Shown: positions 1 through 64,000 of the stretch, one piece after another
How positions within the stretch are numbered: the first letter of the stretch is position 1
How the letters are laid out: every line of letters begins with the position of its first letter
Assembly (NCBI RefSeq): GCF_900168015.1
Contig: NZ_FUYR01000001.1
Location: forward strand, 1,486,943 to 1,550,942
Length of the DNA stretch: 64,000 nt
Reading direction: 5' to 3'
From: Daejeonella lutea
GTDB taxonomy: Bacteria > Bacteroidota > Bacteroidia > Sphingobacteriales > Sphingobacteriaceae
The notes under the pieces: generated by a model
Told to the model about the DNA's origin: nothing
Seen by the model: only the letters and a program-made list of their open reading frames with translations
Database searches by the model: none
Program-made: the position numbers and the translations under genes

Positions 1-324
1 CGTTTGCAGAACATACCCTGCAGCCGCCAGGTGATAGCGAAGAAATGAAAAGTCAAAGTTTACATTGTGGGCAACGAAGACTTTATCCTGGAGCAAAGAA
101 TAGATTTCATTCGCAACTTGATTAAAAGTGGGAGCTCGACTTACCATTTCCTCGTCTATTCCGGTCAGCGCCTGAATATAAACCGGAATCGGCATCAACG
201 GATTAATGAGTGTACTGTACTTTCTGATTATTTCTTTTCCATCGTGGATTAAAATAGCCACCTCAGTAATACCATTTGCGCTGGCATGACCTCCGGTAGT
301 TTCAATATCGACAATGGCGTACAT
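1..324 (-). CDS. DnaQ/PolC-type 3'-5' exonuclease domain protein (partial, N-terminal part)
   Basis: Reading the minus strand from an ATG at 324 gives 108 open codons that run off the window edge. Near the N-terminus the protein reads AIVDIETTGG, the ExoI motif of DEDDh exonucleases (DNA polymerase III epsilon family). Further on, FVAHNVNFDFSFL matches the ExoII region. The expected activity is Mg2+-dependent 3'-5' removal of nucleotides from DNA or RNA. In Bacteroidota this domain often heads a longer protein with a UvrC-like GIY-YIG nuclease domain. The missing C-terminal part would decide between that and a plain exonuclease. A TATATTTG promoter box lies 22 bases upstream. The domain call is firm; the full architecture is unknown. 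Confidence 0.85.
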   Translation of the reverse strand, partial: MYAIVDIETTGGHASANGITEVAILIHDGKEIIRKYSTLINPLMPIPVYIQALTGIDEEMVSRAPTFNQVANEIYSLLQDKVFVAHNVNFDFSFLRYHLAAAGYVLQT

Positions 325-346
325 ATTTGATTTTTAGATGAGATCT

Positions 347-354
347 CAAATATA
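347..354 (-). promoter_or_regulatory. -7 promoter box of the exonuclease gene
   Basis: On the minus strand these bases read TATATTTG, a full match to the Bacteroidota -7 consensus TAnnTTTG, 22 bases before the exonuclease ATG. I assigned no -33 TTTG element. Confidence 0.5.
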
Positions 355-398
355 AGGCAAAGGATTTAAAACTAATAATTTTAGCAGGAATGTTATTT

Positions 399-608
399 CT
401 ACTTTTTGAGAGGTTTGAGGAGGTATTCAAGTCCGTTCAGCCTAATCTCATACATGGTAGACAAGAGAACACCGATTTTACCATCCGGAAATCCATTATT
501 CTCATACCAGACAAGGTAATACTCAGGAATATCGCATATAAGCCTCCCCTTGTATTTGCCATAGGGCATGTAGACGCTGACCAGGTCTTTAAGTATTTGG
601 GGATTCAT
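399..608 (-). CDS. DUF3820 family small protein
   Basis: This is a 69-residue protein if it starts at the ATG at 608. The frame is open further upstream, to 656, but family members begin with the equivalent of MNPQILKDLV, so the inner start fits better. It carries MPYGKYKG near residue 14 and an LNGLEYLL segment near the end, both typical of DUF3820 (putative quorum-sensing-regulated virulence factor family). The biochemical role is not established. The start lies inside the last 20 bases of the MFS gene on the same strand, which suggests translational coupling. No signal peptide or membrane segment is visible. Confidence 0.75.
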   Translation of the reverse strand: MNPQILKDLVSVYMPYGKYKGRLICDIPEYYLVWYENNGFPDGKIGVLLSTMYEIRLNGLEYLLKPLKK

Positions 609-1779
609 TGAACTTTGCTTTGCGCTTAAATATAAACTGTAGGTAAATGAACGCAAAAAAAGTTAATACTGCTACAATGTAAAACGTTGGGGGGATCATC
701 TTCACATCGCTGATATACAAGGCCCCGGCGAAGAACGCCCCCAATCCAATGCCTGCTTCAAGTGCGATATACATCGTAGCGACAGCCTTTCCCCGATGGT
801 CCGGGTGACTCATATCGATAATAAAAGCGGTAAGTGCTGGCGATAGCATGCCCGTTGCGATTCCATAAAGTCCGGCAGCACACATAAGAAAAAGTGGCGA
901 ATTTGCACTCCCTATCAGTACCAGAGCAACAACAAGCAATAAGAGTGAAAACTTAATTATGCTGACCCTTCCAAGGCGATCAGACATCTTCCCTGATGCA
1001 AATCTAATTATAAGCGAAGACACCGTGAAGACCATATAAAACAACCCTTTATTAGCCACTCCCAAATGTGTTCCCCAATCTGAAACGACTGTGAGGATTG
1101 CCCCATAACTGAGATACGATAAAAATGTTATAAATGCGCCACCTATCACCCTCTTCTCAATGATCTCCCTACTATTTATTTTAAGGAGAGATAGCTTAAA
1201 CCGTTCTTTTTTTACCAAAGTTTCTTTCATGTTCATCAGAATTACGATAGAAAGCAAGGCGAATAAAGAAGAACAATAAAATAGTGCATTAATCGAGAAT
1301 CTTCCTGACAGCTCGCTTCCTATGGCCGGACCGATAGCCAGACCCGTGCTGAAGCATAATCCATGAATCCCCATTGCTTCGCCCCATCTGTTGCCGGGAA
1401 CAATGTCGGCGACGTAGGCCGCCGTAGCAGTTGGTTTGAATCCTGTTGAGAAACCATGAAACAACCTGAGCCACAGAAATCCGGCGATGGAGGTTAGGAG
1501 CGGATACAACAAGCCGCAAATAACACACACTAGGGACCCAACGGCCATAACCGGTACACGCCCGATCTTATCTGTTAATTTACCACTGAAAGGCCTGGAT
1601 ATTCCAGCAGTTAAGGTAAATAGAGCAATTATATAGCCCTTATATTCTGCACCGCCAAGGCTTGCAAGATAGGCAGGAAGCTCAGGAATAAGCATGTTAA
1701 AGCTTGCCGAAAAAAGAAAAGAGCTCATACACAACAACCCAAATTGGAGATTGTAGATAGGATGGCGTTGATAGGGCAT
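589..1779 (-). CDS. MFS transporter (drug/metabolite exporter type)
   Basis: A 396-residue very hydrophobic protein with about 12 membrane segments, the normal size for the major facilitator superfamily. The loop after segment 2 carries GKLTDKIGR (residues 66-74), the MFS motif A, and a degenerate copy, GKMSDRLGR, appears in the second half, as expected from internal duplication. It should sit in the inner membrane and move a small solute by proton coupling. The substrate cannot be read from sequence, although the layout resembles the YfcJ/arabinose-efflux-like drug exporters. It is divergent from the EnvC-like gene and is followed by the overlapping DUF3820 gene. Confidence 0.88.
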   Translation of the reverse strand: MPYQRHPIYNLQFGLLCMSSFLFSASFNMLIPELPAYLASLGGAEYKGYIIALFTLTAGISRPFSGKLTDKIGRVPVMAVGSLVCVICGLLYPLLTSIAGFLWLRLFHGFSTGFKPTATAAYVADIVPGNRWGEAMGIHGLCFSTGLAIGPAIGSELSGRFSINALFYCSSLFALLSIVILMNMKETLVKKERFKLSLLKINSREIIEKRVIGGAFITFLSYLSYGAILTVVSDWGTHLGVANKGLFYMVFTVSSLIIRFASGKMSDRLGRVSIIKFSLLLLVVALVLIGSANSPLFLMCAAGLYGIATGMLSPALTAFIIDMSHPDHRGKAVATMYIALEAGIGLGAFFAGALYISDVKMIPPTFYIVAVLTFFAFIYLQFIFKRKAKFNESPNT

Positions 1780-1875
1780 GAGGGAGCTGCGGTGTGCAGC
1801 AAAAGTAGAAAAAAGATTAAAAACATGGCCGCGTATTCATCTATTGTTGATAGTTTTGCCGCGCACAACAACACT

Positions 1876-3189
1876 ATGCCGCTACTTAGGTTTATAACAT
1901 TTCTTTTGCTCATTCTATCGGTTCAAACATCGTACGGCCAGAGCAGTGCTGAACTCAAGAAAAGAAAGGATGCGATAAACCGGGAAATCGAATCGCTGAA
2001 AAAGACCCGCAGTAAAATCGACAAGAATAAAAAGCTATCACTATCTCAGATCACCTTATTAAACGCACAAATTAAGCTACGAGAGGAAAAAATCGGAACG
2101 ATTAATTCCGAAATTAAAATGCTTGATAATAAGATCTCAACTAATACTTCCGAGGTGAAAGCCTTACAATCAGACCTGAGCAGGCTCAAAAAAGAGTACG
2201 CGAAGATGATCCTTTTTGCTTTCCGGAACCAGGGTGCCTATAATAAAATGATGTTTGTCTTCGCTGCGAAAGACTTCAATCAAGCGTATATGCGATTGAA
2301 GTATATCCAGCAAGTCGGAAAATTCAGAAAATCTCAGGCGAAATATATAGAAACTACACAAGTTACTCTTAAGAAGCAGATCTCTATACTAGATGAAAAT
2401 AAGAGGCAGAAAAGCGACCTTTTAAGCGATCAGCTGAATGAAAAACAGACTCTGGGCAAAGACAAAAATGAGCAGTCCAAAATTCTCAATAACCTAACTA
2501 AGCAAGAAAAAACATTACAGGCGCAACTTGCAAAAAAACAAAAAGAAGCTTCCAGTCTTAATAATGCCATTCAGGCGGCTATTCGAAAAGAAATTCTTGC
2601 TGCACAACGTCGGGCAGCTGAGAAAGCACGTTTGGCTGAGCAGGCCCGCCAGGCGAAACTGGCAGCTGCCGCTAAAGCAAAGGCTACTACAACTGCGAAA
2701 ACTCCGACACCCGCAGCGGCCACCAAACCTGCCGTAAAACCGGCAAGTGGTTCATCAGTACTGGCCTCGAGCCCTGAGGACGCAAAGTTATCATCCAGCT
2801 TTATGGGGAATAGGGGTAGATTACAAAAACCCGCGCAGGGAATTGTGACACAAGGTTTTGGTCAGTATAAATATAAATCGAATGTAACGCTATTCAACCC
2901 TGGCATAAATATAAAAACCGCAGCAGGTGCTACAGTTTATGCAATTTTCGAAGGTCAGGTAAGTCAGGTTTTTATGGTACTGAATAATTACGCAGTTATG
3001 GTGAGGCATGGCGAATATTTCACCATCTATTCGAAGCTGAGAAGCGTAAGCGTGTCGGCGGGCCAAAAGGTGAGCACGAGACAAGCAATTGGTACAGTTG
3101 CCAATGATCCTTCCGATGGAATTAGTGAAATGCAATTTCAGATATGGAAAGGCACCAAGCCTGTGGACCCATCGGGATGGGTTCGATGA
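1876..3189 (+). CDS. Murein hydrolase activator EnvC-like protein (coiled coil + degenerate LytM)
   Basis: I place the start at the ATG at 1876 because it opens a clean signal peptide (MPLLRFITFLLLILSV, cleavage after TSYGQ). The frame is open back to 1744, but that would run into the divergent MFS gene. The mature 437-residue precursor has long Lys/Glu-rich coiled coils, an Ala/Lys/Pro-rich linker around residues 235-300, and a C-terminal LytM (M23) domain. The LytM zinc ligands are degenerate: the usual HxGxD position reads NPGINI, and the usual final HxH reads YSKL. That is the EnvC/NlpD pattern, in which the domain activates amidases rather than cutting peptidoglycan. The likely role is in septal cell-wall splitting. 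Confidence 0.85.
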   Translation: MPLLRFITFLLLILSVQTSYGQSSAELKKRKDAINREIESLKKTRSKIDKNKKLSLSQITLLNAQIKLREEKIGTINSEIKMLDNKISTNTSEVKALQSDLSRLKKEYAKMILFAFRNQGAYNKMMFVFAAKDFNQAYMRLKYIQQVGKFRKSQAKYIETTQVTLKKQISILDENKRQKSDLLSDQLNEKQTLGKDKNEQSKILNNLTKQEKTLQAQLAKKQKEASSLNNAIQAAIRKEILAAQRRAAEKARLAEQARQAKLAAAAKAKATTTAKTPTPAAATKPAVKPASGSSVLASSPEDAKLSSSFMGNRGRLQKPAQGIVTQGFGQYKYKSNVTLFNPGINIKTAAGATVYAIFEGQVSQVFMVLNNYAVMVRHGEYFTIYSKLRSVSVSAGQKVSTRQAIGTVANDPSDGISEMQFQIWKGTKPVDPSGWVR

Positions 3190-3273
3190 AAAACCCGTAG
3201 CCTCGTCTTTAACGCTCTTTCCTGTTAATTTATCGTAACTTTTAAATTAATTTAAAGTCTATGTATAAAAATG

Positions 3274-3281
3274 TATTTTTG
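3274..3281 (+). promoter_or_regulatory. -7 promoter box of the PAP2-like gene
   Basis: TATTTTTG matches TAnnTTTG and lies 21 bases before the ATG at 3303. The predicted 5' leader is about 18 bases. Confidence 0.5.
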
Positions 3282-3302
3282 CAGGATTTTTAACAAACGA
3301 GG

Positions 3303-3938
3303 ATGCCGATACAAGAACAAACAGCCGTTGTAAGTTTATGGAAAAACAACTGGCAATCTACTGACTACAGAAGAAAATTAATCTCTGGGCTAATTATCAT
3401 TTCTTTAATTCTTATCACCTTGCCTTTTTTTTACCAGGCTATTGAGCAAAGGAATGGGATTAAATTCAACGATTATTTACTTCAGTGGCTTCCGGCCTAT
3501 GATTTATCATTGTTCATATTTGTGACCATCTGGTCGATGGCCTTGTTAACCTTCCACCGTTTCAAACAAGACCCGCAAATATTTCTTACCTTTTTATGGG
3601 GATTCATTCTGATAAACTTATCAAGGTTTGTTTCCATTGGCTTGGTGCCTCTCAATGCACCAGATAGTCTTGTCGCTATTCACGACCCGATAAGCAATTA
3701 CTTTTACGGACCTAAATTTATCACCAAGGACCTATTCTTCTCAGGTCATACCGCTGCCATGTTCCTGATGTTCTTATGCCTTAAAAAGAGGTCTGATAAG
3801 ATTCTCACTTTTATTGCGACCATCGTTATAGGCATTGCAGTACTCATACAGCACGTTCACTATACGATGGACGTATTTATGGCTCCAATAATTACCTATT
3901 TTTTGTGGGTTGCTGCTAAGAAAATTGTCGAGGCCTGA
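3303..3938 (+). CDS. PAP2-like / sphingomyelin-synthase-related membrane phosphatase family protein
   Basis: A 211-residue protein with about six membrane segments. SGHT at residues 147-150 and HVHYTMD at 184-190 match the second and third phosphatase motifs of the PAP2_C (sphingomyelin synthase-like) branch, in which the catalytic histidines act on lipid phosphates or phosphocholine-type head groups. The first classical PAP2 motif (KxxxxxxRP) is not seen, as usual in this branch. It probably works in the inner membrane on a phospholipid or lipid pyrophosphate; the substrate is unknown. It converges on ppx with 2 bases between stops. Confidence 0.75.
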   Translation: MPIQEQTAVVSLWKNNWQSTDYRRKLISGLIIISLILITLPFFYQAIEQRNGIKFNDYLLQWLPAYDLSLFIFVTIWSMALLTFHRFKQDPQIFLTFLWGFILINLSRFVSIGLVPLNAPDSLVAIHDPISNYFYGPKFITKDLFFSGHTAAMFLMFLCLKKRSDKILTFIATIVIGIAVLIQHVHYTMDVFMAPIITYFLWVAAKKIVEA

Positions 3939-3940
3939 AT

Positions 3941-4822
3941 TCAGGATTTAAAATTTTTCTCAATAAGTAACTGAATTACCCCATCTACCAGCCCGACACG
4001 CGGCACGTAGATCTGCTTTACCCCTGCCCATTTCATAACAGTAAGGTATATTTCAGCAGCAGGAATAATTACATCAGCCCGATCGGAATTAAGGCCTAAA
4101 ACATTGATCCGATCCTTAAGGGAATATGAATTTAGGTAGTTGTACAAGGACTGAAGTTTTGCATAGGTGATTGGATCGTTATCCTTACCATCTGCCATTC
4201 TGAATAACTTGTTTATATTCCCTCCTGTACCAATTCCTGAAAGATTTTTATACTGGTGAACGTTACTTCTAACCCACTCTTTCATTTCCGCCCAGGTTTC
4301 GGCTTTATCCTGGTTGTCAAGTATACGGATGCCGCCAAGATCAAATGAGCGAGAAACAATGAGTTCGCCCTCGCTGAATACCGAAAGTTCCGTGCTTCCT
4401 CCACCCACATCGATATAGAGATAATTTTTCTTACGCTCGAGACTTTGCTCTATATGGCTGGCATATATAATATTCGCTTCGCGCTGCCCTTCAACAATTT
4501 CCAGGTCAATTGATGCATCCTTCTTAATCTGGCGCACGATACGCTGGCCATTCCCGGCTTCTCTCATCGCTGAGGTTGCACAAGCCATATAGTCTGTCAC
4601 CTTATAGACATCCATCAGATTCCGAAAGGCGATCATGGTTTTAATAAGCTCCTCTGTTTTCTTATCGGAAATATTTTTGTCCAGAAACGCATCATCACCA
4701 AGACGAAGAGGTACCCGTATTAATGTGTTTTTTTTAAAGGAAACCTCTTTACCATTTTCTATAATATCCGCAATAAGCAGTCTTACAGCATTTGAACCAA
4801 TATCTATAGCAGCGTATCTCAA
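3941..4822 (-). CDS. ppx: Exopolyphosphatase / pppGpp phosphatase (Ppx/GppA family)
   Basis: A 293-residue ASKHA-fold phosphatase of the short Ppx type. DIGSN at residues 7-11 is the phosphate-1 loop and DVGGGSTE at 138-145 the phosphate-2 loop; ATSAMREA (82-89) and EGQREA (111-116) are further family signatures. It hydrolyses terminal phosphate from polyphosphate and possibly pppGpp. The start codon is TTG at 4822: the DIGSN motif must lie near the N-terminus and no upstream ATG exists in frame. It begins 4 bases after the ppk1 stop, so the two are probably co-transcribed and translationally coupled. The pair makes and breaks polyphosphate. Confidence 0.92.
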   Translation of the reverse strand: MRYAAIDIGSNAVRLLIADIIENGKEVSFKKNTLIRVPLRLGDDAFLDKNISDKKTEELIKTMIAFRNLMDVYKVTDYMACATSAMREAGNGQRIVRQIKKDASIDLEIVEGQREANIIYASHIEQSLERKKNYLYIDVGGGSTELSVFSEGELIVSRSFDLGGIRILDNQDKAETWAEMKEWVRSNVHQYKNLSGIGTGGNINKLFRMADGKDNDPITYAKLQSLYNYLNSYSLKDRINVLGLNSDRADVIIPAAEIYLTVMKWAGVKQIYVPRVGLVDGVIQLLIEKNFKS

Positions 4823-4826
4823 TGGC

Positions 4827-6881
4827 TTATTTCTTATATTTAAGGTATGTATATGTATCGATCTGAGCCCGATTTTCAGTTTTGAGCTTGTTTTTCTTGT
4901 AACGGTTATTATTTAATTGGTTTATTTCCCGGGCTTTTGAATTATCCTTTAGCTGGATGTCGATAATATCCCGAATCTCCGATTTAACTGCCGGATCCAA
5001 AATGGGAAATCCAACCTCGACACGATGATCCAGATTTCTGGCCATCAGATCGGCCGAAGATAGGAAAACCTTTTCATCCCCTTTGTTACCAAAGATCCAT
5101 ACTCGGGCATGCTCCAGAAAACGATCGACTATACTTATAGCTTCAATGTTCTCGCTATAACCTTGAACCCCCGGCACAAGGCAACACATTCCACGAATTA
5201 TGAGATTAATTTTAACCCCGGCATTGTTCGCATCATATAATTTTGAAACCATATCCTCATCGGTAAGGCTATTCATTTTTAATATGATGTAGGCGGGGGT
5301 GCCAGACTTAGCTATCTTAATCTCGGCATCGATCAGGTCATAAATCTTTTGCCGGCTTTCAAGCGGCGATACAATCAGATTCTGAAAACCCCTGTAGAAG
5401 ACCTTTTTTTGTAGGCCGTCAAATAATTTGACCAATTCTTTAGTAATTAATGGATTTGAAGTAAACAGGCTGTGGTCGCAATAGAGTGATGCCGTTTTTT
5501 CATTGAAATTACCAGTTGCAAGGTTTGCATAATAAACCATTTTGCCCTTTTCCATTCTGCCTACGAGGCAGATTTTCGAGTGCACTTTATAATCTAGCAT
5601 CCCATAATTAACCTCTATACCTTCGTCTTCCAGCCTGTTAGTCCAGTAAATATTTGCCTGCTCGTCAAACCGTGCTTTCAATTCCAGCAAACAGTTTACC
5701 TTTTTACCATTCTTGGCAGCGTTTATTAGGGCGTGGATAACCCGCGAATTCTCGGCAAGACGGTAAAGTGTGATATTTATTTCCTTAACCTTCGGGTCAA
5801 TGGCTGCTTCTCTTAAAAAATGGATTATATAGTCGAAGGACTGGTAAGGTAAATTGATCAGGAAATCACGCTTTGCGATCTGTGCGAAAAGGCTGGTGAC
5901 GCTCGATAAGTTACTAACGGGTAACGGTGCGATCTTCGGAAATTCCAGTTCAGGTCCGCGAACATTCGGGAAACTGATAAAGTCTTTGAAATTGTGATAC
6001 CGGTTCCCTGGGATCAGGCCGTCGGCTGATAAATCGAGCTCAGCGACCAAATGCGTTAACATGTCCAAAGGCATGTCTGTATCGTATAGCAAACGCATCG
6101 GCTTACCCTTACCCCGCTTTTGGAGACTCTTTGACAGAGCATCTATAAATTTTTCACTTACATGCCGGTCCAGATCTAATTCTGCGTCTCGTGTGAGCTG
6201 AATGGAATACGCCTCAATACTATCATAGTCAAAAATGAAAAATATATCGTCAAGGCAATACCTGACAATGTCATCGATCAGCGTAATAAATTTAAGGTTG
6301 TTTGTCTCCGGTAAAACGATAAACCTGTTCGAACCGTCAGTCGGAATCTCTATTAGGGCAAATTTATGCTTCTCTTTGTTTTTATTTTTCGTCATTTTAA
6401 CGAAGAAATAAATTGCCCGGTCTTTCAGCTGCGGAAAGGGTGCGTCTTTATCAATCATAACCGGCACCAGGGTGGACAACACCTTATTTCGGAAGTATTC
6501 CCGTACAAATTGCCCCCTGGAAACGTTCATTTGCTTTTCGTTGATAATGAATATCTTCTGACGTTCAAGCTCTTTTACAATATCATCCTCATAAAGATGA
6601 TTGAACTTTCTTTCCTGGCGAACCACAATCGTCTTAATCTGATTCAGTGTTTTGCGGGGATTGTAGCCGAAAATTTCCTTTGACTTTGTATTTAAATTCG
6701 AAAGCCTGCTTAATGTCGCCACCCTTACGCGATAAAATTCATCGAGGTTTGAAGAAAATATAGCAAGAAAACGAATTCGCTCAACAAGCGGAACTGTCTT
6801 ATCCGCGGCCTCCTGCAACACACGGTCGTTAAATGACAACCAGCTAATCTCACGATTGATAAGCGGAATATTCTTAGGCAT
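4827..6881 (-). CDS. ppk1: Polyphosphate kinase 1
   Basis: At 684 residues this is the normal PPK1 length. N-terminal signatures EISWLSFNDRVLQEA and SSNLDEFYRVRV are characteristic. The catalytic phospholipase-D-like half contains YKVHSKICLV, whose histidine is the expected autophosphorylated residue, then TGNFNEKTASLY, and RFLEHARVWIFG with the second conserved histidine. It reversibly transfers ATP gamma-phosphate onto a polyphosphate chain at the inner membrane. It is the first gene of the ppk1-ppx operon. The upstream histone-like gene is separated from it by a hairpin with a short T-rich tail. Confidence 0.96.
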   Translation of the reverse strand: MPKNIPLINREISWLSFNDRVLQEAADKTVPLVERIRFLAIFSSNLDEFYRVRVATLSRLSNLNTKSKEIFGYNPRKTLNQIKTIVVRQERKFNHLYEDDIVKELERQKIFIINEKQMNVSRGQFVREYFRNKVLSTLVPVMIDKDAPFPQLKDRAIYFFVKMTKNKNKEKHKFALIEIPTDGSNRFIVLPETNNLKFITLIDDIVRYCLDDIFFIFDYDSIEAYSIQLTRDAELDLDRHVSEKFIDALSKSLQKRGKGKPMRLLYDTDMPLDMLTHLVAELDLSADGLIPGNRYHNFKDFISFPNVRGPELEFPKIAPLPVSNLSSVTSLFAQIAKRDFLINLPYQSFDYIIHFLREAAIDPKVKEINITLYRLAENSRVIHALINAAKNGKKVNCLLELKARFDEQANIYWTNRLEDEGIEVNYGMLDYKVHSKICLVGRMEKGKMVYYANLATGNFNEKTASLYCDHSLFTSNPLITKELVKLFDGLQKKVFYRGFQNLIVSPLESRQKIYDLIDAEIKIAKSGTPAYIILKMNSLTDEDMVSKLYDANNAGVKINLIIRGMCCLVPGVQGYSENIEAISIVDRFLEHARVWIFGNKGDEKVFLSSADLMARNLDHRVEVGFPILDPAVKSEIRDIIDIQLKDNSKAREINQLNNNRYKKNKLKTENRAQIDTYTYLKYKK

Positions 6882-6894
6882 TTTGTATAAATAA

Positions 6895-6923
6895 ACAGTC
6901 CCGAACCTTAGGGACGGGACTGT
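6895..6923 (-). terminator. Candidate terminator between the histone-like gene and ppk1
   Basis: ACAGTCCCG (6895-6903) and CGGGACTGT (6915-6923) form a perfect 9-bp stem. On the minus strand the stem is followed by TTTATTT. It lies after the stop of the histone-like gene and 14 bases before the ppk1 start, so it may end the upstream transcript. Confidence 0.6.
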
Positions 6924-6998
6924 GAAAATCTTAATTATATATTAATTTAATGTTAAAAGCACATCAAGTCTCTTGCAATTAAACAATTAGTTTACACA

Positions 6999-7640
6999 TT
7001 AGTTTTTGGCAACCCTAACTGAAGTGTTTTTAGAGGCAGGAGCTTTCGCCGCCGCTGGAGTTACTGCTTTACTAGTTGCTGGCTTCTTTGCCGCTGGTTT
7101 TGCTGCCACCGGCTTTTTAGTCACCGATGTTGACTTCGCAGGTGCTGGTCTAACCGATGCTGTACTCGCTTTTGCAGGAGCCTTTAGGGTACTTGCAGTT
7201 TTAGATTTTTGTGTTGCAGCTTTTGCCTGATTAGTTTTTGGCGAACTTACAGAGCTTGCAGGCTTAGCAACAGTACTCTTTCCCTTAGCTGCTGCAGTGG
7301 TTGCCTTTGCTACCACCTTCTCTGCCTTCACGACAGCTGACGTCACTGCTCTTTTAGGTGAAGTAATCTGCTTTTTTGGTTTCTTTGCCTTGGCTTTCTT
7401 ACTACTTTCCAGTTTTTCTTCAACCGCTATTTTAACTTCTTGATATTTCTCTGAAAGCTTTTTTGCAACCACCCTACTCGCCTTTTTTATTTCTTTAGAC
7501 AGCTTTTCGGCATCGTGGCCAAGTCCCTTTAATGCTTCCAGGAACTTATCAGATATCGAAGTTTCTAATTGCTTTTTAACAGCCCGTTTAGAAACTTTTT
7601 TTACAGCTTTCTTAGATGTTTTTGCTTTATTTGCTTTCAT
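6999..7640 (-). CDS. Histone H1-like Lys/Ala/Pro-rich DNA-binding protein
   Basis: A 213-residue, extremely basic low-complexity protein. Residues 1-75 are a Lys-rich, partly helical region with K/E heptad character; the rest is a disordered tail of Ala, Lys, Pro, Ser and Thr, with AAKKPA-like repeats near the C-terminus. Such composition is typical of eukaryotic H1-like tails and bacterial proteins such as AlgP or Hc1, which bind DNA non-specifically and compact the nucleoid. I see no globular domain to prove function; the assignment rests on composition. No signal peptide. Biased composition makes homology assignment unreliable. Confidence 0.65.
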   Translation of the reverse strand: MKANKAKTSKKAVKKVSKRAVKKQLETSISDKFLEALKGLGHDAEKLSKEIKKASRVVAKKLSEKYQEVKIAVEEKLESSKKAKAKKPKKQITSPKRAVTSAVVKAEKVVAKATTAAAKGKSTVAKPASSVSSPKTNQAKAATQKSKTASTLKAPAKASTASVRPAPAKSTSVTKKPVAAKPAAKKPATSKAVTPAAAKAPASKNTSVRVAKN

Positions 7641-7728
7641 GATTTAAGGATTCTATTTAAAGACTTAACTTAAAGGTGTCAAGTTAAATATATTAACAAA
7701 AGTTTTATTAACCAATAGAATAATAATT

Positions 7729-8220
7729 ATGCCAACATTTGATATCGTTAGTAAAATTGATGGGCAAACCCTCGATAACGCAATAAACACAGCAAAAAAA
7801 GAGATACTCAACCGGTATGATTTTAACGATTCGAAAAGTAGTGTCGAACTGGATAAAAAAACTAACGAAATAACAGTCATTACGGAAAATGATATGCGAT
7901 TGAAGGCTATTCAGGATGCAATAATATCGAGAATGGTGAAGCACAACCTTGATCCGGGAAGTATGGATCTTGGAAAAGACGAATATGCCTCGGGAAATAT
8001 GCTTCGCAAAGAGATCAAGATCAGAGAAGGGATAGACAAAGAGACTGCTAAGAAGATTGTGAAAAGTATTAAGGACAGTGGGTTAAAAGTCCAGGCCTCC
8101 ATCATGGACGACCAGGTGCGGGTACAGGGGAAGAAGATCGACGATCTGCAGGCCGTTATTGCACTCTGCAGGAAGGAAGATTTTGGCCAGCCTTTACAGT
8201 ATATTAATATGAGGAATTAG
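7729..8220 (+). CDS. YajQ family nucleotide-binding protein
   Basis: A 163-residue protein of the UPF0234/YajQ family, full length. It opens with MPTFDIVSKID, the family N-terminus, and ends with QPLQYINMRN, close to the usual DFPLQFxNFR ending. The family has two tandem ferredoxin-like domains; members bind RNA or nucleotides, and some Xanthomonas homologues bind cyclic di-GMP. The role in this organism is not known. It stands alone, divergent from the histone-like gene. Confidence 0.93.
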   Translation: MPTFDIVSKIDGQTLDNAINTAKKEILNRYDFNDSKSSVELDKKTNEITVITENDMRLKAIQDAIISRMVKHNLDPGSMDLGKDEYASGNMLRKEIKIREGIDKETAKKIVKSIKDSGLKVQASIMDDQVRVQGKKIDDLQAVIALCRKEDFGQPLQYINMRN

Positions 8221-8250
8221 GGATCGTTATAGGTAATCACCACTTAGTTC

Positions 8251-9561
8251 CTAGACTGTCTTAACGTCTTTTGTATCATAGTCATCTATATCAGTAATGT
8301 ACCCGTTCTGAACGAGGAACTCAAACAGGTGTTTGGCTTCTTTTGAAACGGGCATATTTTTAGTGGTTATGATCTGATTGTTGGTTTTATCGAGATAAGG
8401 GTAAGCGTATAATTTCGCTTTTTTACTGAAGAGGTCACTTATGTATGCGAGCAACTCATCGGTATAATTATCGTTATAATTTTCTGAGTTAAAAATATTC
8501 CTCAAGTTGGCAATGTTTGTCGAAATGCCTACACTTTTGGGATTACATCTGGAAAGATACTGAGCAAGTTTATGATTACGTGCAAAATCAGACACAATCA
8601 CATGATTTCCGGTAGCGCATAATTCCTCTGCTCGTTTTGCAAATTTCTCAAGTTCGTCGCTGCCAATTTCCGCAGTGTCATCTAAGAAATTTGTCATAAG
8701 AATCTCAATGAGCACAACGATGTTTTTATCGTCAACTTTCTGGGATCTTTTAAACTGTTCAACCGCGCGGTTGAAAAGGTCGAAATTAGGAGTAGACTTC
8801 TGGCCGAACTTCGTGCGAAGGATCATTACATCCTTTTTGTAAAGGACGTCTTTGGATTGTCTTGCTTCGCCATTAGGGTCGAAGATGGCTGCGCCGGAAA
8901 AGCCTTTGGCAATCAGGTATAAATTGACCAGCCTATCATTTGCGTTTTTAAATTTCGGGCCATTGATACTAATCAGGTCAATCTCCACAGAGCCGACTGA
9001 GAGGTTGTCTACAAGCGATTCAATCATCGTTTGCAGGTCATCGTTATAAAAGTAGGCGGCATATACAAGATTCACACCAAGTACTCCAAGAACGTTCTGT
9101 TGCAGGTTTGAATCGCTGTCAAGTAGTCTAACGTGAAACACGATTTCATGAGGCTCACCTCCGGGCGTCAGTTGAAAGCGTATTCCAAGCCATCCGTGAG
9201 GATCATTTGTTTTATTGAAATTTAACGTAGTTACTGTATCTGCGAAAGCGAAAAAAGTTTTATTTTCATACTGAGGTCCATGCAAGCGCTCAGATAGTAA
9301 CCCGAATTCATGACGAATCATTTTATCAAGCCTGGATTCTGAAACGTACCTTCCAGATTCTTCAGAGCCGTATATTGAGTTACTAAAAACCATGTCGTAT
9401 GCCGACATTGTTTTCGCAATTGTACCTGACGCTGCTCCAGCCGTAAAGAAATTTCTAGCAACTTCCTGCCCTGCTCCAATTTCGGCAAACGTTCCGTAAA
9501 TGGCCTCGTCGAGGTTTATTTTGAGTGCTTTCCTTTTATTTTCTAAAATTTCTCTCGGCAT
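8251..9561 (-). CDS. Conserved protein of unknown function (about 436 residues)
   Basis: The N-terminus NKRKALKINLD is followed by a well-formed globular sequence with YGTFAEIGAGQEVARNFF near residues 22-40 and SGTIAKTMSAYDM near 46-58. I recognise this as a protein widespread in bacteria, but see no motif that gives a reaction. Any database label as a nucleotide adenylyltransferase should be treated with caution, because I see no HxGH or similar motif. No signal peptide or membrane segments; probably cytoplasmic. Its promoter box TAGATTTG ends only 4 bases before the ATG, so the mRNA may be leaderless. It is monocistronic. Confidence 0.85.
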   Translation of the reverse strand: MPREILENKRKALKINLDEAIYGTFAEIGAGQEVARNFFTAGAASGTIAKTMSAYDMVFSNSIYGSEESGRYVSESRLDKMIRHEFGLLSERLHGPQYENKTFFAFADTVTTLNFNKTNDPHGWLGIRFQLTPGGEPHEIVFHVRLLDSDSNLQQNVLGVLGVNLVYAAYFYNDDLQTMIESLVDNLSVGSVEIDLISINGPKFKNANDRLVNLYLIAKGFSGAAIFDPNGEARQSKDVLYKKDVMILRTKFGQKSTPNFDLFNRAVEQFKRSQKVDDKNIVVLIEILMTNFLDDTAEIGSDELEKFAKRAEELCATGNHVIVSDFARNHKLAQYLSRCNPKSVGISTNIANLRNIFNSENYNDNYTDELLAYISDLFSKKAKLYAYPYLDKTNNQIITTKNMPVSKEAKHLFEFLVQNGYITDIDDYDTKDVKTV

Positions 9562-9565
9562 GGCG

Positions 9566-9573
9566 CAAATCTA
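9566..9573 (-). promoter_or_regulatory. -7 promoter box abutting the start of the 436-residue protein gene
   Basis: The minus strand reads TAGATTTG, a full TAnnTTTG match. Only 4 bases separate it from the ATG at 9561, which would place the transcription start at or next to the start codon. Confidence 0.55.
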
Positions 9574-9609
9574 CAATTTTTGATTTGACAGGATAAATAA
9601 AAAAGAAAA

Positions 9610-9633
9610 GGCGGCCTGAAAACAGACCGCCTA
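9610..9633 (-). terminator. Intrinsic terminator downstream of hsp20
   Basis: On the minus strand GGCGGTCTG pairs with CAGGCCGCC across a TTTT loop, and is followed by TTTTCTTTTTTATTT. It lies 27 bases after the hsp20 stop. Confidence 0.85.
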
Positions 9634-9659
9634 TCTAATCAACAAACCTAAACCTAAAC

Positions 9660-10109
9660 TTATTTAACTGAAATTTCTCTTGCCTGAATTTTAGCTTCTT
9701 CCTTTTTGGCAATTGTTACAAATAAAACACCGTCCGTATATTCGGCCTGAATATTGGCTTGATCAGCCGCCTCTGGAAGAGTAAATGTTCTGGTGAATGA
9801 ATTGTAGTTAAACTCTTTCCTATTATATTTTCTTATCACCGCTTCTTCAGTAGTTTCTACCTTTTTATCAGTAGATATCGTCAACTGATCCTTTTCAACG
9901 TTAATTTTGAAATCATCTTTTTTCAGGCCTGGTGTAGCAAGTTCAATTTGAAACTCATTATCCGTTTCCCCTATGTTAACTGCAGGAACACGGGAAATTA
10001 AACTTTTAGACAGATAGGGTTCAGGATTGAACAGTGATCCAAAAATATCTGAATAAGGTGTTTTTAAAGCGTTATTTTTTTGTCCGTTTGTGAATTTTAC
10101 TAAAGTCAT
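9660..10109 (-). CDS. Hsp20/alpha-crystallin family small heat shock protein
   Basis: The start at ATG 10109 gives 149 residues and is preceded by a clear Shine-Dalgarno GGAGGATAT, rare in this window; the frame is open further upstream, but without such a signal. The alpha-crystallin domain begins around VPAVNIGETDNEFQIELATPG and ends with a GVLFVTIAKKE strand, matching the family beta-sandwich. The holdase binds unfolding proteins under heat or other stress and oligomerises. It is divergent from the thioesterase gene, with a short perfect inverted repeat in the shared region. A strong terminator follows. Confidence 0.93.
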   Translation of the reverse strand: MTLVKFTNGQKNNALKTPYSDIFGSLFNPEPYLSKSLISRVPAVNIGETDNEFQIELATPGLKKDDFKINVEKDQLTISTDKKVETTEEAVIRKYNRKEFNYNSFTRTFTLPEAADQANIQAEYTDGVLFVTIAKKEEAKIQAREISVK

Positions 10110-10202
10110 TTTTATATCCTCCAAATTGTTAGTAATTATTTTCGAGATGGGAGAACAATAGATATACCATCGTGTTATCACTAAAGAATACGAGGGTATT
10201 TG

Positions 10203-10217
10203 ATGCCAAATTGGCAT
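10203..10217. promoter_or_regulatory. Short perfect inverted repeat between hsp20 and thioesterase
   Basis: ATGCCAAATTGGCAT is a perfect palindrome around a single central base, located in the divergent region between the two starts (10109 and 10247). It could be an operator. Its length is modest and chance cannot be excluded. Confidence 0.3.
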
Positions 10218-10246
10218 TATTTAAAAAATATATACGACAGAACGGC

Positions 10247-10696
10247 ATGTGCACTATAGACGGCTACAATTATAAGACATCAATTCCAATTCGATTTGCT
10301 GATATTGACGCATTCGGCCATGTGAATAATGCAACCTATTTAACTTATTTTGAGATTGCACGTTCTATTTATTGGAAAGAAATTATTCGGTGGGACTGGA
10401 AACAGGTTGGAATTATCGTCAGAAAATCTGAAATAGAATATTTAAAACCAATAACACTTCATGATGAGATCTATGCTTACGTCAGAACTTCACGAATTGG
10501 TAATAGTAGTTTCGACGTTGAATATATCCTTGTGAAAAAGGTAAATGGGAAAGAGGAGATTTGCACAACTGGCTTAACCAGTTGCGTTACTTATGATTAC
10601 AATCAAAGTAAAACAGTCGCTATTCCTGCATACCAGAGAAATAAAATGAAGGAATTCGAGGCGATTAATGTTCTATCCCCAGAATTTCAGGCTTAG
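10247..10696 (+). CDS. Acyl-CoA thioesterase (4HBT / YbgC-FadM type hotdog fold)
   Basis: Starting at ATG 10247 the protein has 149 residues, the usual 4-hydroxybenzoyl-CoA thioesterase-like length. Near the N-terminus, RFADIDAFGHVNNATYLTYFE holds the catalytic aspartate and the HVNN turn of the YbgC/FadM group. It should hydrolyse acyl-CoA thioesters in the cytoplasm; the acyl group is unknown. The open frame extends upstream to 10172 but that stretch does not look like the family. The 3' end overlaps the convergent MgtC gene by 32 bases. Confidence 0.85.
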   Translation: MCTIDGYNYKTSIPIRFADIDAFGHVNNATYLTYFEIARSIYWKEIIRWDWKQVGIIVRKSEIEYLKPITLHDEIYAYVRTSRIGNSSFDVEYILVKKVNGKEEICTTGLTSCVTYDYNQSKTVAIPAYQRNKMKEFEAINVLSPEFQA

Positions 10697-11297
10697 AAAC
10701 GAGTCTTTCAGTAAGGGCGTGGAAGTGCCTTTTATTTCCCCTGACTTCGAAATTAACCATCAAACGATTATGAGATTTAGATAAGTGGCCAACAGTTGCA
10801 TTGAGCTTCTCTTCCTCAACCAAGTCTTTGATCCAATCTATATTTTCTAGTTTATCATCCACAAAAGTGATACGATAGGTCCGTTTGTGGTTTACAAAAT
10901 CGATCAAAGCCTCCAATTTGGCAAAACCGCCGAGCACCACCAGAACTATAAACGAAAGAAGAAATCCCATTTTGTATTCTTCTACACCGATAACCATTCC
11001 AATGGCCGCAGAAATCCAAATAACTGCCGCCGTTGTTAATCCCTTGACATTAAAGTTCTCTTTGAAAATAACACCTGCTCCGATGAAACCAATTCCGGTA
11101 ATAATATTCGCAGCCACGCGATCATCACTCCCCCCAATACGTTGAGAAATCATAGTGAAGATTGTCGAACCCAGACAGATTAAAACTATTGTTCGTAATC
11201 CAGCAGACTTGTTCTGGTACTCGCGCTCAACACCTAGTAGGGCACCGCATAGAACGGAAGCAAGCATTGTGGTTAGATCGTTCGAATGTACTTCCAT
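10665..11297 (-). CDS. MgtC/SapB family membrane protein
   Basis: A 210-residue protein with four or five N-terminal membrane segments and a soluble C-terminal domain from about residue 135. GALLGVEREYQNKSAGLRT at residues 18-36 is the MgtC/SapB family signature, and GIGFIGAGVIFKE follows. Family members are linked to Mg2+ homeostasis and inhibition of the F-type ATPase in intracellular pathogens; the role in a free-living Bacteroidota species is uncertain. It starts 2 bases after the stop of the FAD oxidoreductase, making it the third gene of a tight operon with folB. Confidence 0.88.
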   Translation of the reverse strand: MEVHSNDLTTMLASVLCGALLGVEREYQNKSAGLRTIVLICLGSTIFTMISQRIGGSDDRVAANIITGIGFIGAGVIFKENFNVKGLTTAAVIWISAAIGMVIGVEEYKMGFLLSFIVLVVLGGFAKLEALIDFVNHKRTYRITFVDDKLENIDWIKDLVEEEKLNATVGHLSKSHNRLMVNFEVRGNKRHFHALTERLVSKPEILGIEH

Positions 11298-11299
11298 CT

Positions 11300-12697
11300 T
11301 TAAAATATTTTACCAGGGTTGAGTATTCCTTTCGGGTCAAATACATTTTTAATGCCGCGCATAAGGTTTAAATTAACCGTTGAATATTTAATATCCATAA
11401 ACTCCCGTTGCACCAGCCCTATCCCATGTTCCCCTGAAATGGTTCCACCGAGCGAAACAGTAAGCTCGAATATTTCACGGATGCCATCTTTTAGCTTGTT
11501 ATTCCAATCGAAATCGGTCATGTTTCCTTTTATGATATTAACATGCAAATTTCCATCGCCAGCATGACCATAACATACAGAATCAAAACCAAATTGCAAA
11601 CCTATAAGTTTTATTCCAGAAATTAGCTTCGGCAGTTCGGCCCGGGGGACAACTGTATCTTCCTCTTTGTAAATTGAATTTGATTTCACCGAAAGGGGCA
11701 TATTCCTCCTCAATCTCCAAATTGCTTCCTTTTGCGCTGAAGTATCTGCCAGTAGAACATCAGAACAACCGTGAGATTCAAGCACGGTGTTAATCTTCTC
11801 GGCCTCAGTTAATAATAAATTCGAATCATGGCCATCTACCTCAATCATAAGGAATGCATCTACTTCAGGCTTCAAATCAAATTGAAAATGGTCGTATTCT
11901 ATCACCCATTCCACTCCCCGCCGCTCCATAAACTCCAGGCATGATGGAGTTATACCCGTCCTGAATATTGATGAAACTGCAGCACAAGCTGACTCACTAT
12001 TTGGGAAAGAAGCGAGCATCACTAGATTTTGGGTGGGGATCGGAAGTAATTTCAAAACAACTTTGGTAATAATACCGAGTGTACCTTCCGACCCGATCAT
12101 CAGTTGAGTTAAATTATATCCGGATGCATATTTGAGTGTATTTGCGCCGGTCCAGATGATCTCACCGTTAGGCAACACGACTTCCAAATTCAACACATAT
12201 TCCTTTATTGTGCCATATTTAACGGCCCTGGGCCCACCACTTCCATGCGAAACATTTCCTCCTATAAAACAAGAACCTTTGCTGGATGGATCTACGGGAT
12301 AGAAGAGTCCGTGTTCGACTGCTGCGTTCATAAAAACTTCAGTAATTACACCTGACTCGAGAGTAGCCTGCAAGTTCCGCTGATCAATTTCGATGATCTT
12401 ATTTAGTTTCTCAGTTGAAATAACCAATCCCTGTAAAACAGGCAACGCACCGCCGCTGAGGCCAGTGCCGGCACCTCTGGGCGTAACGGGAATCAAATGT
12501 TCGCTGCACAACTTTAATAGATCAGATATCTGAGCAGCACTGACGGGGCTCACTGCGACCTGAGGAAAAAAGACAAGGTCTTCGGTTTCGTCATGAGCAT
12601 ATTTTTGAAGCTGCTCCGGAGTGGTGAATATATTTTCAGGTCCAACTATTTCGGTGAATCGCTCCAGCAAGTAATTTGAAATCTTATTAAAGGCCAT
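11300..12697 (-). CDS. FAD-binding oxidoreductase (GlcD / D-lactate dehydrogenase type)
   Basis: A 465-residue flavoprotein of the glycolate oxidase GlcD family. The PCMH-type FAD domain shows PRGAGTGLSGGALP near residue 74, then DPSSKGSCFIGGNVSHGSGG and IGSEGTLGIITKV. The C-terminal FAD-oxidase domain has CYGHAGDGNLHVNI and SGEHGIGLVQREFM. It oxidises a 2-hydroxy acid such as glycolate or D-lactate and passes electrons to the respiratory chain or another acceptor. No GlcE/GlcF partner lies nearby, so a single-subunit D-lactate or D-2-hydroxyacid dehydrogenase is likely. It begins one base after the folB stop. Confidence 0.9.
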   Translation of the reverse strand: MAFNKISNYLLERFTEIVGPENIFTTPEQLQKYAHDETEDLVFFPQVAVSPVSAAQISDLLKLCSEHLIPVTPRGAGTGLSGGALPVLQGLVISTEKLNKIIEIDQRNLQATLESGVITEVFMNAAVEHGLFYPVDPSSKGSCFIGGNVSHGSGGPRAVKYGTIKEYVLNLEVVLPNGEIIWTGANTLKYASGYNLTQLMIGSEGTLGIITKVVLKLLPIPTQNLVMLASFPNSESACAAVSSIFRTGITPSCLEFMERRGVEWVIEYDHFQFDLKPEVDAFLMIEVDGHDSNLLLTEAEKINTVLESHGCSDVLLADTSAQKEAIWRLRRNMPLSVKSNSIYKEEDTVVPRAELPKLISGIKLIGLQFGFDSVCYGHAGDGNLHVNIIKGNMTDFDWNNKLKDGIREIFELTVSLGGTISGEHGIGLVQREFMDIKYSTVNLNLMRGIKNVFDPKGILNPGKIF

Positions 12698-12698
12698 T

Positions 12699-13064
12699 TT
12701 AGCGACTATAGGTTAGTTCAATGGTCGAGTTCTTCACTTCGCCACCTAAGAGAGGATGCATCTTACGAATACGGACACGTATGGCTTTAACCGCTAAATA
12801 CTCATGTCGGATTTGTTCCAGAATGCTATGTGCAACTGTTTCAAGGAGCTTTCGTGGAATTTTCATTTCGTCAGCAACAATCTTGAACAACTTTTCATAA
12901 TTCACAGTATTGGAAATCTCGTCCTCTCCAGATGAAAAAACTTCGAGCTCGGTATCTATATCAACGATAAATTCGGTGCCTAACACTTGTTCTTCAGGAT
13001 AAAATCCATGGTAAGCAAAAAAACGAACCTCCTCCAGACTAACTTTTTGCTTTATCATTCCCAT
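12699..13064 (-). CDS. folB: Dihydroneopterin aldolase
   Basis: A protein of about 121 residues from ATG 13064 (an ATG two codons later, at 13058, is equally possible). VSLEEVRFFAYHGFYPEEQ is the FolB substrate-pocket signature, with the conserved glutamate and tyrosine. It converts 7,8-dihydroneopterin to 6-hydroxymethyl-dihydropterin and glycolaldehyde in folate synthesis. It heads the operon with the FAD oxidoreductase and MgtC genes. A link between glycolaldehyde release and a downstream glycolate-type oxidase is suggestive, but is only inference. Confidence 0.9.
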   Translation of the reverse strand: MGMIKQKVSLEEVRFFAYHGFYPEEQVLGTEFIVDIDTELEVFSSGEDEISNTVNYEKLFKIVADEMKIPRKLLETVAHSILEQIRHEYLAVKAIRVRIRKMHPLLGGEVKNSTIELTYSR

Positions 13065-13132
13065 AAACAAAAATAAAGTATTTTGAGCATAGTGTTTCCT
13101 TTCATTATATTGGTTTCACCAAAATCTTAAAC

Positions 13133-13897
13133 ATGAAAAAAACCTTCTGTTTTACCGCATCCTTCCTGTTAGCGGCTCAACTAGTTAGCGCTCAAGGCGG
13201 AAATCCAAAAGACACGGAAGTATGGAGTCCAGTACCTAAGATAATATCAACTCCGGTGGATTTGCAGGTAGCACCAGCAGATGCGATCGTTTTGTTTGAC
13301 GGCAAAAACCTGGATGAATGGGTAACCGTTAAAGATAAGTCGGCTGCAAAGTGGACGGTCGCGGACAATATTTTCACCGTTAAAAAGGGAACAGGGAATA
13401 TTCAAACTAAAAGATCCTTTAATAATTATCAACTTCATATTGAGTGGAAGATACCTGCAAATATTACGGGGGAAGGACAGGCTCGGGGGAACAGCGGTGT
13501 ATTTCTTGCATCAACCGGGACAGGCGATGGCGGGTATGAATTGCAAGTTCTAGATTCTTACAATAATGTCACGTATAGTAACGGGCAAGCTGGAAGTATC
13601 TACAAACAATATATCCCTCTGGTGAACGCATCCAGAAAGCCTGGGGAATGGCAGACGTACGACGTAGTTTGGATGGCACCCGTGTTTAATGAAGACGGGT
13701 CCATTAAAACTCCAGCCAGAGTTACTGTTCTGCATAATGGCGTTCTTATACAAAACAATATTGAGCTTAAAGGTGAGACTGCTTACATCGGGCCGCCAGT
13801 ATATAAAAAACATGGACCTTCACCGATTAAATTACAGGACCATGGAGATCCTAGTCCTGCGATAAGTTTCAGGAATATTTGGGTAAGAGAGCTTTAG
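13133..13897 (+). CDS. Secreted DUF1080 domain protein (3-keto-disaccharide hydrolase-like)
   Basis: A 254-residue protein with a signal peptide (KKTFCFTASFLLAAQLVSA, cleaved before QGG). The rest is a DUF1080 concanavalin-like jelly roll: ALFDGKNL-type opening (here IVLFDGKNLDEW), the strand HIEWKIP, then RGNSGVFL and GYELQVLDSY, and a C-terminal FRNIWVREL strand. Several characterised members hydrolyse 3-keto-glycosides or bind glycans in the periplasm. Activity here is inferred. No adjacent glycan-utilisation genes (SusC/D) are present. Confidence 0.88.
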   Translation: MKKTFCFTASFLLAAQLVSAQGGNPKDTEVWSPVPKIISTPVDLQVAPADAIVLFDGKNLDEWVTVKDKSAAKWTVADNIFTVKKGTGNIQTKRSFNNYQLHIEWKIPANITGEGQARGNSGVFLASTGTGDGGYELQVLDSYNNVTYSNGQAGSIYKQYIPLVNASRKPGEWQTYDVVWMAPVFNEDGSIKTPARVTVLHNGVLIQNNIELKGETAYIGPPVYKKHGPSPIKLQDHGDPSPAISFRNIWVREL

Positions 13898-13940
13898 ACC
13901 AGCTCACATGTACAGGCAAATTATTGTTTGCCCGGACAGC

Positions 13941-14264
13941 TCACAGCACCTGCAATTCAAGTGTGATTTTCTCGTCGGGATTTCCAAATACAAAAGGTGC
14001 AACCGGTACTTTGACCTGAGCGGCTTCGAATACCCGCGGAGCATCAATGGCATCGCCCCACACAAAGGGTGCGACCGCAACTTTCATATTTTTCTTTAAA
14101 GGAGTAGTTACTTCAATAGTAACATTCTCCCCGGGATTACCCCATACGAAGGGGGCAACTGCTACATTCTGAGTTTTATTATTTCTATTATTTTTGATTT
14201 CATCTGCGTGTATTGCAGAAGAAAGAAGGACTAATGCTGAGACTAAGGTGATGATGTGTTTCAT
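13941..14264 (-). CDS. Secreted VAPFVWG-repeat protein, copy A (unknown function)
   Basis: A 107-residue protein with a clear signal peptide (residues 1-20, ending AIHA). The mature part is three repeats of a heptad VAPFV[WF]G at residues 36-42, 64-70 and 88-94, each followed by a turn such as NPGE, DAID or NPDE and then a beta-prone segment. A paralogue with the same plan and four repeats lies at 21023-21427. No known domain is recognised. The proline-glycine spacing suggests short exported beta hairpins. A TATTTTTG promoter box lies 19 bases upstream of the ATG. Confidence 0.8.
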   Translation of the reverse strand: MKHIITLVSALVLLSSAIHADEIKNNRNNKTQNVAVAPFVWGNPGENVTIEVTTPLKKNMKVAVAPFVWGDAIDAPRVFEAAQVKVPVAPFVFGNPDEKITLELQVL

Positions 14265-14283
14265 GATATGTTGTTTGGTTGAT

Positions 14284-14291
14284 CAAAAATA
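14284..14291 (-). promoter_or_regulatory. -7 promoter box of VAPFVWG protein A
   Basis: The minus strand reads TATTTTTG, matching TAnnTTTG, 19 bases before the ATG at 14264. The leader that follows (GATCAACCAAACAA) resembles that of the paralogue. Confidence 0.5.
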
Positions 14292-14447
14292 TATCAACTT
14301 GATGGGCAGGCGAATGCAAATTAGGTTAAGCTGGTCGGTTACTCGGTAAAACACATGATTAAACCGGCAAAGTTATTTTTGATCAACGGATTAATACCAA
14401 AACCATTTCATTACTAGAATGTTGATAAGGTCTAAAGGACCTATATT

Positions 14448-15218
14448 ATGAGAGCAATTTGGAAAGGTTCAATAGGTTTTGGCCTTGTAAACATCCCCAT
14501 AAAACTATACTCAGCAGTGCAAAACAGCAGTCTGGACATGGATATGCTGGACGGAAGAGATCATTCAAGAATTAAATTCCAACGCATAAACGAGAAGACC
14601 CGCAAAGAAGTTCCTTACGAAAAAATCGTCAAGGGTTATGCGATAAACGACGATTATGTTATTCTAGACGATCAGGATTTCGAAGATGCAAGTCCTAAGA
14701 AAACTAAGATGATAGAACTAGAAAACTTCGTGGGAATAGACGAAATAAACCCAATCTATTACGAAACATCTTACTACTCCGAACCGGAAACACAGGGTAG
14801 AAAAGCATATGCCTTACTGCTGCAGGCACTTTTAAAATCAAAGAAAGCCGGGATTGGCCGCTTTGTGTTACGAAGCACTGAAAACCTCTGCGTTCTACAT
14901 GCGCTTGATAAAGTAATCGTGATAAGCAAGATCCGCTTTGCTGAGGAGATTAGGTCTACAGAAGAGATCCTTACCCCCACGGATATTAACATCAATAAAA
15001 AAGAACTCGATGTTGGCTTGGCTCTTATAGACCAATATACTTCGAAATTCAAGATCGACCAGTTTAAGGACGAATACACAAGTGACCTCCTAAAAATCAT
15101 TAAAGCGAAGGCAAAAGGAAAACGCCCTTCTATCAAAAAACTCAAGCCTGAAAAAGCATCAAGCGACGATTTATACTCTCAATTAATGGAGAGCCTAAGC
15201 TCAAGAAAAGGAGCCTAA
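14448..15218 (+). CDS. ku: Non-homologous end joining protein Ku
   Basis: A 256-residue bacterial Ku, with the N-terminal family signature AIWKGSIGFGLVNIPIKLY and a beta-barrel core containing YYETSYYSEPE. Homodimeric Ku encircles broken DNA ends and recruits ligase LigD. A Lys-rich C-terminal tail (IIKAKAKGKRPSIKKLK) fits the DNA-binding extension seen in other bacterial Ku proteins. No ligD gene is adjacent, so the partner must lie elsewhere if the pathway is complete. A small hairpin (AGGTC-taaa-GGACCT) sits just before the start. Confidence 0.94.
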   Translation: MRAIWKGSIGFGLVNIPIKLYSAVQNSSLDMDMLDGRDHSRIKFQRINEKTRKEVPYEKIVKGYAINDDYVILDDQDFEDASPKKTKMIELENFVGIDEINPIYYETSYYSEPETQGRKAYALLLQALLKSKKAGIGRFVLRSTENLCVLHALDKVIVISKIRFAEEIRSTEEILTPTDININKKELDVGLALIDQYTSKFKIDQFKDEYTSDLLKIIKAKAKGKRPSIKKLKPEKASSDDLYSQLMESLSSRKGA

Positions 15219-15258
15219 TTAAAAACTAACCAATTATAAACTACAATACAAAATCATC

Positions 15259-16710
15259 ATGAAAAGATATATTTTATTTGGGCTCATATCCAGTTCGCTA
15301 TTCCTGGTAAATGCTTGTGCAGTAAACCCCGTAACAGGCAAAAAACAAATTGTGCTGATGTCAGAAGCGCAGGAAATTGCGATGGGTAAGGAGGCTGACC
15401 CTCAAATTATTGCACAATACGGCTTATATGACGACAAGAACCTGCAGGCATTTATAACTGAGAAGGGCAAAGCAATGGCCGCGGTCTCCCATCGCCCAAA
15501 TCTCCAATATGAATTCAAGATAGTTGATTCAGATGTGGTTAACGCATTTGCTGTACCCGGAGGATATGTTTATTTCACCAGGGGTATTATGGCCCACTTT
15601 AATAATGAAGCAGAATTTGCCGGTGTACTTGGGCATGAAATAGGCCATATTACAGCACGTCATACTGTATCGCAACAAACAAAGGCCGTTCTCGGGCAGG
15701 TAGGATTGATTGGTAGCATGATCCTCGTCCCTCAACTTGGTGAATTTGCAGAACCACTTTCGCAGGGCTTGGGTGTCCTGTTCCTGAAATTTGGCCGGGA
15801 TGCTGAGCGGCAATCGGACGACCTTGGAGTTGAGTACTCATCAAAAATTGGTTATGATGCACAGGAAATGGCTGGTTTCTTCAATACTCTTGAAAGAAAA
15901 AGTGCCGGAACGGGCAGCTCAGAACTACCTGACTTTTTATCAACCCATCCTAATCCTGCAGACCGAAACGTTGCTGTAAATAATTTGTCAGTGGAATGGA
16001 AGAAAAAACTAAACTTAACTAATCCTCAAGTCAACCGTGATAGCTATCTCCGAAAGATTGATGGGATAATTTATGGAGAAGATCCTAAAGGCGGCTATTT
16101 GGAAAATAATGCATTTTACCATCCTGTATTAAAGTTCCAATTTGCTGTGCCACAGAACTGGAATTATGAAAACACACCTCAGCGGGTTCAAATGGCTCCA
16201 AAAGATGGAAAGGCATTAATGATGATGACTCTTTCTCCTGGGAAAACCCTTGAAGAGGCTGCAAACGGGGTTGTTCAGCAAAACAATTTACAAGTACTCG
16301 AATCAAACAGAGTAAGTGTTAATGGTTTGAATGCAATTTACATGGTGGCAGACGTTAAACCTCAGCAGCAAGGTCAGGCTTCAACAGCAAGAACAATGAC
16401 TTACCTAATTGAATATGGAGGAAATATCTATATGATATTGGGTGCTTCATCACCTAACGACTTTAATAACTATGCTCAATACTTTTCACAAAGCATGAAA
16501 AGCTTCCGTCAGCTTACTGACGCGCAAAAGATTAACAAGCTGGCTGATAGGGTTAGAATCAAATCTGTGAAGCAGACTGGCACATTACAGCAAGCCCTTG
16601 TTAGTTACAGTGTACCACAAAATAAGCTTGAAGAAGTTTCTATTTTGAATGGCATGAACTTAACCGACCGGGTAACACAGGGTTCTCTTATTAAGGTGAT
16701 CGCCCAATAG
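15259..16710 (+). CDS. M48 family metalloprotease, lipoprotein
   Basis: A 483-residue protein with a lipoprotein signal: the lipobox VNAC puts the lipidated cysteine at residue 19. The M48 domain shows GHEIGHITARHT, the HExxH zinc site, with the third ligand glutamate in AERQSDDLGVEY. This matches BepA/LoiP-like periplasmic proteases. From about residue 260 a second, PsbP-like region follows, and the last 50 residues resemble a LysM-like module (YSVPQNKLEEVSILNGM). It is probably anchored in the outer or inner membrane, where it handles misfolded envelope proteins. A strong terminator follows. Confidence 0.9.
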   Translation: MKRYILFGLISSSLFLVNACAVNPVTGKKQIVLMSEAQEIAMGKEADPQIIAQYGLYDDKNLQAFITEKGKAMAAVSHRPNLQYEFKIVDSDVVNAFAVPGGYVYFTRGIMAHFNNEAEFAGVLGHEIGHITARHTVSQQTKAVLGQVGLIGSMILVPQLGEFAEPLSQGLGVLFLKFGRDAERQSDDLGVEYSSKIGYDAQEMAGFFNTLERKSAGTGSSELPDFLSTHPNPADRNVAVNNLSVEWKKKLNLTNPQVNRDSYLRKIDGIIYGEDPKGGYLENNAFYHPVLKFQFAVPQNWNYENTPQRVQMAPKDGKALMMMTLSPGKTLEEAANGVVQQNNLQVLESNRVSVNGLNAIYMVADVKPQQQGQASTARTMTYLIEYGGNIYMILGASSPNDFNNYAQYFSQSMKSFRQLTDAQKINKLADRVRIKSVKQTGTLQQALVSYSVPQNKLEEVSILNGMNLTDRVTQGSLIKVIAQ

Positions 16711-16727
16711 GCCAAAAATGTCAAAGG

Positions 16728-16766
16728 AAAGCCCCGATATCATATCTGATACGGGGCTTTCTTTTT
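16728..16766 (+). terminator. Intrinsic terminator after the M48 protease gene
   Basis: AAAGCCCCGATATC pairs with GATACGGGGCTTT (one bulged base) and is followed by CTTTTT. It lies 18 bases after the stop at 16710. Confidence 0.9.
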
Positions 16767-16796
16767 GAAGTTAGATTCGGTTTACACAACTAAGAC

Positions 16797-17096
16797 TTAT
16801 ACGTCTTTCTCACGCTCAACCTTCTTTGTAACAGTCACGCGATCAGTGCTTCCTGAAGTAGTGGTACTAGGACCGCTGTTACCACGTACCAAAGCAACGA
16901 TAATAATTATAAGAACCGCTGCTCCAACTATCCATACCCACGGCTCAACCGTTGTTGTTTCTGTTGTAACAGAACTGCTTGATCTAGTCGTTGTAGATGT
17001 ACTTGTGCTATCCTGTGCATTAACCATTAAGGTTGTTAGAGTCAGGAAAAAGATTGCAGACAAGCTTTTTAAGTTAATTGTTTTAAGGCTTTCCAT
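16797..17096 (-). CDS. Small secreted/membrane protein of unknown function
   Basis: A 99-residue protein. Residues 1-27 look like a signal peptide ending VNAQ, followed by a Ser/Thr-rich stretch of about 20 residues, a single membrane segment (WVWIVGAAVLIIIIVALV), and a short polar tail with charged KKVEREKD at the end. No domain recognised. The layout suggests a bitopic membrane protein with a flexible periplasmic part. It faces the M48 terminator and is divergent from the sensor kinase. Confidence 0.6.
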   Translation of the reverse strand: MESLKTINLKSLSAIFFLTLTTLMVNAQDSTSTSTTTRSSSSVTTETTTVEPWVWIVGAAVLIIIIVALVRGNSGPSTTTSGSTDRVTVTKKVEREKDV

Positions 17097-17190
17097 TGAA
17101 TGTTTGGTTTAGTGAATAATTAGTTTATACCTGAACATCTGTATTCAAAAAAAGTTTCTGTGAGAGCTTTTCTATTTACTAAATTTTTTT

Positions 17191-17226
17191 AATATATATG
17201 TTTAAATGCATTTAAACATATATATT
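17191..17226. promoter_or_regulatory. Perfect 36-bp AT-rich palindrome before the sensor kinase
   Basis: These 36 bases read identically on both strands: 18 bp per arm, centred on TGCA in TTTAAATGCATTTAAA and flanked by ATATATAT-type ends. The palindrome ends 10 bases before the ATG at 17237. It could act as an operator for a dimeric regulator, or in RNA as a long hairpin that masks the start. A T-run (17184-17190) directly precedes it. Confidence 0.6.
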
Positions 17227-17236
17227 TACCTTCTTA

Positions 17237-18514
17237 ATGCCTCTCAAAAAAACGTTACATTATTTAACGGGTGACTATTCTGAATTTACGCTAGAATCAA
17301 GAATATTCCACTCCATCTGTATAGTTGCGATAGTCACGCTTGCTTATTGCGTACCTCTTAATTTTTTCCTCGATTTACCATCTTCAGCATGGCTGTCGCT
17401 AGTTGCAATGCTGATACAGTCTTTCTTGTATTACCTTTCCAGGTTTCTCAAGAAAACACAATTGAGCCTGGTGTTGTCGATCATTATAATTCACATAATC
17501 CTGATCGCCAATTATTTTTATAATTCAGGAATTGCAGGTCCAAGTCTATTACTATTGCTGGCAGTCTTCTTTCTGGTAAGCGCAATTTCTCCCCGGAGTT
17601 CATACAAATATTGGCTTAGCTTCAATATTTTGATTGCCTCAGGGCTGGCACTGATTGAATACTTTTTCCCCAATAGCATTCAAAGCAATTATGTAAGTCA
17701 GATTTCAAAATTCGCCGACCTGGGCACCAGTTATTGCTTGTGTGCCGTGATTATATTAATAGGCTTAAGCTACATCAAGAAAAACTACTACATATCACAA
17801 AACATGTTGAAGGCCAAAGCCGAAGACCTCGAGCGAATTAATCACGCTAAAAACAAGATGTTTTCGATAGTATCTCATGATCTCAAGGCACCAATTGCGT
17901 CAATACAAAGCTATTTGGAAATACTTTCTGTGATGGACATCGACCATCAAGACAGGCGCCAAATAAAGGCCGACCTGATGCTGATGACTCAAAACACTGA
18001 TATGATGCTTTCAAATCTGTTAATGTGGTCGCAATCACAAATGGAAGGGATTAATATGGATAAGAAGCTTCTTGACCTGGTCGAAGTTATTTCCCCTGTA
18101 ATTGAGGTTTTTCAACCTATAGCAAGCCGTAAAGAGGTTGAACTGACTTACACAATTGCACCTGATCTGCAAGTAATAGCCGATAAGAATATGCTGCAAT
18201 TGGTTATCAGAAATATTCTAAGCAATGCTATAAAATTTACACACCCCGGAGGCAAAATAGACTTAACTGCCAATTATCAAGGTGAGATGTGTGAGATTAT
18301 AATAAAAGACTCGGGTATTGGAATGGATGACGCAACCAAATCCAGCATTTTTAGCCTACAGGGAAAGTCTTCCTATGGCACTAAAAATGAAAAAGGTGTT
18401 GGACTGGGGCTAAGTCTGTGCAAAGAATTTTCTGAACTCCAAAATGGGCAGTTATGGTTCGAAAGTGAGACCGGAAAAGGAACAACCTTTTATATAACAA
18501 TGCCGCGTTCCTAA
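17237..18514 (+). CDS. Membrane sensor histidine kinase (orphan)
   Basis: A 425-residue kinase. Residues about 25-185 hold six hydrophobic segments and no periplasmic domain of note, so the sensor is membrane-embedded. HisKA follows, with FSIVSHDLKAPIASIQ carrying the phospho-accepting histidine around residue 214, then HATPase_c with the N box NILSNAIKFTHPGG, G1 box DSGIGM, and GVGLGLSL. No response regulator adjoins it, so the partner is unknown. A perfect 36-bp palindrome sits immediately upstream and is a candidate control element. Confidence 0.9.
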   Translation: MPLKKTLHYLTGDYSEFTLESRIFHSICIVAIVTLAYCVPLNFFLDLPSSAWLSLVAMLIQSFLYYLSRFLKKTQLSLVLSIIIIHIILIANYFYNSGIAGPSLLLLLAVFFLVSAISPRSSYKYWLSFNILIASGLALIEYFFPNSIQSNYVSQISKFADLGTSYCLCAVIILIGLSYIKKNYYISQNMLKAKAEDLERINHAKNKMFSIVSHDLKAPIASIQSYLEILSVMDIDHQDRRQIKADLMLMTQNTDMMLSNLLMWSQSQMEGINMDKKLLDLVEVISPVIEVFQPIASRKEVELTYTIAPDLQVIADKNMLQLVIRNILSNAIKFTHPGGKIDLTANYQGEMCEIIIKDSGIGMDDATKSSIFSLQGKSSYGTKNEKGVGLGLSLCKEFSELQNGQLWFESETGKGTTFYITMPRS

Positions 18515-18551
18515 ACTTGAATGTACCTTCTTGTCGGGATCAAGCCGGCAA

Positions 18552-19463
18552 CTAATTATCAACAAGCTCTACCTGAAGAATATTTCCTTCACCGTCCGCA
18601 CCTTCATTCGATATATACATCTTTCCGTCTGGACCAAACGTCAAACCTTCAGGTTGTGGGAAATCAGGGCCTTTAAGTTTATATAATGAACGGATAGCGC
18701 CCTGAGTATTCATAATAATGAGCTTTGGTTTTGTACCCTCGAGAACATAAATTTCGCCTGTCACCGGATGGATCTCTATGTCTGATGGACTGATGGAATT
18801 TTTCGACTTGCCTTTGTTGGTGTCCTTGAAGATTTCATGGTTAAGATCAATCTTATAGACTGGAGTTTCTGACATCTTTTTGGTTGCAAGATTAAACGCA
18901 TAGATTCCCTTGTAATCCTGGCTATTAGGATCTGCACCTTTCACGGCAATAAGTAAGCGATTGTTTTTCTTATCGTAAGCCATGCTTTCGCTATCCTGCT
19001 TTTTCCCTAAGTGAGTCTTATACATTTTCACAGCTCGCTGTTTACTCGTATAGTTTTCAATCCCAAATATTACTCCATCGGCACGTAGAACATAGATGGT
19101 ATTACCAACGATTGAAATCCCCTCATAATCTCCCTGCGGACCAAAAGGTATTTCTTTGTCAATCTTATTATCCCGAATATTAAATAAAAACACGGTGCCT
19201 ACCTCATCTTGTACACAGGCAAAATGGTTTGCATCCAACCAGGATATACCAGACACTTCATGCAGCTCTTTCGGCAGAAGCCAGGTGATTAAAATTTTTG
19301 CATCCTGGTCATTCTTCGCATCAAGGAGGTCTTTGATTTCGGTTTTATCGGCTCCTTTTCCAGTTTTGTCGTCTTTACTGCCTTTTACGAAACGGAAGAC
19401 AACTGCTAGCACGAGGGGGATTACGATCAGGGCGATAATTTTAATAGGGGTCTTGTCTACCAT
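18552..19463 (-). CDS. SdiA-regulated-like beta-propeller protein, membrane anchored
   Basis: A 303-residue protein with an N-terminal membrane anchor (residues 7-25) and a mature part resembling the SdiA-regulated/NHL-like beta-propeller: KELHEVSGISWLDANHFACVQDE near residue 72, GDYEGISIVGNTIYVLRADG, and near the end PQPEGLTFGPDGKMYISNEG. Such propellers in the periplasm bind ligands or have esterase/phytase-like activity; the actual substrate is unknown. It lies upstream-adjacent to the DUF2147 gene on the same strand (38 bases apart), so the two may be co-transcribed. Confidence 0.75.
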   Translation of the reverse strand: MVDKTPIKIIALIVIPLVLAVVFRFVKGSKDDKTGKGADKTEIKDLLDAKNDQDAKILITWLLPKELHEVSGISWLDANHFACVQDEVGTVFLFNIRDNKIDKEIPFGPQGDYEGISIVGNTIYVLRADGVIFGIENYTSKQRAVKMYKTHLGKKQDSESMAYDKKNNRLLIAVKGADPNSQDYKGIYAFNLATKKMSETPVYKIDLNHEIFKDTNKGKSKNSISPSDIEIHPVTGEIYVLEGTKPKLIIMNTQGAIRSLYKLKGPDFPQPEGLTFGPDGKMYISNEGADGEGNILQVELVDN

Positions 19464-19501
19464 TATTTTGGTTCTATTATGTGTATGTTCTACAACTAAA
19501 T

Positions 19502-19942
19502 TTATTTCACCCTAGTCCAAACCTGTGTTTTGCCTATCAGACTGATTCCCATGAAAGCTCTGATTTCCAAAGCACCTCCATTGCTGATTGATAATTTACA
19601 ACTGTACTTTTTCCCCGAACGTGGGTCATATACGGTACCACCTTCCCAAACTCCATTTCCACTATAATTAAAATCGCTCAATGCTTCAAGGCCTAAAAGC
19701 GGTTGTCCTCGGCGAGATTCTGATGGGTTATGTTTATCAGTTTTGGGATTTCCTGATTCATCGTTTTCTTCTCGTAGCCAGGAAATCTTGCCGTTGTACG
19801 TTTGGCCTGACTTAAATATTTGCACTCTAACATTTCCGCCTCCGCTTTGCCAAACACCAAGAACGGCGTCTCCACTTTGGGCCATTGACGGTAATATAAA
19901 GCATATAGGGGCCAGGAACGCTAACAATATTTTAAACTTCAT
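19502..19942 (-). CDS. Secreted DUF2147 domain protein
   Basis: A 146-residue protein with a signal peptide (KFKILLAFLAPICFILPSMA, cleaved before QSG). The mature part has the DUF2147 pattern: VLGVWQSGGGNVRVQIFKSG, YNGKISWLRE, then YDPRSGKKYSCKLSISNGGALEIRA and a final WTRVK strand. The fold is a lipocalin-like beta-barrel; the function is unsettled. Members are common in Sphingobacteriaceae. Confidence 0.88.
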   Translation of the reverse strand: MKFKILLAFLAPICFILPSMAQSGDAVLGVWQSGGGNVRVQIFKSGQTYNGKISWLREENDESGNPKTDKHNPSESRRGQPLLGLEALSDFNYSGNGVWEGGTVYDPRSGKKYSCKLSISNGGALEIRAFMGISLIGKTQVWTRVK

Positions 19943-20086
19943 AATAATAGATATATTTCAGTTATGACCTGCGAAGTATATGTTCATACAGGTCAACGCG
20001 TTGTTTGGCCTGTTATGCAAAAACAATGCCGGGCAAGTGAAACTTACTATAAAGCTGAGTTTGGCAAGGAATGCCGAACGCTATGT

Positions 20087-20275
20087 TTAAGATTTGGGAG
20101 GGAATGGTGGCAGGGTCATCCAGTGAGTAAAGTCCTCGAGGGAAACTTTGTCATTTGCAACCACAAACTTGTGATATTTCTCACTGTAATATCCAAAATA
20201 AATCTGTCCGCCGTCAAACAAGAGCACATCCTTTGCTTGTTCCGGCAACTCGTCTTTTACTAATTTCCAAACCAT
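20087..20275 (-). CDS. Small DUF551-like protein
   Basis: From ATG 20275 the protein has 62 residues. It begins MVWKLVKDELPEQAKDVLLF and ends with THWMTLPPFPP, which match the opening WxxVxDxLPE and closing HWMPLPxxP of DUF551. The frame is open upstream to 20350, but that part covers an intergenic repeat and is unlikely to be coding. The function of DUF551 is unknown; it is usually phage- or accessory-associated. The gene is small, and I rate it on the motif match. Confidence 0.6.
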   Translation of the reverse strand: MVWKLVKDELPEQAKDVLLFDGGQIYFGYYSEKYHKFVVANDKVSLEDFTHWMTLPPFPPKS

Positions 20276-20296
20276 AAAGTAAAGATAGGAACATAT

Positions 20297-20320
20297 GAAC
20301 AAAGAGCAAAGAACAAAGAC
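20297..20320. repeat. Dispersed intergenic repeat, copy 1
   Basis: GAACAAAGAGCAAAGAACAA here is identical to 22961-22980. Both copies lie between genes in purine-rich low-complexity DNA. Confidence 0.6.
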
Positions 20321-20503
20321 GAAAGACATCGTTAGCGTTGCATTGAGCAAGGCGCTCGGACCCCTTTTAGTCGAAGTCTTCCGTATTTGTTACCAACTTC
20401 CGGTCTGCCAGTGTAAATGATTATTCTTAACTGTTTAAAGCTATTGCAGTTCTCATTCTAAAACATTAATTTTCTTTAAACTAAACTCTTAATCACAATC
20501 GAC

Positions 20504-20917
20504 ATGAACACAAAAACATTAATTGCTGGGATTGTAGCTGGAATTGTTGCATTCTTCGCTGGATTTTTAATCTATGGACTCGCAATGGCAGATTATTTTG
20601 TTTCTGCGATGCCTTCCTATCCTGGGCTTCTCAAAGATCCGGGAGAAATTTGGGCTATTGGTGTTGGAAGTCTAATCTGGGGTATTTTATTAGCTTGGCT
20701 CTTAAACTCAGCTAATGTTATTACTGCCTCACGGGGCGCTAGTTATGCCGCCCTCGCCTTTTTTTTGTACGCTCTTGGATCGGGATTCATTGCCTTCGGC
20801 CAAATGAACATGTATTCAATTCAAGATATTTTTATTGATGCAATCTGCTGTGCTTTGATGATGGCTCCGGCTGGAACTGTTGCTGGATGGATGTTGGGGA
20901 GGCCTGCAAGGACCTGA
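20504..20917 (+). CDS. Small integral membrane protein of unknown function
   Basis: A 137-residue protein with four predicted membrane segments (about residues 5-25, 48-66, 80-100, 110-130). It starts MNTKTLIAGIVAGIVAFFAGFLIYG, a Gly-rich first helix. The layout resembles DUF1761-like small membrane proteins, but the match is not certain. No catalytic motif is visible. A strong symmetric terminator follows 35 bases after the stop. Confidence 0.7.
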   Translation: MNTKTLIAGIVAGIVAFFAGFLIYGLAMADYFVSAMPSYPGLLKDPGEIWAIGVGSLIWGILLAWLLNSANVITASRGASYAALAFFLYALGSGFIAFGQMNMYSIQDIFIDAICCALMMAPAGTVAGWMLGRPART

Positions 20918-20952
20918 TAAGTCGGTATTTAAAATTACGGATTAGTATAAAA

Positions 20953-20984
20953 ACAAAGAGAGCTCCAATCGGAGCTCTCTTTGT
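20953..20984. terminator. Bidirectional terminator hairpin
   Basis: ACAAAGAGAGCTCC and GGAGCTCTCTTTGT form a perfect 14-bp stem with an AATC loop. It sits between convergent genes (stops at 20917 and 21023) and probably serves both. Confidence 0.85.
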
Positions 20985-21022
20985 GTGAGCGATATTTCAG
21001 GTAATGCGATACCGATATTCTT

Positions 21023-21427
21023 TTATTTATTCCTTTCAAGTTCCATTGGAATATCGATTCCTGGCTCTCCAAGTACAAATGGTGCTGCCGGTACCAGGGC
21101 ACCAACTGCTTTGATGGATGCTAAACCCTCTGGTGCATCATCATTCGGGTTTCCATAAATGAATGGAGCGACCGGAACATTCATGTTGTTATTTGCAGTG
21201 ACATTTACAGCATCTTCAGGTGAGCCCCAAACGAATGGCGCAACTGGAACCATAACTTTTTTCACTTCTTTTAATTCTGCAGGAACGGCATCTTCAGGAT
21301 CCCCCCACACAAATGGTGCTACCGAAACTGTGGCTGATTTATCCCGATTCTTAATTTTATCATCAGCTTTGCTGTTTAATGATAGTGCGATTAAAACGAT
21401 TGTTGACAGAGTGTATATAGTTTTCAT
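21023..21427 (-). CDS. Secreted VAPFVWG-repeat protein, copy B (unknown function)
   Basis: From ATG 21427 the protein has 134 residues, with a signal peptide ending around NSKA. I prefer this start because the signal peptide begins here, although the frame is open to 21469. Four repeats follow: VAPFVWG at 36-42 and 62-68, VAPFIYG at 86-92, AAPFVLG at 114-120, each followed by a DPED/SPED/NPND/EPGI turn. The first repeat lies at the same residue number as in the paralogue at 13941-14264. No known domain recognised. A TACTTTTG promoter box lies 39 bases upstream. Confidence 0.8.
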   Translation of the reverse strand: MKTIYTLSTIVLIALSLNSKADDKIKNRDKSATVSVAPFVWGDPEDAVPAELKEVKKVMVPVAPFVWGSPEDAVNVTANNNMNVPVAPFIYGNPNDDAPEGLASIKAVGALVPAAPFVLGEPGIDIPMELERNK

Positions 21428-21466
21428 AATTATATATTTTAATATTTCTTGTTTGATTTGTTGATT

Positions 21467-21474
21467 CAAAAGTA
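21467..21474 (-). promoter_or_regulatory. -7 promoter box of VAPFVWG protein B
   Basis: The minus strand reads TACTTTTG, matching TAnnTTTG, 39 bases before the ATG at 21427. It is followed by AATCAACAAATCAAACAAG, similar to the leader of copy A. Confidence 0.5.
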
Positions 21475-21702
21475 CCCCGGAATTGAACGCTGGCCTAGTT
21501 CTAATTGGCAGAAACAGGACTAAACTCGGTGAAAGCAGGGGAAAAATCGGTAGAAGAAGGTCTTAGGGTTTAGGGATTATGCTTTAGGTTTTTCACCGTC
21601 AAAATGGTGGTGTTTTGCCCGGTAAACGGTTTGTCCCGATCAATCCTGAAACTTGATACCCGATACTTGATACTTCTTACTTCTTCCCAAGCACATTTTT
21701 CT

Positions 21703-21710
21703 TAGTTTTG
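21703..21710 (+). promoter_or_regulatory. -7 promoter box of the acyl-CoA dehydrogenase gene
   Basis: TAGTTTTG matches TAnnTTTG and lies 16 bases before the ATG at 21727. Confidence 0.5.
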
Positions 21711-21726
21711 GACAAATCATTTCCTT

Positions 21727-22947
21727 ATGTCATTCGAAACTGAAAAGCAACAAGATATACACAGGTCGTCCAAGAAAGATCTGTATGAAGCTCCAGACTA
21801 TTATCTGATCGATGAACTCCTAAGCGATGAGCACAAGCTCGTTCGCGATAGCGTGCGTAACTGGGTTAAGAAAGAAGTAAGTCCTGTGATTGAAGATTTC
21901 GCTCAGAAAGCTCAATTCCCTAAACATTTAATACCTGGGCTGGCTGACATTGGCGCCTTCGGTCCAACTATCCCTGCTGAATATGGCGGCGCCGGCCTCG
22001 ACTATATCTCCTATGGTTTAATTATGCAGGAGATAGAGCGTGGTGATTCAGGGATACGCTCAACTGCCTCTGTTCAGGGTTCATTAGTTATGTACCCGAT
22101 CTATGCATACGGTTCTGAAGAACAAAAAAAGAAATATTTACCTAAGCTTGCTTCTGGTGAATTCATTGGATGCTTTGGGCTCACTGAACCAGATCACGGT
22201 TCTGATCCGGGCAGCATGATCACCAATATTAAGGATAAGGGCGACCATTATCTGCTTAACGGCGCTAAGATGTGGATCTCCAACTCCCCTTTTTCGGACA
22301 TTGCCATTGTGTGGGCTAAGAATGAAGAGGGGGTCATCAAAGGCCTGATCGTCGAAAAAGGCATGGAAGGGTTCTCAGCTCCTGAGATCCACGGCAAGTG
22401 GAGCCTGAGGGCTTCTGCCAGCGGTGAGCTTGTTTTTGATAATGTTAAAGTGCCTAAGGAAAACCTGCTGCCAAATGCATCCGGTTTGAAAGGACCGCTG
22501 GGATGCCTGAACCAGGCACGTTACGGCATTGCCTGGGGTGCACTTGGAGCGGCAATGGATTGTTATGATACGGCACTTCGTTATTCTAAAGAACGCAAGC
22601 AGTTTGGGCGACCAATTGGCGGTTTCCAACTGCAGCAAAAGAAACTGGCCGAGATGATCACGGAGATCACTAAAGGACAACTGCTTGTTTGGAGACTCGG
22701 TGTTCTGAGAAACGAGAATCGTGCAACTCCTGCGCAGATCTCTATGGCTAAGCGTAACAGCGTTGAAACTGCAATGAATGTAGCTCGCGAGGCTCGTCAG
22801 ATGCTGGGTGGAATGGGAATAACTGGTGAGTATCCGGTAATGCGCCACATGATGAACTTAGAATCTGTTGTGACTTACGAAGGAACGCATGATATCCATC
22901 TTTTGATTACAGGTATGGATGTGACGGGGATGGCGGCGTTTGAATAA
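21727..22947 (+). CDS. Acyl-CoA dehydrogenase, glutaryl-CoA dehydrogenase type
   Basis: A 406-residue flavoenzyme of normal family length. GCFGLTEPDHGSDPGSM is the FAD/acyl-CoA dehydrogenase signature 1; QARYGIAWGALGAA and SKERKQFGRPI follow in the C-terminal helical domain; the catalytic glutamate is in TYEGTHDIHLL. The RYGIAWG stretch is typical of glutaryl-CoA dehydrogenases, which oxidise and decarboxylate glutaryl-CoA to crotonyl-CoA in lysine/tryptophan breakdown. Substrate is inferred from that similarity only. A terminator follows. Confidence 0.88.
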   Translation: MSFETEKQQDIHRSSKKDLYEAPDYYLIDELLSDEHKLVRDSVRNWVKKEVSPVIEDFAQKAQFPKHLIPGLADIGAFGPTIPAEYGGAGLDYISYGLIMQEIERGDSGIRSTASVQGSLVMYPIYAYGSEEQKKKYLPKLASGEFIGCFGLTEPDHGSDPGSMITNIKDKGDHYLLNGAKMWISNSPFSDIAIVWAKNEEGVIKGLIVEKGMEGFSAPEIHGKWSLRASASGELVFDNVKVPKENLLPNASGLKGPLGCLNQARYGIAWGALGAAMDCYDTALRYSKERKQFGRPIGGFQLQQKKLAEMITEITKGQLLVWRLGVLRNENRATPAQISMAKRNSVETAMNVAREARQMLGGMGITGEYPVMRHMMNLESVVTYEGTHDIHLLITGMDVTGMAAFE

Positions 22948-22960
22948 GTACCAGATAAAA

Positions 22961-22980
22961 GAACAAAGAGCAAAGAACAA
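22961..22980. repeat. Dispersed intergenic repeat, copy 2
   Basis: Identical 20 bases to 20297-20316 (GAACAAAGAGCAAAGAACAA), immediately upstream of the terminator stem of the acyl-CoA dehydrogenase gene. Confidence 0.6.
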
Positions 22981-23011
22981 GGACTGGGGCAATGTATGCT
23001 CTAGTCCTTTT
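22979..23011 (+). terminator. Terminator after the acyl-CoA dehydrogenase gene
   Basis: GGACTGGGGCA pairs imperfectly with TGCTCTAGTCC, followed by TTTTTGCTTTTG. The right arm includes the stop codon of the convergent 101-residue gene. Confidence 0.65.
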
Positions 23012-23306
23012 TGCTTTTGTGTTCTTTAAGATAAGCTGATATAGCTGCGTTGTAGACTCTGCGACCCGGCTCTAGAGTTGCCTTAAACTCAGCTTTCCTC
23101 TTGGGGTCGTTGATAATTGAGCGGGCGTAAGTTATAGCATCAGAAAATAACCCCTGTTCTGCTTTCTGATTTTCATTGAACTCCACCTTACTCATATCTG
23201 GGAGCTTCGATAGAAAAGTCTTGTTTCCGTAAGTTTTCAGGACCATTTGCTGGTTCAACTGACCGCTGGTTCCTTTCATTAATAAGTTATTCTTAAAACG
23301 TGCCAT
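23001..23306 (-). CDS. Conserved small basic protein of unknown function
   Basis: A 101-residue basic protein starting MARFKNNLLMKGTSGQLNQQ and ending with AYLKEHKSKKD. The middle (KVEFNENQKAEQGLFSDAITYARSIINDP) looks helical. I recall similar short proteins in Bacteroidota, but recognise no named domain. No signal peptide or membrane segment. Its upstream region holds five perfect copies of an 11-bp repeat (23369-23423), beginning 63 bases before the start. Confidence 0.65.
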   Translation of the reverse strand: MARFKNNLLMKGTSGQLNQQMVLKTYGNKTFLSKLPDMSKVEFNENQKAEQGLFSDAITYARSIINDPKRKAEFKATLEPGRRVYNAAISAYLKEHKSKKD

Positions 23307-23368
23307 GGTTGACGATTTAATATCCTTGGTATTGTTCTGTATTTAAGAGGGTAGCACCGAGAAGGCTC

Positions 23369-23423
23369 TATCCTACGTTTATCCTACGTTTATCCTACGT
23401 TTATCCTACGTTTATCCTACGTT
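23369..23423. repeat. Tandem array of an 11-bp unit, five perfect copies
   Basis: TATCCTACGTT is repeated five times without a change. The period is close to one helical turn. It lies 63-117 bases upstream of the 101-residue gene and between two minus-strand genes. It is too short in unit and spacer to be a CRISPR array. Confidence 0.9.
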
Positions 23424-23572
23424 GAACGAAGTGCTTAGATTACACCTGCCTACTCCTATCAATACACCACCACATCATGTACAATAGCAATCAAAGCCCT
23501 TTGTCCTAAAATAAGAGTTTACGGAAAAAATTCAAAAAGGTTTTGGTGTAAACGAATTGATTTACAGCGGCG

Positions 23573-24727
23573 TTATGAAGAATACTCTGATCTTACAATA
23601 TCACGCAAATTATAACCAGAGGCCATAACCTGACCGTATGCACCAGCAGTTCTCAGCACAACAAGATCGCCCCGCTTTGATAACGGTAACTCTACTTCTT
23701 TGCCCAGCCAGTCAGTGCTTTCACAGATAGGTCCTACCACATCATACTTTACCGTTTCCGCATTTTTATCAGCAGAAAGGTTCTGTATCTTATGGTAAGC
23801 CTGGTAAAGTGCAGGTCGCATTAACTCAGTCATGCCGGCGTCCAGGATAAGGAAATTCTTCTTTAAACCATTCTTCACATACAGGATACGGCTAATAAGG
23901 TTGCCGCATTGAGCAACTAGCGCCCGGCCGAGCTCAAAATGTACTTCCTGGTTGGGTTTACGCTCGAGAAACTTATTAAAAATCTCGAAATAACTTTCAA
24001 AATCGTTTACTGGCGACTCATCAGGATTGTAGTAATCAACTCCAAAACCACCTCCAACATTTAATATTTGAAGCTGGAAGCCATGCTCCTCAAACCACTG
24101 GCTGAGCTCATTCGCTTTAACACACAGGCTTTTGAAGATGTCCAGATTAGTGATCTGTGAACCAATATGGAAATGTATTCCTATCAGTTGCAGGTTTGAC
24201 GATTTTCTTAACTCTTCCACACAAGTTTTGAGCTCCCATTGGTTAACCCCAAATTTATTCTCTTCCAGCCCTGTTGTAATGTAGTGGTGCGTGTGAGCAT
24301 CCACATTGGGGTTGATACGAATAGCTACCCGCGCAGTTTTCCCGCGTTTAGCAGCCAAATCATTGATGATACCGAGTTCCTGAACTGATTCTACATTAAA
24401 GCAGTAGATATCATTCTCTAAGCCCTCAATAATTTCCCGGTCTGATTTACCTACACCCGCGAATACAACCTTACCCGGATCGAAACCGATCTCAATCGCC
24501 TTTTTTACTTCGTTGCCGCTAACACAATCAGCGCCAAAGCCTATTTGCTGAATAGCTTTCAGCACCCGCTCATTAAAATTAGCTTTAAAAGCGTAGTGTA
24601 CGTGGAAGCCATACTTGTCTGACGCCACCTTACACGAAGCAAGTGTCTTCTGTAATAGCTCCAGATCGTAATAATAGAATGGGGTATCTAACGCTTCAAA
24701 ACGCGCTACGGTGTTATGATCTAACAT
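23573..24727 (-). CDS. lysA: Diaminopimelate decarboxylase
   Basis: A 384-residue PLP enzyme of the alanine-racemase-fold decarboxylase family. HYAFKAN holds the PLP lysine (K48); IHFHIGSQ and NVGGGFGVDYY are the substrate and glycine-rich phosphate-binding segments; CESTDWLG carries the catalytic cysteine from the second subunit. It converts meso-diaminopimelate to L-lysine. It starts 32 bases after the lysC stop, so the first (lysC) and last (lysA) steps of lysine synthesis are co-transcribed. Slightly short compared with the usual 410-420 residues, but no part appears missing. Confidence 0.93.
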   Translation of the reverse strand: MLDHNTVARFEALDTPFYYYDLELLQKTLASCKVASDKYGFHVHYAFKANFNERVLKAIQQIGFGADCVSGNEVKKAIEIGFDPGKVVFAGVGKSDREIIEGLENDIYCFNVESVQELGIINDLAAKRGKTARVAIRINPNVDAHTHHYITTGLEENKFGVNQWELKTCVEELRKSSNLQLIGIHFHIGSQITNLDIFKSLCVKANELSQWFEEHGFQLQILNVGGGFGVDYYNPDESPVNDFESYFEIFNKFLERKPNQEVHFELGRALVAQCGNLISRILYVKNGLKKNFLILDAGMTELMRPALYQAYHKIQNLSADKNAETVKYDVVGPICESTDWLGKEVELPLSKRGDLVVLRTAGAYGQVMASGYNLRDIVRSEYSS

Positions 24728-24759
24728 ATCTAAATTTCTATCAGCCAGGCTGATGCAGG

Positions 24760-26073
24760 TTATTCAAATAAACGACTGTGAAGTGAGCGAAGTGCTTCAA
24801 CCTTGTGCTTATCATCAAGCAAAAGCGAAATATTATAACTGCTTCCTCCATAAGAGATCATACGTATCGGGATATGCTTTAATGCTTCAAAAACACGTGA
24901 TGCATAGCCATGCTTATCCGCACCGAAGTCGCCTACCACACAAACAATCGTTTGATTGCTGTCAACCTCCACAGAACCAAAGCTGTTTAATTCTTTTATA
25001 ATATCATCCAGGTTACGGGTCTCGTCGATGGTTACAGACACGGCAACTTCTGAAGTTGTGATCATATCGATCGGAGTTTTATAACGCTCAAACACTTCGA
25101 ATACGCGACGTAAGAATCCATAGGCAAGCAACATCCGGCTCGACTGGATCTTAATCGCAGTAATGCCATCCTTTGCAGCAATCGATTTAATTCGGCCACG
25201 TTCGCTCTCATTGGTAATTAGCGTACCGCCAGCTTCAGGCTCCATGGTATTGAGCAAACGTACCGGAACCTTGTATTTCTGTGCAGGGAAAACACTTTGC
25301 GGATGAAGGATCTTTGCACCGAAATACGCAAGCTCGGCAGCTTCATCGAATGATAGTTGAGCAATAGGCTTGGTTCCTTTCACCACCCGCGGGTCGTTAT
25401 TGTGCATGCCGTCAATATCCGTCCAGATCTGTACTTCTTCCGCACGGATTGCCGCACCAATCAGAGATGCCGTATAGTCGCTGCCGCCTCTTCTGAGGTT
25501 ATCGACTTCGCCAAACGAATTCCGGCAGATATATCCTTGAGTAATAAAGAATGTTTCAGACGGATCTTCATCAATTAATGGCTGCAGGTGTTCGGTGATG
25601 TAGTCAATAACTGGTTCATTGTCCTCATCAATCTTCATGAAGTCGAGAGCGGGAAGCAATCTTGATCTGACGCCTATTTCGGTAAGATAAATATGATATA
25701 AGGTTGTGGAGATAAGTTCACCCTGAGCCAGGATAACCTTTTCCTCAATTGTTGTAAAATGTTCGTTTGCGAAAGATGAAATCAGGTTGAAATGATAATC
25801 AATCAGTTCCTTGCCGTTTTCAAGACCTTCTTCAGTAGAGAAAAGCTCCTTAATGAAGGTCTCATATTTATCCTTCAGCGCTTTTGTAAGATCTGTAGCT
25901 TTCTGTTTTTCTCCTGCCAGATAAGCCTGAGCGATTTCGAGCAGGCTGTTTGTTGTTCCTGACACAGCAGACAGAACAACGATTTGCCTGTCTTGCGGTT
26001 GAATAATGTCTAATAGTTTTTTAATGCGATCGGGACTGCCGACTGACGTTCCTCCGAACTTTAGTACCTTCAT
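24760..26073 (-). CDS. lysC: Aspartate kinase (monofunctional, LysC type)
   Basis: A 437-residue aspartokinase. KFGGTSVGSPDRI at the N-terminus is the amino-acid kinase signature; RGGSDYTASLIGAA is the conserved catalytic region; two ACT domains follow from about residue 300, the place where lysine would bind for feedback control. It phosphorylates L-aspartate, the first step to lysine, threonine and methionine. It is not fused to homoserine dehydrogenase. It is followed by lysA, which supports a lysine-specific isozyme. I saw no lysine riboswitch in the 104 bases upstream. Confidence 0.93.
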   Translation of the reverse strand: MKVLKFGGTSVGSPDRIKKLLDIIQPQDRQIVVLSAVSGTTNSLLEIAQAYLAGEKQKATDLTKALKDKYETFIKELFSTEEGLENGKELIDYHFNLISSFANEHFTTIEEKVILAQGELISTTLYHIYLTEIGVRSRLLPALDFMKIDEDNEPVIDYITEHLQPLIDEDPSETFFITQGYICRNSFGEVDNLRRGGSDYTASLIGAAIRAEEVQIWTDIDGMHNNDPRVVKGTKPIAQLSFDEAAELAYFGAKILHPQSVFPAQKYKVPVRLLNTMEPEAGGTLITNESERGRIKSIAAKDGITAIKIQSSRMLLAYGFLRRVFEVFERYKTPIDMITTSEVAVSVTIDETRNLDDIIKELNSFGSVEVDSNQTIVCVVGDFGADKHGYASRVFEALKHIPIRMISYGGSSYNISLLLDDKHKVEALRSLHSRLFE

Positions 26074-26193
26074 TTAATTGTTGAATTTTAGATTGCAGCA
26101 AAGGATAATTATACTTGCACAATGCGCAGCTAAAAATACGAAAAAGGCGCTAAAATTCCACCTTTAGTTGAATTTAATTGGGAACAAACACGC

Positions 26194-26201
26194 TAAATTT
26201 G
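26194..26201 (+). promoter_or_regulatory. -7 promoter box of the phosphohexomutase gene
   Basis: TAAATTTG matches TAnnTTTG, 39 bases before the ATG at 26241. It would lie inside the coding frame if the upstream TTG at 26178 were used, which argues for the ATG. Confidence 0.5.
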
Positions 26202-26240
26202 GGTTATTCAGATATATACCAACAAAAGAATAAAGATTTC

Positions 26241-27977
26241 ATGCAAAACTTAGAACCATCTGTCTCAAATAGAATAAATCAATGGCTGGAAGGCAGCTAT
26301 GATGCTGATACTAAATCAAGTATTCAAAATCTGCTGGAGAATCAATCCCATACGGAGCTAACAGACTCTTTTTACCGTGATTTAGAGTTTGGAACAGGTG
26401 GACTTCGTGGCACAATGGGTCCGGGAACAAATCGAGTAAATAAATATACTATTGGCTCTGCTACCCAGGGCTTGTGTAATTATCTCCTGAAGAAATATCC
26501 GGGCGAGAAAATCAAGGTCGCTGTTGCCCACGATAGCCGTAATCTTTCAGATTTCCTCGCGAATGTTACCGCTGAAGTGTTCTCAGCCAATGGTATTCAT
26601 GTTTACTTCTTTAAAGAGCTTCGCCCAACTCCTGAGCTTTCTTTCGCCATTCGTCATTTAGGATGCAGGAGTGGTGTAATGATTACTGCATCGCACAACC
26701 CGAAAGAATATAATGGTTACAAAGCGTACGGTGCTGATGGCGGACAATTCACGTCTCCCGATGACCGGATGGTAATGGACGAAGTTGCTGCTGTGGGAAG
26801 TATCGATAATGTGAAATTCAATCGCATAGATTCAAATATTGAATTGATCGGTGAAGAAATAGACCAGTTGTATCTGGATAAAATAACTGAGCTTTCGGTT
26901 TCGCCGGATGCAATAAAGCGTCAAAATGATCTAAAGATCGTTTACTCACCAATTCATGGAACTGGTATAACTTTAGTCCCGAAGGCCCTGAAACAGTTTG
27001 GCTTTACTAGTGTGACGATTGTAGATGAGCAGGCAACTCCAGATGGTAATTTCCCTACAGTTGTTTATCCCAACCCGGAAGAAAAAGAAGCTTTAACCTT
27101 GGCTTTGGCGAAGGCCGCAGAAATAGATGCCGACCTGGTGCTTGCTACAGACCCGGATGCCGACCGTGTGGGTATTGCAGTAAAAAATGATGATGGTGAG
27201 TTTATTCTGTTAAACGGTAACCAAACCGGAAGCTTACTGATCAACTATATGCTGAGCGCCTGGGAAGATCAAGGTAAACTCACGGGCAATGAATATATCG
27301 TTTCCACCATTGTTACCACTCCGCTGATCATTGATATCGCGAAAGCAAAGAATGTGGATTTCTACGAAACCCTGACTGGCTTTAAATGGATCGGCGCAGT
27401 AATGACTAAGCTGGAAGGGCAGAAAACCTTTATAGCGGGTGGAGAAGAAAGTTACGGTTATCTTGTTGGTGATCTAGTTAGAGATAAGGATGCTGTTATA
27501 TCATGCGCATTCATCGCCGAGATGACCGCCTATTATAAGGATAAGGGGAGCAGTCTTTACCAGGCTATGCTCGATATGTACCAGAAATACGGGTTCTACA
27601 AGGAAAAGCTGGTATCAATCACTAAAAAAGGTAAAACCGGAGCTGAAGAGATAAAGGCGATGATGGAGCGCTTCCGAACCAATACACCGCAGAGCCTTGG
27701 CGGATCTAAAGTTGCAACTCTTAAAGACTATGAACTCGGCAAGGTGACAGATGTTGTTTCCGGAACCTCGCAGAAGTTAGATTATCCGAAGTCGGATGTC
27801 CTGCAATTCATCACAGAAGATGGCTGTATTATATCAGCGAGGCCCTCAGGAACCGAGCCGAAGATTAAATTCTATTGCAGTGTGAAGACGGATCTCAAGA
27901 GTAAATCTGAGTTTGAAGCAAAAAGCAGAGAACAGGATGATAAAATCGAAAAGATCATGGCAGATCTCACTGCTTAG
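26241..27977 (+). CDS. Phosphoglucomutase/phosphomannomutase (alpha-D-phosphohexomutase)
   Basis: From ATG 26241 the enzyme has 578 residues, the length of PgcA-type mutases. All four signature loops are visible: TASHNPKEYNGYK with the phosphoserine at about residue 151, DPDADRVG for Mg2+, GGEESYG for the sugar, and RPSGTEPKIKFY for phosphate. It interconverts hexose 1- and 6-phosphates through a bisphosphate intermediate, feeding nucleotide-sugar synthesis. Glucose versus mannose preference is not decided by sequence. An upstream TTG could extend it by 21 residues, but the promoter box lies in that stretch. Confidence 0.93.
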   Translation: MQNLEPSVSNRINQWLEGSYDADTKSSIQNLLENQSHTELTDSFYRDLEFGTGGLRGTMGPGTNRVNKYTIGSATQGLCNYLLKKYPGEKIKVAVAHDSRNLSDFLANVTAEVFSANGIHVYFFKELRPTPELSFAIRHLGCRSGVMITASHNPKEYNGYKAYGADGGQFTSPDDRMVMDEVAAVGSIDNVKFNRIDSNIELIGEEIDQLYLDKITELSVSPDAIKRQNDLKIVYSPIHGTGITLVPKALKQFGFTSVTIVDEQATPDGNFPTVVYPNPEEKEALTLALAKAAEIDADLVLATDPDADRVGIAVKNDDGEFILLNGNQTGSLLINYMLSAWEDQGKLTGNEYIVSTIVTTPLIIDIAKAKNVDFYETLTGFKWIGAVMTKLEGQKTFIAGGEESYGYLVGDLVRDKDAVISCAFIAEMTAYYKDKGSSLYQAMLDMYQKYGFYKEKLVSITKKGKTGAEEIKAMMERFRTNTPQSLGGSKVATLKDYELGKVTDVVSGTSQKLDYPKSDVLQFITEDGCIISARPSGTEPKIKFYCSVKTDLKSKSEFEAKSREQDDKIEKIMADLTA

Positions 27978-28003
27978 ACTCGATTTTATTTGACTGAAGC
28001 AGG

Positions 28004-28011
28004 TATATTTG
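28004..28011 (+). promoter_or_regulatory. -7 promoter box abutting the SCO gene start
   Basis: TATATTTG, a full consensus match, ends 4 bases before the ATG at 28016. A start of transcription at the usual distance would fall on or next to the ATG. Confidence 0.55.
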
Positions 28012-28015
28012 CGGT

Positions 28016-28666
28016 ATGAAATCACTGTACTTACTTGCTTTTGCACTTTGCATCTTTCAGTCGTGTACTAATCCTGCTGATACCAAACTTCCAATTTTAG
28101 GAGAACGTGCCCCAGTTGAAAAAACTGTGGATGGCAAAACCGTGATTGATACGGTTTACCAGACTATACCGGCGTTCAGCTATTTGAATCAGGACAGTGT
28201 GTTAGTAACAGAAAAGGATTTTGAGAGTAAGATCTATATCGCAGATTTCTTCTTCACGTCTTGCAATACCATATGTCCGATCATGCACCGGAATATGCTG
28301 ACTGTTTACAACAAGTTCAAAGATAATCCAAACGTTAAGATCCTTTCACATTCGATTGATATCAAACATGACCTCCCATCCCGATTAAAAGCATATGCCA
28401 CTAAGCTGGGCGTGGAAAGTAGCAAGTGGGCATTTGTTCACGGGACCAGGGATTCTATCTACAACATCGCTGCTAAAAACTACCTGGTAGCGGCTTATGA
28501 AGACAAAGCAGATCCGCAGGGCTTGGTCCATCAGGGCTGGTTTGTATTGGTGGATACCAAAAAGCAGCTTCGCGGAGCATATGATGGAACAAAAGAAGAC
28601 CAGGTAAAGCAAATGATGCTGGATATGGAAAAGCTTTTGGCGGAAGAAAAGCTGGATGAGAAATAA
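28016..28666 (+). CDS. SCO1/SenC family lipoprotein (cytochrome oxidase copper assembly)
   Basis: A 216-residue thioredoxin-fold protein. The lipobox puts the lipidated cysteine at residue 17 (FQSC). The copper site CNTICP (C83 and C87) is intact, and the matching histidine is in LVHQGWFVL near residue 180. SCO proteins deliver copper to the CuA site of cytochrome c oxidase or act as a thiol reductase. The next gene, a c-type cytochrome, overlaps its end by 11 bases, so both probably serve the respiratory chain. Confidence 0.92.
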   Translation: MKSLYLLAFALCIFQSCTNPADTKLPILGERAPVEKTVDGKTVIDTVYQTIPAFSYLNQDSVLVTEKDFESKIYIADFFFTSCNTICPIMHRNMLTVYNKFKDNPNVKILSHSIDIKHDLPSRLKAYATKLGVESSKWAFVHGTRDSIYNIAAKNYLVAAYEDKADPQGLVHQGWFVLVDTKKQLRGAYDGTKEDQVKQMMLDMEKLLAEEKLDEK

Positions 28667-29081
28667 GCTTCTTTATATAATATCCAGCCTGTTTGTTGGC
28701 ATTGTGATATTCCAATCGTGCAGCAACGAGCAGCAGCTTAATTATCAGAGATACTTTGTGAATGGCAAAGGTCTCTACGAAAAAAACTGCCAGAACTGCC
28801 ATGGTGCTAATGGTGAGGGCCTTGGTAAATTATATCCCGCACTGACCGACACCATGCGCCTTTCTAAAAACAAGTCGATTCTTGCCTGTATTATAAAACA
28901 TGGTATATCCGGAAAAGGAGTGGCTGCCGACACTACCCTTATAACCCAAATGCCGGGAAATGCCGCCCTCGCGGATATCGACATTGCTCAGATCATAGTT
29001 TACGTGACTAATTCTTTCGGAAATAAGCAGGGGTTTTACGATCAGGGGCAAGTTGGGGACGATCTAAAGAATTGCAGATAG
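28656..29081 (+). CDS. Monoheme c-type cytochrome lipoprotein
   Basis: A 141-residue protein. C22 follows a lipobox (IFQSC). The heme site CQNCH is at residues 45-49, and TQMPGNAAL supplies the distal methionine of a class I cytochrome c. It should be tethered to the membrane facing the periplasm and pass electrons to an oxidase. Its ATG lies within the SCO gene (11-base overlap), indicating translational coupling. Confidence 0.92.
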   Translation: MRNKLLYIISSLFVGIVIFQSCSNEQQLNYQRYFVNGKGLYEKNCQNCHGANGEGLGKLYPALTDTMRLSKNKSILACIIKHGISGKGVAADTTLITQMPGNAALADIDIAQIIVYVTNSFGNKQGFYDQGQVGDDLKNCR

Positions 29082-29146
29082 CAATCGCAACTGGGAGCCC
29101 AAGGTTCAATGTTAGGGTTATTATAAGTTTCGGGGCTAAGTTCTTA

Positions 29147-29278
29147 GAGGTTCCTCGCTTCGCTCGGAATGACGGGTCGCATTTTATTAGAAGGCGGGGG
29201 CTAAGAAGCGTCGCTTCTTTTGCCCCCGCCCCCTTCCAACACGATATCACTCGTCATTCCGACCAAAGGGAGGAACCC
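29147..29278. repeat. Nested imperfect palindrome (REP/MITE-like intergenic element)
   Basis: The outer arms at 29147-29174 and 29252-29278 are imperfect reverse complements around the shared core CGGAATGACG. Inside, GGCGGGGGC (29193-29201) pairs with GCCCCCGCC (29222-29230), and AAGAAGCG (29203-29210) pairs with CGCTTCTT (29212-29219). The whole folds as a long cruciform. No open frame of note is inside. The gap 29082-29455 holds only this, the 21-bp repeats below and the asnS promoter. Confidence 0.75.
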
Positions 29279-29357
29279 TCACCATCTAAGAAGGAGTATT
29301 CGCCCCATGAATAGCCGCTGTGAACGCCAACGACGTATCGTGTGTCTTGATTCTTAC

Positions 29358-29399
29358 TACTTGATTCTTGATACTTGCTACTTGATTCTTGATACTTGA
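29358..29399. repeat. Direct tandem repeat, 21-bp unit x 2, ACTTGATTCTTGATACTT type
   Basis: TACTTGATTCTTGATACTTG occurs at 29358-29377 and again at 29379-29398 (period 21). Related ACTTGATAC words also occur at 21650-21685. It directly precedes the asnS promoter. Confidence 0.7.
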
Positions 29400-29430
29400 T
29401 TCTTCATTCGTCCTAATACAATCCTATTCG

Positions 29431-29438
29431 TATTTTTG
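29431..29438 (+). promoter_or_regulatory. -7 promoter box of asnS
   Basis: TATTTTTG matches TAnnTTTG, 17 bases before the ATG at 29456. Confidence 0.5.
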
Positions 29439-29455
29439 CAGCTCAACAAAAAATC

Positions 29456-30904
29456 ATGGCTAAGCGTACACGAATTAAAGATCTATTAAACACTACTGAG
29501 TTTGGACAACAGGTAACTGTTATGGGATGGGTTAAAACATTTAGAAATAACCAGTTTATTTCTATTAATGACGGATCCAGCATAAATAATATCCAGGCAG
29601 TAGTAGATTTTAATTCGACTGATGAAAGCCTTTTAAAGAGACTGACGACTGGCGCAGCAATTGCAATTGAAGGTGAAATCATTGAATCCCTTGGCAAAGG
29701 TCAACGTGTGGAAGTTAAAGTTAGCAGGCTGGAAATTCTTGGTGACAGTGACGCAGAGAAGTTCCCATTGCAGCCGAAGAAGCATAGTCTTGAATTCTTA
29801 CGTGAGATAGCGCACCTGCGTTTTCGTACCAATACCTTCAATGCTGTCTTCAAAGTGAGACATGCACTCGCTTACGCTGTTCACAAATTCTTTAATGATA
29901 AAGGCTTTGTTTACATGCATACCCCTATCATCACCGCTTCAGATGCTGAAGGTGCGGGTGAGATGTTCCGGGTATCTACTTTTGATCCAGATAACATTCC
30001 GCGTAATGATGACGGCACAATTAACTACAAGGAAGACTTCTTTGGCAAGGCAACTAATCTTACCGTGTCCGGTCAATTGGAAGGCGAGCTTGCGGCGATG
30101 GCTTTTGGTGATATCTATACTTTCGGTCCGACATTTAGGGCAGAGAATTCTAACACAACACGCCATCTTGCAGAATTCTGGATGATCGAGCCGGAAATGG
30201 CATTCTATGATCTGAATGACAACATGGATCTGGCCGAAGAGCTGCTGAAATACTTGATCCGGTATGCGATCAACAATTGCTCTGACGAGCTGGAGTTCCT
30301 TAAATCCAGGTTGCTGGAAGAAGAAAAGCAGAAGCCACAGAACGAGCGTTCTGAACTTGATCTGCTTGCTAAATTAAACTTCTGTCTTGATAATGATTTT
30401 GAGAGAATCACCTATACAGAAGCCATTAGTATTCTGAGAAACTCAAAGCCAAACCAAAAAAAGCAATTCAAATATCTCATTGATGAATGGGGTGCTGATC
30501 TGCAATCTGAGCACGAGCGTTACCTGGTAGAGAAACACTTCAAGAAGCCAGTTATCCTGACTAATTACCCAGCTGAGATTAAATCGTTTTACATGCGCTT
30601 AAATGAACCTGATGCTGAAGGAAGAAGAACCGTTGGTGCAATGGACATTCTCTTTCCGGGCATTGGTGAAATTGTAGGCGGATCACAGCGGGAAGAGCGA
30701 CTTGAGAAACTTGAGGGACGTATGGCTGAGCTAAATATCCCTACGGAAGAAATGTCATGGTTCCTGGATACACGTCGTTTTGGTTCAGCTCCGCACTCTG
30801 GCTTCGGACTTGGTTTCGAGCGACTGGTATTGTTCGTAACGGGTATGACAAATATCAGAGATGTCATCCCTTTCCCAAGAACGCCGAAAAACGCTGAGTT
30901 TTAA
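29456..30904 (+). CDS. asnS: Asparaginyl-tRNA synthetase
   Basis: A 482-residue class IIb aminoacyl-tRNA synthetase. The N-terminal OB-fold anticodon-binding domain begins with [23 protein letters not shown]; the catalytic domain has motif 2 ([25 protein letters not shown]) and motif 3 near the C-terminus ([15 protein letters not shown]). The [13 protein letters not shown] stretch separates AsnRS from AspRS. It charges tRNA-Asn with asparagine in the cytoplasm. It is transcribed alone from a TATTTTTG promoter. Confidence 0.97.
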
Positions 30905-31012
30905 TTCTTTAAAACAATTACTTCCGGGTTTTTGTCTATCTTACTTATAGTTTCGGTTTAGTCCATAGATAATGGAAGGGCCGGATATCAATAAACACAA
31001 AACAAACGGATT

Positions 31013-31183
31013 ATGAAACCATCAGCACCAAACAAAATTCTTTGGGCAATTGCTCTTATTGCAGGTATTCTAGGAATTGTGGGTCATCTTACTTCCGTAA
31101 CGTACATATCTGAAAATAGCTTTATACTTCTGTTGGTTGGGTTTGTATTGTTGGCGATTGGAACTTCGTTTAAGGGGACGTGA
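31013..31183 (+). CDS. Very small membrane protein (56 residues)
   Basis: An open frame from ATG 31013 to TGA 31183 gives 56 residues: a short basic start (MKPSAPNK), a first membrane segment (ILWAIALIAGILGIVGHL), a short loop (TSVTYISEN) and a second hydrophobic segment (FILLLVGFVLLAIGTSF). The two-helix hairpin pattern is typical of real small membrane proteins found in Bacteroidota. No function is known. The following inverted repeat could terminate it. Confidence 0.65.
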   Translation: MKPSAPNKILWAIALIAGILGIVGHLTSVTYISENSFILLLVGFVLLAIGTSFKGT

Positions 31184-31197
31184 TAAGGGATTAGGGA

Positions 31198-31234
31198 TTA
31201 GGCGTTAGTCGTTAGGATCCAACCTAACGCCTAA
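31198..31234. repeat. Inverted repeat between convergent genes (TTAGGCGTTAG type)
   Basis: TTAGGCGTTAG (31198-31208) and CTAACGCCTAA (31224-31234) are perfect 11-bp complements. Further TTAGG/CCTAA words nearby make alternative pairings. It may serve as a terminator, though it lacks a T-run; similar words occur at 21560-21595. Confidence 0.6.
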
Positions 31235-31246
31235 TGCCTAACGGCC

Positions 31247-31738
31247 TCACTGCTTTGCTAAGGCCAGCAACTCCTCCAAATCCAACCTGTCAGTCTTCAT
31301 TATCAAATTGCCATTTCGATCAACTGGCCACGTGTCCTGCGGCCGGTCCCAATATAGCTCTACGCCGTTACCATCAGGATCATCTAAATACAAAGCTTCA
31401 GAAACTCCATGATCGGATGCGCCCGTTAATGGATAACCAGCATCTAACAGACGTTTAAGGATGACAGCAAGTTGTCTGCGTTCTTCGTATAGGATGGCCG
31501 TATGAAATAATCCCGGCGAGTTTTGTGGGGCAGGTGGCCCATTCTTAGAATACCAGGTATTTAATCCAATGTGATGATGGTATCCCCCTGCTGAGATAAA
31601 GACAGCCTGATCACCATAACGTTGGGTAATTTCAAAACCTAATAGTCCCTGGTAAAAAGAAAGCGCCCTATCAAGGTCAGCCACTTTCAAATGGACGTGA
31701 CCAATACGTGTAGAATCAGGAATTTTATATGTCTTCAT
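31247..31738 (-). CDS. VOC family protein (glyoxalase / extradiol dioxygenase fold)
   Basis: A 163-residue protein: IGHVHLKVADLDRALSFYQGLLGFE is the first beta-alpha-beta-beta-beta module with a metal histidine; GVSEALYLDDPDGNGVELYWDR is the second, with the metal glutamate. It looks like the N-terminal part of CatE-like catechol 2,3-dioxygenases; whether it is a dioxygenase or a detoxifying lyase is unknown. Length is full for a two-module VOC protein. No operon partner. Confidence 0.85.
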   Translation of the reverse strand: MKTYKIPDSTRIGHVHLKVADLDRALSFYQGLLGFEITQRYGDQAVFISAGGYHHHIGLNTWYSKNGPPAPQNSPGLFHTAILYEERRQLAVILKRLLDAGYPLTGASDHGVSEALYLDDPDGNGVELYWDRPQDTWPVDRNGNLIMKTDRLDLEELLALAKQ

Positions 31739-31814
31739 GTAATTATAAATTTATTTGAACAAGGCCGGGAATCTCATGTTGTCTTAGCAGAACTTTAATT
31801 TAGTACTTTTAAAC

Positions 31815-32435
31815 ATGCTTATCAAAATCTATCCAGAGAATCCCAATGAGAAAATGATACAGCAGGTAGTTGATGTACTCAAAAAGGGCGGCGTGATTAT
31901 ATATCCAACCGACACGGTATACGGTCTTGGTTGTGATATCACAAACCAGCGTGCCATAGAGCGGATTTGTAAGATCAGAGGCATCAAGCCAGAAAAGGCT
32001 AACTTCTCTTTTATCTGTTACGACCTACGGCATATTTCAGACTATACAAAGCCCATTGACAACGAAACGTACCGTATTCTCAAGAAAGCATTGCCAGGTC
32101 CATTCACTTTCATCTTTAATGCGAGTAAAAACGTACCGAAGCTATTAAGCTCTAATAAGAAAACTGTGGGAATTCGGGTTCCTGATAACAGCATCGCCCG
32201 CTGTATCGTAAAGATGCTGGAAAACCCAATCATGTCAACCTCGATACATGATGATGATGAGATCGTAGAGTACTCTACAGACCCCGAGTTGATCCATGAA
32301 AAATATGAAGACTTAGTTGATCTGGTAATTGATGGGGGTTATGGGGATAATCAACCTTCTACTGTGGTGGATTGCAGCGAAGGAGAATTTGAAATCCTTA
32401 GGCAAGGTAAAGGTGATCTGGACATTTTCCTCTGA
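31815..32435 (+). CDS. L-threonylcarbamoyladenylate synthase family protein (Sua5/YciO/YrdC)
   Basis: A 206-residue YrdC-domain protein. KKGGVIIYPTDTVYGLGCD is the family signature, ALPGPFTFIF and VGIRVPDNSIAR are further conserved blocks. YrdC/Sua5 makes threonylcarbamoyl-AMP from threonine, bicarbonate and ATP for the t6A modification of tRNA. The opening LIKIYPENPNEKMIQQVVDVL is YciO-like, and YciO members may not have full activity, so the precise role stays open. A near-consensus box TACTTTTA ends 3 bases before the ATG. Confidence 0.85.
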   Translation: MLIKIYPENPNEKMIQQVVDVLKKGGVIIYPTDTVYGLGCDITNQRAIERICKIRGIKPEKANFSFICYDLRHISDYTKPIDNETYRILKKALPGPFTFIFNASKNVPKLLSSNKKTVGIRVPDNSIARCIVKMLENPIMSTSIHDDDEIVEYSTDPELIHEKYEDLVDLVIDGGYGDNQPSTVVDCSEGEFEILRQGKGDLDIFL

Positions 32436-32561
32436 GGTGTAGAATTTAGGTGTTAGGTTTATCAAACGTACCTATCTGATCTAAACCTCTCCTTTGGCCT
32501 GTACTCTTACAGGCCCCTACTCCAAATTGTCCACTGTCAACCGTCATCTTTCACCTCTCAC

Positions 32562-33332
32562 CTAACCTCGTATCATTTTTAAAAACTCCCCTACCCGATC
32601 CAGCGCGTTTTCAGTGCCCAGGAGCTTCACGAAAGCGCTTCCAACAATTGCGCCGCGGGTGTATTCTGCAGCCTTATTAAAACTCTTCTGATCAGAAATA
32701 CCGAAACCAATCATCGTAGGGTTCTGCAAATTCATATCCCTAATTCTTTGAAAATATGAATCAGCTTCATTAGACACTTTTAGATCCTTGCCGGTGGTAG
32801 AAGATGAAGAAAGCAAATAAATGAATCCATTGCTTAAGCCGTCGATCTTTCTTATCCTTTCCTCCGACGTTTGCGGGGTTACCAGGAATATATTGCTTAG
32901 TTTATTTCCAAGGAAGCAATCCTTGTAGAGGCTTTCATATTCATACATCGGCAGATCGGGCACGATAATTCCATCGACACCAACTTCCGCAGCTTTATTG
33001 CAGAAATTCTCAACACCATATTGAAGAACAGGATTAACATACCCCATGAGCAAAACCGGTATAGATACACGTTTTCTAAGATCTTTCAATTGCTCGAAAA
33101 GAATTGGCAGTGTCATTCCGTTCTTCAATGCAACCTGTGAACTTGCTTGGATGACGGGGCCATCAGCAACCGGATCAGAGTACGGGAAGCCTATCTCAAT
33201 AAAGTCGGCACCACCGTTTTCCAATGCTTCAGCGATATCCAGCGTGCTGTTTAGGTCTGGATAGCCAGCGGTAAAATAGATTGAAAGTATCGGACTTTTT
33301 TTATTCTTAAATAGTTCGTTTAGTCTGTTCAT
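32562..33332 (-). CDS. trpA: Tryptophan synthase alpha chain
   Basis: A 256-residue TIM barrel. DFIEIGFPYSDPVADGP (residues 43-59) holds the catalytic glutamate E46 and aspartate D57; the phosphate-binding loops (GIS and GAIVGSAFV) follow. It cleaves indole-3-glycerol phosphate to indole, which is channelled to TrpB. It is the last gene of trpDFBA and starts 17 bases after trpB stops. Confidence 0.95.
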   Translation of the reverse strand: MNRLNELFKNKKSPILSIYFTAGYPDLNSTLDIAEALENGGADFIEIGFPYSDPVADGPVIQASSQVALKNGMTLPILFEQLKDLRKRVSIPVLLMGYVNPVLQYGVENFCNKAAEVGVDGIIVPDLPMYEYESLYKDCFLGNKLSNIFLVTPQTSEERIRKIDGLSNGFIYLLSSSSTTGKDLKVSNEADSYFQRIRDMNLQNPTMIGFGISDQKSFNKAAEYTRGAIVGSAFVKLLGTENALDRVGEFLKMIRG

Positions 33333-33349
33333 TATTAATAAAATGGCGA

Positions 33350-34558
33350 TTAAAGGTTAAAGTGTTTCATATAGTTGTCCAGGTCCTTATCACCGCGCCC
33401 CGAAAGGCAGATCACCACAGTTTCATTTCCTTTAAATTTCATTTTATCCAGGTGCGCCAGGGCATGTGCACTTTCTATGGCTGGAATAATCCCTTCCAAT
33501 TCAGCTAGCAATCGTCCGGCGTCCATTGCTTCATCATCCGTGGCACTGACATATTCGCCACGACCGGTCTTGAATAAATGAGCATGTTGCGGACCGATAC
33601 CTGGATAATCGAGACCTGCTGAAATAGAATAGGGCTCTACGACCTGACCATCGTTAGTTTGCATCAGGATGGACCGACTGCCATGTAAAACACCCTCTTT
33701 TCCAAGGGCAGTTGTCGCCGCTGATTCCCCACTCTCGACACCTAAGCCGGCAGCCTCGATAGCAATTAGCCTGACATCTTCATCATCAAGGAAGTGATAG
33801 AACATCCCTATGGCGTTGCTGCCACCGCCAACGCAGGCCATAACAATATTGGGATTCTCCGAACCCGTTTGCTCCTTAAGCTGGGCCTTTGTCTCTTCGG
33901 AAATAATTGCCTGAAACCTCGCAACCATATCAGGATAAGGGTGCGGACCGACAACAGACCCGATAATATAATGCGTATCTACGGGATTGTTGATCCAATC
34001 GCGCATAGCTTCATTAGTTGCATCCTTTAAGGTTTTGCTGCCAGAAGTGGCTGGCACGACTGTAGCGCCCATCATCTTCATACGGGCAACATTTGGTGCC
34101 TGGCGTTGGATATCGATCTCCCCCATATAGACTACACATTCGAGGCCCATTAAGGCACAAACCGTTGCTGTGGCTACACCGTGCTGCCCTGCTCCGGTTT
34201 CAGCAATGATGCGCTTCTTACCCAATCGCTGAGCAAGCAGAATTTGTCCGACCGTATTGTTGATCTTATGAGCCCCCGTATGATTGAGATCTTCTCTCTT
34301 GAGGAAAATCCTGGCACCGTACTTTTCAGATAATCGCCCAGCCAGAAACAATGGTGAAGGCCTTCCTACATAGTCTTTGAGTAACTTGTGAAAACTCTCC
34401 TGAAATGAGGGGTCATAAATGATATCCAAATACTTTGTTCGCAGCTCTTCTACGTTAGGATATAGCATTTCAGGGATGTAGGCTCCCCCAAAATCACCAT
34501 AATAACCCTTATCATTCACTCCCCAGTTCACTGAACTTTTAATAAATTCTCTATTCAT
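33350..34558 (-). CDS. trpB: Tryptophan synthase beta chain
   Basis: A 402-residue TrpB1-type enzyme. [11 protein letters not shown] carries the PLP lysine K98; [13 protein letters not shown] is the phosphate-binding glycine loop; [13 protein letters not shown] is the conserved substrate segment. It condenses indole with serine to make tryptophan. Full length with no internal defect. Confidence 0.97.
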
Positions 34559-34609
34559 ATTGCTTAGTACCTTAGCCTCGCCCTGTCGGTTTTCCGTGAT
34601 TATTAATTC

Positions 34610-35269
34610 CTATTTCTTAATTCTCAAAGCCCTGATCTTGTCAAAGGTCTCTCGAATTTTATCAATGTCCTTTAAAGCTGGTTCGTGTTCATATTTACTG
34701 TTTAAATCCAGTCCGTGCAGACGAACATCCTTTAAAGACCTTACCGCATCGATGTTATCGGGACTTAAGCCTCCACTTAGGAAGTATTGCTTTGTGCCAT
34801 GATAATGTTGAAGAATATTCCAGTCGAACGTTTGCCCGGATCCTCCATGACCTGCTGTGCTGGTATCAAACAAGAAATAGTCGACAAAATCTTCATATGC
34901 ATCGAGAGCTGTGAAGTCAAAACCTTCATGTATGCCGAAGGCTTTAATTAATTCCACGTGCTTTTCTGTTTGCATATTATGTAGGAATTTCTTGAATGAT
35001 CTACAGAATTCCGGTGATTCGCTGCCATGTAATTGTATGGCATCGAGATTATATTGTATCACTTCATCCGCCATAGTATCCATCGCTTCATCTACAAACA
35101 CACCAGTCTTTTTTACATGAGCTGGAATTTGCCCGATGGTAGTCAAGTCAAGTTTGCCAGCGAATCTACTTGAATGAGGATAGAATATGAAGCCAATATA
35201 GTCGGGCTGCAATTCCACCAATTCCCGGATATTATCTGGTTCCCGCATTCCACAAACCTTCAGTATCAT
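34610..35269 (-). CDS. trpF: Phosphoribosylanthranilate isomerase
   Basis: A 219-residue TIM barrel, stand-alone. KVCGMREPDNI at the N-terminus holds the catalytic cysteine C6; FDTSTAGHGGSGQTFDW and FLSGGLSPDNID are the conserved central blocks; the general acid aspartate lies in GLDLNSKYE. It performs the Amadori rearrangement of PRA to CdRP. It overlaps trpD by 4 bases. The enzyme for the next step (trpC) is absent from this cluster. Confidence 0.94.
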   Translation of the reverse strand: MILKVCGMREPDNIRELVELQPDYIGFIFYPHSSRFAGKLDLTTIGQIPAHVKKTGVFVDEAMDTMADEVIQYNLDAIQLHGSESPEFCRSFKKFLHNMQTEKHVELIKAFGIHEGFDFTALDAYEDFVDYFLFDTSTAGHGGSGQTFDWNILQHYHGTKQYFLSGGLSPDNIDAVRSLKDVRLHGLDLNSKYEHEPALKDIDKIRETFDKIRALRIKK

Positions 35270-36252
35270 GCTACAAGTTTCTTAAAACAGTCAAGTGCCT
35301 TTTTACTTATTAACGATTCTTCTGCCTCATAAAAGCAATCAGCAAAAGACAGATGTGGCTTTATTGTACGAATCGCAATTGCGGCATTGCAGATTACGAC
35401 GTTATTCTGCTCAGTAGTTCCGTTCCCGCCAAGAACGTCCTTGAAAATAGTAGCGGAATCCTCTACTGTACTACCGCCGCCAATTTTGGAAGGATCAATC
35501 TTTTCGAAACCTAATTGAGATATCGAATAAATATGTTCACCACTGCCCGAAAACGTCTTGAAGTCGCATGTCAAAGAAATTTCGTCATATCCTTCGAGAG
35601 CATGCAAAATGGTATATTTCAACGACGATTTTTGATATAAGTAGGCATATAGTCTTGCCAGTTCAAGACTAAAAACTCCCACCAACTGATTCTGAGGCCG
35701 TGCTGGATTAACCATAGGGCCCAGCATATTGAAAAATGTCTTTACTCCCAGCTCCCTGCGTATTGGTGCAACGTTCTTCATGGCCGGGTGAAAAAGAGGC
35801 GCATGCAGAAAACAAATTCCTGCCGTATCAAGACTCCTGCGTAACTCATCTGAATCATTCGTAAACTTGTAGCCAAGAAATTCCATCACGTTTGAAGACC
35901 CACATCCTGAGGAAACACCATAATTACCATGCTTAGCAACCTGGTACCCTGCACCGGCAACCACAAATGAAGCAAGAGTAGAAATGTTGAACGTATCTTT
36001 ACCATCTCCTCCTGTTCCGCACAGATCCACTAAATCGTAATCCTGAAGTTTAGGTTTAAGGCATAGGTCAAGCATTCCGTCCCGGAAACCTTCAAGTTCA
36101 TCGACGGTGATCGTCCTCATGCAATAGACAGCCATAAAAGCAGCCATTTGAGATTGATTATATTTCCCCAGTGCTATATTGGTGAGTATTTCTTTTGCTT
36201 CATCTCTGCCGAACGTTTTCTGTTCAAACAGGTGATTTAATATTTTCTTCAC
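35266..36252 (-). CDS. trpD: Anthranilate phosphoribosyltransferase
   Basis: A 328-residue enzyme starting with GTG at 36252. CGTGGDGKDTFNIST is the PRPP-binding glycine loop; KHGNYGVSSGCGSSNVMEFLG is the next conserved block; FNMLGPMVNPARP follows. It adds the phosphoribosyl group to anthranilate. It is the first gene of trpDFBA, 142 bases downstream of an attenuator-like terminator and a Trp-rich leader peptide. No trpE or trpG lies upstream. Confidence 0.95.
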   Translation of the reverse strand: MKKILNHLFEQKTFGRDEAKEILTNIALGKYNQSQMAAFMAVYCMRTITVDELEGFRDGMLDLCLKPKLQDYDLVDLCGTGGDGKDTFNISTLASFVVAGAGYQVAKHGNYGVSSGCGSSNVMEFLGYKFTNDSDELRRSLDTAGICFLHAPLFHPAMKNVAPIRRELGVKTFFNMLGPMVNPARPQNQLVGVFSLELARLYAYLYQKSSLKYTILHALEGYDEISLTCDFKTFSGSGEHIYSISQLGFEKIDPSKIGGGSTVEDSATIFKDVLGGNGTTEQNNVVICNAAIAIRTIKPHLSFADCFYEAEESLISKKALDCFKKLVA

Positions 36253-36393
36253 AATTATATTCTTAATTCGTTCTTAACAAAATTCTGCAATTCCCGACTG
36301 TTCACATCATAACTTGAATCAAGCTAAATTCTGCCCATCCTAAAGGCAGGCATGCAGCACGGCATTTGAAAACAAACTATATATAAATAAAAA

Positions 36394-36415
36394 AGGTTGC
36401 CTTTAGGCAACCCTT
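36394..36415 (-). terminator. Trp attenuator terminator upstream of trpD
   Basis: On the minus strand GGTTGCC-TAAA-GGCAACC forms a 7-bp GC-rich stem (extendable by AAG/TTT) followed by six Ts, then A. It lies 28 bases after the leader-peptide stop and 142 bases before trpD. A possible competitor is GGCGATC (36464-36458, inside the leader), which can pair over 7 bp (two G-U) with the GGTTGCC arm. Confidence 0.85.
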
Positions 36416-36442
36416 CATATCTAGTTTCTTTATATGGAATAA

Positions 36443-36517
36443 CTATATACGCTTACTGATCGCCGATTGATTATTCATCTGCCACCACCACTTTGTATAT
36501 ATATTGCTTGCTTTCAT
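36443..36517 (-). CDS. trpL: Trp operon leader peptide with three consecutive Trp codons
   Basis: An ATG at 36517 opens a 24-residue frame ending in TAG at 36443: MKASNIYTK, then WWW, then QMNNQSAISKRI. Three TGG codons in a row (36490-36482) in a short frame before a terminator and then trpD are the hallmark of Trp transcription attenuation. The peptide itself is expected to have no function beyond sensing charged tRNA-Trp. A stalled ribosome at the Trp codons would leave GGCGATC (about 18 bases downstream) free to pair with the terminator arm. The symbol is by analogy with enterobacterial trpL. Confidence 0.75.
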   Translation of the reverse strand: MKASNIYTKWWWQMNNQSAISKRI

Positions 36518-36526
36518 CTTGTAAAG

Positions 36527-36558
36527 CAAATATGGATAATCTTTTCTTTAGCTGCAAA
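36527..36558 (-). promoter_or_regulatory. Candidate trp promoter
   Basis: On the minus strand TTTG (36558-36555) is followed after 20 bases by CATATTTG (36534-36527), 7 of 8 matches to TAnnTTTG. Its end is 9 bases before the leader-peptide ATG, implying a very short 5' leader. It shares the intergenic space with the divergent YitT gene. Confidence 0.45.
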
Positions 36559-36579
36559 CCTTTTAAGTATTTTTAGAAA

Positions 36580-37479
36580 ATGAAAGCGACAAGACGATCC
36601 AGGCAACGATTAAAACGTAAAATTGATGCGGGAAAGGCTGCATTAATACTCATCGGAGTTGGCCTTGCATGTTTTGGATTAAAAGGCTTTCTCCTCCCAA
36701 ATCACTTTATCGACGGCGGGATAACCGGAATATCCCTGTTGACTTACCAACTGACATACAAATCCACCGGTATTCCAGTTTCTTTTTGGCTCGTATTATT
36801 TAACATTCCATTTATCATTCTTGGTGCTAAACAGATAGGCCGTCGATTTGCCATCGGTACATCAATAGCAATTCTTGTACTTGCTGCAATGATCTTTTTA
36901 GTTGACTTCCCTCAAATTACTGATGATAAAGTGCTGACCGCAATTTTCGGAGGTTTCTTTCTGGGTGCCGGTATCGGTCTTGCCATTCGAGGGGGTTGTG
37001 TAATCGACGGGACGGAAATCCTGGCAGTATACCTCAATAGAAAAAGTATCTTAAGCATGGGTGATATCATTTTACTTATCAACGTGATCATCTTTCTTCT
37101 GGCTGCATTTGTTTTAGGAATTGAAAATGCACTTTACTCAATACTCACTTACCTCTCGGCATCAAAAACAGTAGATTTCATCATTCAAGGGATTGAAGAG
37201 TATACCGGAGTTACAATTGTCTCCGCCAAAAGTGCACAGATCCGGGAGGCAATAACTAAAAACCTGGGACGGGGCGTTACCGTGTACAAAGGTGAGCGAG
37301 GCTTTGAAAGTGCTCAGTTTAAAAGTAAAGACATCGACATTATCTTTACGGTGGTTACACGATTGGAAGTTTCTAAATTAAAACAGGAGATAGATCAGAT
37401 AGATCACAAAGCTTTTATTGTGATGAGTACCATCAGCGATACCAAAGGAGGCATCATAAAGCCAAGGCCGTTGCACTGA
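36580..37479 (+). CDS. YitT family membrane protein (DUF161 + DUF2179)
   Basis: A 299-residue protein. Residues 25-200 hold about five or six membrane segments of DUF161 (with GFLLPNHFIDGGITGISLL and GGFFLGAGIGLAIRGG-type glycine motifs), followed by the soluble DUF2179 from residue 215 (TIVSAKSAQIREAI, GRGVTVYKGERGF). The family may be transporters, but no substrate is agreed. It is divergent from the trp operon. Confidence 0.88.
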   Translation: MKATRRSRQRLKRKIDAGKAALILIGVGLACFGLKGFLLPNHFIDGGITGISLLTYQLTYKSTGIPVSFWLVLFNIPFIILGAKQIGRRFAIGTSIAILVLAAMIFLVDFPQITDDKVLTAIFGGFFLGAGIGLAIRGGCVIDGTEILAVYLNRKSILSMGDIILLINVIIFLLAAFVLGIENALYSILTYLSASKTVDFIIQGIEEYTGVTIVSAKSAQIREAITKNLGRGVTVYKGERGFESAQFKSKDIDIIFTVVTRLEVSKLKQEIDQIDHKAFIVMSTISDTKGGIIKPRPLH

Positions 37480-37695
37480 TAATCAGTACATCTTCATCAA
37501 GATTTTCAACGAACTACAAGCGCTTCTAATAATAGTAAAAATTTTCATGGGGTTGCCTAAAGGCCCGGGCTCTACGTAGTAGTTTTTGCCAGGAAAATTC
37601 GTTGCAACTGAGAATACTGTGTTTTGGCAAAAAGCTGATGCTTCGATCCCTTACCCAACTAAACGCTGGGTATGTAGGCAGCTACTCCTAAAGTC

Positions 37696-38007
37696 TTAAA
37701 TATCGCGTCCCACTTCCCGCTCCTCGTTTTTGAAAAGCTTCTTATCCGCATAAAAAGTCCCGAAAGGAATCAGTGACGCGAGGAAACTTAAACCTACTTT
37801 CCAATAGCTCCATTTATACACATAGGCGACATGTAATAACAACGCGATGTACAATATGAATAATAAACCGTGCGCCATGCCCACAACATAGTTCGGGCCA
37901 GGCATCGCATATTTATATTTTAAAATCATTGTCAGGCCGATAAGTAAAAAAGAACAGCCTTCAAGAAAAGCAATAAGTCTGAAACGGCTTAGCGGAGTAT
38001 TAAACAT
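37696..38007 (-). CDS. DUF3817 family integral membrane protein
   Basis: A 103-residue protein with three membrane segments. The pattern LSRFRLIAFLEGCSFLLIGL, then VVGMAHGLLFILYIALLLH, then LASLIPFGTFYADKKL matches DUF3817 (YdzA-like). No activity is known. It has a TATTTTTG promoter box 24 bases upstream. Confidence 0.85.
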   Translation of the reverse strand: MFNTPLSRFRLIAFLEGCSFLLIGLTMILKYKYAMPGPNYVVGMAHGLLFILYIALLLHVAYVYKWSYWKVGLSFLASLIPFGTFYADKKLFKNEEREVGRDI

Positions 38008-38031
38008 ATTCTTGACACATAAAATTCAGCG

Positions 38032-38039
38032 CAAAAATA
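38032..38039 (-). promoter_or_regulatory. -7 promoter box of the DUF3817 gene
   Basis: The minus strand reads TATTTTTG, a TAnnTTTG match, 24 bases before the ATG at 38007. Confidence 0.5.
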
Positions 38040-38140
38040 GAAATTCCGTAGAAGCTGAACATCACAGGAAAGTAATGATCATGGATTTATGCCAAACAAT
38101 TAATATGCAGTGTCCGTTTTCTTGTTATATCTAGTGACAC

Positions 38141-39004
38141 ATGAATGCAAAGCCTAAATCATTTTCTGAAAACGAAAAACAAGACAGTCAGCCTGGGACA
38201 GAACAAGAAATGTCGCCAAGACCGGAGTATATCAATCCCAATTACAAGGCCGCTGGGAAACTGACAAACAAAACTGCCCTCATCACAGGTGGCGACAGCG
38301 GAATTGGTCGGGCTGTAGCAATCCATTTTGCCATGGAGGGCGCAGATATTGCGGTTGCCTATCTTGATGAGAGCCAGGACGCCAGGGAGACAAAAAGACT
38401 GGTAGAACAGGCCGGCAGAAAATGTATCCTTTTAAGGGGAGATATCCGCAAGAAAGAATTCTGTGATAAAATCGTAAACCAGACAATATCCAAACTTGGA
38501 ACCCTCAACATTCTCGTCAACAACGCTGCACAGCAGTTTCCACAGGACGACTTTTTAAAGATTAGTAAAGGTCAACTAGAGAAAACGTTCAATGTTAATA
38601 TTCTTCCTTACTTCTTTTTATCGCAAGCCGCAGTCAAAAATATGAAGGATGGCGATTGTATAATTAATACAAGTTCTGTCACAGCCTATCGCGGTAGTCC
38701 GCATCTGATTGACTACTCTTCAACCAAAGGTGCCATTGTTAGCTTCACCCGTTCGCTCAGTGAAAATCTCGCGCCTCAAAAAATACGCGTCAATTCGGTG
38801 GCTCCAGGACCTGTATGGACTCCGCTCATCGTATCAAGTTTTGATAAAGAGGAGATTAAGCAATTTGGCAAGAAAGTGCCGATGGGACGAGCAGGGCAGC
38901 CGTCAGAAATTGCACCAGCCTATGTATTCCTGGCAAGTGAAGATGCATCCTATATAACTGGGCAGGTGATCCATGTGAATGGCGGGGAACTTATTAACGG
39001 TTGA
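38141..39004 (+). CDS. Short-chain dehydrogenase/reductase (YhdF/glucose dehydrogenase-like)
   Basis: A 287-residue classical SDR with an N-terminal extension of about 45 polar residues (QPGTEQEMSPRPEYINPNYK) typical of the YhdF/YdaD stress-induced group. TGGDSGIGRA is the NAD(P) glycine motif, NNAAQ the next, then the catalytic Ser and YSSTK (Tyr and Lys), and VAPGPVWTPL. The substrate is unknown. It converges on the alpha/beta hydrolase, 8 bases apart. Confidence 0.9.
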   Translation: MNAKPKSFSENEKQDSQPGTEQEMSPRPEYINPNYKAAGKLTNKTALITGGDSGIGRAVAIHFAMEGADIAVAYLDESQDARETKRLVEQAGRKCILLRGDIRKKEFCDKIVNQTISKLGTLNILVNNAAQQFPQDDFLKISKGQLEKTFNVNILPYFFLSQAAVKNMKDGDCIINTSSVTAYRGSPHLIDYSSTKGAIVSFTRSLSENLAPQKIRVNSVAPGPVWTPLIVSSFDKEEIKQFGKKVPMGRAGQPSEIAPAYVFLASEDASYITGQVIHVNGGELING

Positions 39005-39012
39005 GGCTACAT

Positions 39013-39858
39013 TTAAATCCTGCCCATAAATTCTAAAATGTAGTCATAAAGGATATTTCCTTTGAAAATCATCTGCGCAATCATAGGAACGTGCTTCTTC
39101 TTGGGAATAATTTTGAGCTCGGTGTTAGTATTTAATGTAAGAAGTTCCGTCCGTAGCCTTTCAGATTGGAGCCTGATTGCCGGATATGTGTTCGCTCCCA
39201 CAAACATCAATACAGGCACTTTGAAGTTTCGGATATAATATAAAGGTGAAGCTGTTTTCCATACTTCGGGATTTTGTGAAAAAGTATTGAGGAAGCTTGT
39301 GGTATAATGGTCTGGCGCGGCTTTCGTGAGATATTCGTACATATCCAGTCCAAATGCATCGTTTAGTATAAGTCCACGGATAGGATCACTTATCCCCTCA
39401 TTCACAAAATATCGCGGGTCAGAATGCAACAGTGTTGCCAGGTGTCCACCTGCCGAATGGCCCATTACATAAATATTGTTTCTGTCGCCGCCATAACTTG
39501 AAACGTTTGCGCTAACCCATTTCAACGCTTTGGCACAGTCAGCCGCCATCTTTTCATACTGATATGCTGGACTTAGACCATAGTTAATAATGATGGTAAC
39601 GACATTTTTAGAGGCCATATTTCTTCCCAGCCACCAATACGTTTCCTTCTTGCCGCTGTTCCATGAACCCCCATGAATAAAAACAATAACATCTTTTGGC
39701 TTTGATTTATCCTTTGGATAGTAGATATCCAGGAGATTCTCCCTTACATTCGGGACGCCTTTTGAATAGGAAATGTCTCGTTCGATTTTGATTCCCCCGG
39801 AAAATGCCGACTGATATCCGCAACAAAAGAAAAATAGCCAGATTATCCCAAATCTCAT
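39013..39858 (-). CDS. Secreted alpha/beta hydrolase (carboxylesterase type)
   Basis: A 281-residue protein with a short signal peptide (residues 1-20, FGIIWLFFFCCGYQSAFS). HGGSWNSG gives the oxyanion hole, GHSAGGHLA the nucleophile elbow, and KKKHVPM near the end the catalytic histidine, as in the hormone-sensitive-lipase-like/BD-FAE esterases. It should cleave a carboxylic ester in the periplasm. Its first 4 bases overlap the preceding SDR gene, so it belongs to the recR-SDR-hydrolase transcript. Confidence 0.88.
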   Translation of the reverse strand: MRFGIIWLFFFCCGYQSAFSGGIKIERDISYSKGVPNVRENLLDIYYPKDKSKPKDVIVFIHGGSWNSGKKETYWWLGRNMASKNVVTIIINYGLSPAYQYEKMAADCAKALKWVSANVSSYGGDRNNIYVMGHSAGGHLATLLHSDPRYFVNEGISDPIRGLILNDAFGLDMYEYLTKAAPDHYTTSFLNTFSQNPEVWKTASPLYYIRNFKVPVLMFVGANTYPAIRLQSERLRTELLTLNTNTELKIIPKKKHVPMIAQMIFKGNILYDYILEFMGRI

Positions 39859-40670
39859 TTTATTAGTGGGTCCTTCTCTTGTGTAAAATGCTTATAGACA
39901 AGTCCGTCAAGGAACGATGGTAAAACCTTGTTTAGAAAAACAGTTAGCTTGCCCTGGCCAGTCATTACTAATGAGCGTTTTCTATTTTCAACACCATTTA
40001 CGATGATCTCGGCTACTTCACCTGAGGTCATCATTTTACCTTCTTCCATACTGGTATCACCTTGAGCACTGCCGTCCTTAACTAAAGCAGAATACCGGAT
40101 ATTAGAGGCTGTAAATCCTGGTGATGCAACCATTACATGCAGACCGGTTTTAAGATTTTCGACACGAAGAGATTCTAAAAATCCATTTAGGGCAAACTTT
40201 GAGGAGGAGTAGCCTGTGCGACCTGGGAGCCCTTTATAACCTGCTATGGATGATACGCCAACTACTGAACCCTTATTTCGAAGCAATTCAGGCAACGCAA
40301 ATTTGGTGCAATATACAGCACCCCAAAAATTTACGTCCATTAAGTTACGGAGTACTTTCAGATCAACATCAGCAAACAGAGCTCTCATAGAAATTCCGGC
40401 ATTGTTGATAAGTACATCAATGCGTTTGAATGTGATCAATGCCTGGTCAATAAGGCCCTTGCAGTCTTCCTCTTTTGAAACATCACACTGAAATGCTATG
40501 GCTTTGATTTTATATTTAACCTCCAGATCCTGGGCGATTTCACATAAGGTTACGTATTGACGTGCGCCAAGCACTAGGTTAGCACCCCGTTTAGCGAACT
40601 CCTCAGCACATGACCTTCCAATGCCCGAAGAGGCACCTGTAATAATTATCGTTTTATGTCTCAGATCCAT
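39855..40670 (-). CDS. Short-chain dehydrogenase/reductase
   Basis: A 271-residue classical SDR. TGASSGIGRSCAEEF is the nucleotide-binding motif, NNAGISM follows, and the catalytic SS...YSSSK is present, then VASPGFTASNIR. The C-terminus (TVFLNKVLPSFLDGLVYKHF) resembles DHRS7-like membrane-associated dehydrogenases. Substrate unknown. It starts 20 bases after the recR stop and overlaps the hydrolase gene by 4 bases. Confidence 0.9.
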   Translation of the reverse strand: MDLRHKTIIITGASSGIGRSCAEEFAKRGANLVLGARQYVTLCEIAQDLEVKYKIKAIAFQCDVSKEEDCKGLIDQALITFKRIDVLINNAGISMRALFADVDLKVLRNLMDVNFWGAVYCTKFALPELLRNKGSVVGVSSIAGYKGLPGRTGYSSSKFALNGFLESLRVENLKTGLHVMVASPGFTASNIRYSALVKDGSAQGDTSMEEGKMMTSGEVAEIIVNGVENRKRSLVMTGQGKLTVFLNKVLPSFLDGLVYKHFTQEKDPLIK

Positions 40671-40690
40671 TTGAGTCTAAAGTAATCAAG

Positions 40691-41308
40691 CTATCTGGCG
40701 AGGGTATTTTCATATGGTATTCGTGTGGCAATTGAACGACCGAGGGTTATTTCATCCACATATTCAAGTTCCCCGCCGAACGCTATTCCCCTGGCAATTG
40801 CACTAATTTGTATATTTTTATCTTTAAGCTTTTTGTAAAGGTAAAATATTGTGGTATCTCCTTCCATGGTTGCGCTTAGTGCCAGGATAACCTCATTTGC
40901 TCCGCTGTTATCTATCCTGTTAATTAGACTTTCTATATTAAGATCTGAAGGACCGACCCCATCCATGGGTGAAATGAGCCCACCAAGCACATGATAAACG
41001 CCATGATATTGGCCAGTGTTTTCAATTGCCATTACATCCCTCGTATCCTCAACAATGCATATGAGAGATTTATCACGCTTTACCGCGCTGCATATCTCGC
41101 AAACTTTCTGATCCGAAATATTATGGCAAGTTTCGCAGAATCGAATTTCGTTTCTTAACTGCAGAAGTGTATGGCTGAATTTCTCCACATCGGCCTGAGG
41201 TTGATTTAGTAAATGAAGTACCAATCTCAATGCGGTCTTCTGGCCAATACCGGGTAATGATGCAAACTCATTAACTGCATTTTCAAGCAGTTTGGAAGAA
41301 AAATTCAT
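40691..41308 (-). CDS. recR: Recombination mediator RecR
   Basis: From ATG 41308 the protein has 205 residues, the normal size. The N-terminal helix-hairpin-helix (ASLPGIGQKTALRLVLHLL), the four-cysteine zinc finger (CETC ... CEIC) and the Toprim domain (ICIVEDTRDVMAIE) are in order. RecR with RecF/RecO loads RecA onto gapped DNA. A TTG two codons earlier is possible, but it falls in the promoter box TAAATTTG, which ends 3 bases before the ATG. First gene of a three-gene operon. Confidence 0.96.
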   Translation of the reverse strand: MNFSSKLLENAVNEFASLPGIGQKTALRLVLHLLNQPQADVEKFSHTLLQLRNEIRFCETCHNISDQKVCEICSAVKRDKSLICIVEDTRDVMAIENTGQYHGVYHVLGGLISPMDGVGPSDLNIESLINRIDNSGANEVILALSATMEGDTTIFYLYKKLKDKNIQISAIARGIAFGGELEYVDEITLGRSIATRIPYENTLAR

Positions 41309-41311
41309 TCG

Positions 41312-41319
41312 CAAATTTA
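41312..41319 (-). promoter_or_regulatory. -7 promoter box abutting the recR start
   Basis: The minus strand reads TAAATTTG, a full match, 3 bases before the recR ATG at 41308. Predicts a leaderless recR transcript. Confidence 0.55.
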
Positions 41320-41452
41320 AACTAAAAATAATCTTTAAGTAGGTAATATGGTGATTAATTACGTTCTACCGAAATAGCCAGAAACAATACGAAATGAATT
41401 AATTCGTATTAAGAACTTAATTATTAATTTAGGCGCTTATCTAAAATCAAAC

Positions 41453-42961
41453 ATGGAGCCATCAATATTACTCAGCTTTCTTGTAGCATACTTCCTCATG
41501 CTAATTGGTATTTCCTATTTAACTTCAAAGGAATCCTCGGATAACTCAACATTCTTTACTGCAAACCGGAACTCAAAGTGGTACCTCGTAGCTTTTGGAA
41601 TGATTGGAACCGCATTATCGGGGGTAACGTTTATTTCTGTTCCGGGTGAAGTCGGTAACCCAGCAGGTAATGAATTTAAGTATTTCCAGTTCATTCTGGG
41701 GAACGCTATCGGTTTTATTATAATAGCGACAGTCCTGCTTCCTCTTTACTACCGAATGAAGCTTACTTCTATTTACACATATATTGAAGAGCGACTTGGA
41801 ACCCACAGCTATAAAACTGCCGCAAGTATATTCTTGTTGAGCCGTACTATAGGTTCTGCCTTCCGCTTATATCTTGTTGTAATCGTACTGCAGCGCTTCA
41901 TTTTTGATTCTTATGGCGTTCCTTTTTGGGCTACGGTATTAATATCTTTGGGCTTGATCTGGTCTTATACTTTCAAAGGAGGCCTAAAAACGATAATTAT
42001 TACTGATACTCTTCAAACTGTATTTCTGGTATCTTCGGTGATTCTAACCATTTATTTTATTTGTTCAAGCCTGGGATTGAACATTCCGGAAGCTTTCGAG
42101 ACCATAAAGAATAGCGGTTATTCTAAAATATTCTTCTTCGAGGATTTTGTAACCAGCAAGTTCCACGTCACTAAACAACTGTTGGGCGGAATCTTTGTAA
42201 CTATCGCGATGACCGGTCTTGATCAGGATTTGATGCAGAAAAACCTGAGCTGCAAAAATATTGGGGAGGCTCAAAAGAATATGTTCACATTCACTGCTGT
42301 TTTTGTTGTCATCAACATTTTCTTCCTGAGTGTGGGGGCATTATTATATATCTATGCTACCAAAAATGGCATTGAAATTCCTGTTGATGCTGTCACCGGC
42401 AAACCACGTACGGACTTTTTGTTCCCTGAAATAGCTTTTAATCATCTTACAATAATACCGGGTGTGATCTTTATGCTAGGGCTTACGGCGGCTACATTCG
42501 CTACAACAGACTCTGCATTAACTGCGCTGACAACGTCTTTCTGTGTGGATTTTCTGGCCTTTGCTAAGAAAAAAGACTTGAATGCACCTTCAGTTGTTAG
42601 AACCAGGCACTTCGTCCATGTGTGCTTTTCAATCTTGATGTTCCTGGTAATCATCTTATTCAATGCGGTAAATAATGCAGCAGTAGTAAGCGCAATATTC
42701 ACAGTGGCGTCGTACACATACGGTCCACTTTTAGGACTCTATGGATTCGGTTTGTTTATGAAGAATCGCGGTGTAAATGATAAACTGGTTCCATTTATTT
42801 GTTTACTATCCCCTGCTGTTTGCTTTTTCCTCAATAAAAATTCAGCAACACTAATGGGTGGCTACGTTTTTGATAATGAACTGATCGTCGTGAACGGTTT
42901 AATAACCTTTATCGGTTTGCTTTTGATCAGCAAGCCTACAACGGCTAAAACCCAATTTTAA
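41453..42961 (+). CDS. Sodium:solute symporter (SSF family)
   Basis: A 502-residue membrane protein with about 13 hydrophobic segments. NSKWYLVAFGMIGTALSGVTFI near residue 40, and GLDQDLMQKNLSCK in the middle, are the SSS family signatures. It uses the Na+ gradient to import a solute; sugars, sialic acid or amino acids are possible and cannot be distinguished here. It ends 19 bases before the LOG-family gene. Confidence 0.92.
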   Translation: MEPSILLSFLVAYFLMLIGISYLTSKESSDNSTFFTANRNSKWYLVAFGMIGTALSGVTFISVPGEVGNPAGNEFKYFQFILGNAIGFIIIATVLLPLYYRMKLTSIYTYIEERLGTHSYKTAASIFLLSRTIGSAFRLYLVVIVLQRFIFDSYGVPFWATVLISLGLIWSYTFKGGLKTIIITDTLQTVFLVSSVILTIYFICSSLGLNIPEAFETIKNSGYSKIFFFEDFVTSKFHVTKQLLGGIFVTIAMTGLDQDLMQKNLSCKNIGEAQKNMFTFTAVFVVINIFFLSVGALLYIYATKNGIEIPVDAVTGKPRTDFLFPEIAFNHLTIIPGVIFMLGLTAATFATTDSALTALTTSFCVDFLAFAKKKDLNAPSVVRTRHFVHVCFSILMFLVIILFNAVNNAAVVSAIFTVASYTYGPLLGLYGFGLFMKNRGVNDKLVPFICLLSPAVCFFLNKNSATLMGGYVFDNELIVVNGLITFIGLLLISKPTTAKTQF

Positions 42962-42980
42962 TTGAATTACAAAGTGAGTT

Positions 42981-43688
42981 ATGACAAGTGATGATAAAAT
43001 AAGAAGTGCTTTCGAAAATAAGAACTGGCAGGAAATCAAGGTAACTGATTCATGGCAGATTTTTAAGATTATGGCGGAGTTTGTTGACGGCTTCGAAAAG
43101 CTTGCCAAAATTGGGCCTTGCGTGTCCATTTTCGGATCCGCGAGAACTTCGAATGAAAATAAATACTACAAATTAGCGGAAGATTGTGCACGCCTCTTGA
43201 CAGAACGAGGTTATGGTGTTATTTCAGGTGGTGGTCCTGGTATTATGGAAGCGGCGAATAAAGGCGCTTTCGAAGCGGGCGGAAAGTCGGTTGGCTTAAA
43301 CATTGAATTGCCATTCGAGCAGTTCCACAATAAATATATCGATCGCGACAAGATCCTTGAATTTGACTACTTCTTCATCAGGAAGGTTATGTTTATGAAG
43401 TATTCGCAGGGTTTCATTGTTCTCCCTGGCGGGTTCGGAACAATGGATGAAATGTTTGAAGCCCTAACTTTAATTCAAACTGGAAAAGTTGCACGGTTTC
43501 CAATCGTACTGGTTGGAAAGTCATACTGGTCAGGACTGATTGACTGGGTAACCAATACGATGCTACAGGATGAAAAAAATATCAACGAAGACGACTTGAA
43601 CCTATTCAGGCTTGTTGATACAGCCGAAGAAGCCACGGAACACATTTTCAGGTTCTATGACAAGTATGTCTTGAAACCGAATTTTTAG
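42981..43688 (+). CDS. LOG-family Rossmann-fold protein (TIGR00730), long form
   Basis: A 235-residue protein. SGGGPGIMEAANKGAFEAGG and PGGFGTMDEMFEALTLIQTGK are the two LOG signatures (PGGxGTxxE). Characterised members are cytokinin riboside 5'-monophosphate phosphoribohydrolases or other nucleotide 5'-monophosphate nucleosidases; the function here is inferred. A second, shorter member lies at 46129-46713. A hairpin terminator follows. Confidence 0.88.
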   Translation: MTSDDKIRSAFENKNWQEIKVTDSWQIFKIMAEFVDGFEKLAKIGPCVSIFGSARTSNENKYYKLAEDCARLLTERGYGVISGGGPGIMEAANKGAFEAGGKSVGLNIELPFEQFHNKYIDRDKILEFDYFFIRKVMFMKYSQGFIVLPGGFGTMDEMFEALTLIQTGKVARFPIVLVGKSYWSGLIDWVTNTMLQDEKNINEDDLNLFRLVDTAEEATEHIFRFYDKYVLKPNF

Positions 43689-43701
43689 ATGAAAAGAAAT
43701 G

Positions 43702-43745
43702 AAGAGCAAGGAAATTATATCTTAATTCTTGCTCTTTTCTTTTTA
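43702..43745 (+). terminator. Terminator after the long LOG gene
   Basis: AAGAGCAAG (43702-43710) and CTTGCTCTT (43728-43736) form a perfect 9-bp stem, followed by TTCTTTTTT. The loop is 17 bases, rather long. Confidence 0.75.
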
Positions 43746-43807
43746 AGAAGGAATTAATATTATGTAAGTAAAATGCCTATTGGCCGTTAATTTTTAATTC
43801 TCGGCCA

Positions 43808-44590
43808 TCATACATAGATCTCCCCCTTCAGATATGTAACTGCCCTACCTGACATTAATACCCGATCTCCTTTAAATTGGCACCATAACTCGCCACGGCG
43901 CGCCGACACCTGGTAGGCATGCATATTTTCTTTACCTAGACGATCAGCCCAGTACGGTATCAGATTGCAGTGCGCTGAACCGGTTACCGGATCCTCATTA
44001 ATGCCTGCTGAAGGAGCAAAAAATCGAGACACAAAATCACTATTATCCCCAGGGGCAGTTGCGATGAAACCAATAGAATCTATTTTACTCAAAGCGCTAT
44101 AATCGGGCGTCAAAGCTACGACATCGGCTTCCTTTTCATAAACTAAAAAGTAGTCCCTCGATCTCAACACAGCAACAGGATTACCGCCTATAGCTTCGAT
44201 AAGTCCCGTAGGCGTTTGTGCGGCTTCAGGTGCTCGGGCCGGGAAATCCAGCATATATTTATCGCCATTTCTATGAACACTCAATGTGCCCGCTTTCAGA
44301 GTGTGAAAGTGAATCACATCACGATCGTAGCCCAGTTCGGTAAATAGGATATGAGCAGTTGCTAACGTCGCGTGCCCACAAAGATCTATCTCCAACTCCG
44401 GAGTGAACCATCTTAATTCAAAATCATTTCCCTGAGGAATGAAGAAAGCCGTTTCTGCAAGGTTATTCTCTGCAGCAATTTTCTGCATTTGTGGAGCAGG
44501 AAGCCATTCAGCTAGCGGACAAATGGCAGCGGGATTTCCTCCATACAATTCCTCCGTGAACGCGTCAGCCTGATAAATAGGAATTATCAT
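43808..44590 (-). CDS. PhzF family isomerase/epimerase
   Basis: A 260-residue protein with the two-fold PhzF (diaminopimelate-epimerase-like) architecture. The N-terminus YQADAFTEELYGGNPAAICPLAEWLP and the catalytic glutamate in AAENNLAETAFF are clear; the second half carries FFAPSAGINEDPVTGSAHC. Members isomerise small acids, of which phenazine synthesis is only one case. No phenazine genes are nearby, so the substrate is unknown. Confidence 0.92.
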   Translation of the reverse strand: MIIPIYQADAFTEELYGGNPAAICPLAEWLPAPQMQKIAAENNLAETAFFIPQGNDFELRWFTPELEIDLCGHATLATAHILFTELGYDRDVIHFHTLKAGTLSVHRNGDKYMLDFPARAPEAAQTPTGLIEAIGGNPVAVLRSRDYFLVYEKEADVVALTPDYSALSKIDSIGFIATAPGDNSDFVSRFFAPSAGINEDPVTGSAHCNLIPYWADRLGKENMHAYQVSARRGELWCQFKGDRVLMSGRAVTYLKGEIYV

Positions 44591-44603
44591 ATCTGTTTTT
44601 CTT

Positions 44604-44611
44604 CAAATATA
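44604..44611 (-). promoter_or_regulatory. -7 promoter box of the PhzF gene
   Basis: The minus strand reads TATATTTG, a full match, 13 bases before the ATG at 44590. Confidence 0.5.
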
Positions 44612-44825
44612 GTAATTGTCCGGGGTGGGTGCTGATAGGAAATTGACCTTTCTTCCCAACCCACTTCATCTTACCACTATAGGTTTTCGGGGGACACACT
44701 GGAGTTAAATCCACCTTGCATTGAAGGCTGCGGATTAAAACTTGTCAAATCAAATTGATCACAGTTCAAAATTGCTGAACCATTCGTCAGCAAAAACAGT
44801 GATTTTTGAACGTAACTAAAATAAA

Positions 44826-44848
44826 AGGCCAGGCAAATTGCCCGGCCT
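44826..44848 (-). terminator. Terminator after rpoD
   Basis: On the minus strand GGCCGGGCAATTTGCCTGGCC folds (one mismatch) and is followed by TTTTATTTTAG. It lies 26 bases beyond the rpoD stop at 44874. Confidence 0.8.
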
Positions 44849-44873
44849 CAATGCCTTTTTAAATAACTGCCTG

Positions 44874-45734
44874 TTATCCCAGGTATGACTTTAATATTTT
44901 GCTCCTAGAAGTGTGACGTAGACGTTGAAGCGCTTTATCTTTAATCTGGCGAACACGTTCACGAGTGAGGTTAAACTTCTCCCCTATCTCTTCGAGTGAA
45001 AGCGGATGATTTGTACTCAGACCAAAGAAGAGAACAATTATTTCTCTTTCCCTTTCAGTCAATGTAGACAAAGAACGCTTAATCTCTTCAGAAAGAGATT
45101 CGTTGATAAGGTTGCTGTCTGTATTCGGATCACTATTTTCAAGAACGTCTAGAAGTGTATTCTCCTCGCCCTGAACAAATGGCGCATCCATTGAAACGTG
45201 CCGACCAGAATTACTAAGGGTATCTGATATCTTTTCAACCGTCGTCTCAAGATTATCTGCCAGCTCTTCAGGAGACGGCTCGCGCTCATACTCTTGCTCC
45301 AATCTTGAAAAAGCCTTGCTTATTTTACTTAACGAACCTACCTGGTTTAGTGGCAAACGAACAATTCTGGATTGTTCTGCAATAGCCTGAAGAATAGATT
45401 GACGAATCCACCAAACTGCATACGAAATGAATTTGAAACCTTTAGTTTCATCGAAACGCTTTGCGGCTTTAATCAAACCAAGGTTACCTTCATTGATAAG
45501 GTCGCCAAGTGTTAGTCCCTGATTTTGATATTGTTTTGCTACGGAAACTACGAAACGTAAATTGGTTTTTGTTAGTCTCTCAAGTGCCGCCTGATCGCCT
45601 TCTCTGATCTTCTGTGCAAGAATTACTTCTTCTTCGGCGGTAATTAAATCTACTTTACCAATTTCATGTAAATACTTGTCTAACGACTGAGATTCACGAT
45701 TGGTAATGGATTGGGTTATTTTGAGTTGTCTCAT
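44874..45734 (-). CDS. rpoD: Primary RNA polymerase sigma factor (short Bacteroidota type)
   Basis: At 286 residues it lacks region 1.1, as do the primary sigma factors of Bacteroidota. Region 1.2 ([20 protein letters not shown]), region 2 ([32 protein letters not shown]) and the region 4 helix-turn-helix ([19 protein letters not shown]) are all present. It directs the core enzyme to TAnnTTTG promoters such as those marked in this window. A TAACTTTG box lies upstream, so it may control itself. Confidence 0.96.
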
Positions 45735-46128
45735 TTATGAATAAATACTCCCTTTAAAAGTCTGCAAAGTTAAACAAATCTGCCATTTTAACGACAAGTT
45801 AAAAGAAAATTTAGCTGATTTTTAAGGATTTACGTGGAAAAAAATCTAATTTTTACAGCACAAAAATCATTCCATTAAAACGCAAAAACAGGCATCTAAT
45901 TATCTTAACGAAAATTATTAGAATGTCTTGTATAAAGAATTCAATTTAAAACATTAAGGTGTAGCTTTTTATTCAAAACTTCTCATAAAAAATAGTTCGG
46001 AAATTGCCTTCGGATCAAAAAAACGTAATTACTATAATGCAACTGATTCCCCATGCGGGAACTAAATGCCACAGAAAAAGCAATAAAGCAATTTTTTTTG
46101 AATGAAATTTTATAAGCCGAAACTTTGA
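45735..46128. other. 394-bp AT-rich region upstream of rpoD
   Basis: Apart from the rpoD promoter box (45765-45772) I see no gene, RNA signature or repeat. The DNA is unusually rich in A and T, with runs such as AATTTTTTTTGAATG near 46090. A long mRNA leader or a site for regulators would fit, but nothing firm can be stated. Confidence 0.4.
45765..45772 (-). promoter_or_regulatory. -7 promoter box of rpoD
   Basis: The minus strand reads TAACTTTG, a TAnnTTTG match, 30 bases before the ATG at 45734. Confidence 0.5.
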
Positions 46129-46713
46129 TTACGTCAAATTTCTCACGTCAAACCAAACTTGATCGGGTTTTGCGTTGAATCTTTCCATCTGCTCAACCAG
46201 TTGGGAGGGAATTGAGTGGCTCAATACAAGTTCACGATTAACAGGTTTAAGAAACTTCTTCTCAACCATCAGGTCCATCTGTTCAAGTAACGAATCGTAA
46301 AACCCATCAATATTAAGTAAGCCTATCGGATGATTATGCAACCCCAACTGAAGCCATGTTAACACTTCAAAAAACTCTTCAAGTGTTCCAAATCCACCTG
46401 GTAACGTGATCACACCATCGGAAAGGTCAGCCATTTTTTGCTTCCTTTCATGCATGTTTTCGGTAATAATCAGTTCTGTAAGGCCAGTATGCCCAATCTC
46501 TTTATCCATTAGAAATTGCGGGATTACGCCGACAGCTTTACCGCCACGTTTCAAAACCGCATCTGCTATTAGGCCCATCACACCCACCCTGCCTCCACCG
46601 AAAATCAGAGAGATGTCCTTTTCTGCGAATACGTCGGCAAGATCATCTACTGCTTTAAGCAATGCCGGATCACCATTGAAATTTGCACCACAGAAAACGG
46701 AAATAGCATTCAT
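46129..46713 (-). CDS. LOG-family Rossmann-fold protein (TIGR00730), short form
   Basis: A 194-residue protein. GGGRVGVMGLIADAVLKRGG and PGGFGTLEEFFEVLTWLQLG are the LOG signatures; LMDKEIGHTGLTELIITENMHERK matches the plant LOG-like (cytokinin riboside phosphohydrolase) group better than the longer paralogue. The physiological nucleotide substrate is unknown. Confidence 0.9.
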   Translation of the reverse strand: MNAISVFCGANFNGDPALLKAVDDLADVFAEKDISLIFGGGRVGVMGLIADAVLKRGGKAVGVIPQFLMDKEIGHTGLTELIITENMHERKQKMADLSDGVITLPGGFGTLEEFFEVLTWLQLGLHNHPIGLLNIDGFYDSLLEQMDLMVEKKFLKPVNRELVLSHSIPSQLVEQMERFNAKPDQVWFDVRNLT

Positions 46714-46810
46714 AGATTGATATTTACATGAATCGTTTTAGAATTACCTAAAATTTGAATCCTTTAAGTTAAAAATCCGATGTGAAACTAATCAATCGGT
46801 TCACCTTTCG

Positions 46811-48319
<1,509 letters not shown>

Positions 48320-48418
48320 CTAAAAAATGGGAGAACTGAGCATGCTCTGCCAAGAATCCTTTTTCGTTAACAACAATTGACAGTCTCTTTACAATATAAT
48401 TTTTCTACGTGTATACTT

Positions 48419-49696
48419 TCAGCTCTTTTTCCCGACGATAACCTTCTCCAATTCAGCCCAGTCCAAATACTTTTTAGCGAGTGCCAAAAGCTCCTGTGGG
48501 GTAATTGTTTTTACGGTCTTTATGTAGTTTTGGTAATAATCATACCCCAATCCCGAAAAATAAATATTTTTAAACTTGTCGGCGTGCGACATAGCGTTTT
48601 CCAGTCCCCCAAGCATAGAGCCAAGCATATAATTTCTGACCAAACCCAGTTCCTGGCCGCTAACTTCCTGAGTTTTTAGAATTTCGATTTCTTTATGAAT
48701 TTCATCTATAGCAGAACTACAAACCTCCGCCCCCACTTCGGAAGCAATGAAGAAATAACCCGCATTTTTCATTGACACAAGTGCAGAGCCGATGCCGTAT
48801 GTGTAACCCTTGTCTTCACGGATATTAGCCATCAGGCGTGATCCGAAATAGCCACCAAGAATAGTATTTAGCACTTGAAAACCAGGAAAATCAGAATGCG
48901 CGCGATTGATGGAAACTTTCCCCAGTCGAATTGCGGATTGTAAGGCTTCAGGCTTTTCCACATAGTGTTCCTGGCCGGAACCTCTGTAAAAATTAAAGCT
49001 ATTCGGACTTATAACTTTTCCTCCCTTCCAGCTAGCTCCAAACAATTGATCTATTAGGGTAAGTGCTGCATCAGTAACCTTACCGGAAATTACCACTGTA
49101 CAGTTCTCAGGCTGGTATGCCATGCTAAAATACTCCTGCAATTGATCACGGGTAAGTTTGTCATAATCTTCTGCACGGGTATCATAACCGTATAACGTAT
49201 TACCAAATAAGACTGAATTAAAGATCTTGCGGCTTAGAAAATCATTTTTTTCAAGATTCACACTAAGCTTCTGCTTCTGATTTCTAATGAATGTGTCAAG
49301 TTCCACTTGCGGGAATATGGAATCTGAAATGACAGCCTTAACAATAGGTAGTGTTGCAGACAGGTGCTTGTTGAGCGAATATAAAGTAACTGAAGACTGA
49401 TCGTTGCTAAAATCGGTTTGCAGAAATGCGCCATAATAATCTATTTTATCCGCAATCTCCGATGAACTTAACTCGCTTGTGCCATCGTTCAGCATAGTAT
49501 TTGTGGCGTACGCCTGCAAAGGTTTTAACGCAGTGTAAGCGATATTCTCAAATATAAATTCAATTCGAACAAGGTCTTGCTCACCCCCTGCTATACTAAA
49601 TACTTTTAGTCCGTTACCGAGTACAATTGGTCTTGCTTTAAGCAGTTCTATATTTTCAACTTGTCCGAAAGACGGAGCTACTGTTCTATCGATCAT
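48419..49696 (-). CDS. M16 family peptidase-like protein, non-catalytic subunit
   Basis: A 425-residue M16 protein lacking the HxxEH zinc motif, but with the R/Y pair signature in the second domain (NIREDKGYTYGIGS, around residue 290). This is the pattern of the inactive partner in bacterial M16B heterodimers. It begins 1 base after the active M16 gene, so both are made together and probably form one chamber-like protease for short peptides. No signal peptide is evident. Confidence 0.88.
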   Translation of the reverse strand: MIDRTVAPSFGQVENIELLKARPIVLGNGLKVFSIAGGEQDLVRIEFIFENIAYTALKPLQAYATNTMLNDGTSELSSSEIADKIDYYGAFLQTDFSNDQSSVTLYSLNKHLSATLPIVKAVISDSIFPQVELDTFIRNQKQKLSVNLEKNDFLSRKIFNSVLFGNTLYGYDTRAEDYDKLTRDQLQEYFSMAYQPENCTVVISGKVTDAALTLIDQLFGASWKGGKVISPNSFNFYRGSGQEHYVEKPEALQSAIRLGKVSINRAHSDFPGFQVLNTILGGYFGSRLMANIREDKGYTYGIGSALVSMKNAGYFFIASEVGAEVCSSAIDEIHKEIEILKTQEVSGQELGLVRNYMLGSMLGGLENAMSHADKFKNIYFSGLGYDYYQNYIKTVKTITPQELLALAKKYLDWAELEKVIVGKKS

Positions 49697-49697
49697 T

Positions 49698-50933
49698 TTA
49701 ATTTGCTAAGTAATATAAGGTAGAGGAATTCTCCTTGCGGAAGATGGATTGTGCCTGTTTTTGAATTTCCTCTGCACTAACTGCCAGATATTTCCCTGTC
49801 TCAGAATTCAATTGGTCGGCGTCACCAAGAAGCTCAAAATAAGCAAGGTTCATTGCTTTATCTAAAAGACTCATCTCAGAAAAAACCATTGTTGACTCCA
49901 TTTTATTTTTCACCTTGGTTAGTTCCTGCTCAGATACGAGTTCGCTTTTCACTCTATCAAGCTCTGCCCATATCGCCGCCTCGGCTGTTTCCATAGAAAT
50001 ACCAGGCAATGGCTTACCTTCCACAACAAATAATCCGGCATCGAGACTGCCCGTTAAATACGCATTTATATCACTGAAAAGCTTTTGATCCTTCAGCAAA
50101 TTCCGGAATAAACGAGAGGAATTCCCTCTCGACAGGATATCGGATATCAAATCTGCAGAATAATAACCAGCATCTGTTCTTGCAGGCATATGAAAAACTT
50201 TATAAATGGCATCCAATGGCACATTTGCCTTGACTGTCTCAATTCGCGCTTCCGTTTGAGGAAGTTCTGCAGGCAGATTACGCTGCGACTTTCCAATTGC
50301 AGGAATATTGCCGAACCATTTTTCGGAAAGCCGCTTAACTTCTTCCAATTGCACGTCGCCGCCCACAACCATAATTGCGTTTGCCGGATTGTAATGTTTC
50401 TTAAAAAAAGCCTTTACATCATCTATAGTAGCATCTTCAATATGTTTAAGCGATTTTCCGATCGTTGCCCATTTATAAGGATGGTCTTTGTAAGCCAGGG
50501 GCCGAAGTTTCAGCCATACATCGCCGTAAGGCTGGTTCAGATAACGCTGCTTGAATTCCTCGCTAACTACATTTCTCTGAACCTCAAGACTTTTTTCAGA
50601 AAATGCTAGACTCAGCATCCGGTCGCTTTCTAGCCAGAATGCTGTTTCCAGATTCACTGCTGGGAGTGTGATATAATAATTGGTTATGTCATTACTGGTA
50701 AACGCATTATTCTCGCCTCCAACTCGCTGTAAAGGTTCGTCGTAAGATGGAATATTTATAGAGCCTCCAAACATCAAATGTTCAAAAAGATGTGCGAAGC
50801 CTGTCTGGTCCGGATTCTCGTCCCTTGCCCCAACGTCGTACAGAATATTAAGTACTGCCATGGGCGTTGTCGGATCTTCATGGACCAGTACTCTAAGTCC
50901 GTTATCAAGGGTAAAGCGTTCAAAAGAAACCAT
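49698..50933 (-). CDS. M16 family zinc metalloprotease, catalytic subunit
   Basis: A 411-residue M16B protein. HLFEH at residues 48-52 is the inverted zinc motif HxxEH, and the downstream glutamate (ESDRMLSLAFSEKSLEVQRNVVSEE) completes the metal site. The N-terminal DNGLRVLVHEDPTTPMAVLNILYDVGARDE is typical. It should degrade peptides together with the adjacent inactive subunit. No signal peptide is seen, so it may act in the cytoplasm. Confidence 0.93.
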   Translation of the reverse strand: MVSFERFTLDNGLRVLVHEDPTTPMAVLNILYDVGARDENPDQTGFAHLFEHLMFGGSINIPSYDEPLQRVGGENNAFTSNDITNYYITLPAVNLETAFWLESDRMLSLAFSEKSLEVQRNVVSEEFKQRYLNQPYGDVWLKLRPLAYKDHPYKWATIGKSLKHIEDATIDDVKAFFKKHYNPANAIMVVGGDVQLEEVKRLSEKWFGNIPAIGKSQRNLPAELPQTEARIETVKANVPLDAIYKVFHMPARTDAGYYSADLISDILSRGNSSRLFRNLLKDQKLFSDINAYLTGSLDAGLFVVEGKPLPGISMETAEAAIWAELDRVKSELVSEQELTKVKNKMESTMVFSEMSLLDKAMNLAYFELLGDADQLNSETGKYLAVSAEEIQKQAQSIFRKENSSTLYYLAN

Positions 50934-51111
50934 AAAGTTGTGATCGTTTTAGGGTCGCTAATTTAGGGATTAAAAGAGAATTCAGGCAATGGACTGTTTA
51001 GAGAATGTGCAAGGGCAGAATGATTATAGATTTTACGCCAACTGAGATTCATTTTGATGTCAGAATTATCCATATTCCAATTTACTCAGCACCAAATTTG
51101 CGGGAGAGATG

Positions 51112-51119
51112 TATCTTTG
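51112..51119 (+). promoter_or_regulatory. -7 promoter box abutting the mqnC start
   Basis: TATCTTTG, a full match, ends 4 bases before the GTG at 51124 and would overlap codons of an ATG start at 51109. It supports the GTG and a leaderless mRNA. Confidence 0.55.
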
Positions 51120-51123
51120 TTTT

Positions 51124-52248
51124 GTGAAAATTTCAGACCTTCTTTTACGCGCACTTAACTTCGAATTCCTTTCTGCTGAAGAAGGTTTGTATTTGTTTAA
51201 AAATGCCAACACACCGGAGCTAATGTATGTGGCAAATGAACTTCGAAAGAAGCAGGTGCCACATGGAAAAGTCACCTGGATCATCGACCGGAACGTAAAC
51301 ACTACGAACGTTTGTATTGCAAATTGCAAGTTTTGTAATTTCTTCAGACGCCCTGGGCATGATGAGAGTTATATCACTGATATTGAAACTTATAAACAAA
51401 AAATCGAAGAAACCTTTCGATATGGCGGTGAGCAGTTGCTGCTTCAGGGGGGACATCACCCTGACCTTGGTCTGAAGTTCTATGTTGATCTTTTTAAGGA
51501 ATTAAAAGAACTCTATCCTACTTTAAAGTTACACTCACTTGGTCCGCCCGAAATTGCTCATATCTCAAAGCTTGAAGGAATGAGCCATTTCGACGTATTA
51601 CTCGCCTTAAAGGATGCAGGTCTGGATTCTCTTCCCGGAGCCGGAGCTGAGATTTTAAATGACCGGGTAAGAAGGCTTATCTCTAAAGGAAAATGTGGTG
51701 GACAGGAATGGCTTGATGTTATGCGCGCCGCTCACAAGCTTGATCTAACAACATCAGCAACAATGATGTTCGGTCATGTAGAAACATTGGAAGAACGCTT
51801 TGAACATCTTGTCTGGCTTCGTGAAGTGCAATCTGAAAAACCAGATCACGCAAAAGGCTTTATTGCATTCATTCCCTGGCCTTTTCAGGATGATGGAACT
51901 CTTTTGAAAAAAGTTCGAGGAATAACTAATCAAGTTACGGCTGATGAATACATTCGCATGATCGCTTTAAGCCGTATTATGCTTCCTAATGTCAAGAATA
52001 TCCAGGCTTCATGGTTAACGGTTGGTAAACAAGTGGCTCAAATATGTTTGCAAGCTGGCGCAAATGATTTTGGGTCAATTATGATTGAAGAAAATGTAGT
52101 GTCGGCTGCCGGTGCCCCTCATCGGTTTACTTCACAAGGTATTCAGGATTCCATCCGTGAAGCAGGTTTCGAACCGCAGCTGCGCACGCAGCAGTATGAG
52201 TTCCGAGATTTGCCGGAAACTACTGTACAACAAGTAATTACCTACTAG
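51124..52248 (+). CDS. mqnC: Cyclic dehypoxanthinyl futalosine synthase (radical SAM)
   Basis: A 374-residue radical-SAM enzyme. C64, C68 and C71 (VCIANCKFCNF) bind the 4Fe-4S cluster; LLLQGGHHPDLGLKFYVDL, HSLGPPEIAH and GLDSLPGAGAEILNDRVR are MqnC signatures separating it from MqnE. It closes the ring of dehypoxanthinyl futalosine in the alternative menaquinone pathway. I use the GTG at 51124: the protein then aligns with the expected N-terminus (xKISDLLLRAL), and the upstream ATG at 51109 lies over the promoter box. Confidence 0.92.
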   Translation: MKISDLLLRALNFEFLSAEEGLYLFKNANTPELMYVANELRKKQVPHGKVTWIIDRNVNTTNVCIANCKFCNFFRRPGHDESYITDIETYKQKIEETFRYGGEQLLLQGGHHPDLGLKFYVDLFKELKELYPTLKLHSLGPPEIAHISKLEGMSHFDVLLALKDAGLDSLPGAGAEILNDRVRRLISKGKCGGQEWLDVMRAAHKLDLTTSATMMFGHVETLEERFEHLVWLREVQSEKPDHAKGFIAFIPWPFQDDGTLLKKVRGITNQVTADEYIRMIALSRIMLPNVKNIQASWLTVGKQVAQICLQAGANDFGSIMIEENVVSAAGAPHRFTSQGIQDSIREAGFEPQLRTQQYEFRDLPETTVQQVITY

Positions 52249-52329
52249 CGGGATACACTCGTTTACCGTTCCCTCAGTCAGATTCATTTAAACAATAAAA
52301 TACTTTTACATTGGTATTAGTAGTTTTAA

Positions 52330-53121
52330 ATGACCATTACCCCTATGAATGCTATAATAGTAGACGACGAAGAGTACTCTAGGCAATCTTTGTTTTTTCT
52401 GATAAACGGATATTGTCCTGACGTGAAAGTTAGAGGAATTGCCCGCTCTGTAGCAGAAGCAAGATCACTTCTGAAGTCTGAACAAATTGATGTAGTCTTC
52501 CTTGATATTGCTATGCCAGTAGAAGATGGATTCAGTCTTTTACCAGATCTCCAAAGGAATATTACGTCGGTAATTTTTACAACTGCTTACAACCAATATG
52601 CTATTAAGGCGATCCGCGCGAGCGCGGTAGATTACCTTTTAAAGCCCATCGATATACAGGAGTTGCAGGACTCTATTGGGAAGGCAGCTGATTGGAAATC
52701 AAGAACTTCAGACAACGACCTACTTGCCGCTAGCCATGAAACTGTTTTTAGCAGCCTGAACGAAAATCTGAATGAGATTAAGAAGATCAAAAAATTAAAT
52801 CTTCCTCATTCTAATGGCTTCCATGTACTCAATATTAGCAATATCCTTTATATAAAAGCCGATAGCAACTACTCAATATTTCACATTGACAAAGGAGAAA
52901 AAATTGTCGTTTCTAAACATTTAAAAGAGTATGAAAGCATTCTGGAGGATTGTGAATTCTGTCGGATTCATAAATCGACTATGATAAATCTGTCGCACTT
53001 GCAGAGTTATTCTAACAAAAATGGATTAGTTGTAAAAATGTCGGACGGCACTGAGCATTCTGTGTCAAGACGGCGCTCTCCGGGTTTCATGGATACTGTA
53101 AAGGATATGTTTAAAAAGTAG
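52330..53121 (+). CDS. LytTR-family response regulator (orphan)
   Basis: A 263-residue regulator. The receiver domain shows D12/D13, phospho-acceptor D59 in FLDIAMP, T84 and K105 (YLLKPID). A linker with a helical SLNENLNEIKKIKKL segment leads to the LytTR DNA-binding domain (ILYIKADSNYSIFH, CRIHKSTMINL). It should bind direct-repeat promoter sites on phosphorylation. No histidine kinase is adjacent; such LytS-type partners usually lie next door in Bacteroidota, so this one is an orphan. Confidence 0.92.
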   Translation: MTITPMNAIIVDDEEYSRQSLFFLINGYCPDVKVRGIARSVAEARSLLKSEQIDVVFLDIAMPVEDGFSLLPDLQRNITSVIFTTAYNQYAIKAIRASAVDYLLKPIDIQELQDSIGKAADWKSRTSDNDLLAASHETVFSSLNENLNEIKKIKKLNLPHSNGFHVLNISNILYIKADSNYSIFHIDKGEKIVVSKHLKEYESILEDCEFCRIHKSTMINLSHLQSYSNKNGLVVKMSDGTEHSVSRRRSPGFMDTVKDMFKK

Positions 53122-53169
53122 GAAACTTCTCCAATTACCAATTCATCAAAGTCATTTGCAGTCTAGCTT

Positions 53170-55080
53170 CTAAGATTCTGTCTCTTGAAGATACATTTCA
53201 TCAATTTCACCAGCGTATTTTTTCTCGATGAATTTACGTTTAGCTTTCATTGTTGGAGTAATTTCACCCTCTTCAATACTGAACGGTGTACGTTTCACTA
53301 AGAATGACTTAAGTCGTTCAAATTTAGCCAGTTCAGTTGAATACTTCTTAATATCTTCGTCAAGCCAATCGATAATCTTTCTATCTTCTATAAACTGCTC
53401 TTTCTGATTGAAAAAATCTTCTTTCAGATTAAAGGTTTCTTGTAATGTTTCCTTTGATGGCGTAATTATAGCTGTAACATATTCGCGCTTGTCGCCGATA
53501 AGAAAGATCTGTTCTATTTTTGGGCTTTTCAGGTAGGTATTTTCAACTGGAGTTGGATAAATATTTTTCCCGTATGCGTTAACCAGCATGTTCTTTATCC
53601 GGTCTGTTATCTGGAGATTACCCTTGAAAAAACGACCTACGTCACCCGTGTGAAACCAACCATCCTTATCTATCACACCAGCAGTTTCCTGAGGTTTCTT
53701 CCAATAACCTTTCATCACGCAATGTCCACGGACAATTACTTCTCCTTCAGGGCATTCATAACTCTCATCAAAAGTTTCGTGGGTCTGAACACTTATCATT
53801 TCTTTACTCTCCACATCCTGAATAGCTACCTCTATACCTGGAATGACCCGACCGACTGTACCATAAACCTGACGGTGGTATTCTGTCACCGACATGACCG
53901 GCGATGTTTCAGTTAAACCAAAACCCTCGAGGATTTTTATACCAAGGTTCCCGAAAAATTCGCCTACATTCTTAGGCAAAGCAGCACCTCCGGAAATCAT
54001 AAATTTCAGACGGCCACCTGTCTTTTCTTTTATTTTCCTAAACACAAGTTTCTCCGCCAGGTTTTGCTGTAAGCTTAGAAATATTCCCGGAGTTCTTCCT
54101 GACTCCTTTACTTCACGATGTTTCTTTCCTGCTTCAATCGCCCAAAGGAAAATCTTAGCCTTCGTTCCTCCAGCTGAAGTTCCAGTTTTCATGGCCTTAT
54201 CATGGATTCTTTCCAGCAAACGGGGTACGCAGCTCATTACCGATGGTTTGACTTCGGCCATGTTCTTTGCCAGCAACTCCAGGCTTTGAGCGAATGCAAT
54301 TTTTGATCCTACGGCGCAACAGACGTGGTAGGTTGCAGTGCGTTCAAAGACATGGGATAACGGAAGGAATGAAAGGAATGTATCGGTCTCATCAATAACA
54401 GGGATCTGATCTAAACAGACCTTTACATTCTGAACAAAATTTGAATGTGTGAGCATTACTCCCTTTGGCGTCCCGGTTGTTCCAGAGGTGTATATTAGGG
54501 AAGCGATGTCAGACGAAAGTATTGCTCGTCTCAGTGAATTTATTTCCTCCTTGTACCTTGAAATACATTTCTCACCTTCTGCGATAAGATTGGTGAAGCT
54601 AATCACGCCAGCATTAATATCAGAAGTGGAAATATGCTTTTCGTAATCATCGAACGCCGGGATAATTCGCTGCAGGTCTGGACAACTATTGGCGATCTTT
54701 AATATCTTCTTAAAAAGGAATGGGTTTCCAACAAGTAATGTTTTTACCTCTGAATCTTTGAGTATATATTCAATTTCATTCTCAGATAACGTAGGATATA
54801 TTGACACATTGATACCCCCAATCTGCTGTAGAGCCTGGTCGTAATATACCCAGTCGACAGAATTTTCAATGATCAGACCCAGCCTGTCACCCTTTTGAAT
54901 TCCCATCTCCAGAAAATAACTTGAAATGGCATCAGCAGTATCTAAAACCTGTTTGTAGCTTACTTCGGCCCAAGTATCTTTCACCTTGTGAAATAAAAAG
55001 GTGGTATTTTCATCGTGAACGTAACTGACCACATCCCTTAATAGCATTGGAATGGTAGTGGAATCGGTTATTGGATTCAT
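53170..55080 (-). CDS. Long-chain fatty acyl-CoA synthetase (AMP-forming)
   Basis: From ATG 55080 the enzyme has 636 residues (a TTG at 55122 would add 14). LIYTSGTTGTPKGVMLTH is the AMP-binding P-loop; GFGLTETSPVMS the A5 motif; WFHTGDVGRF the A7 motif; and the MLVNAYGKNIYPTPVENTYL hinge and A8 follow. It activates long-chain fatty acids by ATP to acyl-CoA, for lipid synthesis or beta-oxidation. It probably has its own promoter, since the isc operon terminator lies in between. Confidence 0.93.
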   Translation of the reverse strand: MNPITDSTTIPMLLRDVVSYVHDENTTFLFHKVKDTWAEVSYKQVLDTADAISSYFLEMGIQKGDRLGLIIENSVDWVYYDQALQQIGGINVSIYPTLSENEIEYILKDSEVKTLLVGNPFLFKKILKIANSCPDLQRIIPAFDDYEKHISTSDINAGVISFTNLIAEGEKCISRYKEEINSLRRAILSSDIASLIYTSGTTGTPKGVMLTHSNFVQNVKVCLDQIPVIDETDTFLSFLPLSHVFERTATYHVCCAVGSKIAFAQSLELLAKNMAEVKPSVMSCVPRLLERIHDKAMKTGTSAGGTKAKIFLWAIEAGKKHREVKESGRTPGIFLSLQQNLAEKLVFRKIKEKTGGRLKFMISGGAALPKNVGEFFGNLGIKILEGFGLTETSPVMSVTEYHRQVYGTVGRVIPGIEVAIQDVESKEMISVQTHETFDESYECPEGEVIVRGHCVMKGYWKKPQETAGVIDKDGWFHTGDVGRFFKGNLQITDRIKNMLVNAYGKNIYPTPVENTYLKSPKIEQIFLIGDKREYVTAIITPSKETLQETFNLKEDFFNQKEQFIEDRKIIDWLDEDIKKYSTELAKFERLKSFLVKRTPFSIEEGEITPTMKAKRKFIEKKYAGEIDEMYLQETES

Positions 55081-55142
55081 TTTGAGAGAGTTTGGGATCT
55101 TAACGCTTTTTATATCCGACAAGTATACTGAATACCTGTAAA

Positions 55143-55174
55143 AAACAAAAGTCCCGTTTCAGGGACTTTGTTTT
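55143..55174 (-). terminator. Terminator at the end of the isc operon
   Basis: On the minus strand AAAACAAAGTCCC and GGGACTTTTGTTT pair across a short loop and are followed by TTTTT. It lies 37 bases after the iscA stop. Confidence 0.85.
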
Positions 55175-55210
55175 CAAAAATATTTAAATTCGGCGGGCGG
55201 GACTTTTAGA

Positions 55211-55537
55211 TTAAACGGAAAAGCTTTCTCCGCAACCACAAGTCCGTGTTGCATTAGGATTGTGAAAATTAAAACCTTTTCCATTTAACCCATCGGAAAA
55301 ATCGAGTTCTGTACCTGCAAGATAGAGGAAAGATTTCATGTCTAGTGCGAGTCGAACTCCCTGATCTTCAAAGAACTGATCTCCAGGTTTTTCTTCGTTA
55401 TCGAAATCCATTTTATAGGATAACCCCGAGCATCCACCTCCCTGAACAGAGACTCGAAGAAAATAGCTATTGTCTAGTCCATTTTCATTCATCAGCTGCT
55501 CGACTTTGCCTTTAGCCTTTTCGGTTACTGTTACCAT
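55211..55537 (-). CDS. iscA: Iron-sulfur cluster carrier, HesB/IscA family
   Basis: A 108-residue A-type carrier. C36 in GGGCSGLSYKMDF and C100/C102 in RTCGCGESFSV are the three conserved cysteines that hold a 2Fe-2S or 4Fe-4S cluster for transfer to apo-enzymes. Third gene of the iscS-iscU-iscA operon, 29 bases after iscU. A terminator follows. Confidence 0.93.
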   Translation of the reverse strand: MVTVTEKAKGKVEQLMNENGLDNSYFLRVSVQGGGCSGLSYKMDFDNEEKPGDQFFEDQGVRLALDMKSFLYLAGTELDFSDGLNGKGFNFHNPNATRTCGCGESFSV

Positions 55538-55566
55538 TTTTATTATTCTTATAAATAGGATCTCTC

Positions 55567-55980
55567 TTAGTGATGAGATTTCTCTACTTCAAGAGCTTCC
55601 ATTCCATTTTTAATGCGATAGTCATTGATCGCAGCTTTAATCGCGTCTTCTGCTAATACAGAGCAGTGGATCTTTACAGGCGGAAGAGCAAGCTCTTCAA
55701 CAATATCCATATTGTCAATCTTCATTGCATCGTCAATTGATTTTCCTTTGAGCCACTCTGTGGCGAGAGAAGAAGAAGCAATAGCCGATCCACATCCAAA
55801 GGTTTTGAATTTTGCATCGGTGATCATATGATTTTCGTCAACCTGGATTTGCAGGCGCATTACGTCTCCGCACTCAGGAGCTCCAACCAGTCCGGTTCCA
55901 ACAGTATTGCTGGCTTTATCTAATGTTCCAACATTCCGGGGATGGGTGTAATGATCGATTACTTTTTCTGAATATGCCAT
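55567..55980 (-). CDS. iscU: Iron-sulfur cluster scaffold protein IscU
   Basis: A 137-residue scaffold. C37, D39, C63 and C106 are the cluster ligands (GAPECGDVMRL, FGCGSAIASSS, LPPVKIHCSVLAEDAI); LPPVKIHC is the IscU chaperone-binding segment. It receives sulfur from IscS and builds 2Fe-2S clusters. It starts 135 bases after iscS, with a small hairpin in that gap. Confidence 0.96.
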   Translation of the reverse strand: MAYSEKVIDHYTHPRNVGTLDKASNTVGTGLVGAPECGDVMRLQIQVDENHMITDAKFKTFGCGSAIASSSLATEWLKGKSIDDAMKIDNMDIVEELALPPVKIHCSVLAEDAIKAAINDYRIKNGMEALEVEKSHH

Positions 55981-55995
55981 TGTATTTTGTTTAAG

Positions 55996-56012
55996 TCTTC
56001 CCTCAGGGAAGA
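55996..56012 (-). other. Small perfect stem-loop between iscS and iscU
   Basis: TCTTCCC (55996-56002) and GGGAAGA (56006-56012) pair with a 3-base loop, 15 bases before the iscU ATG. No T-run follows on the minus strand, so it is not a standard terminator. It might influence mRNA processing or iscU translation. Confidence 0.4.
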
Positions 56013-56115
56013 GTATTTTTGTAAACTATTTTTTGTTCTTTATTCTATTGACGTTTTCGAGATCAGCTACAGATGGTGATTTATATCTCTGAATCAATGT
56101 CTGTTCTCAAATATT

Positions 56116-57327
56116 TTAATGCTCCGCCCACTCGATTTTGTCCAAATCAACCCCCTCTTTAAACATTTCCCAAAGAGGTGAAAGGTCCCGTAGGTGATTA
56201 ACTGCCTTTTTTGTCTGTTCGATTGCAAAGTCAACTTCTTCTTCGGTGGTAAAACGGCCTAAACCGAAACGTATAGACGAATGAGCCAGATCATCAGACA
56301 ATCCAAGACTTTTTAATACATATGATGGTTCAAGGGATGCTGAAGTACATGCAGATCCTGACGAAACAGCTAAGTCCTTCATTGCCATCATTAATCCCTC
56401 ACCTTCAACGTATTTAAATGAAATATTTGCTACATGTGGTAAACGATATTCCGTATTCCCATTCACATAGCTTTCTTCCATGGTTGTTAGTGAGGCCTGA
56501 AGTTTATCACGCAATGCAGATAATCTCTGTGCCTCTGAATCCATTTCAAGACGGCAAAGTTCACATGCTTTACCTAATCCAACGATACCCGGAACATTTA
56601 ATGTGCCCGAACGCATCCCGCGTTCATGGCCGCCACCATCCATTTGAGCAGTAACTTTTACCCTTGGATTTTTACGACGAACATACAGCGCCCCTACACC
56701 TTTTGGTCCATACATCTTATGTGCTGAAAATGCCATAAGGTCGATTCCATCGGCATTAACATCTACTGGAATTTTGCCAACTGCCTGTGTCGCGTCGGTC
56801 ATAAATAATGCACCGTGCTTATGAGCAATCGCTGAAATCTCTTTTACTGGCTGGATTACACCAATCTCATTGTTGCCATACATAATAGCGACAAGGATCG
56901 TTTTTTCAGTCATCGCAGCTTCAAGCTCTGACAAATCGATTAAGCCATCGGCTTTAACACCAAGATAGGTTACCTCGCCGCCTAGCTTCTCCACATGCTT
57001 GCAGGCATCAATTACGGCTTTATGCTCCGTCACACAGGTAATGATATGATTACCCTTGTCTTTATACATTTCGAAAACACCTTTGATCGCAAGGTTGTCA
57101 GACTCTGTAGCTCCGGAAGTAAAAATAATTTCCTTCTCACTGGCACCTATAAGCTTTGCAACCTGTTCACGTGCATAATCAACCCCTTCTTCAGCAGCCC
57201 ATCCAAAAGCGTGATTCCGGCTCGCAGCATTACCAAATTTCGCGTTGAAGTATGGCAGCATAGCGTCCAGAACCCTGGGATCCATAGGGGTCGTCGCATT
57301 GTTATCTAGGTATATCGGCAAATTCAT
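56116..57327 (-). CDS. iscS: Cysteine desulfurase IscS
   Basis: A 403-residue PLP enzyme. [10 protein letters not shown] holds the PLP lysine; the catalytic cysteine is in [16 protein letters not shown] with the long group I loop (IscS, not SufS). The N-terminus begins with [13 protein letters not shown], the typical YLDNAATTP variant. It removes sulfur from cysteine for Fe-S cluster and tRNA thio-modification. First gene of iscS-iscU-iscA. Confidence 0.96.
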
Positions 57328-57361
57328 TTTTTTATATTTATTATCCGTTCTTGTAATAGCA

Positions 57362-57369
57362 CAAAGATA
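57362..57369 (-). promoter_or_regulatory. -7 promoter box of the isc operon
   Basis: The minus strand reads TATCTTTG, a full TAnnTTTG match, 34 bases before the iscS ATG. Confidence 0.5.
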
Positions 57370-57452
57370 CGAAATATTTTTTGCAGTAATTATTATAAAT
57401 CATTACCTAGATATACATAAAATGGTCATTTTTATGCCATAATAAGGTAATC

Positions 57453-57866
57453 ATGGACAAGATAGAGCACATCGGTATAGCTGTTAAAGACCTCAGTTAC
57501 TCGTCAGATCTTTACACGAGGCTTTTGGGCTATAAACGCTATAAAACCGAAGAAGTAGGATCTGAAAATGTGATCACTGAATTCTTTAAGATTGGTAACA
57601 GTAAAATCGAATTACTCCAGGCTCTTTCTGGTGAAAGTGCGATAGCAAAATTCATAGAAAAACGAGGAGAAGGGATTCATCATATTGCCTTTGCCGTAGA
57701 CAACATTGTTGACGAAATGGCCAGGCTTAAAGAACAGGGATTTCAGCTATTAAGCGAACAACCACGTAAGGGCGCGGACAATAAACTGGTTTGTTTTGTA
57801 CATCCTAAAACAACCAGCGGGGTTCTGGTCGAGTTGTGCCAGGAAATTGAGGAAATTAACATTTGA
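57453..57866 (+). CDS. mce: Methylmalonyl-CoA epimerase
   Basis: A 137-residue VOC protein, the full family length. KIEHIGIAVKDLSYS and GEGIHHIAFAVDNI provide the metal-binding histidines, and GVLVELCQE the glutamate. It epimerises methylmalonyl-CoA in propionate/succinate interconversion. It starts an apparent group with a membrane protein gene and a B1 beta-lactamase, which have no known metabolic link. Confidence 0.9.
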   Translation: MDKIEHIGIAVKDLSYSSDLYTRLLGYKRYKTEEVGSENVITEFFKIGNSKIELLQALSGESAIAKFIEKRGEGIHHIAFAVDNIVDEMARLKEQGFQLLSEQPRKGADNKLVCFVHPKTTSGVLVELCQEIEEINI

Positions 57867-57934
57867 ATGTTCGAATTGGAATTTTAATTTTAACCTAAAA
57901 TGAATGTGAAAATTCTGACTAGAGTCAAATAATA

Positions 57935-58639
57935 ATGCAGCAGTTCACATTAGATCATGATGGGATCGACAAGCTGATCCGGAACAGAAGATTAACTTTT
58001 GGGATGACATTAATCGTTGCCATGGTAGTTTGTCCCGCCATTGCACGCATAATATCCGAAAGACCTATTGCCCCACAAACACTCGTGGTCGGAACTGGGG
58101 TCATGGTAATTCTTCTCATTTTCATAATTATCGTGGGTTCCAACCAATACAGGAGAATGCTTGAAAGCTACACTTTTAGACTTGAGGACAACGTCATAAC
58201 ACGGGAACAATACAACACACCAACCATAACTTTCCCGTTGGCCGAGATTACAGAAATATCTCGGGATCAAAAGGGATTCTACCGGATCAAAGCTGAAACA
58301 TGGGATAGTTATATAGAAATTCCAGCACACATTGATGATACCGGTAAACTTTATGAATTGCTAAACAAGATTAGGCCAGTAATAGAAAAAAGTTCGCACA
58401 CTTCTACCTTAAAAACAATAGGCTTGATCATTGCCGTAGTAGCTTTTTTAATACTATGGAACTCAACTGATAAGATTATTATAGCATTATGCGGATCGGT
58501 ATGGATTGGTGGAACGATCTATTCATACAGACAAACACAACGTGATCATAATATTGACTATGGGGCCAAGGATAATTGGTCGGCAATTATTATGTTCATT
58601 TTCGTTGTCGTAAAAATTTACCAAAGGCTGATGGAGTAA
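57935..58639 (+). CDS. Membrane protein of unknown function with PH-like region
   Basis: A 234-residue protein with four or five membrane segments: about residues 20-38, 48-68, 162-178, 182-198 and 214-230. Between segments 2 and 3 is a soluble stretch with YTFRLEDNVITREQYNTPTI and a final YELLNKIRPVIEK helix, similar to bacterial PH-like (bPH2/YcxB) domains. I do not recognise the family with certainty. It ends 33 bases before the beta-lactamase gene. Confidence 0.6.
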   Translation: MQQFTLDHDGIDKLIRNRRLTFGMTLIVAMVVCPAIARIISERPIAPQTLVVGTGVMVILLIFIIIVGSNQYRRMLESYTFRLEDNVITREQYNTPTITFPLAEITEISRDQKGFYRIKAETWDSYIEIPAHIDDTGKLYELLNKIRPVIEKSSHTSTLKTIGLIIAVVAFLILWNSTDKIIIALCGSVWIGGTIYSYRQTQRDHNIDYGAKDNWSAIIMFIFVVVKIYQRLME

Positions 58640-58672
58640 AGACCCATGTATTAGAATTTGATAATCGATTTG

Positions 58673-59446
58673 ATGAAACGTCTCTTGATATTGAGTGTAG
58701 TGTTGGCAATTACAGTCGCAACTTCCGCCGGTATAACAATCACGAACCATTTAAGGCTACGATATTATACAGCCGACAGTATTCTAACAGTTTATAAATC
58801 AGATAACCTAATTATTCGAAAGCTATCGCGAAACGTTTACGAACACACTTCATTCTTAAATACAAATACCTTCGGCCGGGTTTCCTGTAATGGGATGATT
58901 GTTTCGAACAAACAGGAAGCTGTGGTTTTTGACACACCATCCACCAATTCTGATTCAGAAGAATTACTCAGATTCTTGATTAATGATCTGAAATTACAAG
59001 TAAAGGCGATAGTTGCAACTCATTTCCATGCTGATTGTCTCGGCGGTCTGGATTCCTTTCATGCGATGGGTGTCAAAAGCTATGCAAACGTAAAAACAAT
59101 TGCGCTCGCAAAGTCAGTAAATGCAACAATTCCCCAAAAATCTTTCAAGGATCATTTTTCGTTTAAGGTCGGCAACAAGTCCGTTCACGTTGAATTTCTA
59201 GGTGAAGGTCATACTCGCGATAACGTCGTTGCTTATTTTCCGGATGATAAGATATTATTTGGAGGATGTCTTGTAAAAGAACTTAACGCATCAAAAGGTA
59301 ATTTAGCTGATGCAAATGTCAACGCTTGGCCTGAAACAATCAGGAAAGTGTATGATAAGTACCCAAACACACAGATTGTGATTCCTGGACATGGTGAAAT
59401 TGGGGGTCTGGAATTACTGGATTACACGCGCAAGCTATTTAAATAA
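58673..59446 (+). CDS. Subclass B1 metallo-beta-lactamase
   Basis: From ATG 58673 the protein has 257 residues, with an N-terminal signal segment (KRLLILSVVLAITVAT). The zinc ligands of subclass B1 are all present: H117, H119, D121 (HFHAD, then CLGGLD), H180 (GEGHTRDN), C199 (GGCLVKE) and H240 (PGHGE). The Zn2 cysteine distinguishes it from B3 and glyoxalase-like folds. K203 in GGCLVKE is the substrate-binding lysine. It would hydrolyse penicillins, cephalosporins and carbapenems in the periplasm; the real spectrum is untested. It is chromosomal with no mobile element nearby. Confidence 0.9.
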   Translation: MKRLLILSVVLAITVATSAGITITNHLRLRYYTADSILTVYKSDNLIIRKLSRNVYEHTSFLNTNTFGRVSCNGMIVSNKQEAVVFDTPSTNSDSEELLRFLINDLKLQVKAIVATHFHADCLGGLDSFHAMGVKSYANVKTIALAKSVNATIPQKSFKDHFSFKVGNKSVHVEFLGEGHTRDNVVAYFPDDKILFGGCLVKELNASKGNLADANVNAWPETIRKVYDKYPNTQIVIPGHGEIGGLELLDYTRKLFK

Positions 59447-59505
59447 GGATATCATTGAATACGAAATTTATTTCCAATTTACTTTTAACTAATTATAATT
59501 TTCCC

Positions 59506-59513
59506 TATATTTG
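59506..59513 (+). promoter_or_regulatory. -7 promoter box of rpmE
   Basis: TATATTTG, a full match, 22 bases before the ATG at 59536. Confidence 0.5.
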
Positions 59514-59535
59514 CACCTCTTAAAAAGTATTGAAG

Positions 59536-59784
59536 ATGAAAGCTGAATTGCATCCCAAAAATTATAGGTTAGTTGTTTTTAAAGACATGTCTAACGAATA
59601 TTCTTTCTTAACAAAATCATGCATTGATACAAAAGAAAGCATCAAATGGGAAGATGGTAATGAATATCCACTAGTAAAACTTGAGATATCACACACTTCT
59701 CACCCGTTTTACACTGGTAAAATGAAACTTGTTGATACCGCAGGTCGTATTGACAAATTCCGTTCACGTTACGAGAAGAAATAA
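59536..59784 (+). CDS. rpmE2: 50S ribosomal protein L31 type B
   Basis: An 82-residue protein from ATG 59536. The TTG at 59530 is not needed. It reads [20 protein letters not shown] near the start, and its central [26 protein letters not shown] is the L31 signature. It has a single cysteine, so it is the zinc-free (type B) form. Followed by a terminator and the GlmU-like gene. Confidence 0.95.
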
Positions 59785-59808
59785 TAATATTTTTATATAT
59801 TATATAAG

Positions 59809-59839
59809 AGTCCCGCCTTGTTAGGCCGGGACTTTTTTT
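59809..59839 (+). terminator. Terminator after rpmE
   Basis: AGTCCCGCC pairs with GGCCGGGACT (one bulge) and is followed by seven Ts. The T-run overlaps the next gene's promoter box. Confidence 0.85.
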
Positions 59840-59846
59840 ATTTTTG
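59839..59846 (+). promoter_or_regulatory. -7 promoter box abutting the GlmU-like gene
   Basis: TATTTTTG matches TAnnTTTG, 3 bases before the ATG at 59850. It shares bases with the terminator T-run of rpmE, so its use is uncertain. Confidence 0.45.
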
Positions 59847-59849
59847 TCC

Positions 59850-61034
59850 ATGACTGTAATTCTTTTCGACGACCAGTTTCGCAACAATTTACTCCCACTT
59901 ACTTATACCAGGCCGGTATCTGAGATCAGGATAGGAATTCTAACAATTGCTGAAAAATGGAATTTACACTTTAATACTGGCACACAATACCTTACAGAAG
60001 ATTATCTTCAGAAAAAATATCCATTCGTACCCGGCAAATCTAATTTGCTCATAAACGGTTCTATATGTCCTAATCATGAGCTTGTCGAAGCGATCGACAA
60101 ATTAACAGAAGGGGATGCACTTATTGCAGGCAATGTATTGATTGCTGCAAAATTAAGTGAAAGTGACGTTAGGGAATTTGACAGTAGAAAAACTGACTGG
60201 AATAGAAAAAAAGAATATTCTAGCCCGTTCTTGAGGATTTCTTACCCGGAAGACATATTCACGAACAATCATCAGGAAATTATAATGGATTTTGGCATTC
60301 TGACCAAAGGCCGTATGTCAGCATCCCTAAGCGGAACCAATACAATAATTGGCGAAAATATCTTCGTCGAAGAAGGAGCAACTGCTGAATGTGCAACATT
60401 TAATACTAACTCAGGTCCTATCTACCTTGGCAGGAACTCGCAGGTTTGGGAAGGGTCACAAATCCGAGGGTCATTTGCCTTGTGTGATGAATCGATAGTC
60501 AAGATGGGTGCTAAAATTTATGGGATGACAACTATTGGACCCCATTCTAAAGCAGGTGGTGAGATAAATAATGCAGTAATTTTTGGAAATTCAGCTAAAG
60601 GACACGAGGGATATTTGGGAAACTCGGTTCTAGGAGAATGGTGCAACATTGGTGCTGACACCAATAATTCAAACATGAAAAATAATTATGCCGAAGTCAG
60701 GCTTTGGGATTATCAAAAACAGAATTTTCGACGAACAGGACTTCAATTTTGTGGTTTGATTATGGCCGATCATGCTAAATGCGGTATAAATACGATGTTT
60801 AACACCGGGACTGTAGTCGGTGTTAGTGCAAATGTTTTTGGATCCGGTTTTCCACGTAATTTCATACCCGATTTTGCATGGGGCGGTAGTCAGGGATTTG
60901 AGACCTATACACTTAATAAAATGTTTGAAACAGCCGAACGAGTATATGAAAGGAAAGATCAGGTATTTGGTGAAATTGACAAGAAGATACTTACTAGGGT
61001 ATTCGAACTTAGTGAAAAATACAGAAGGGCGTAA
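59850..61034 (+). CDS. GlmU-like sugar nucleotidyltransferase with left-handed beta-helix domain
   Basis: A 394-residue protein. The N-terminus (VILFDDQFRNNLLPLTYTRPVSEIRIGI) is the GlmU-family opening found in many Bacteroidota proteins. The C-terminal half is a hexapeptide-repeat left-handed beta helix (GENIFVEEGATAECATFNT, AKIYGMTTIGPHS, GNSVLGEWCNIGADTN). It probably makes or modifies a nucleotide sugar. Substrate unknown; real GlmU normally has a longer N-terminal pyrophosphorylase domain with LAAGxGTRM, absent here. Confidence 0.8.
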   Translation: MTVILFDDQFRNNLLPLTYTRPVSEIRIGILTIAEKWNLHFNTGTQYLTEDYLQKKYPFVPGKSNLLINGSICPNHELVEAIDKLTEGDALIAGNVLIAAKLSESDVREFDSRKTDWNRKKEYSSPFLRISYPEDIFTNNHQEIIMDFGILTKGRMSASLSGTNTIIGENIFVEEGATAECATFNTNSGPIYLGRNSQVWEGSQIRGSFALCDESIVKMGAKIYGMTTIGPHSKAGGEINNAVIFGNSAKGHEGYLGNSVLGEWCNIGADTNNSNMKNNYAEVRLWDYQKQNFRRTGLQFCGLIMADHAKCGINTMFNTGTVVGVSANVFGSGFPRNFIPDFAWGGSQGFETYTLNKMFETAERVYERKDQVFGEIDKKILTRVFELSEKYRRA

Positions 61035-61111
61035 CGGCCGGCATCCCGACTTCAAATCTAACAGGAAAACATAATGTAATATAAAATTGATCAACCTATA
61101 ATCTAAAATAA

Positions 61112-61879
61112 ATGAGAAAAAACATTGTTGCCGGCAATTGGAAAATGAACCTCAACCACGCTGAGGGTCTACAACTTTTCGCTGAAATCCTTAATCTTGT
61201 CAATTCCGATATAAAAGGAAATCAGGAAGTAGTTATTTGCCCACCCTTCGTTCACATTAGCAGCCTTGCCCAACTTTTAAAGGCTGATTCGAATGTTTCA
61301 GTTGGAGCGCAAAACTGCCATCAGGCTGACTCTGGCGCATATACCGGTGAAATATCTGCATCAATGCTTAAATCAAGCGGAGCAACTTACGTTATTATCG
61401 GCCATTCTGAGCGCCGAGCATTCTTTGCAGAAGATGATTTGGTCTTAGCACAAAAACTTGACTCCGTATTAAAAAACGAGTTGACTCCGATCTTCTGTAT
61501 CGGAGAGACTTTGGAACAACGTAATGCAGGAACCCATTTCGACGTGATAGAAAGTCAACTTAAGGAAGCCTCGTTTCACCTAAATGATGGTCAGTTCAGA
61601 CAACTAGTACTTGCCTACGAGCCAGTCTGGGCGATTGGAACTGGTTTGACAGCCACCCCGGAACAAGCTCAGGAAGTTCACGCGTTTATACGTTCCAAAG
61701 TTTCTGAACATTACGGCGCAGAACTTGCAAATGATTTAACAATCCTATATGGTGGTAGCTGCAACCCGAAAAATGCAGCAGATCTATTTAGCCAGGCAGA
61801 TATTGATGGCGGCCTAATCGGTGGAGCTTCGTTAAAAGCCCTCGATTTTATTGATATCATAAAAGTTTTTAATTCATAG
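61112..61879 (+). CDS. tpiA: Triosephosphate isomerase
   Basis: A 255-residue TIM barrel. K11 (GNWKMN), the catalytic histidine in IIGHSERR and the catalytic glutamate in AYEPVWAIGTG are intact; the phosphate loop YGGSCNPKN follows. It interconverts DHAP and glyceraldehyde 3-phosphate. prmA follows 75 bases later on the same strand. Confidence 0.97.
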   Translation: MRKNIVAGNWKMNLNHAEGLQLFAEILNLVNSDIKGNQEVVICPPFVHISSLAQLLKADSNVSVGAQNCHQADSGAYTGEISASMLKSSGATYVIIGHSERRAFFAEDDLVLAQKLDSVLKNELTPIFCIGETLEQRNAGTHFDVIESQLKEASFHLNDGQFRQLVLAYEPVWAIGTGLTATPEQAQEVHAFIRSKVSEHYGAELANDLTILYGGSCNPKNAADLFSQADIDGGLIGGASLKALDFIDIIKVFNS

Positions 61880-61954
61880 AAAATTCAATTTAACTAGTCT
61901 TCAACAAATTCCAATTTTCTTGAAATCAACTTCTCCGATTCTAGTTCAACAAAA

Positions 61955-62797
61955 ATGAATTACATAGAATATACTTTTATACTCTCCGGTAACGAATATT
62001 TTCATCAGGATCTATTAATCAACTCCCTTGCTGAGATCGGATTTGATACGTTTGAAGACATGAAGAGTGGTTTTAAGGCATATATTTCAGATAGAGAAGG
62101 CATTACAGAACTTATCGATCAAATTGGTAAGGAGTATTCCAATATGTTCACGTTTACATTTGAAACAAAGAGCATTCCTCATCAAAATTGGAATGAGGTA
62201 TGGGAAAGTAACTTTGAACCACTTCGAATTAATGATCGATGTTATATCAGGGCAACTTTTCATCAACCGCATCCTGAATTTGAGTTTGAGATTATAGTCG
62301 ATCCAAAAATGGCATTCGGCACTGGCCACCATCAAACGACCGCTTTGATGATGGAATTAATGATGGAGACCGATTTTACCGATAAAGAAGTTTTGGATAT
62401 GGGCTGCGGAACTGGCATTTTGGCTATTCTAGCGTCAAAGATGGGAGCTTCACAAATTGTAGCGATCGATTGTGATCACATTTGCTTTGAAAGTACTATA
62501 GAAAATTCCCTTCTGAATAACGTTGCTAATATTAAAACACTTTGCGGGTCTAAAGAAGCTATTCCTGAGCAAAAATTTGATATTATCTTAGCTAATATTA
62601 ATCGAAACATCCTTCTCGATCAAATTGATCGCTATGCTGAGGTTTTGCAACCAGGTGGGCTAATTTTTTTTAGCGGATTTTACGAAGAACCAGACTTACA
62701 ACTGATTAAAGAAAAATCAAATGTGCATGGACTGAGTTATATTTCGCATAAGGTAAATGCCCAATGGGTAGCTGCACAATTTCAATCTAAAGGATAG
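61955..62797 (+). CDS. prmA: Ribosomal protein L11 methyltransferase
   Basis: A 280-residue SAM-dependent methyltransferase. The N-terminal small domain (YIEYTFILSGNEYFHQDLLI) recognises L11; FGTGHHQTTALMMELM and LDMGCGTGILAILASKMGA form the SAM site, and ANINRNILLDQ is the conserved NxN motif region. It trimethylates ribosomal protein L11. Length is normal. Confidence 0.93.
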   Translation: MNYIEYTFILSGNEYFHQDLLINSLAEIGFDTFEDMKSGFKAYISDREGITELIDQIGKEYSNMFTFTFETKSIPHQNWNEVWESNFEPLRINDRCYIRATFHQPHPEFEFEIIVDPKMAFGTGHHQTTALMMELMMETDFTDKEVLDMGCGTGILAILASKMGASQIVAIDCDHICFESTIENSLLNNVANIKTLCGSKEAIPEQKFDIILANINRNILLDQIDRYAEVLQPGGLIFFSGFYEEPDLQLIKEKSNVHGLSYISHKVNAQWVAAQFQSKG

Positions 62798-63215
62798 GGA
62801 TACACGATTGTACATTATAGTAGACGAAAAATTTATTCGTTTGAAACAAACTAGGCAACAAGGCATTAACTATATAATGATCGCCTCGAAATAATATTTT
62901 CAACCAAATTGGATATTAAATTAACAGTTGATTTTCTAATGAGGCGTGCTTAAATCCCCTAATAGCGAAAATACACTCTTTATTTGAGCGTTTTCCTTTC
63001 ATAAATATTATTGCGGTAAATGACGGTTTATTAACGTTCTGAACAGTATAATTACTGGTTTTCATAACTTATTTAACTCGTCAGGAAAATTAGCATATAC
63101 TGGAAAGGTTTTTGAATTACATTAATTATAAAGTAATAACATTTAGTTACCCCGCAACTTGTGGGTTGATTAGGCTATGAATTAATTTCGTTCAGAATGA
63201 TTAAATAAAATTACG
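62798..63215. other. 418-bp intergenic region
   Basis: No open frame of useful length, no RNA gene and no repeat found. One small stem, ACGAA-AAATTTA-TTCGT near 62823, is not striking. The region is AT-rich and may simply hold the promoter of the Xre regulator. Confidence 0.4.
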
Positions 63216-63551
63216 ATGAAGACATTAGGTAAAAAAATCAGATTACTGAGGCATCAAAAAAGCTGGAGTCAGGAAGATGTTGCTAAACGACTGGAGATTT
63301 CTATCCCGGCATTTTCTAAGATAGAAACAGGCATTACTGATGTAAATCTATCACGTCTGGAACAGATCTCGAAATTATTCGATATGAGTGTGGTTCAACT
63401 GCTGACATTCAACGATGCAGAGAGTCAGGAAAAATACACCTCAGAGGTGGAAGAACTAAACAAGAAGGTTACAGAGCGTGAAAAAGAAGTGATAGATCTG
63501 CAAAAAAGAATTATTGAACTTTACGAAGAACTGAGGAAAGCAAAACACTAA
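63216..63551 (+). CDS. Xre-family helix-turn-helix regulator with C-terminal coiled coil
   Basis: A 111-residue protein. Residues 7-62 form a Cro/C1-type HTH (QEDVAKRLEISIPAFSKIETG gives helices 2 and 3), followed by a long heptad region (KYTSEVEELNKKVTEREKEVIDL) likely to dimerise. It is a probable autoregulated repressor; no target site was identified. Found alone. Confidence 0.85.
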   Translation: MKTLGKKIRLLRHQKSWSQEDVAKRLEISIPAFSKIETGITDVNLSRLEQISKLFDMSVVQLLTFNDAESQEKYTSEVEELNKKVTEREKEVIDLQKRIIELYEELRKAKH

Positions 63552-63627
63552 TTTTTATACATTGAATTCCTTTTCATCCAGAAAGTATATAGAGGCTTCG
63601 ATTTGAAGCCTTTTACTTTTCATGACA

Positions 63628-64000
63628 TTACGAAAAAACCTTCCTCATAGTGACATGTCGCTTTCCAAAGGATGCTCCGGTAGCTTCATGAAGAGCAAGC
63701 ATTTTGTCATTGAAGTCGCCGACCCAGGACAGCTCCAATTCTTCATACTGCTTCAACGGAAGGACATATTCTTTGAGCTTTATAAATAACGCTGACTCGA
63801 GTCCGTGTTTTTGATAAGCCTGTTTAGTACCCATCACGACCGCACGCATCCTATTTACCCCCTTCCAGCGTTTATAAAGAAACTGGATTTTTTGCATGAT
63901 ACCCAGCCTGCCATTAAAATCTTTGATCATTTGATTAGCATCCGGCAGTATTACCACAACTGATGCAGGCTCGTCGTTGATGTAAGCAAACCAAATTAAT
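63628..64000 (-). CDS. GNAT-like acyltransferase family protein (partial, C-terminal part)
   Basis: The frame stays open to the window edge on the minus strand, with at least 124 codons before the stop at 63628. The visible part reads WFAYINDEPASVVVILPDANQ, then FNGRLGIMQKIQFLYKRWKG and a Cys-free ending KRHVTMRKVFS. It resembles the C-terminal half of a GNAT-like family in which a conserved LPDxNQ segment is followed by MNGRLFP-type sequence. The reaction is unknown, and without the N-terminus confidence is limited. The GTG at 63957 is not the true start. Confidence 0.6.
   Translation of the reverse strand, partial: LIWFAYINDEPASVVVILPDANQMIKDFNGRLGIMQKIQFLYKRWKGVNRMRAVVMGTKQAYQKHGLESALFIKLKEYVLPLKQYEELELSWVGDFNDKMLALHEATGASFGKRHVTMRKVFS

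Follow-up and report, generated by a model that had tools for sequence, protein, structure and literature searches.

Upstream of trpD in the genome of Daejeonella lutea lies a short reading frame with three consecutive tryptophan codons, followed by a GC-rich stem and a T-run. The question raised by this locus is whether these elements form a transcription attenuator of the enterobacterial type that controls the trpDFBA genes, as a preliminary description of the sequence had proposed. The stretch of DNA analysed here, in the following the window, has a length of 64,000 nucleotides and belongs to a genome of 4.03 Mb in 10 contigs. The conserved frame, the conserved pairing and the folding in two states support that proposal: very probably, a ribosome-mediated transcription attenuator controls trpDFBA. 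As judged from the sequence, the statistics of the window in isolation are modest, and the case rests on conservation of the elements in relatives.

Organization of the trp genes

The genes of the operon lie on the minus strand. The first gene of the controlled operon is trpD (35266..36252), which has a GTG start and matches TIGR01245 with 295 bits against a cut-off of 199. It is followed by trpF (34610..35269; Pfam PRAI), trpB (33350..34558; TIGR00263 above the cut-off) and trpA (32562..33332; TIGR00262 above the cut-off), all three also named from the gene order in relatives. The order trpDFBA, originally read from the letters alone, is confirmed by these NCBIfam and Pfam names, and the distance to trpD was given correctly, with the GTG at 36252 located 142 nt from position 36394. 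Near-full-length relatives of TrpD show 71-90% identity within the genus, not counting its own copy and L020, and 62-80% among the named records; the named relatives closest to it in TrpD are Sphingobacteriales MAGs, Mucilaginibacter, Pelobium and Pedobacter. The neighbour on the other side is a YitT family gene (36580-37479, plus strand; Pfam), which is divergent from the leader, so that the minus-strand terminator of the leader does not end the YitT gene.

The trp genes are split in this family. The order trpD, trpF, trpB was found in 79 of 79 Sphingobacteriaceae loci, and neither trpE nor trpG was found upstream of trpD in these 79 loci within the searched distance of up to 3 kb (as little as 204 and 596 nt in two loci). 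In the genome of D. lutea itself, trpE, trpG and trpC (NCBIfam and Pfam names) are located together on another contig, preceded by a second leader with two Trp codons, MNMTQNTGNWWYPLTQRRTGQVF, and a terminator. The other families in the set, within the extent of the loci, have the order trpE-G-D-C-F-B-A, and in all 17 loci with a complete trpE start a single leader precedes trpE; 13 of these leaders contain YWWWH. The two attenuators of Sphingobacteriaceae may descend from one ancestral attenuator of an unsplit operon.

Leader peptide and terminator

Translation agrees with the frame reported in the preliminary description, 24 codons from 36517 to 36443 on the minus strand with three TGG codons in a row. 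The predicted trp leader peptide, MKASNIYTKWWWQMNNQSAISKRI, is encoded with its stop codon at 36443..36517, and the sensor codons WWW occupy 36482..36490. Trp codons make up 16 of 3238 codons (0.49%) across 11 long ORFs of the window, and TGGTGGTGG occurs a single time in the 64 kb when both strands are searched.

The intrinsic terminator (3:4 helix) is located at 36388..36416 (minus strand). Its stem of 11 pairs (36416-36391), with the loop TAAA, reads GAAGGGTTGCC-TAAA-GGCAACCTTTT and is followed by a T-run; 100% of the cells in the alignment are paired. The GC stem and T-run of the preliminary description are both present; as to the stated distance of 28 bases, the outermost pair lies 26 nt after the stop codon, and 28 is the count from a base slightly further in. 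A weaker terminator-like inverted repeat, CTGCCTTTAGGATGGGCAG, is present between the attenuator and trpD (36349-36331, minus strand). In L026, L027, L036 and L042 the spacer between terminator and trpD contains CCCCC/GGGGG repeats.

Conservation in relatives

Relatives of trpD were gathered from 20 genomes of the genus and 80 named loci, and 79 Sphingobacteriaceae loci were kept. L012 (judged from length and sequence the same contig as L025), L020 (contig end) and L021-L024 (weak matches with 19-26% identity) were dropped, as were L082, L086-L089 and L091-L104, which belong to other families; the 17 of these with a complete trpE start (not L097 and L099) entered the trpE set. A class-wide draw gave a trpE match at E <= 1e-60 in 49 of 149 genomes. 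The trpE set of 66 consists of 49 of the 50 draw rows, from 48 genomes and without G417, which lies at a contig end, and the 17 loci from other families. Leaders were detected with a script that requires a W-rich short ORF and, 15-120 nt further on, a hairpin with a T-run. This script starts each frame at the ATG furthest 5' and picks the strongest W motif, which results in some over-long peptides (L014, L035, L089, L172); in L177 it settled on a late CW. The sets contain near-duplicates (e.g. L147 and L088, with identical peptide), and related sequences are not independent. A pattern scan of the phylum gave matches in 175 of 395 genomes, but was too noisy for counting attenuators, with reversed-pattern controls matching too; all counts given here rest on the protein-anchored surveys only. 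The pattern TGGTGGTGG-N20-60-GGTTGCC had no match in the D. lutea genome because the real spacing is longer.

A leader and terminator precede trpD in 78 of the 79 Sphingobacteriaceae loci, 76 detected by the script and two by eye (L050, in which the leader start is cut by the contig end, and L074, in which the T-run is interrupted). The one other locus, L090 from a Sphingobacteriaceae MAG with trpD-trpF-trpB, has no W-rich leader and carries another hairpin with a T-run upstream. Loss of the WWW frame in relatives had been named as a possible refutation; the W-rich frame is kept, and the motif in the 76 script-detected leaders is WWW in 69, WW in three, WCW in two, WRW in one and CW in one. 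A Cys codon stands in place of one of the three Trp codons in L004 and L011 (WCW) and in L025 (WWC), and L018 reads LCW.

Before trpE, the script detected a leader and terminator in 34 of 49 regions of the class draw. Three further regions (L170, L174, L183) show a WWW leader and a hairpin by eye, with the T-run missing, displaced or interrupted, and three of the 49 are cut by contig ends. Nine of the 46 uncut regions are without a leader according to the script alone (L146, L151, L153, L158, L166, L176, L179, L182 and L184).

Antiterminator

The preliminary description had paired GGCGATC, inside the leader, with the 5' arm of the terminator over seven base pairs including two G-U pairs. These pairs are found with GGTTGCC. 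GGCGATC (segment 2; 36458..36464, minus strand), identified by pairing and folding, represents the 5' strand of the antiterminator (2:3 helix), and GGTTGCC (segment 3; 36406..36412, minus strand), identified by pairing, is both its 3' strand and the 5' arm of the terminator. Complementarity is retained in close relatives: in the 19 sequences of the genus, 130 of 130 cells hold standard pairs, with one double-sided change from G-C to A-U, and the resulting 100% compares with 22-52% in slid versions of the helix. Covariation by double changes was reached by 28 of 500 shuffles, because the columns hardly vary, and the number of pair types by 500 of 500.

In the window alone the 2:3 pairing is only moderately unusual (5000 dinucleotide shuffles), with p 0.045 for energy and p 0.010 for energy and position combined. 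The last Trp codon and segment 2 are 17 nt apart in the window, and segment 2 starts 12-21 nt past this codon in 74 of 76 trpD and 44 of 51 trpE leaders, compared with 20% of shuffles. Energy and position combined give p < 0.05 in 69 of 76 trpD and 40 of 51 trpE leaders, energy alone in only 44 of 76 and 21 of 51 duplexes, respectively. When own segments were swapped against foreign ones, the value for trpD was reached by 24 of 2000 permutations and that for trpE by none of 2000; in ranks the trpD swap test is weak, with a median of 42% of foreign segments pairing equally well.

Protector domain

RNAalifold, run unguided on the alignment of the genus, recovers the terminator together with an apical hairpin and a basal helix. 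The 5' strand of the apical hairpin (segment 1; 36476..36484) holds the last Trp codon with the codons that follow, and its 3' strand (36461..36469) overlaps segment 2. The basal helix of this 1:2 domain is formed by 36495..36500, in the codons just upstream of the Trp codons, and 36445..36450 (all minus strand, from the RNAalifold consensus). Among the 19 genus sequences, 87.5% of the cells in the apical hairpin are paired, and three of its pairs have double-sided changes; for the basal helix the values are 93.0% and one pair. Taken jointly, protector, basal helix and terminator are paired in 93.2% of cells against 31-47% in slid versions, and their covariation score was reached by none of 500 shuffles; pairs with double changes were reached by 32 of 500 and pair types by 105 of 500.

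Outside the genus, the protector was counted in 51 sequences in one fixed register; L037 and Sphingobacterium L083-L085, with a different register, were left out. In these sequences 84% of the cells are paired, against 19-37% in slid versions and a shuffle mean of 74% (reached by 0 of 500), and double-change cells number 59, compared with 29 on average in the shuffles (0 of 500). Pairs with double changes were reached by 17 of 500 shuffles and pair types by 465 of 500. RNAalifold on 50 sequences outside the genus recovers the terminator alone, because MAFFT shifts the hairpin by one column between clades. The isolated apical hairpin of the window is weak (-3.4 kcal/mol, p 0.318), and isolated 1:2 hairpins outperform shuffles (p < 0.05) in 58 of 76 trpD leaders and only 18 of 51 trpE leaders. 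From these comparisons the predicted apical hairpin is a classical 1:2 protector, evident across the family and weak in the window alone.

Predicted promoter

A Bacteroidota primary-sigma promoter is predicted directly before the leader on the minus strand, consisting of a -33 element TTTG (36555..36558) and a -7 element CATATTTG (36527..36534) that matches 5 of 6 of the consensus TAnnTTTG (PMC9723704). In Flavobacterium psychrophilum the -7 box lies at -12 to -5 (PMC9723704), which places +1 five bases past the last G of the box. The predicted transcription start would accordingly be 36522, leaving a putative 5' UTR of 5 nt (36518..36522). A -7 element with 5 or more of the 6 consensus bases, 4-17 nt before the ATG, was found at 112 of 126 leader ATGs versus 138 of 919 other ATGs in the same regions, and a -7 element together with a -33 TTTG at 87 of 126 versus 8 of 919.

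For 73 trpD leaders the predicted 5' UTR has a median length of 4 nt, and in 66 of them it is shorter than 10 nt; for 41 trpE leaders the median is 6 nt, with 34 shorter than 10 nt. The script biases these values towards short 5' UTRs by picking the motif nearest to the ATG; for L010 it returns an impossible -2 nt. No such element was found by the script in three of 76 trpD and ten of 51 trpE leaders. About 3.7% of mapped 5' UTRs in Bacteroides thetaiotaomicron are below 10 nt (PMC7366714), leaderless mRNAs account for 5.5% in F. psychrophilum, and the phylum is said to be without Shine-Dalgarno sequences (PMC9723704). The leader mRNA is thus predicted to be nearly leaderless, the least expected feature of the element.

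Modelled switching and proposed mechanism

The ribosome was modelled as an unpairable stretch that begins 15 nt upstream of the first base of the A-site codon and ends 12 nt downstream of this base. The folded transcript stops before the 3' arm of the terminator, and a 2:3 probability above 0.5 was scored as formation of the antiterminator. In the model, all 76 trpD leaders and 48 of 51 trpE leaders form 2:3 when one or other of their Trp codons occupies the A site. When the stop codon occupies it, 2:3 forms in 0 of 76 trpD and 4 of 51 trpE leaders; for RNA without a ribosome the numbers are 10 of 76 and 10 of 51. For the window the probabilities are 1.0 on the Trp codons, 0.0 at the stop codon and 0.01 without a ribosome. 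The trpE leader of the same genome is less clean (0.93, 0.35 and 0.95, respectively). Folding in both ribosome states, which had been suggested as a check, yields the predicted switch in the window and the 76 trpD leaders. Segment 2 is masked at the stop codon largely by position, and the stop-state result is therefore a consistency check; the frame in the genus extends past segment 2, so that a ribosome at the stop codon hides only part of it.

Kinetics, start of transcription, stalling and effect on read-through would be as follows. RNA polymerase would start about 5 nt before the ATG of the leader, and a ribosome would load almost at the 5' end of the RNA and translate the leader. With ample charged tRNA-Trp it would reach the stop codon and mask much of segment 2; segment 3 would then pair with segment 4, and transcription would end after about 135 nt. 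With Trp-tRNA scarce, the ribosome would stall on WWW and cover strand 1 of the protector, leaving segment 2 free; 2:3 would form, the terminator would be blocked and the operon transcribed. Without translation, the 1:2 domain would hold segment 2, and termination would be favoured.

Under Trp plenty the leader would yield a peptide and a distinct RNA of about 135 nt, and either product might act in trans, besides or instead of attenuation in cis. A precedent is reported for peTrpL of Sinorhizobium meliloti (PMC7298713), and parts of the peptide are common within genera. However, apart from its W codons the peptide differs from genus to genus, and the pairing of the RNA is conserved nonetheless, which points to a function of the RNA in cis and makes a role in trans unlikely. 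Leader peptides can in general also work by translational attenuation, in which case the leader structure would hide the start of trpD. This is very improbable here: leader and trpD are separated by an intrinsic terminator with T-run, and the trpD start is located 139 nt beyond the stem, a distance that varies roughly from 10 to 400 nt among the trpD loci.

Comparison with known RNA families

The preliminary description had left it open how well such attenuation is documented in Sphingobacteriaceae; an answer is provided by an existing Rfam family, Bacteroid-trp (RF01692). Table 1 of Weinberg et al. 2010 (PMC2864571) marks the family as a likely RNA with a likely cis-regulatory role. It was placed upstream of the trp operon of F. 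psychrophilum and likened to the trp leader of E. coli (PMC6414381), and strong clues for leader-peptide attenuation before amino-acid operons were described in that species (PMC9723704). The available portions of PMC9723704 and PMC6414381 contain no measurement of Trp-dependent read-through in F. psychrophilum.

At gathering score, Rfam has no match anywhere in the window. In a relaxed scan RF01692 is found at 36537-36406, full length and on the right strand, with 21.3 bits (E 4.1), below its gathering score of 49 bits. Over the whole D. lutea genome RF01692 gives nothing above the cut-off; its sub-threshold places do not include the trpD leader and consist of two on contig C8 (27.2 and 26.8 bits), away from trpD and trpE. 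Among 20 leader-bearing loci only L101 and L155 pass at gathering score, and in a relaxed scan of 12 loci L154 passes, with L160, L181 and L156 at 38-39 bits. The passing trpE leaders L101, L154 and L155 share the WWW leader, the terminator and a switchable 2:3 helix with the window. The element of the window differs from Bacteroid-trp in preceding trpD of a split operon. Judged by architecture and position, it is of the Bacteroid-trp kind, a divergent form that RF01692 does not call. With 50.4 bits, an RF01705 (Flavo-1) RNA exceeds its gathering score of 42 at L049 1400-1539, a place about 1.1 kb before a Pedobacter trpD leader.

A covariance model built from the leaders of the genus, R1, detects the window with E 3.9e-18, the window being a training sequence. 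Outside the training set it detects other Sphingobacteriaceae leaders, e.g. L026 at 1.2e-11. At E <= 0.1 it has matches, at any position and under stricter filters, in 44 of 61 family genomes, with 17 lacking one, and second matches of 29-39 bits also occur in family genomes. Of the trpE leaders, L155 (E 0.004) and L101 (E 0.018) are matched, the trpE leader of D. lutea is matched in the right place at E 0.99, and L082 and L180 are not found at E <= 1. Two weaker R1 matches in the same genome, L195 and L196, were rejected as Trp leaders; a terminator is present in them, a Trp leader is absent.

The enterobacterial Trp_leader (RF00513, cut-off 41 bits) is absent from the matches to the window up to E 10, and comes near its cut-off in two other Bacteroidia trpE leaders (L173 with 38.5 and L156 with 36.8 bits). 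The trpL region of E. coli is laid out as a leader peptide, 1:2, 2:3 and 3:4 helices and a terminator. The element described here shares with it the leader peptide with tandem Trp codons, the three helices and the intrinsic terminator. It differs in having WWW, where the E. coli leader has two Trp codons, and in its predicted near-leaderless mRNA. Classical attenuators with double or triple UGG repeats are described for actinobacteria, and Corynebacterium diphtheriae has two separate trp operons with a candidate attenuator each (PMC1262725), an arrangement that it has in common with the D. lutea genome. As given in that source, the conserved triples of the actinobacterial attenuators (gGCC-rGCy-GGCC) differ from the leaders here, which belong to another phylum.

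A terminator with competing helices before an amino-acid operon would also fit a different sensor, such as a T-box, a ligand riboswitch or TRAP, with the W-rich frame being incidental. It is, however, the W codons that are conserved, and the relaxed Rfam scan lists Bacteroid-trp over the whole element and no T-box, the window having no match at gathering. Leaders controlled by TRAP carry an array of about 11 (G/U)AG repeats; the predicted leader RNA of 136 nt contains two such triplets (both UAG, no GAG) and no array. Another sensor is accordingly highly improbable. A chance ORF before an ordinary terminator, to which the modest isolated statistics of the window (p 0.045 and p 0.318) would lend themselves, can practically be dismissed in view of the single TGGTGGTGG in 64 kb, the conservation in 78 of 79 family loci and the lack of a same-strand upstream gene to terminate.

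Other candidate leaders

Three further candidates were observed before amino-acid operons. At L194 1507-1628 (G000:C2), a Phe/Tyr-rich leader, MNINSTYYFAYFYYPQ, lies upstream of pheA, which starts at 1630; the genes following it encode prephenate dehydratase (Pfam PDT) and DAHP synthase. This leader comes with ACATTTG, which resembles a promoter element, a strong terminator and a candidate antiterminator of -13.1 kcal/mol, and is matched by R1, the trp model, at E 0.0185. At L189 1225-1288 (0-based, G000:C4), a His-rich short ORF, MNKVFTHHVHFHHRFAAMVK, precedes hisG; no obvious GC-rich terminator was seen there by eye. At L190 1145-1256 (0-based, G000:C4), a branched-chain-rich short ORF ending in ...NLFVLNILFTVILIPS lies upstream of ilvD, with a GCC...GGC hairpin and T-run between the two.

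Significance

The principle of attenuation is textbook knowledge, and the Bacteroid-trp kind is already catalogued in the phylum. New here is a divergent attenuator of the Bacteroid-trp type on a split operon, with a predicted near-leaderless leader. The parts named in the preliminary description stand; it missed the protector hairpin, the leader and terminator of trpEGC, the near-leaderless promoter geometry and the Rfam family. The textbook trp attenuator was found at 78 of 79 Sphingobacteriaceae trpD loci and in 34 of 49 trpE regions of the class draw, while RF01692 calls two of 20 leader-bearing loci.

The Trp attenuators of Bacteroidia may represent one ancient RNA family wider than RF01692, with the leader ORF on a near-leaderless mRNA whose promoter is so near to the ATG that ribosomes would have to enter at the 5' end without a Shine-Dalgarno sequence, and of which, after the operon was split in Sphingobacteriaceae, each half kept or gained a copy. 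This proposal is tentative and falls somewhat short of probable. Attenuation requires a ribosome close behind RNA polymerase, and the trp leader and the pheA, his and ilv candidates could serve as reporters for transcription-translation coupling and near-leaderless initiation. If the reading as one ancient, near-leaderless family is true, these leaders would offer a natural system for testing in vivo how tight the coupling is in the phylum.
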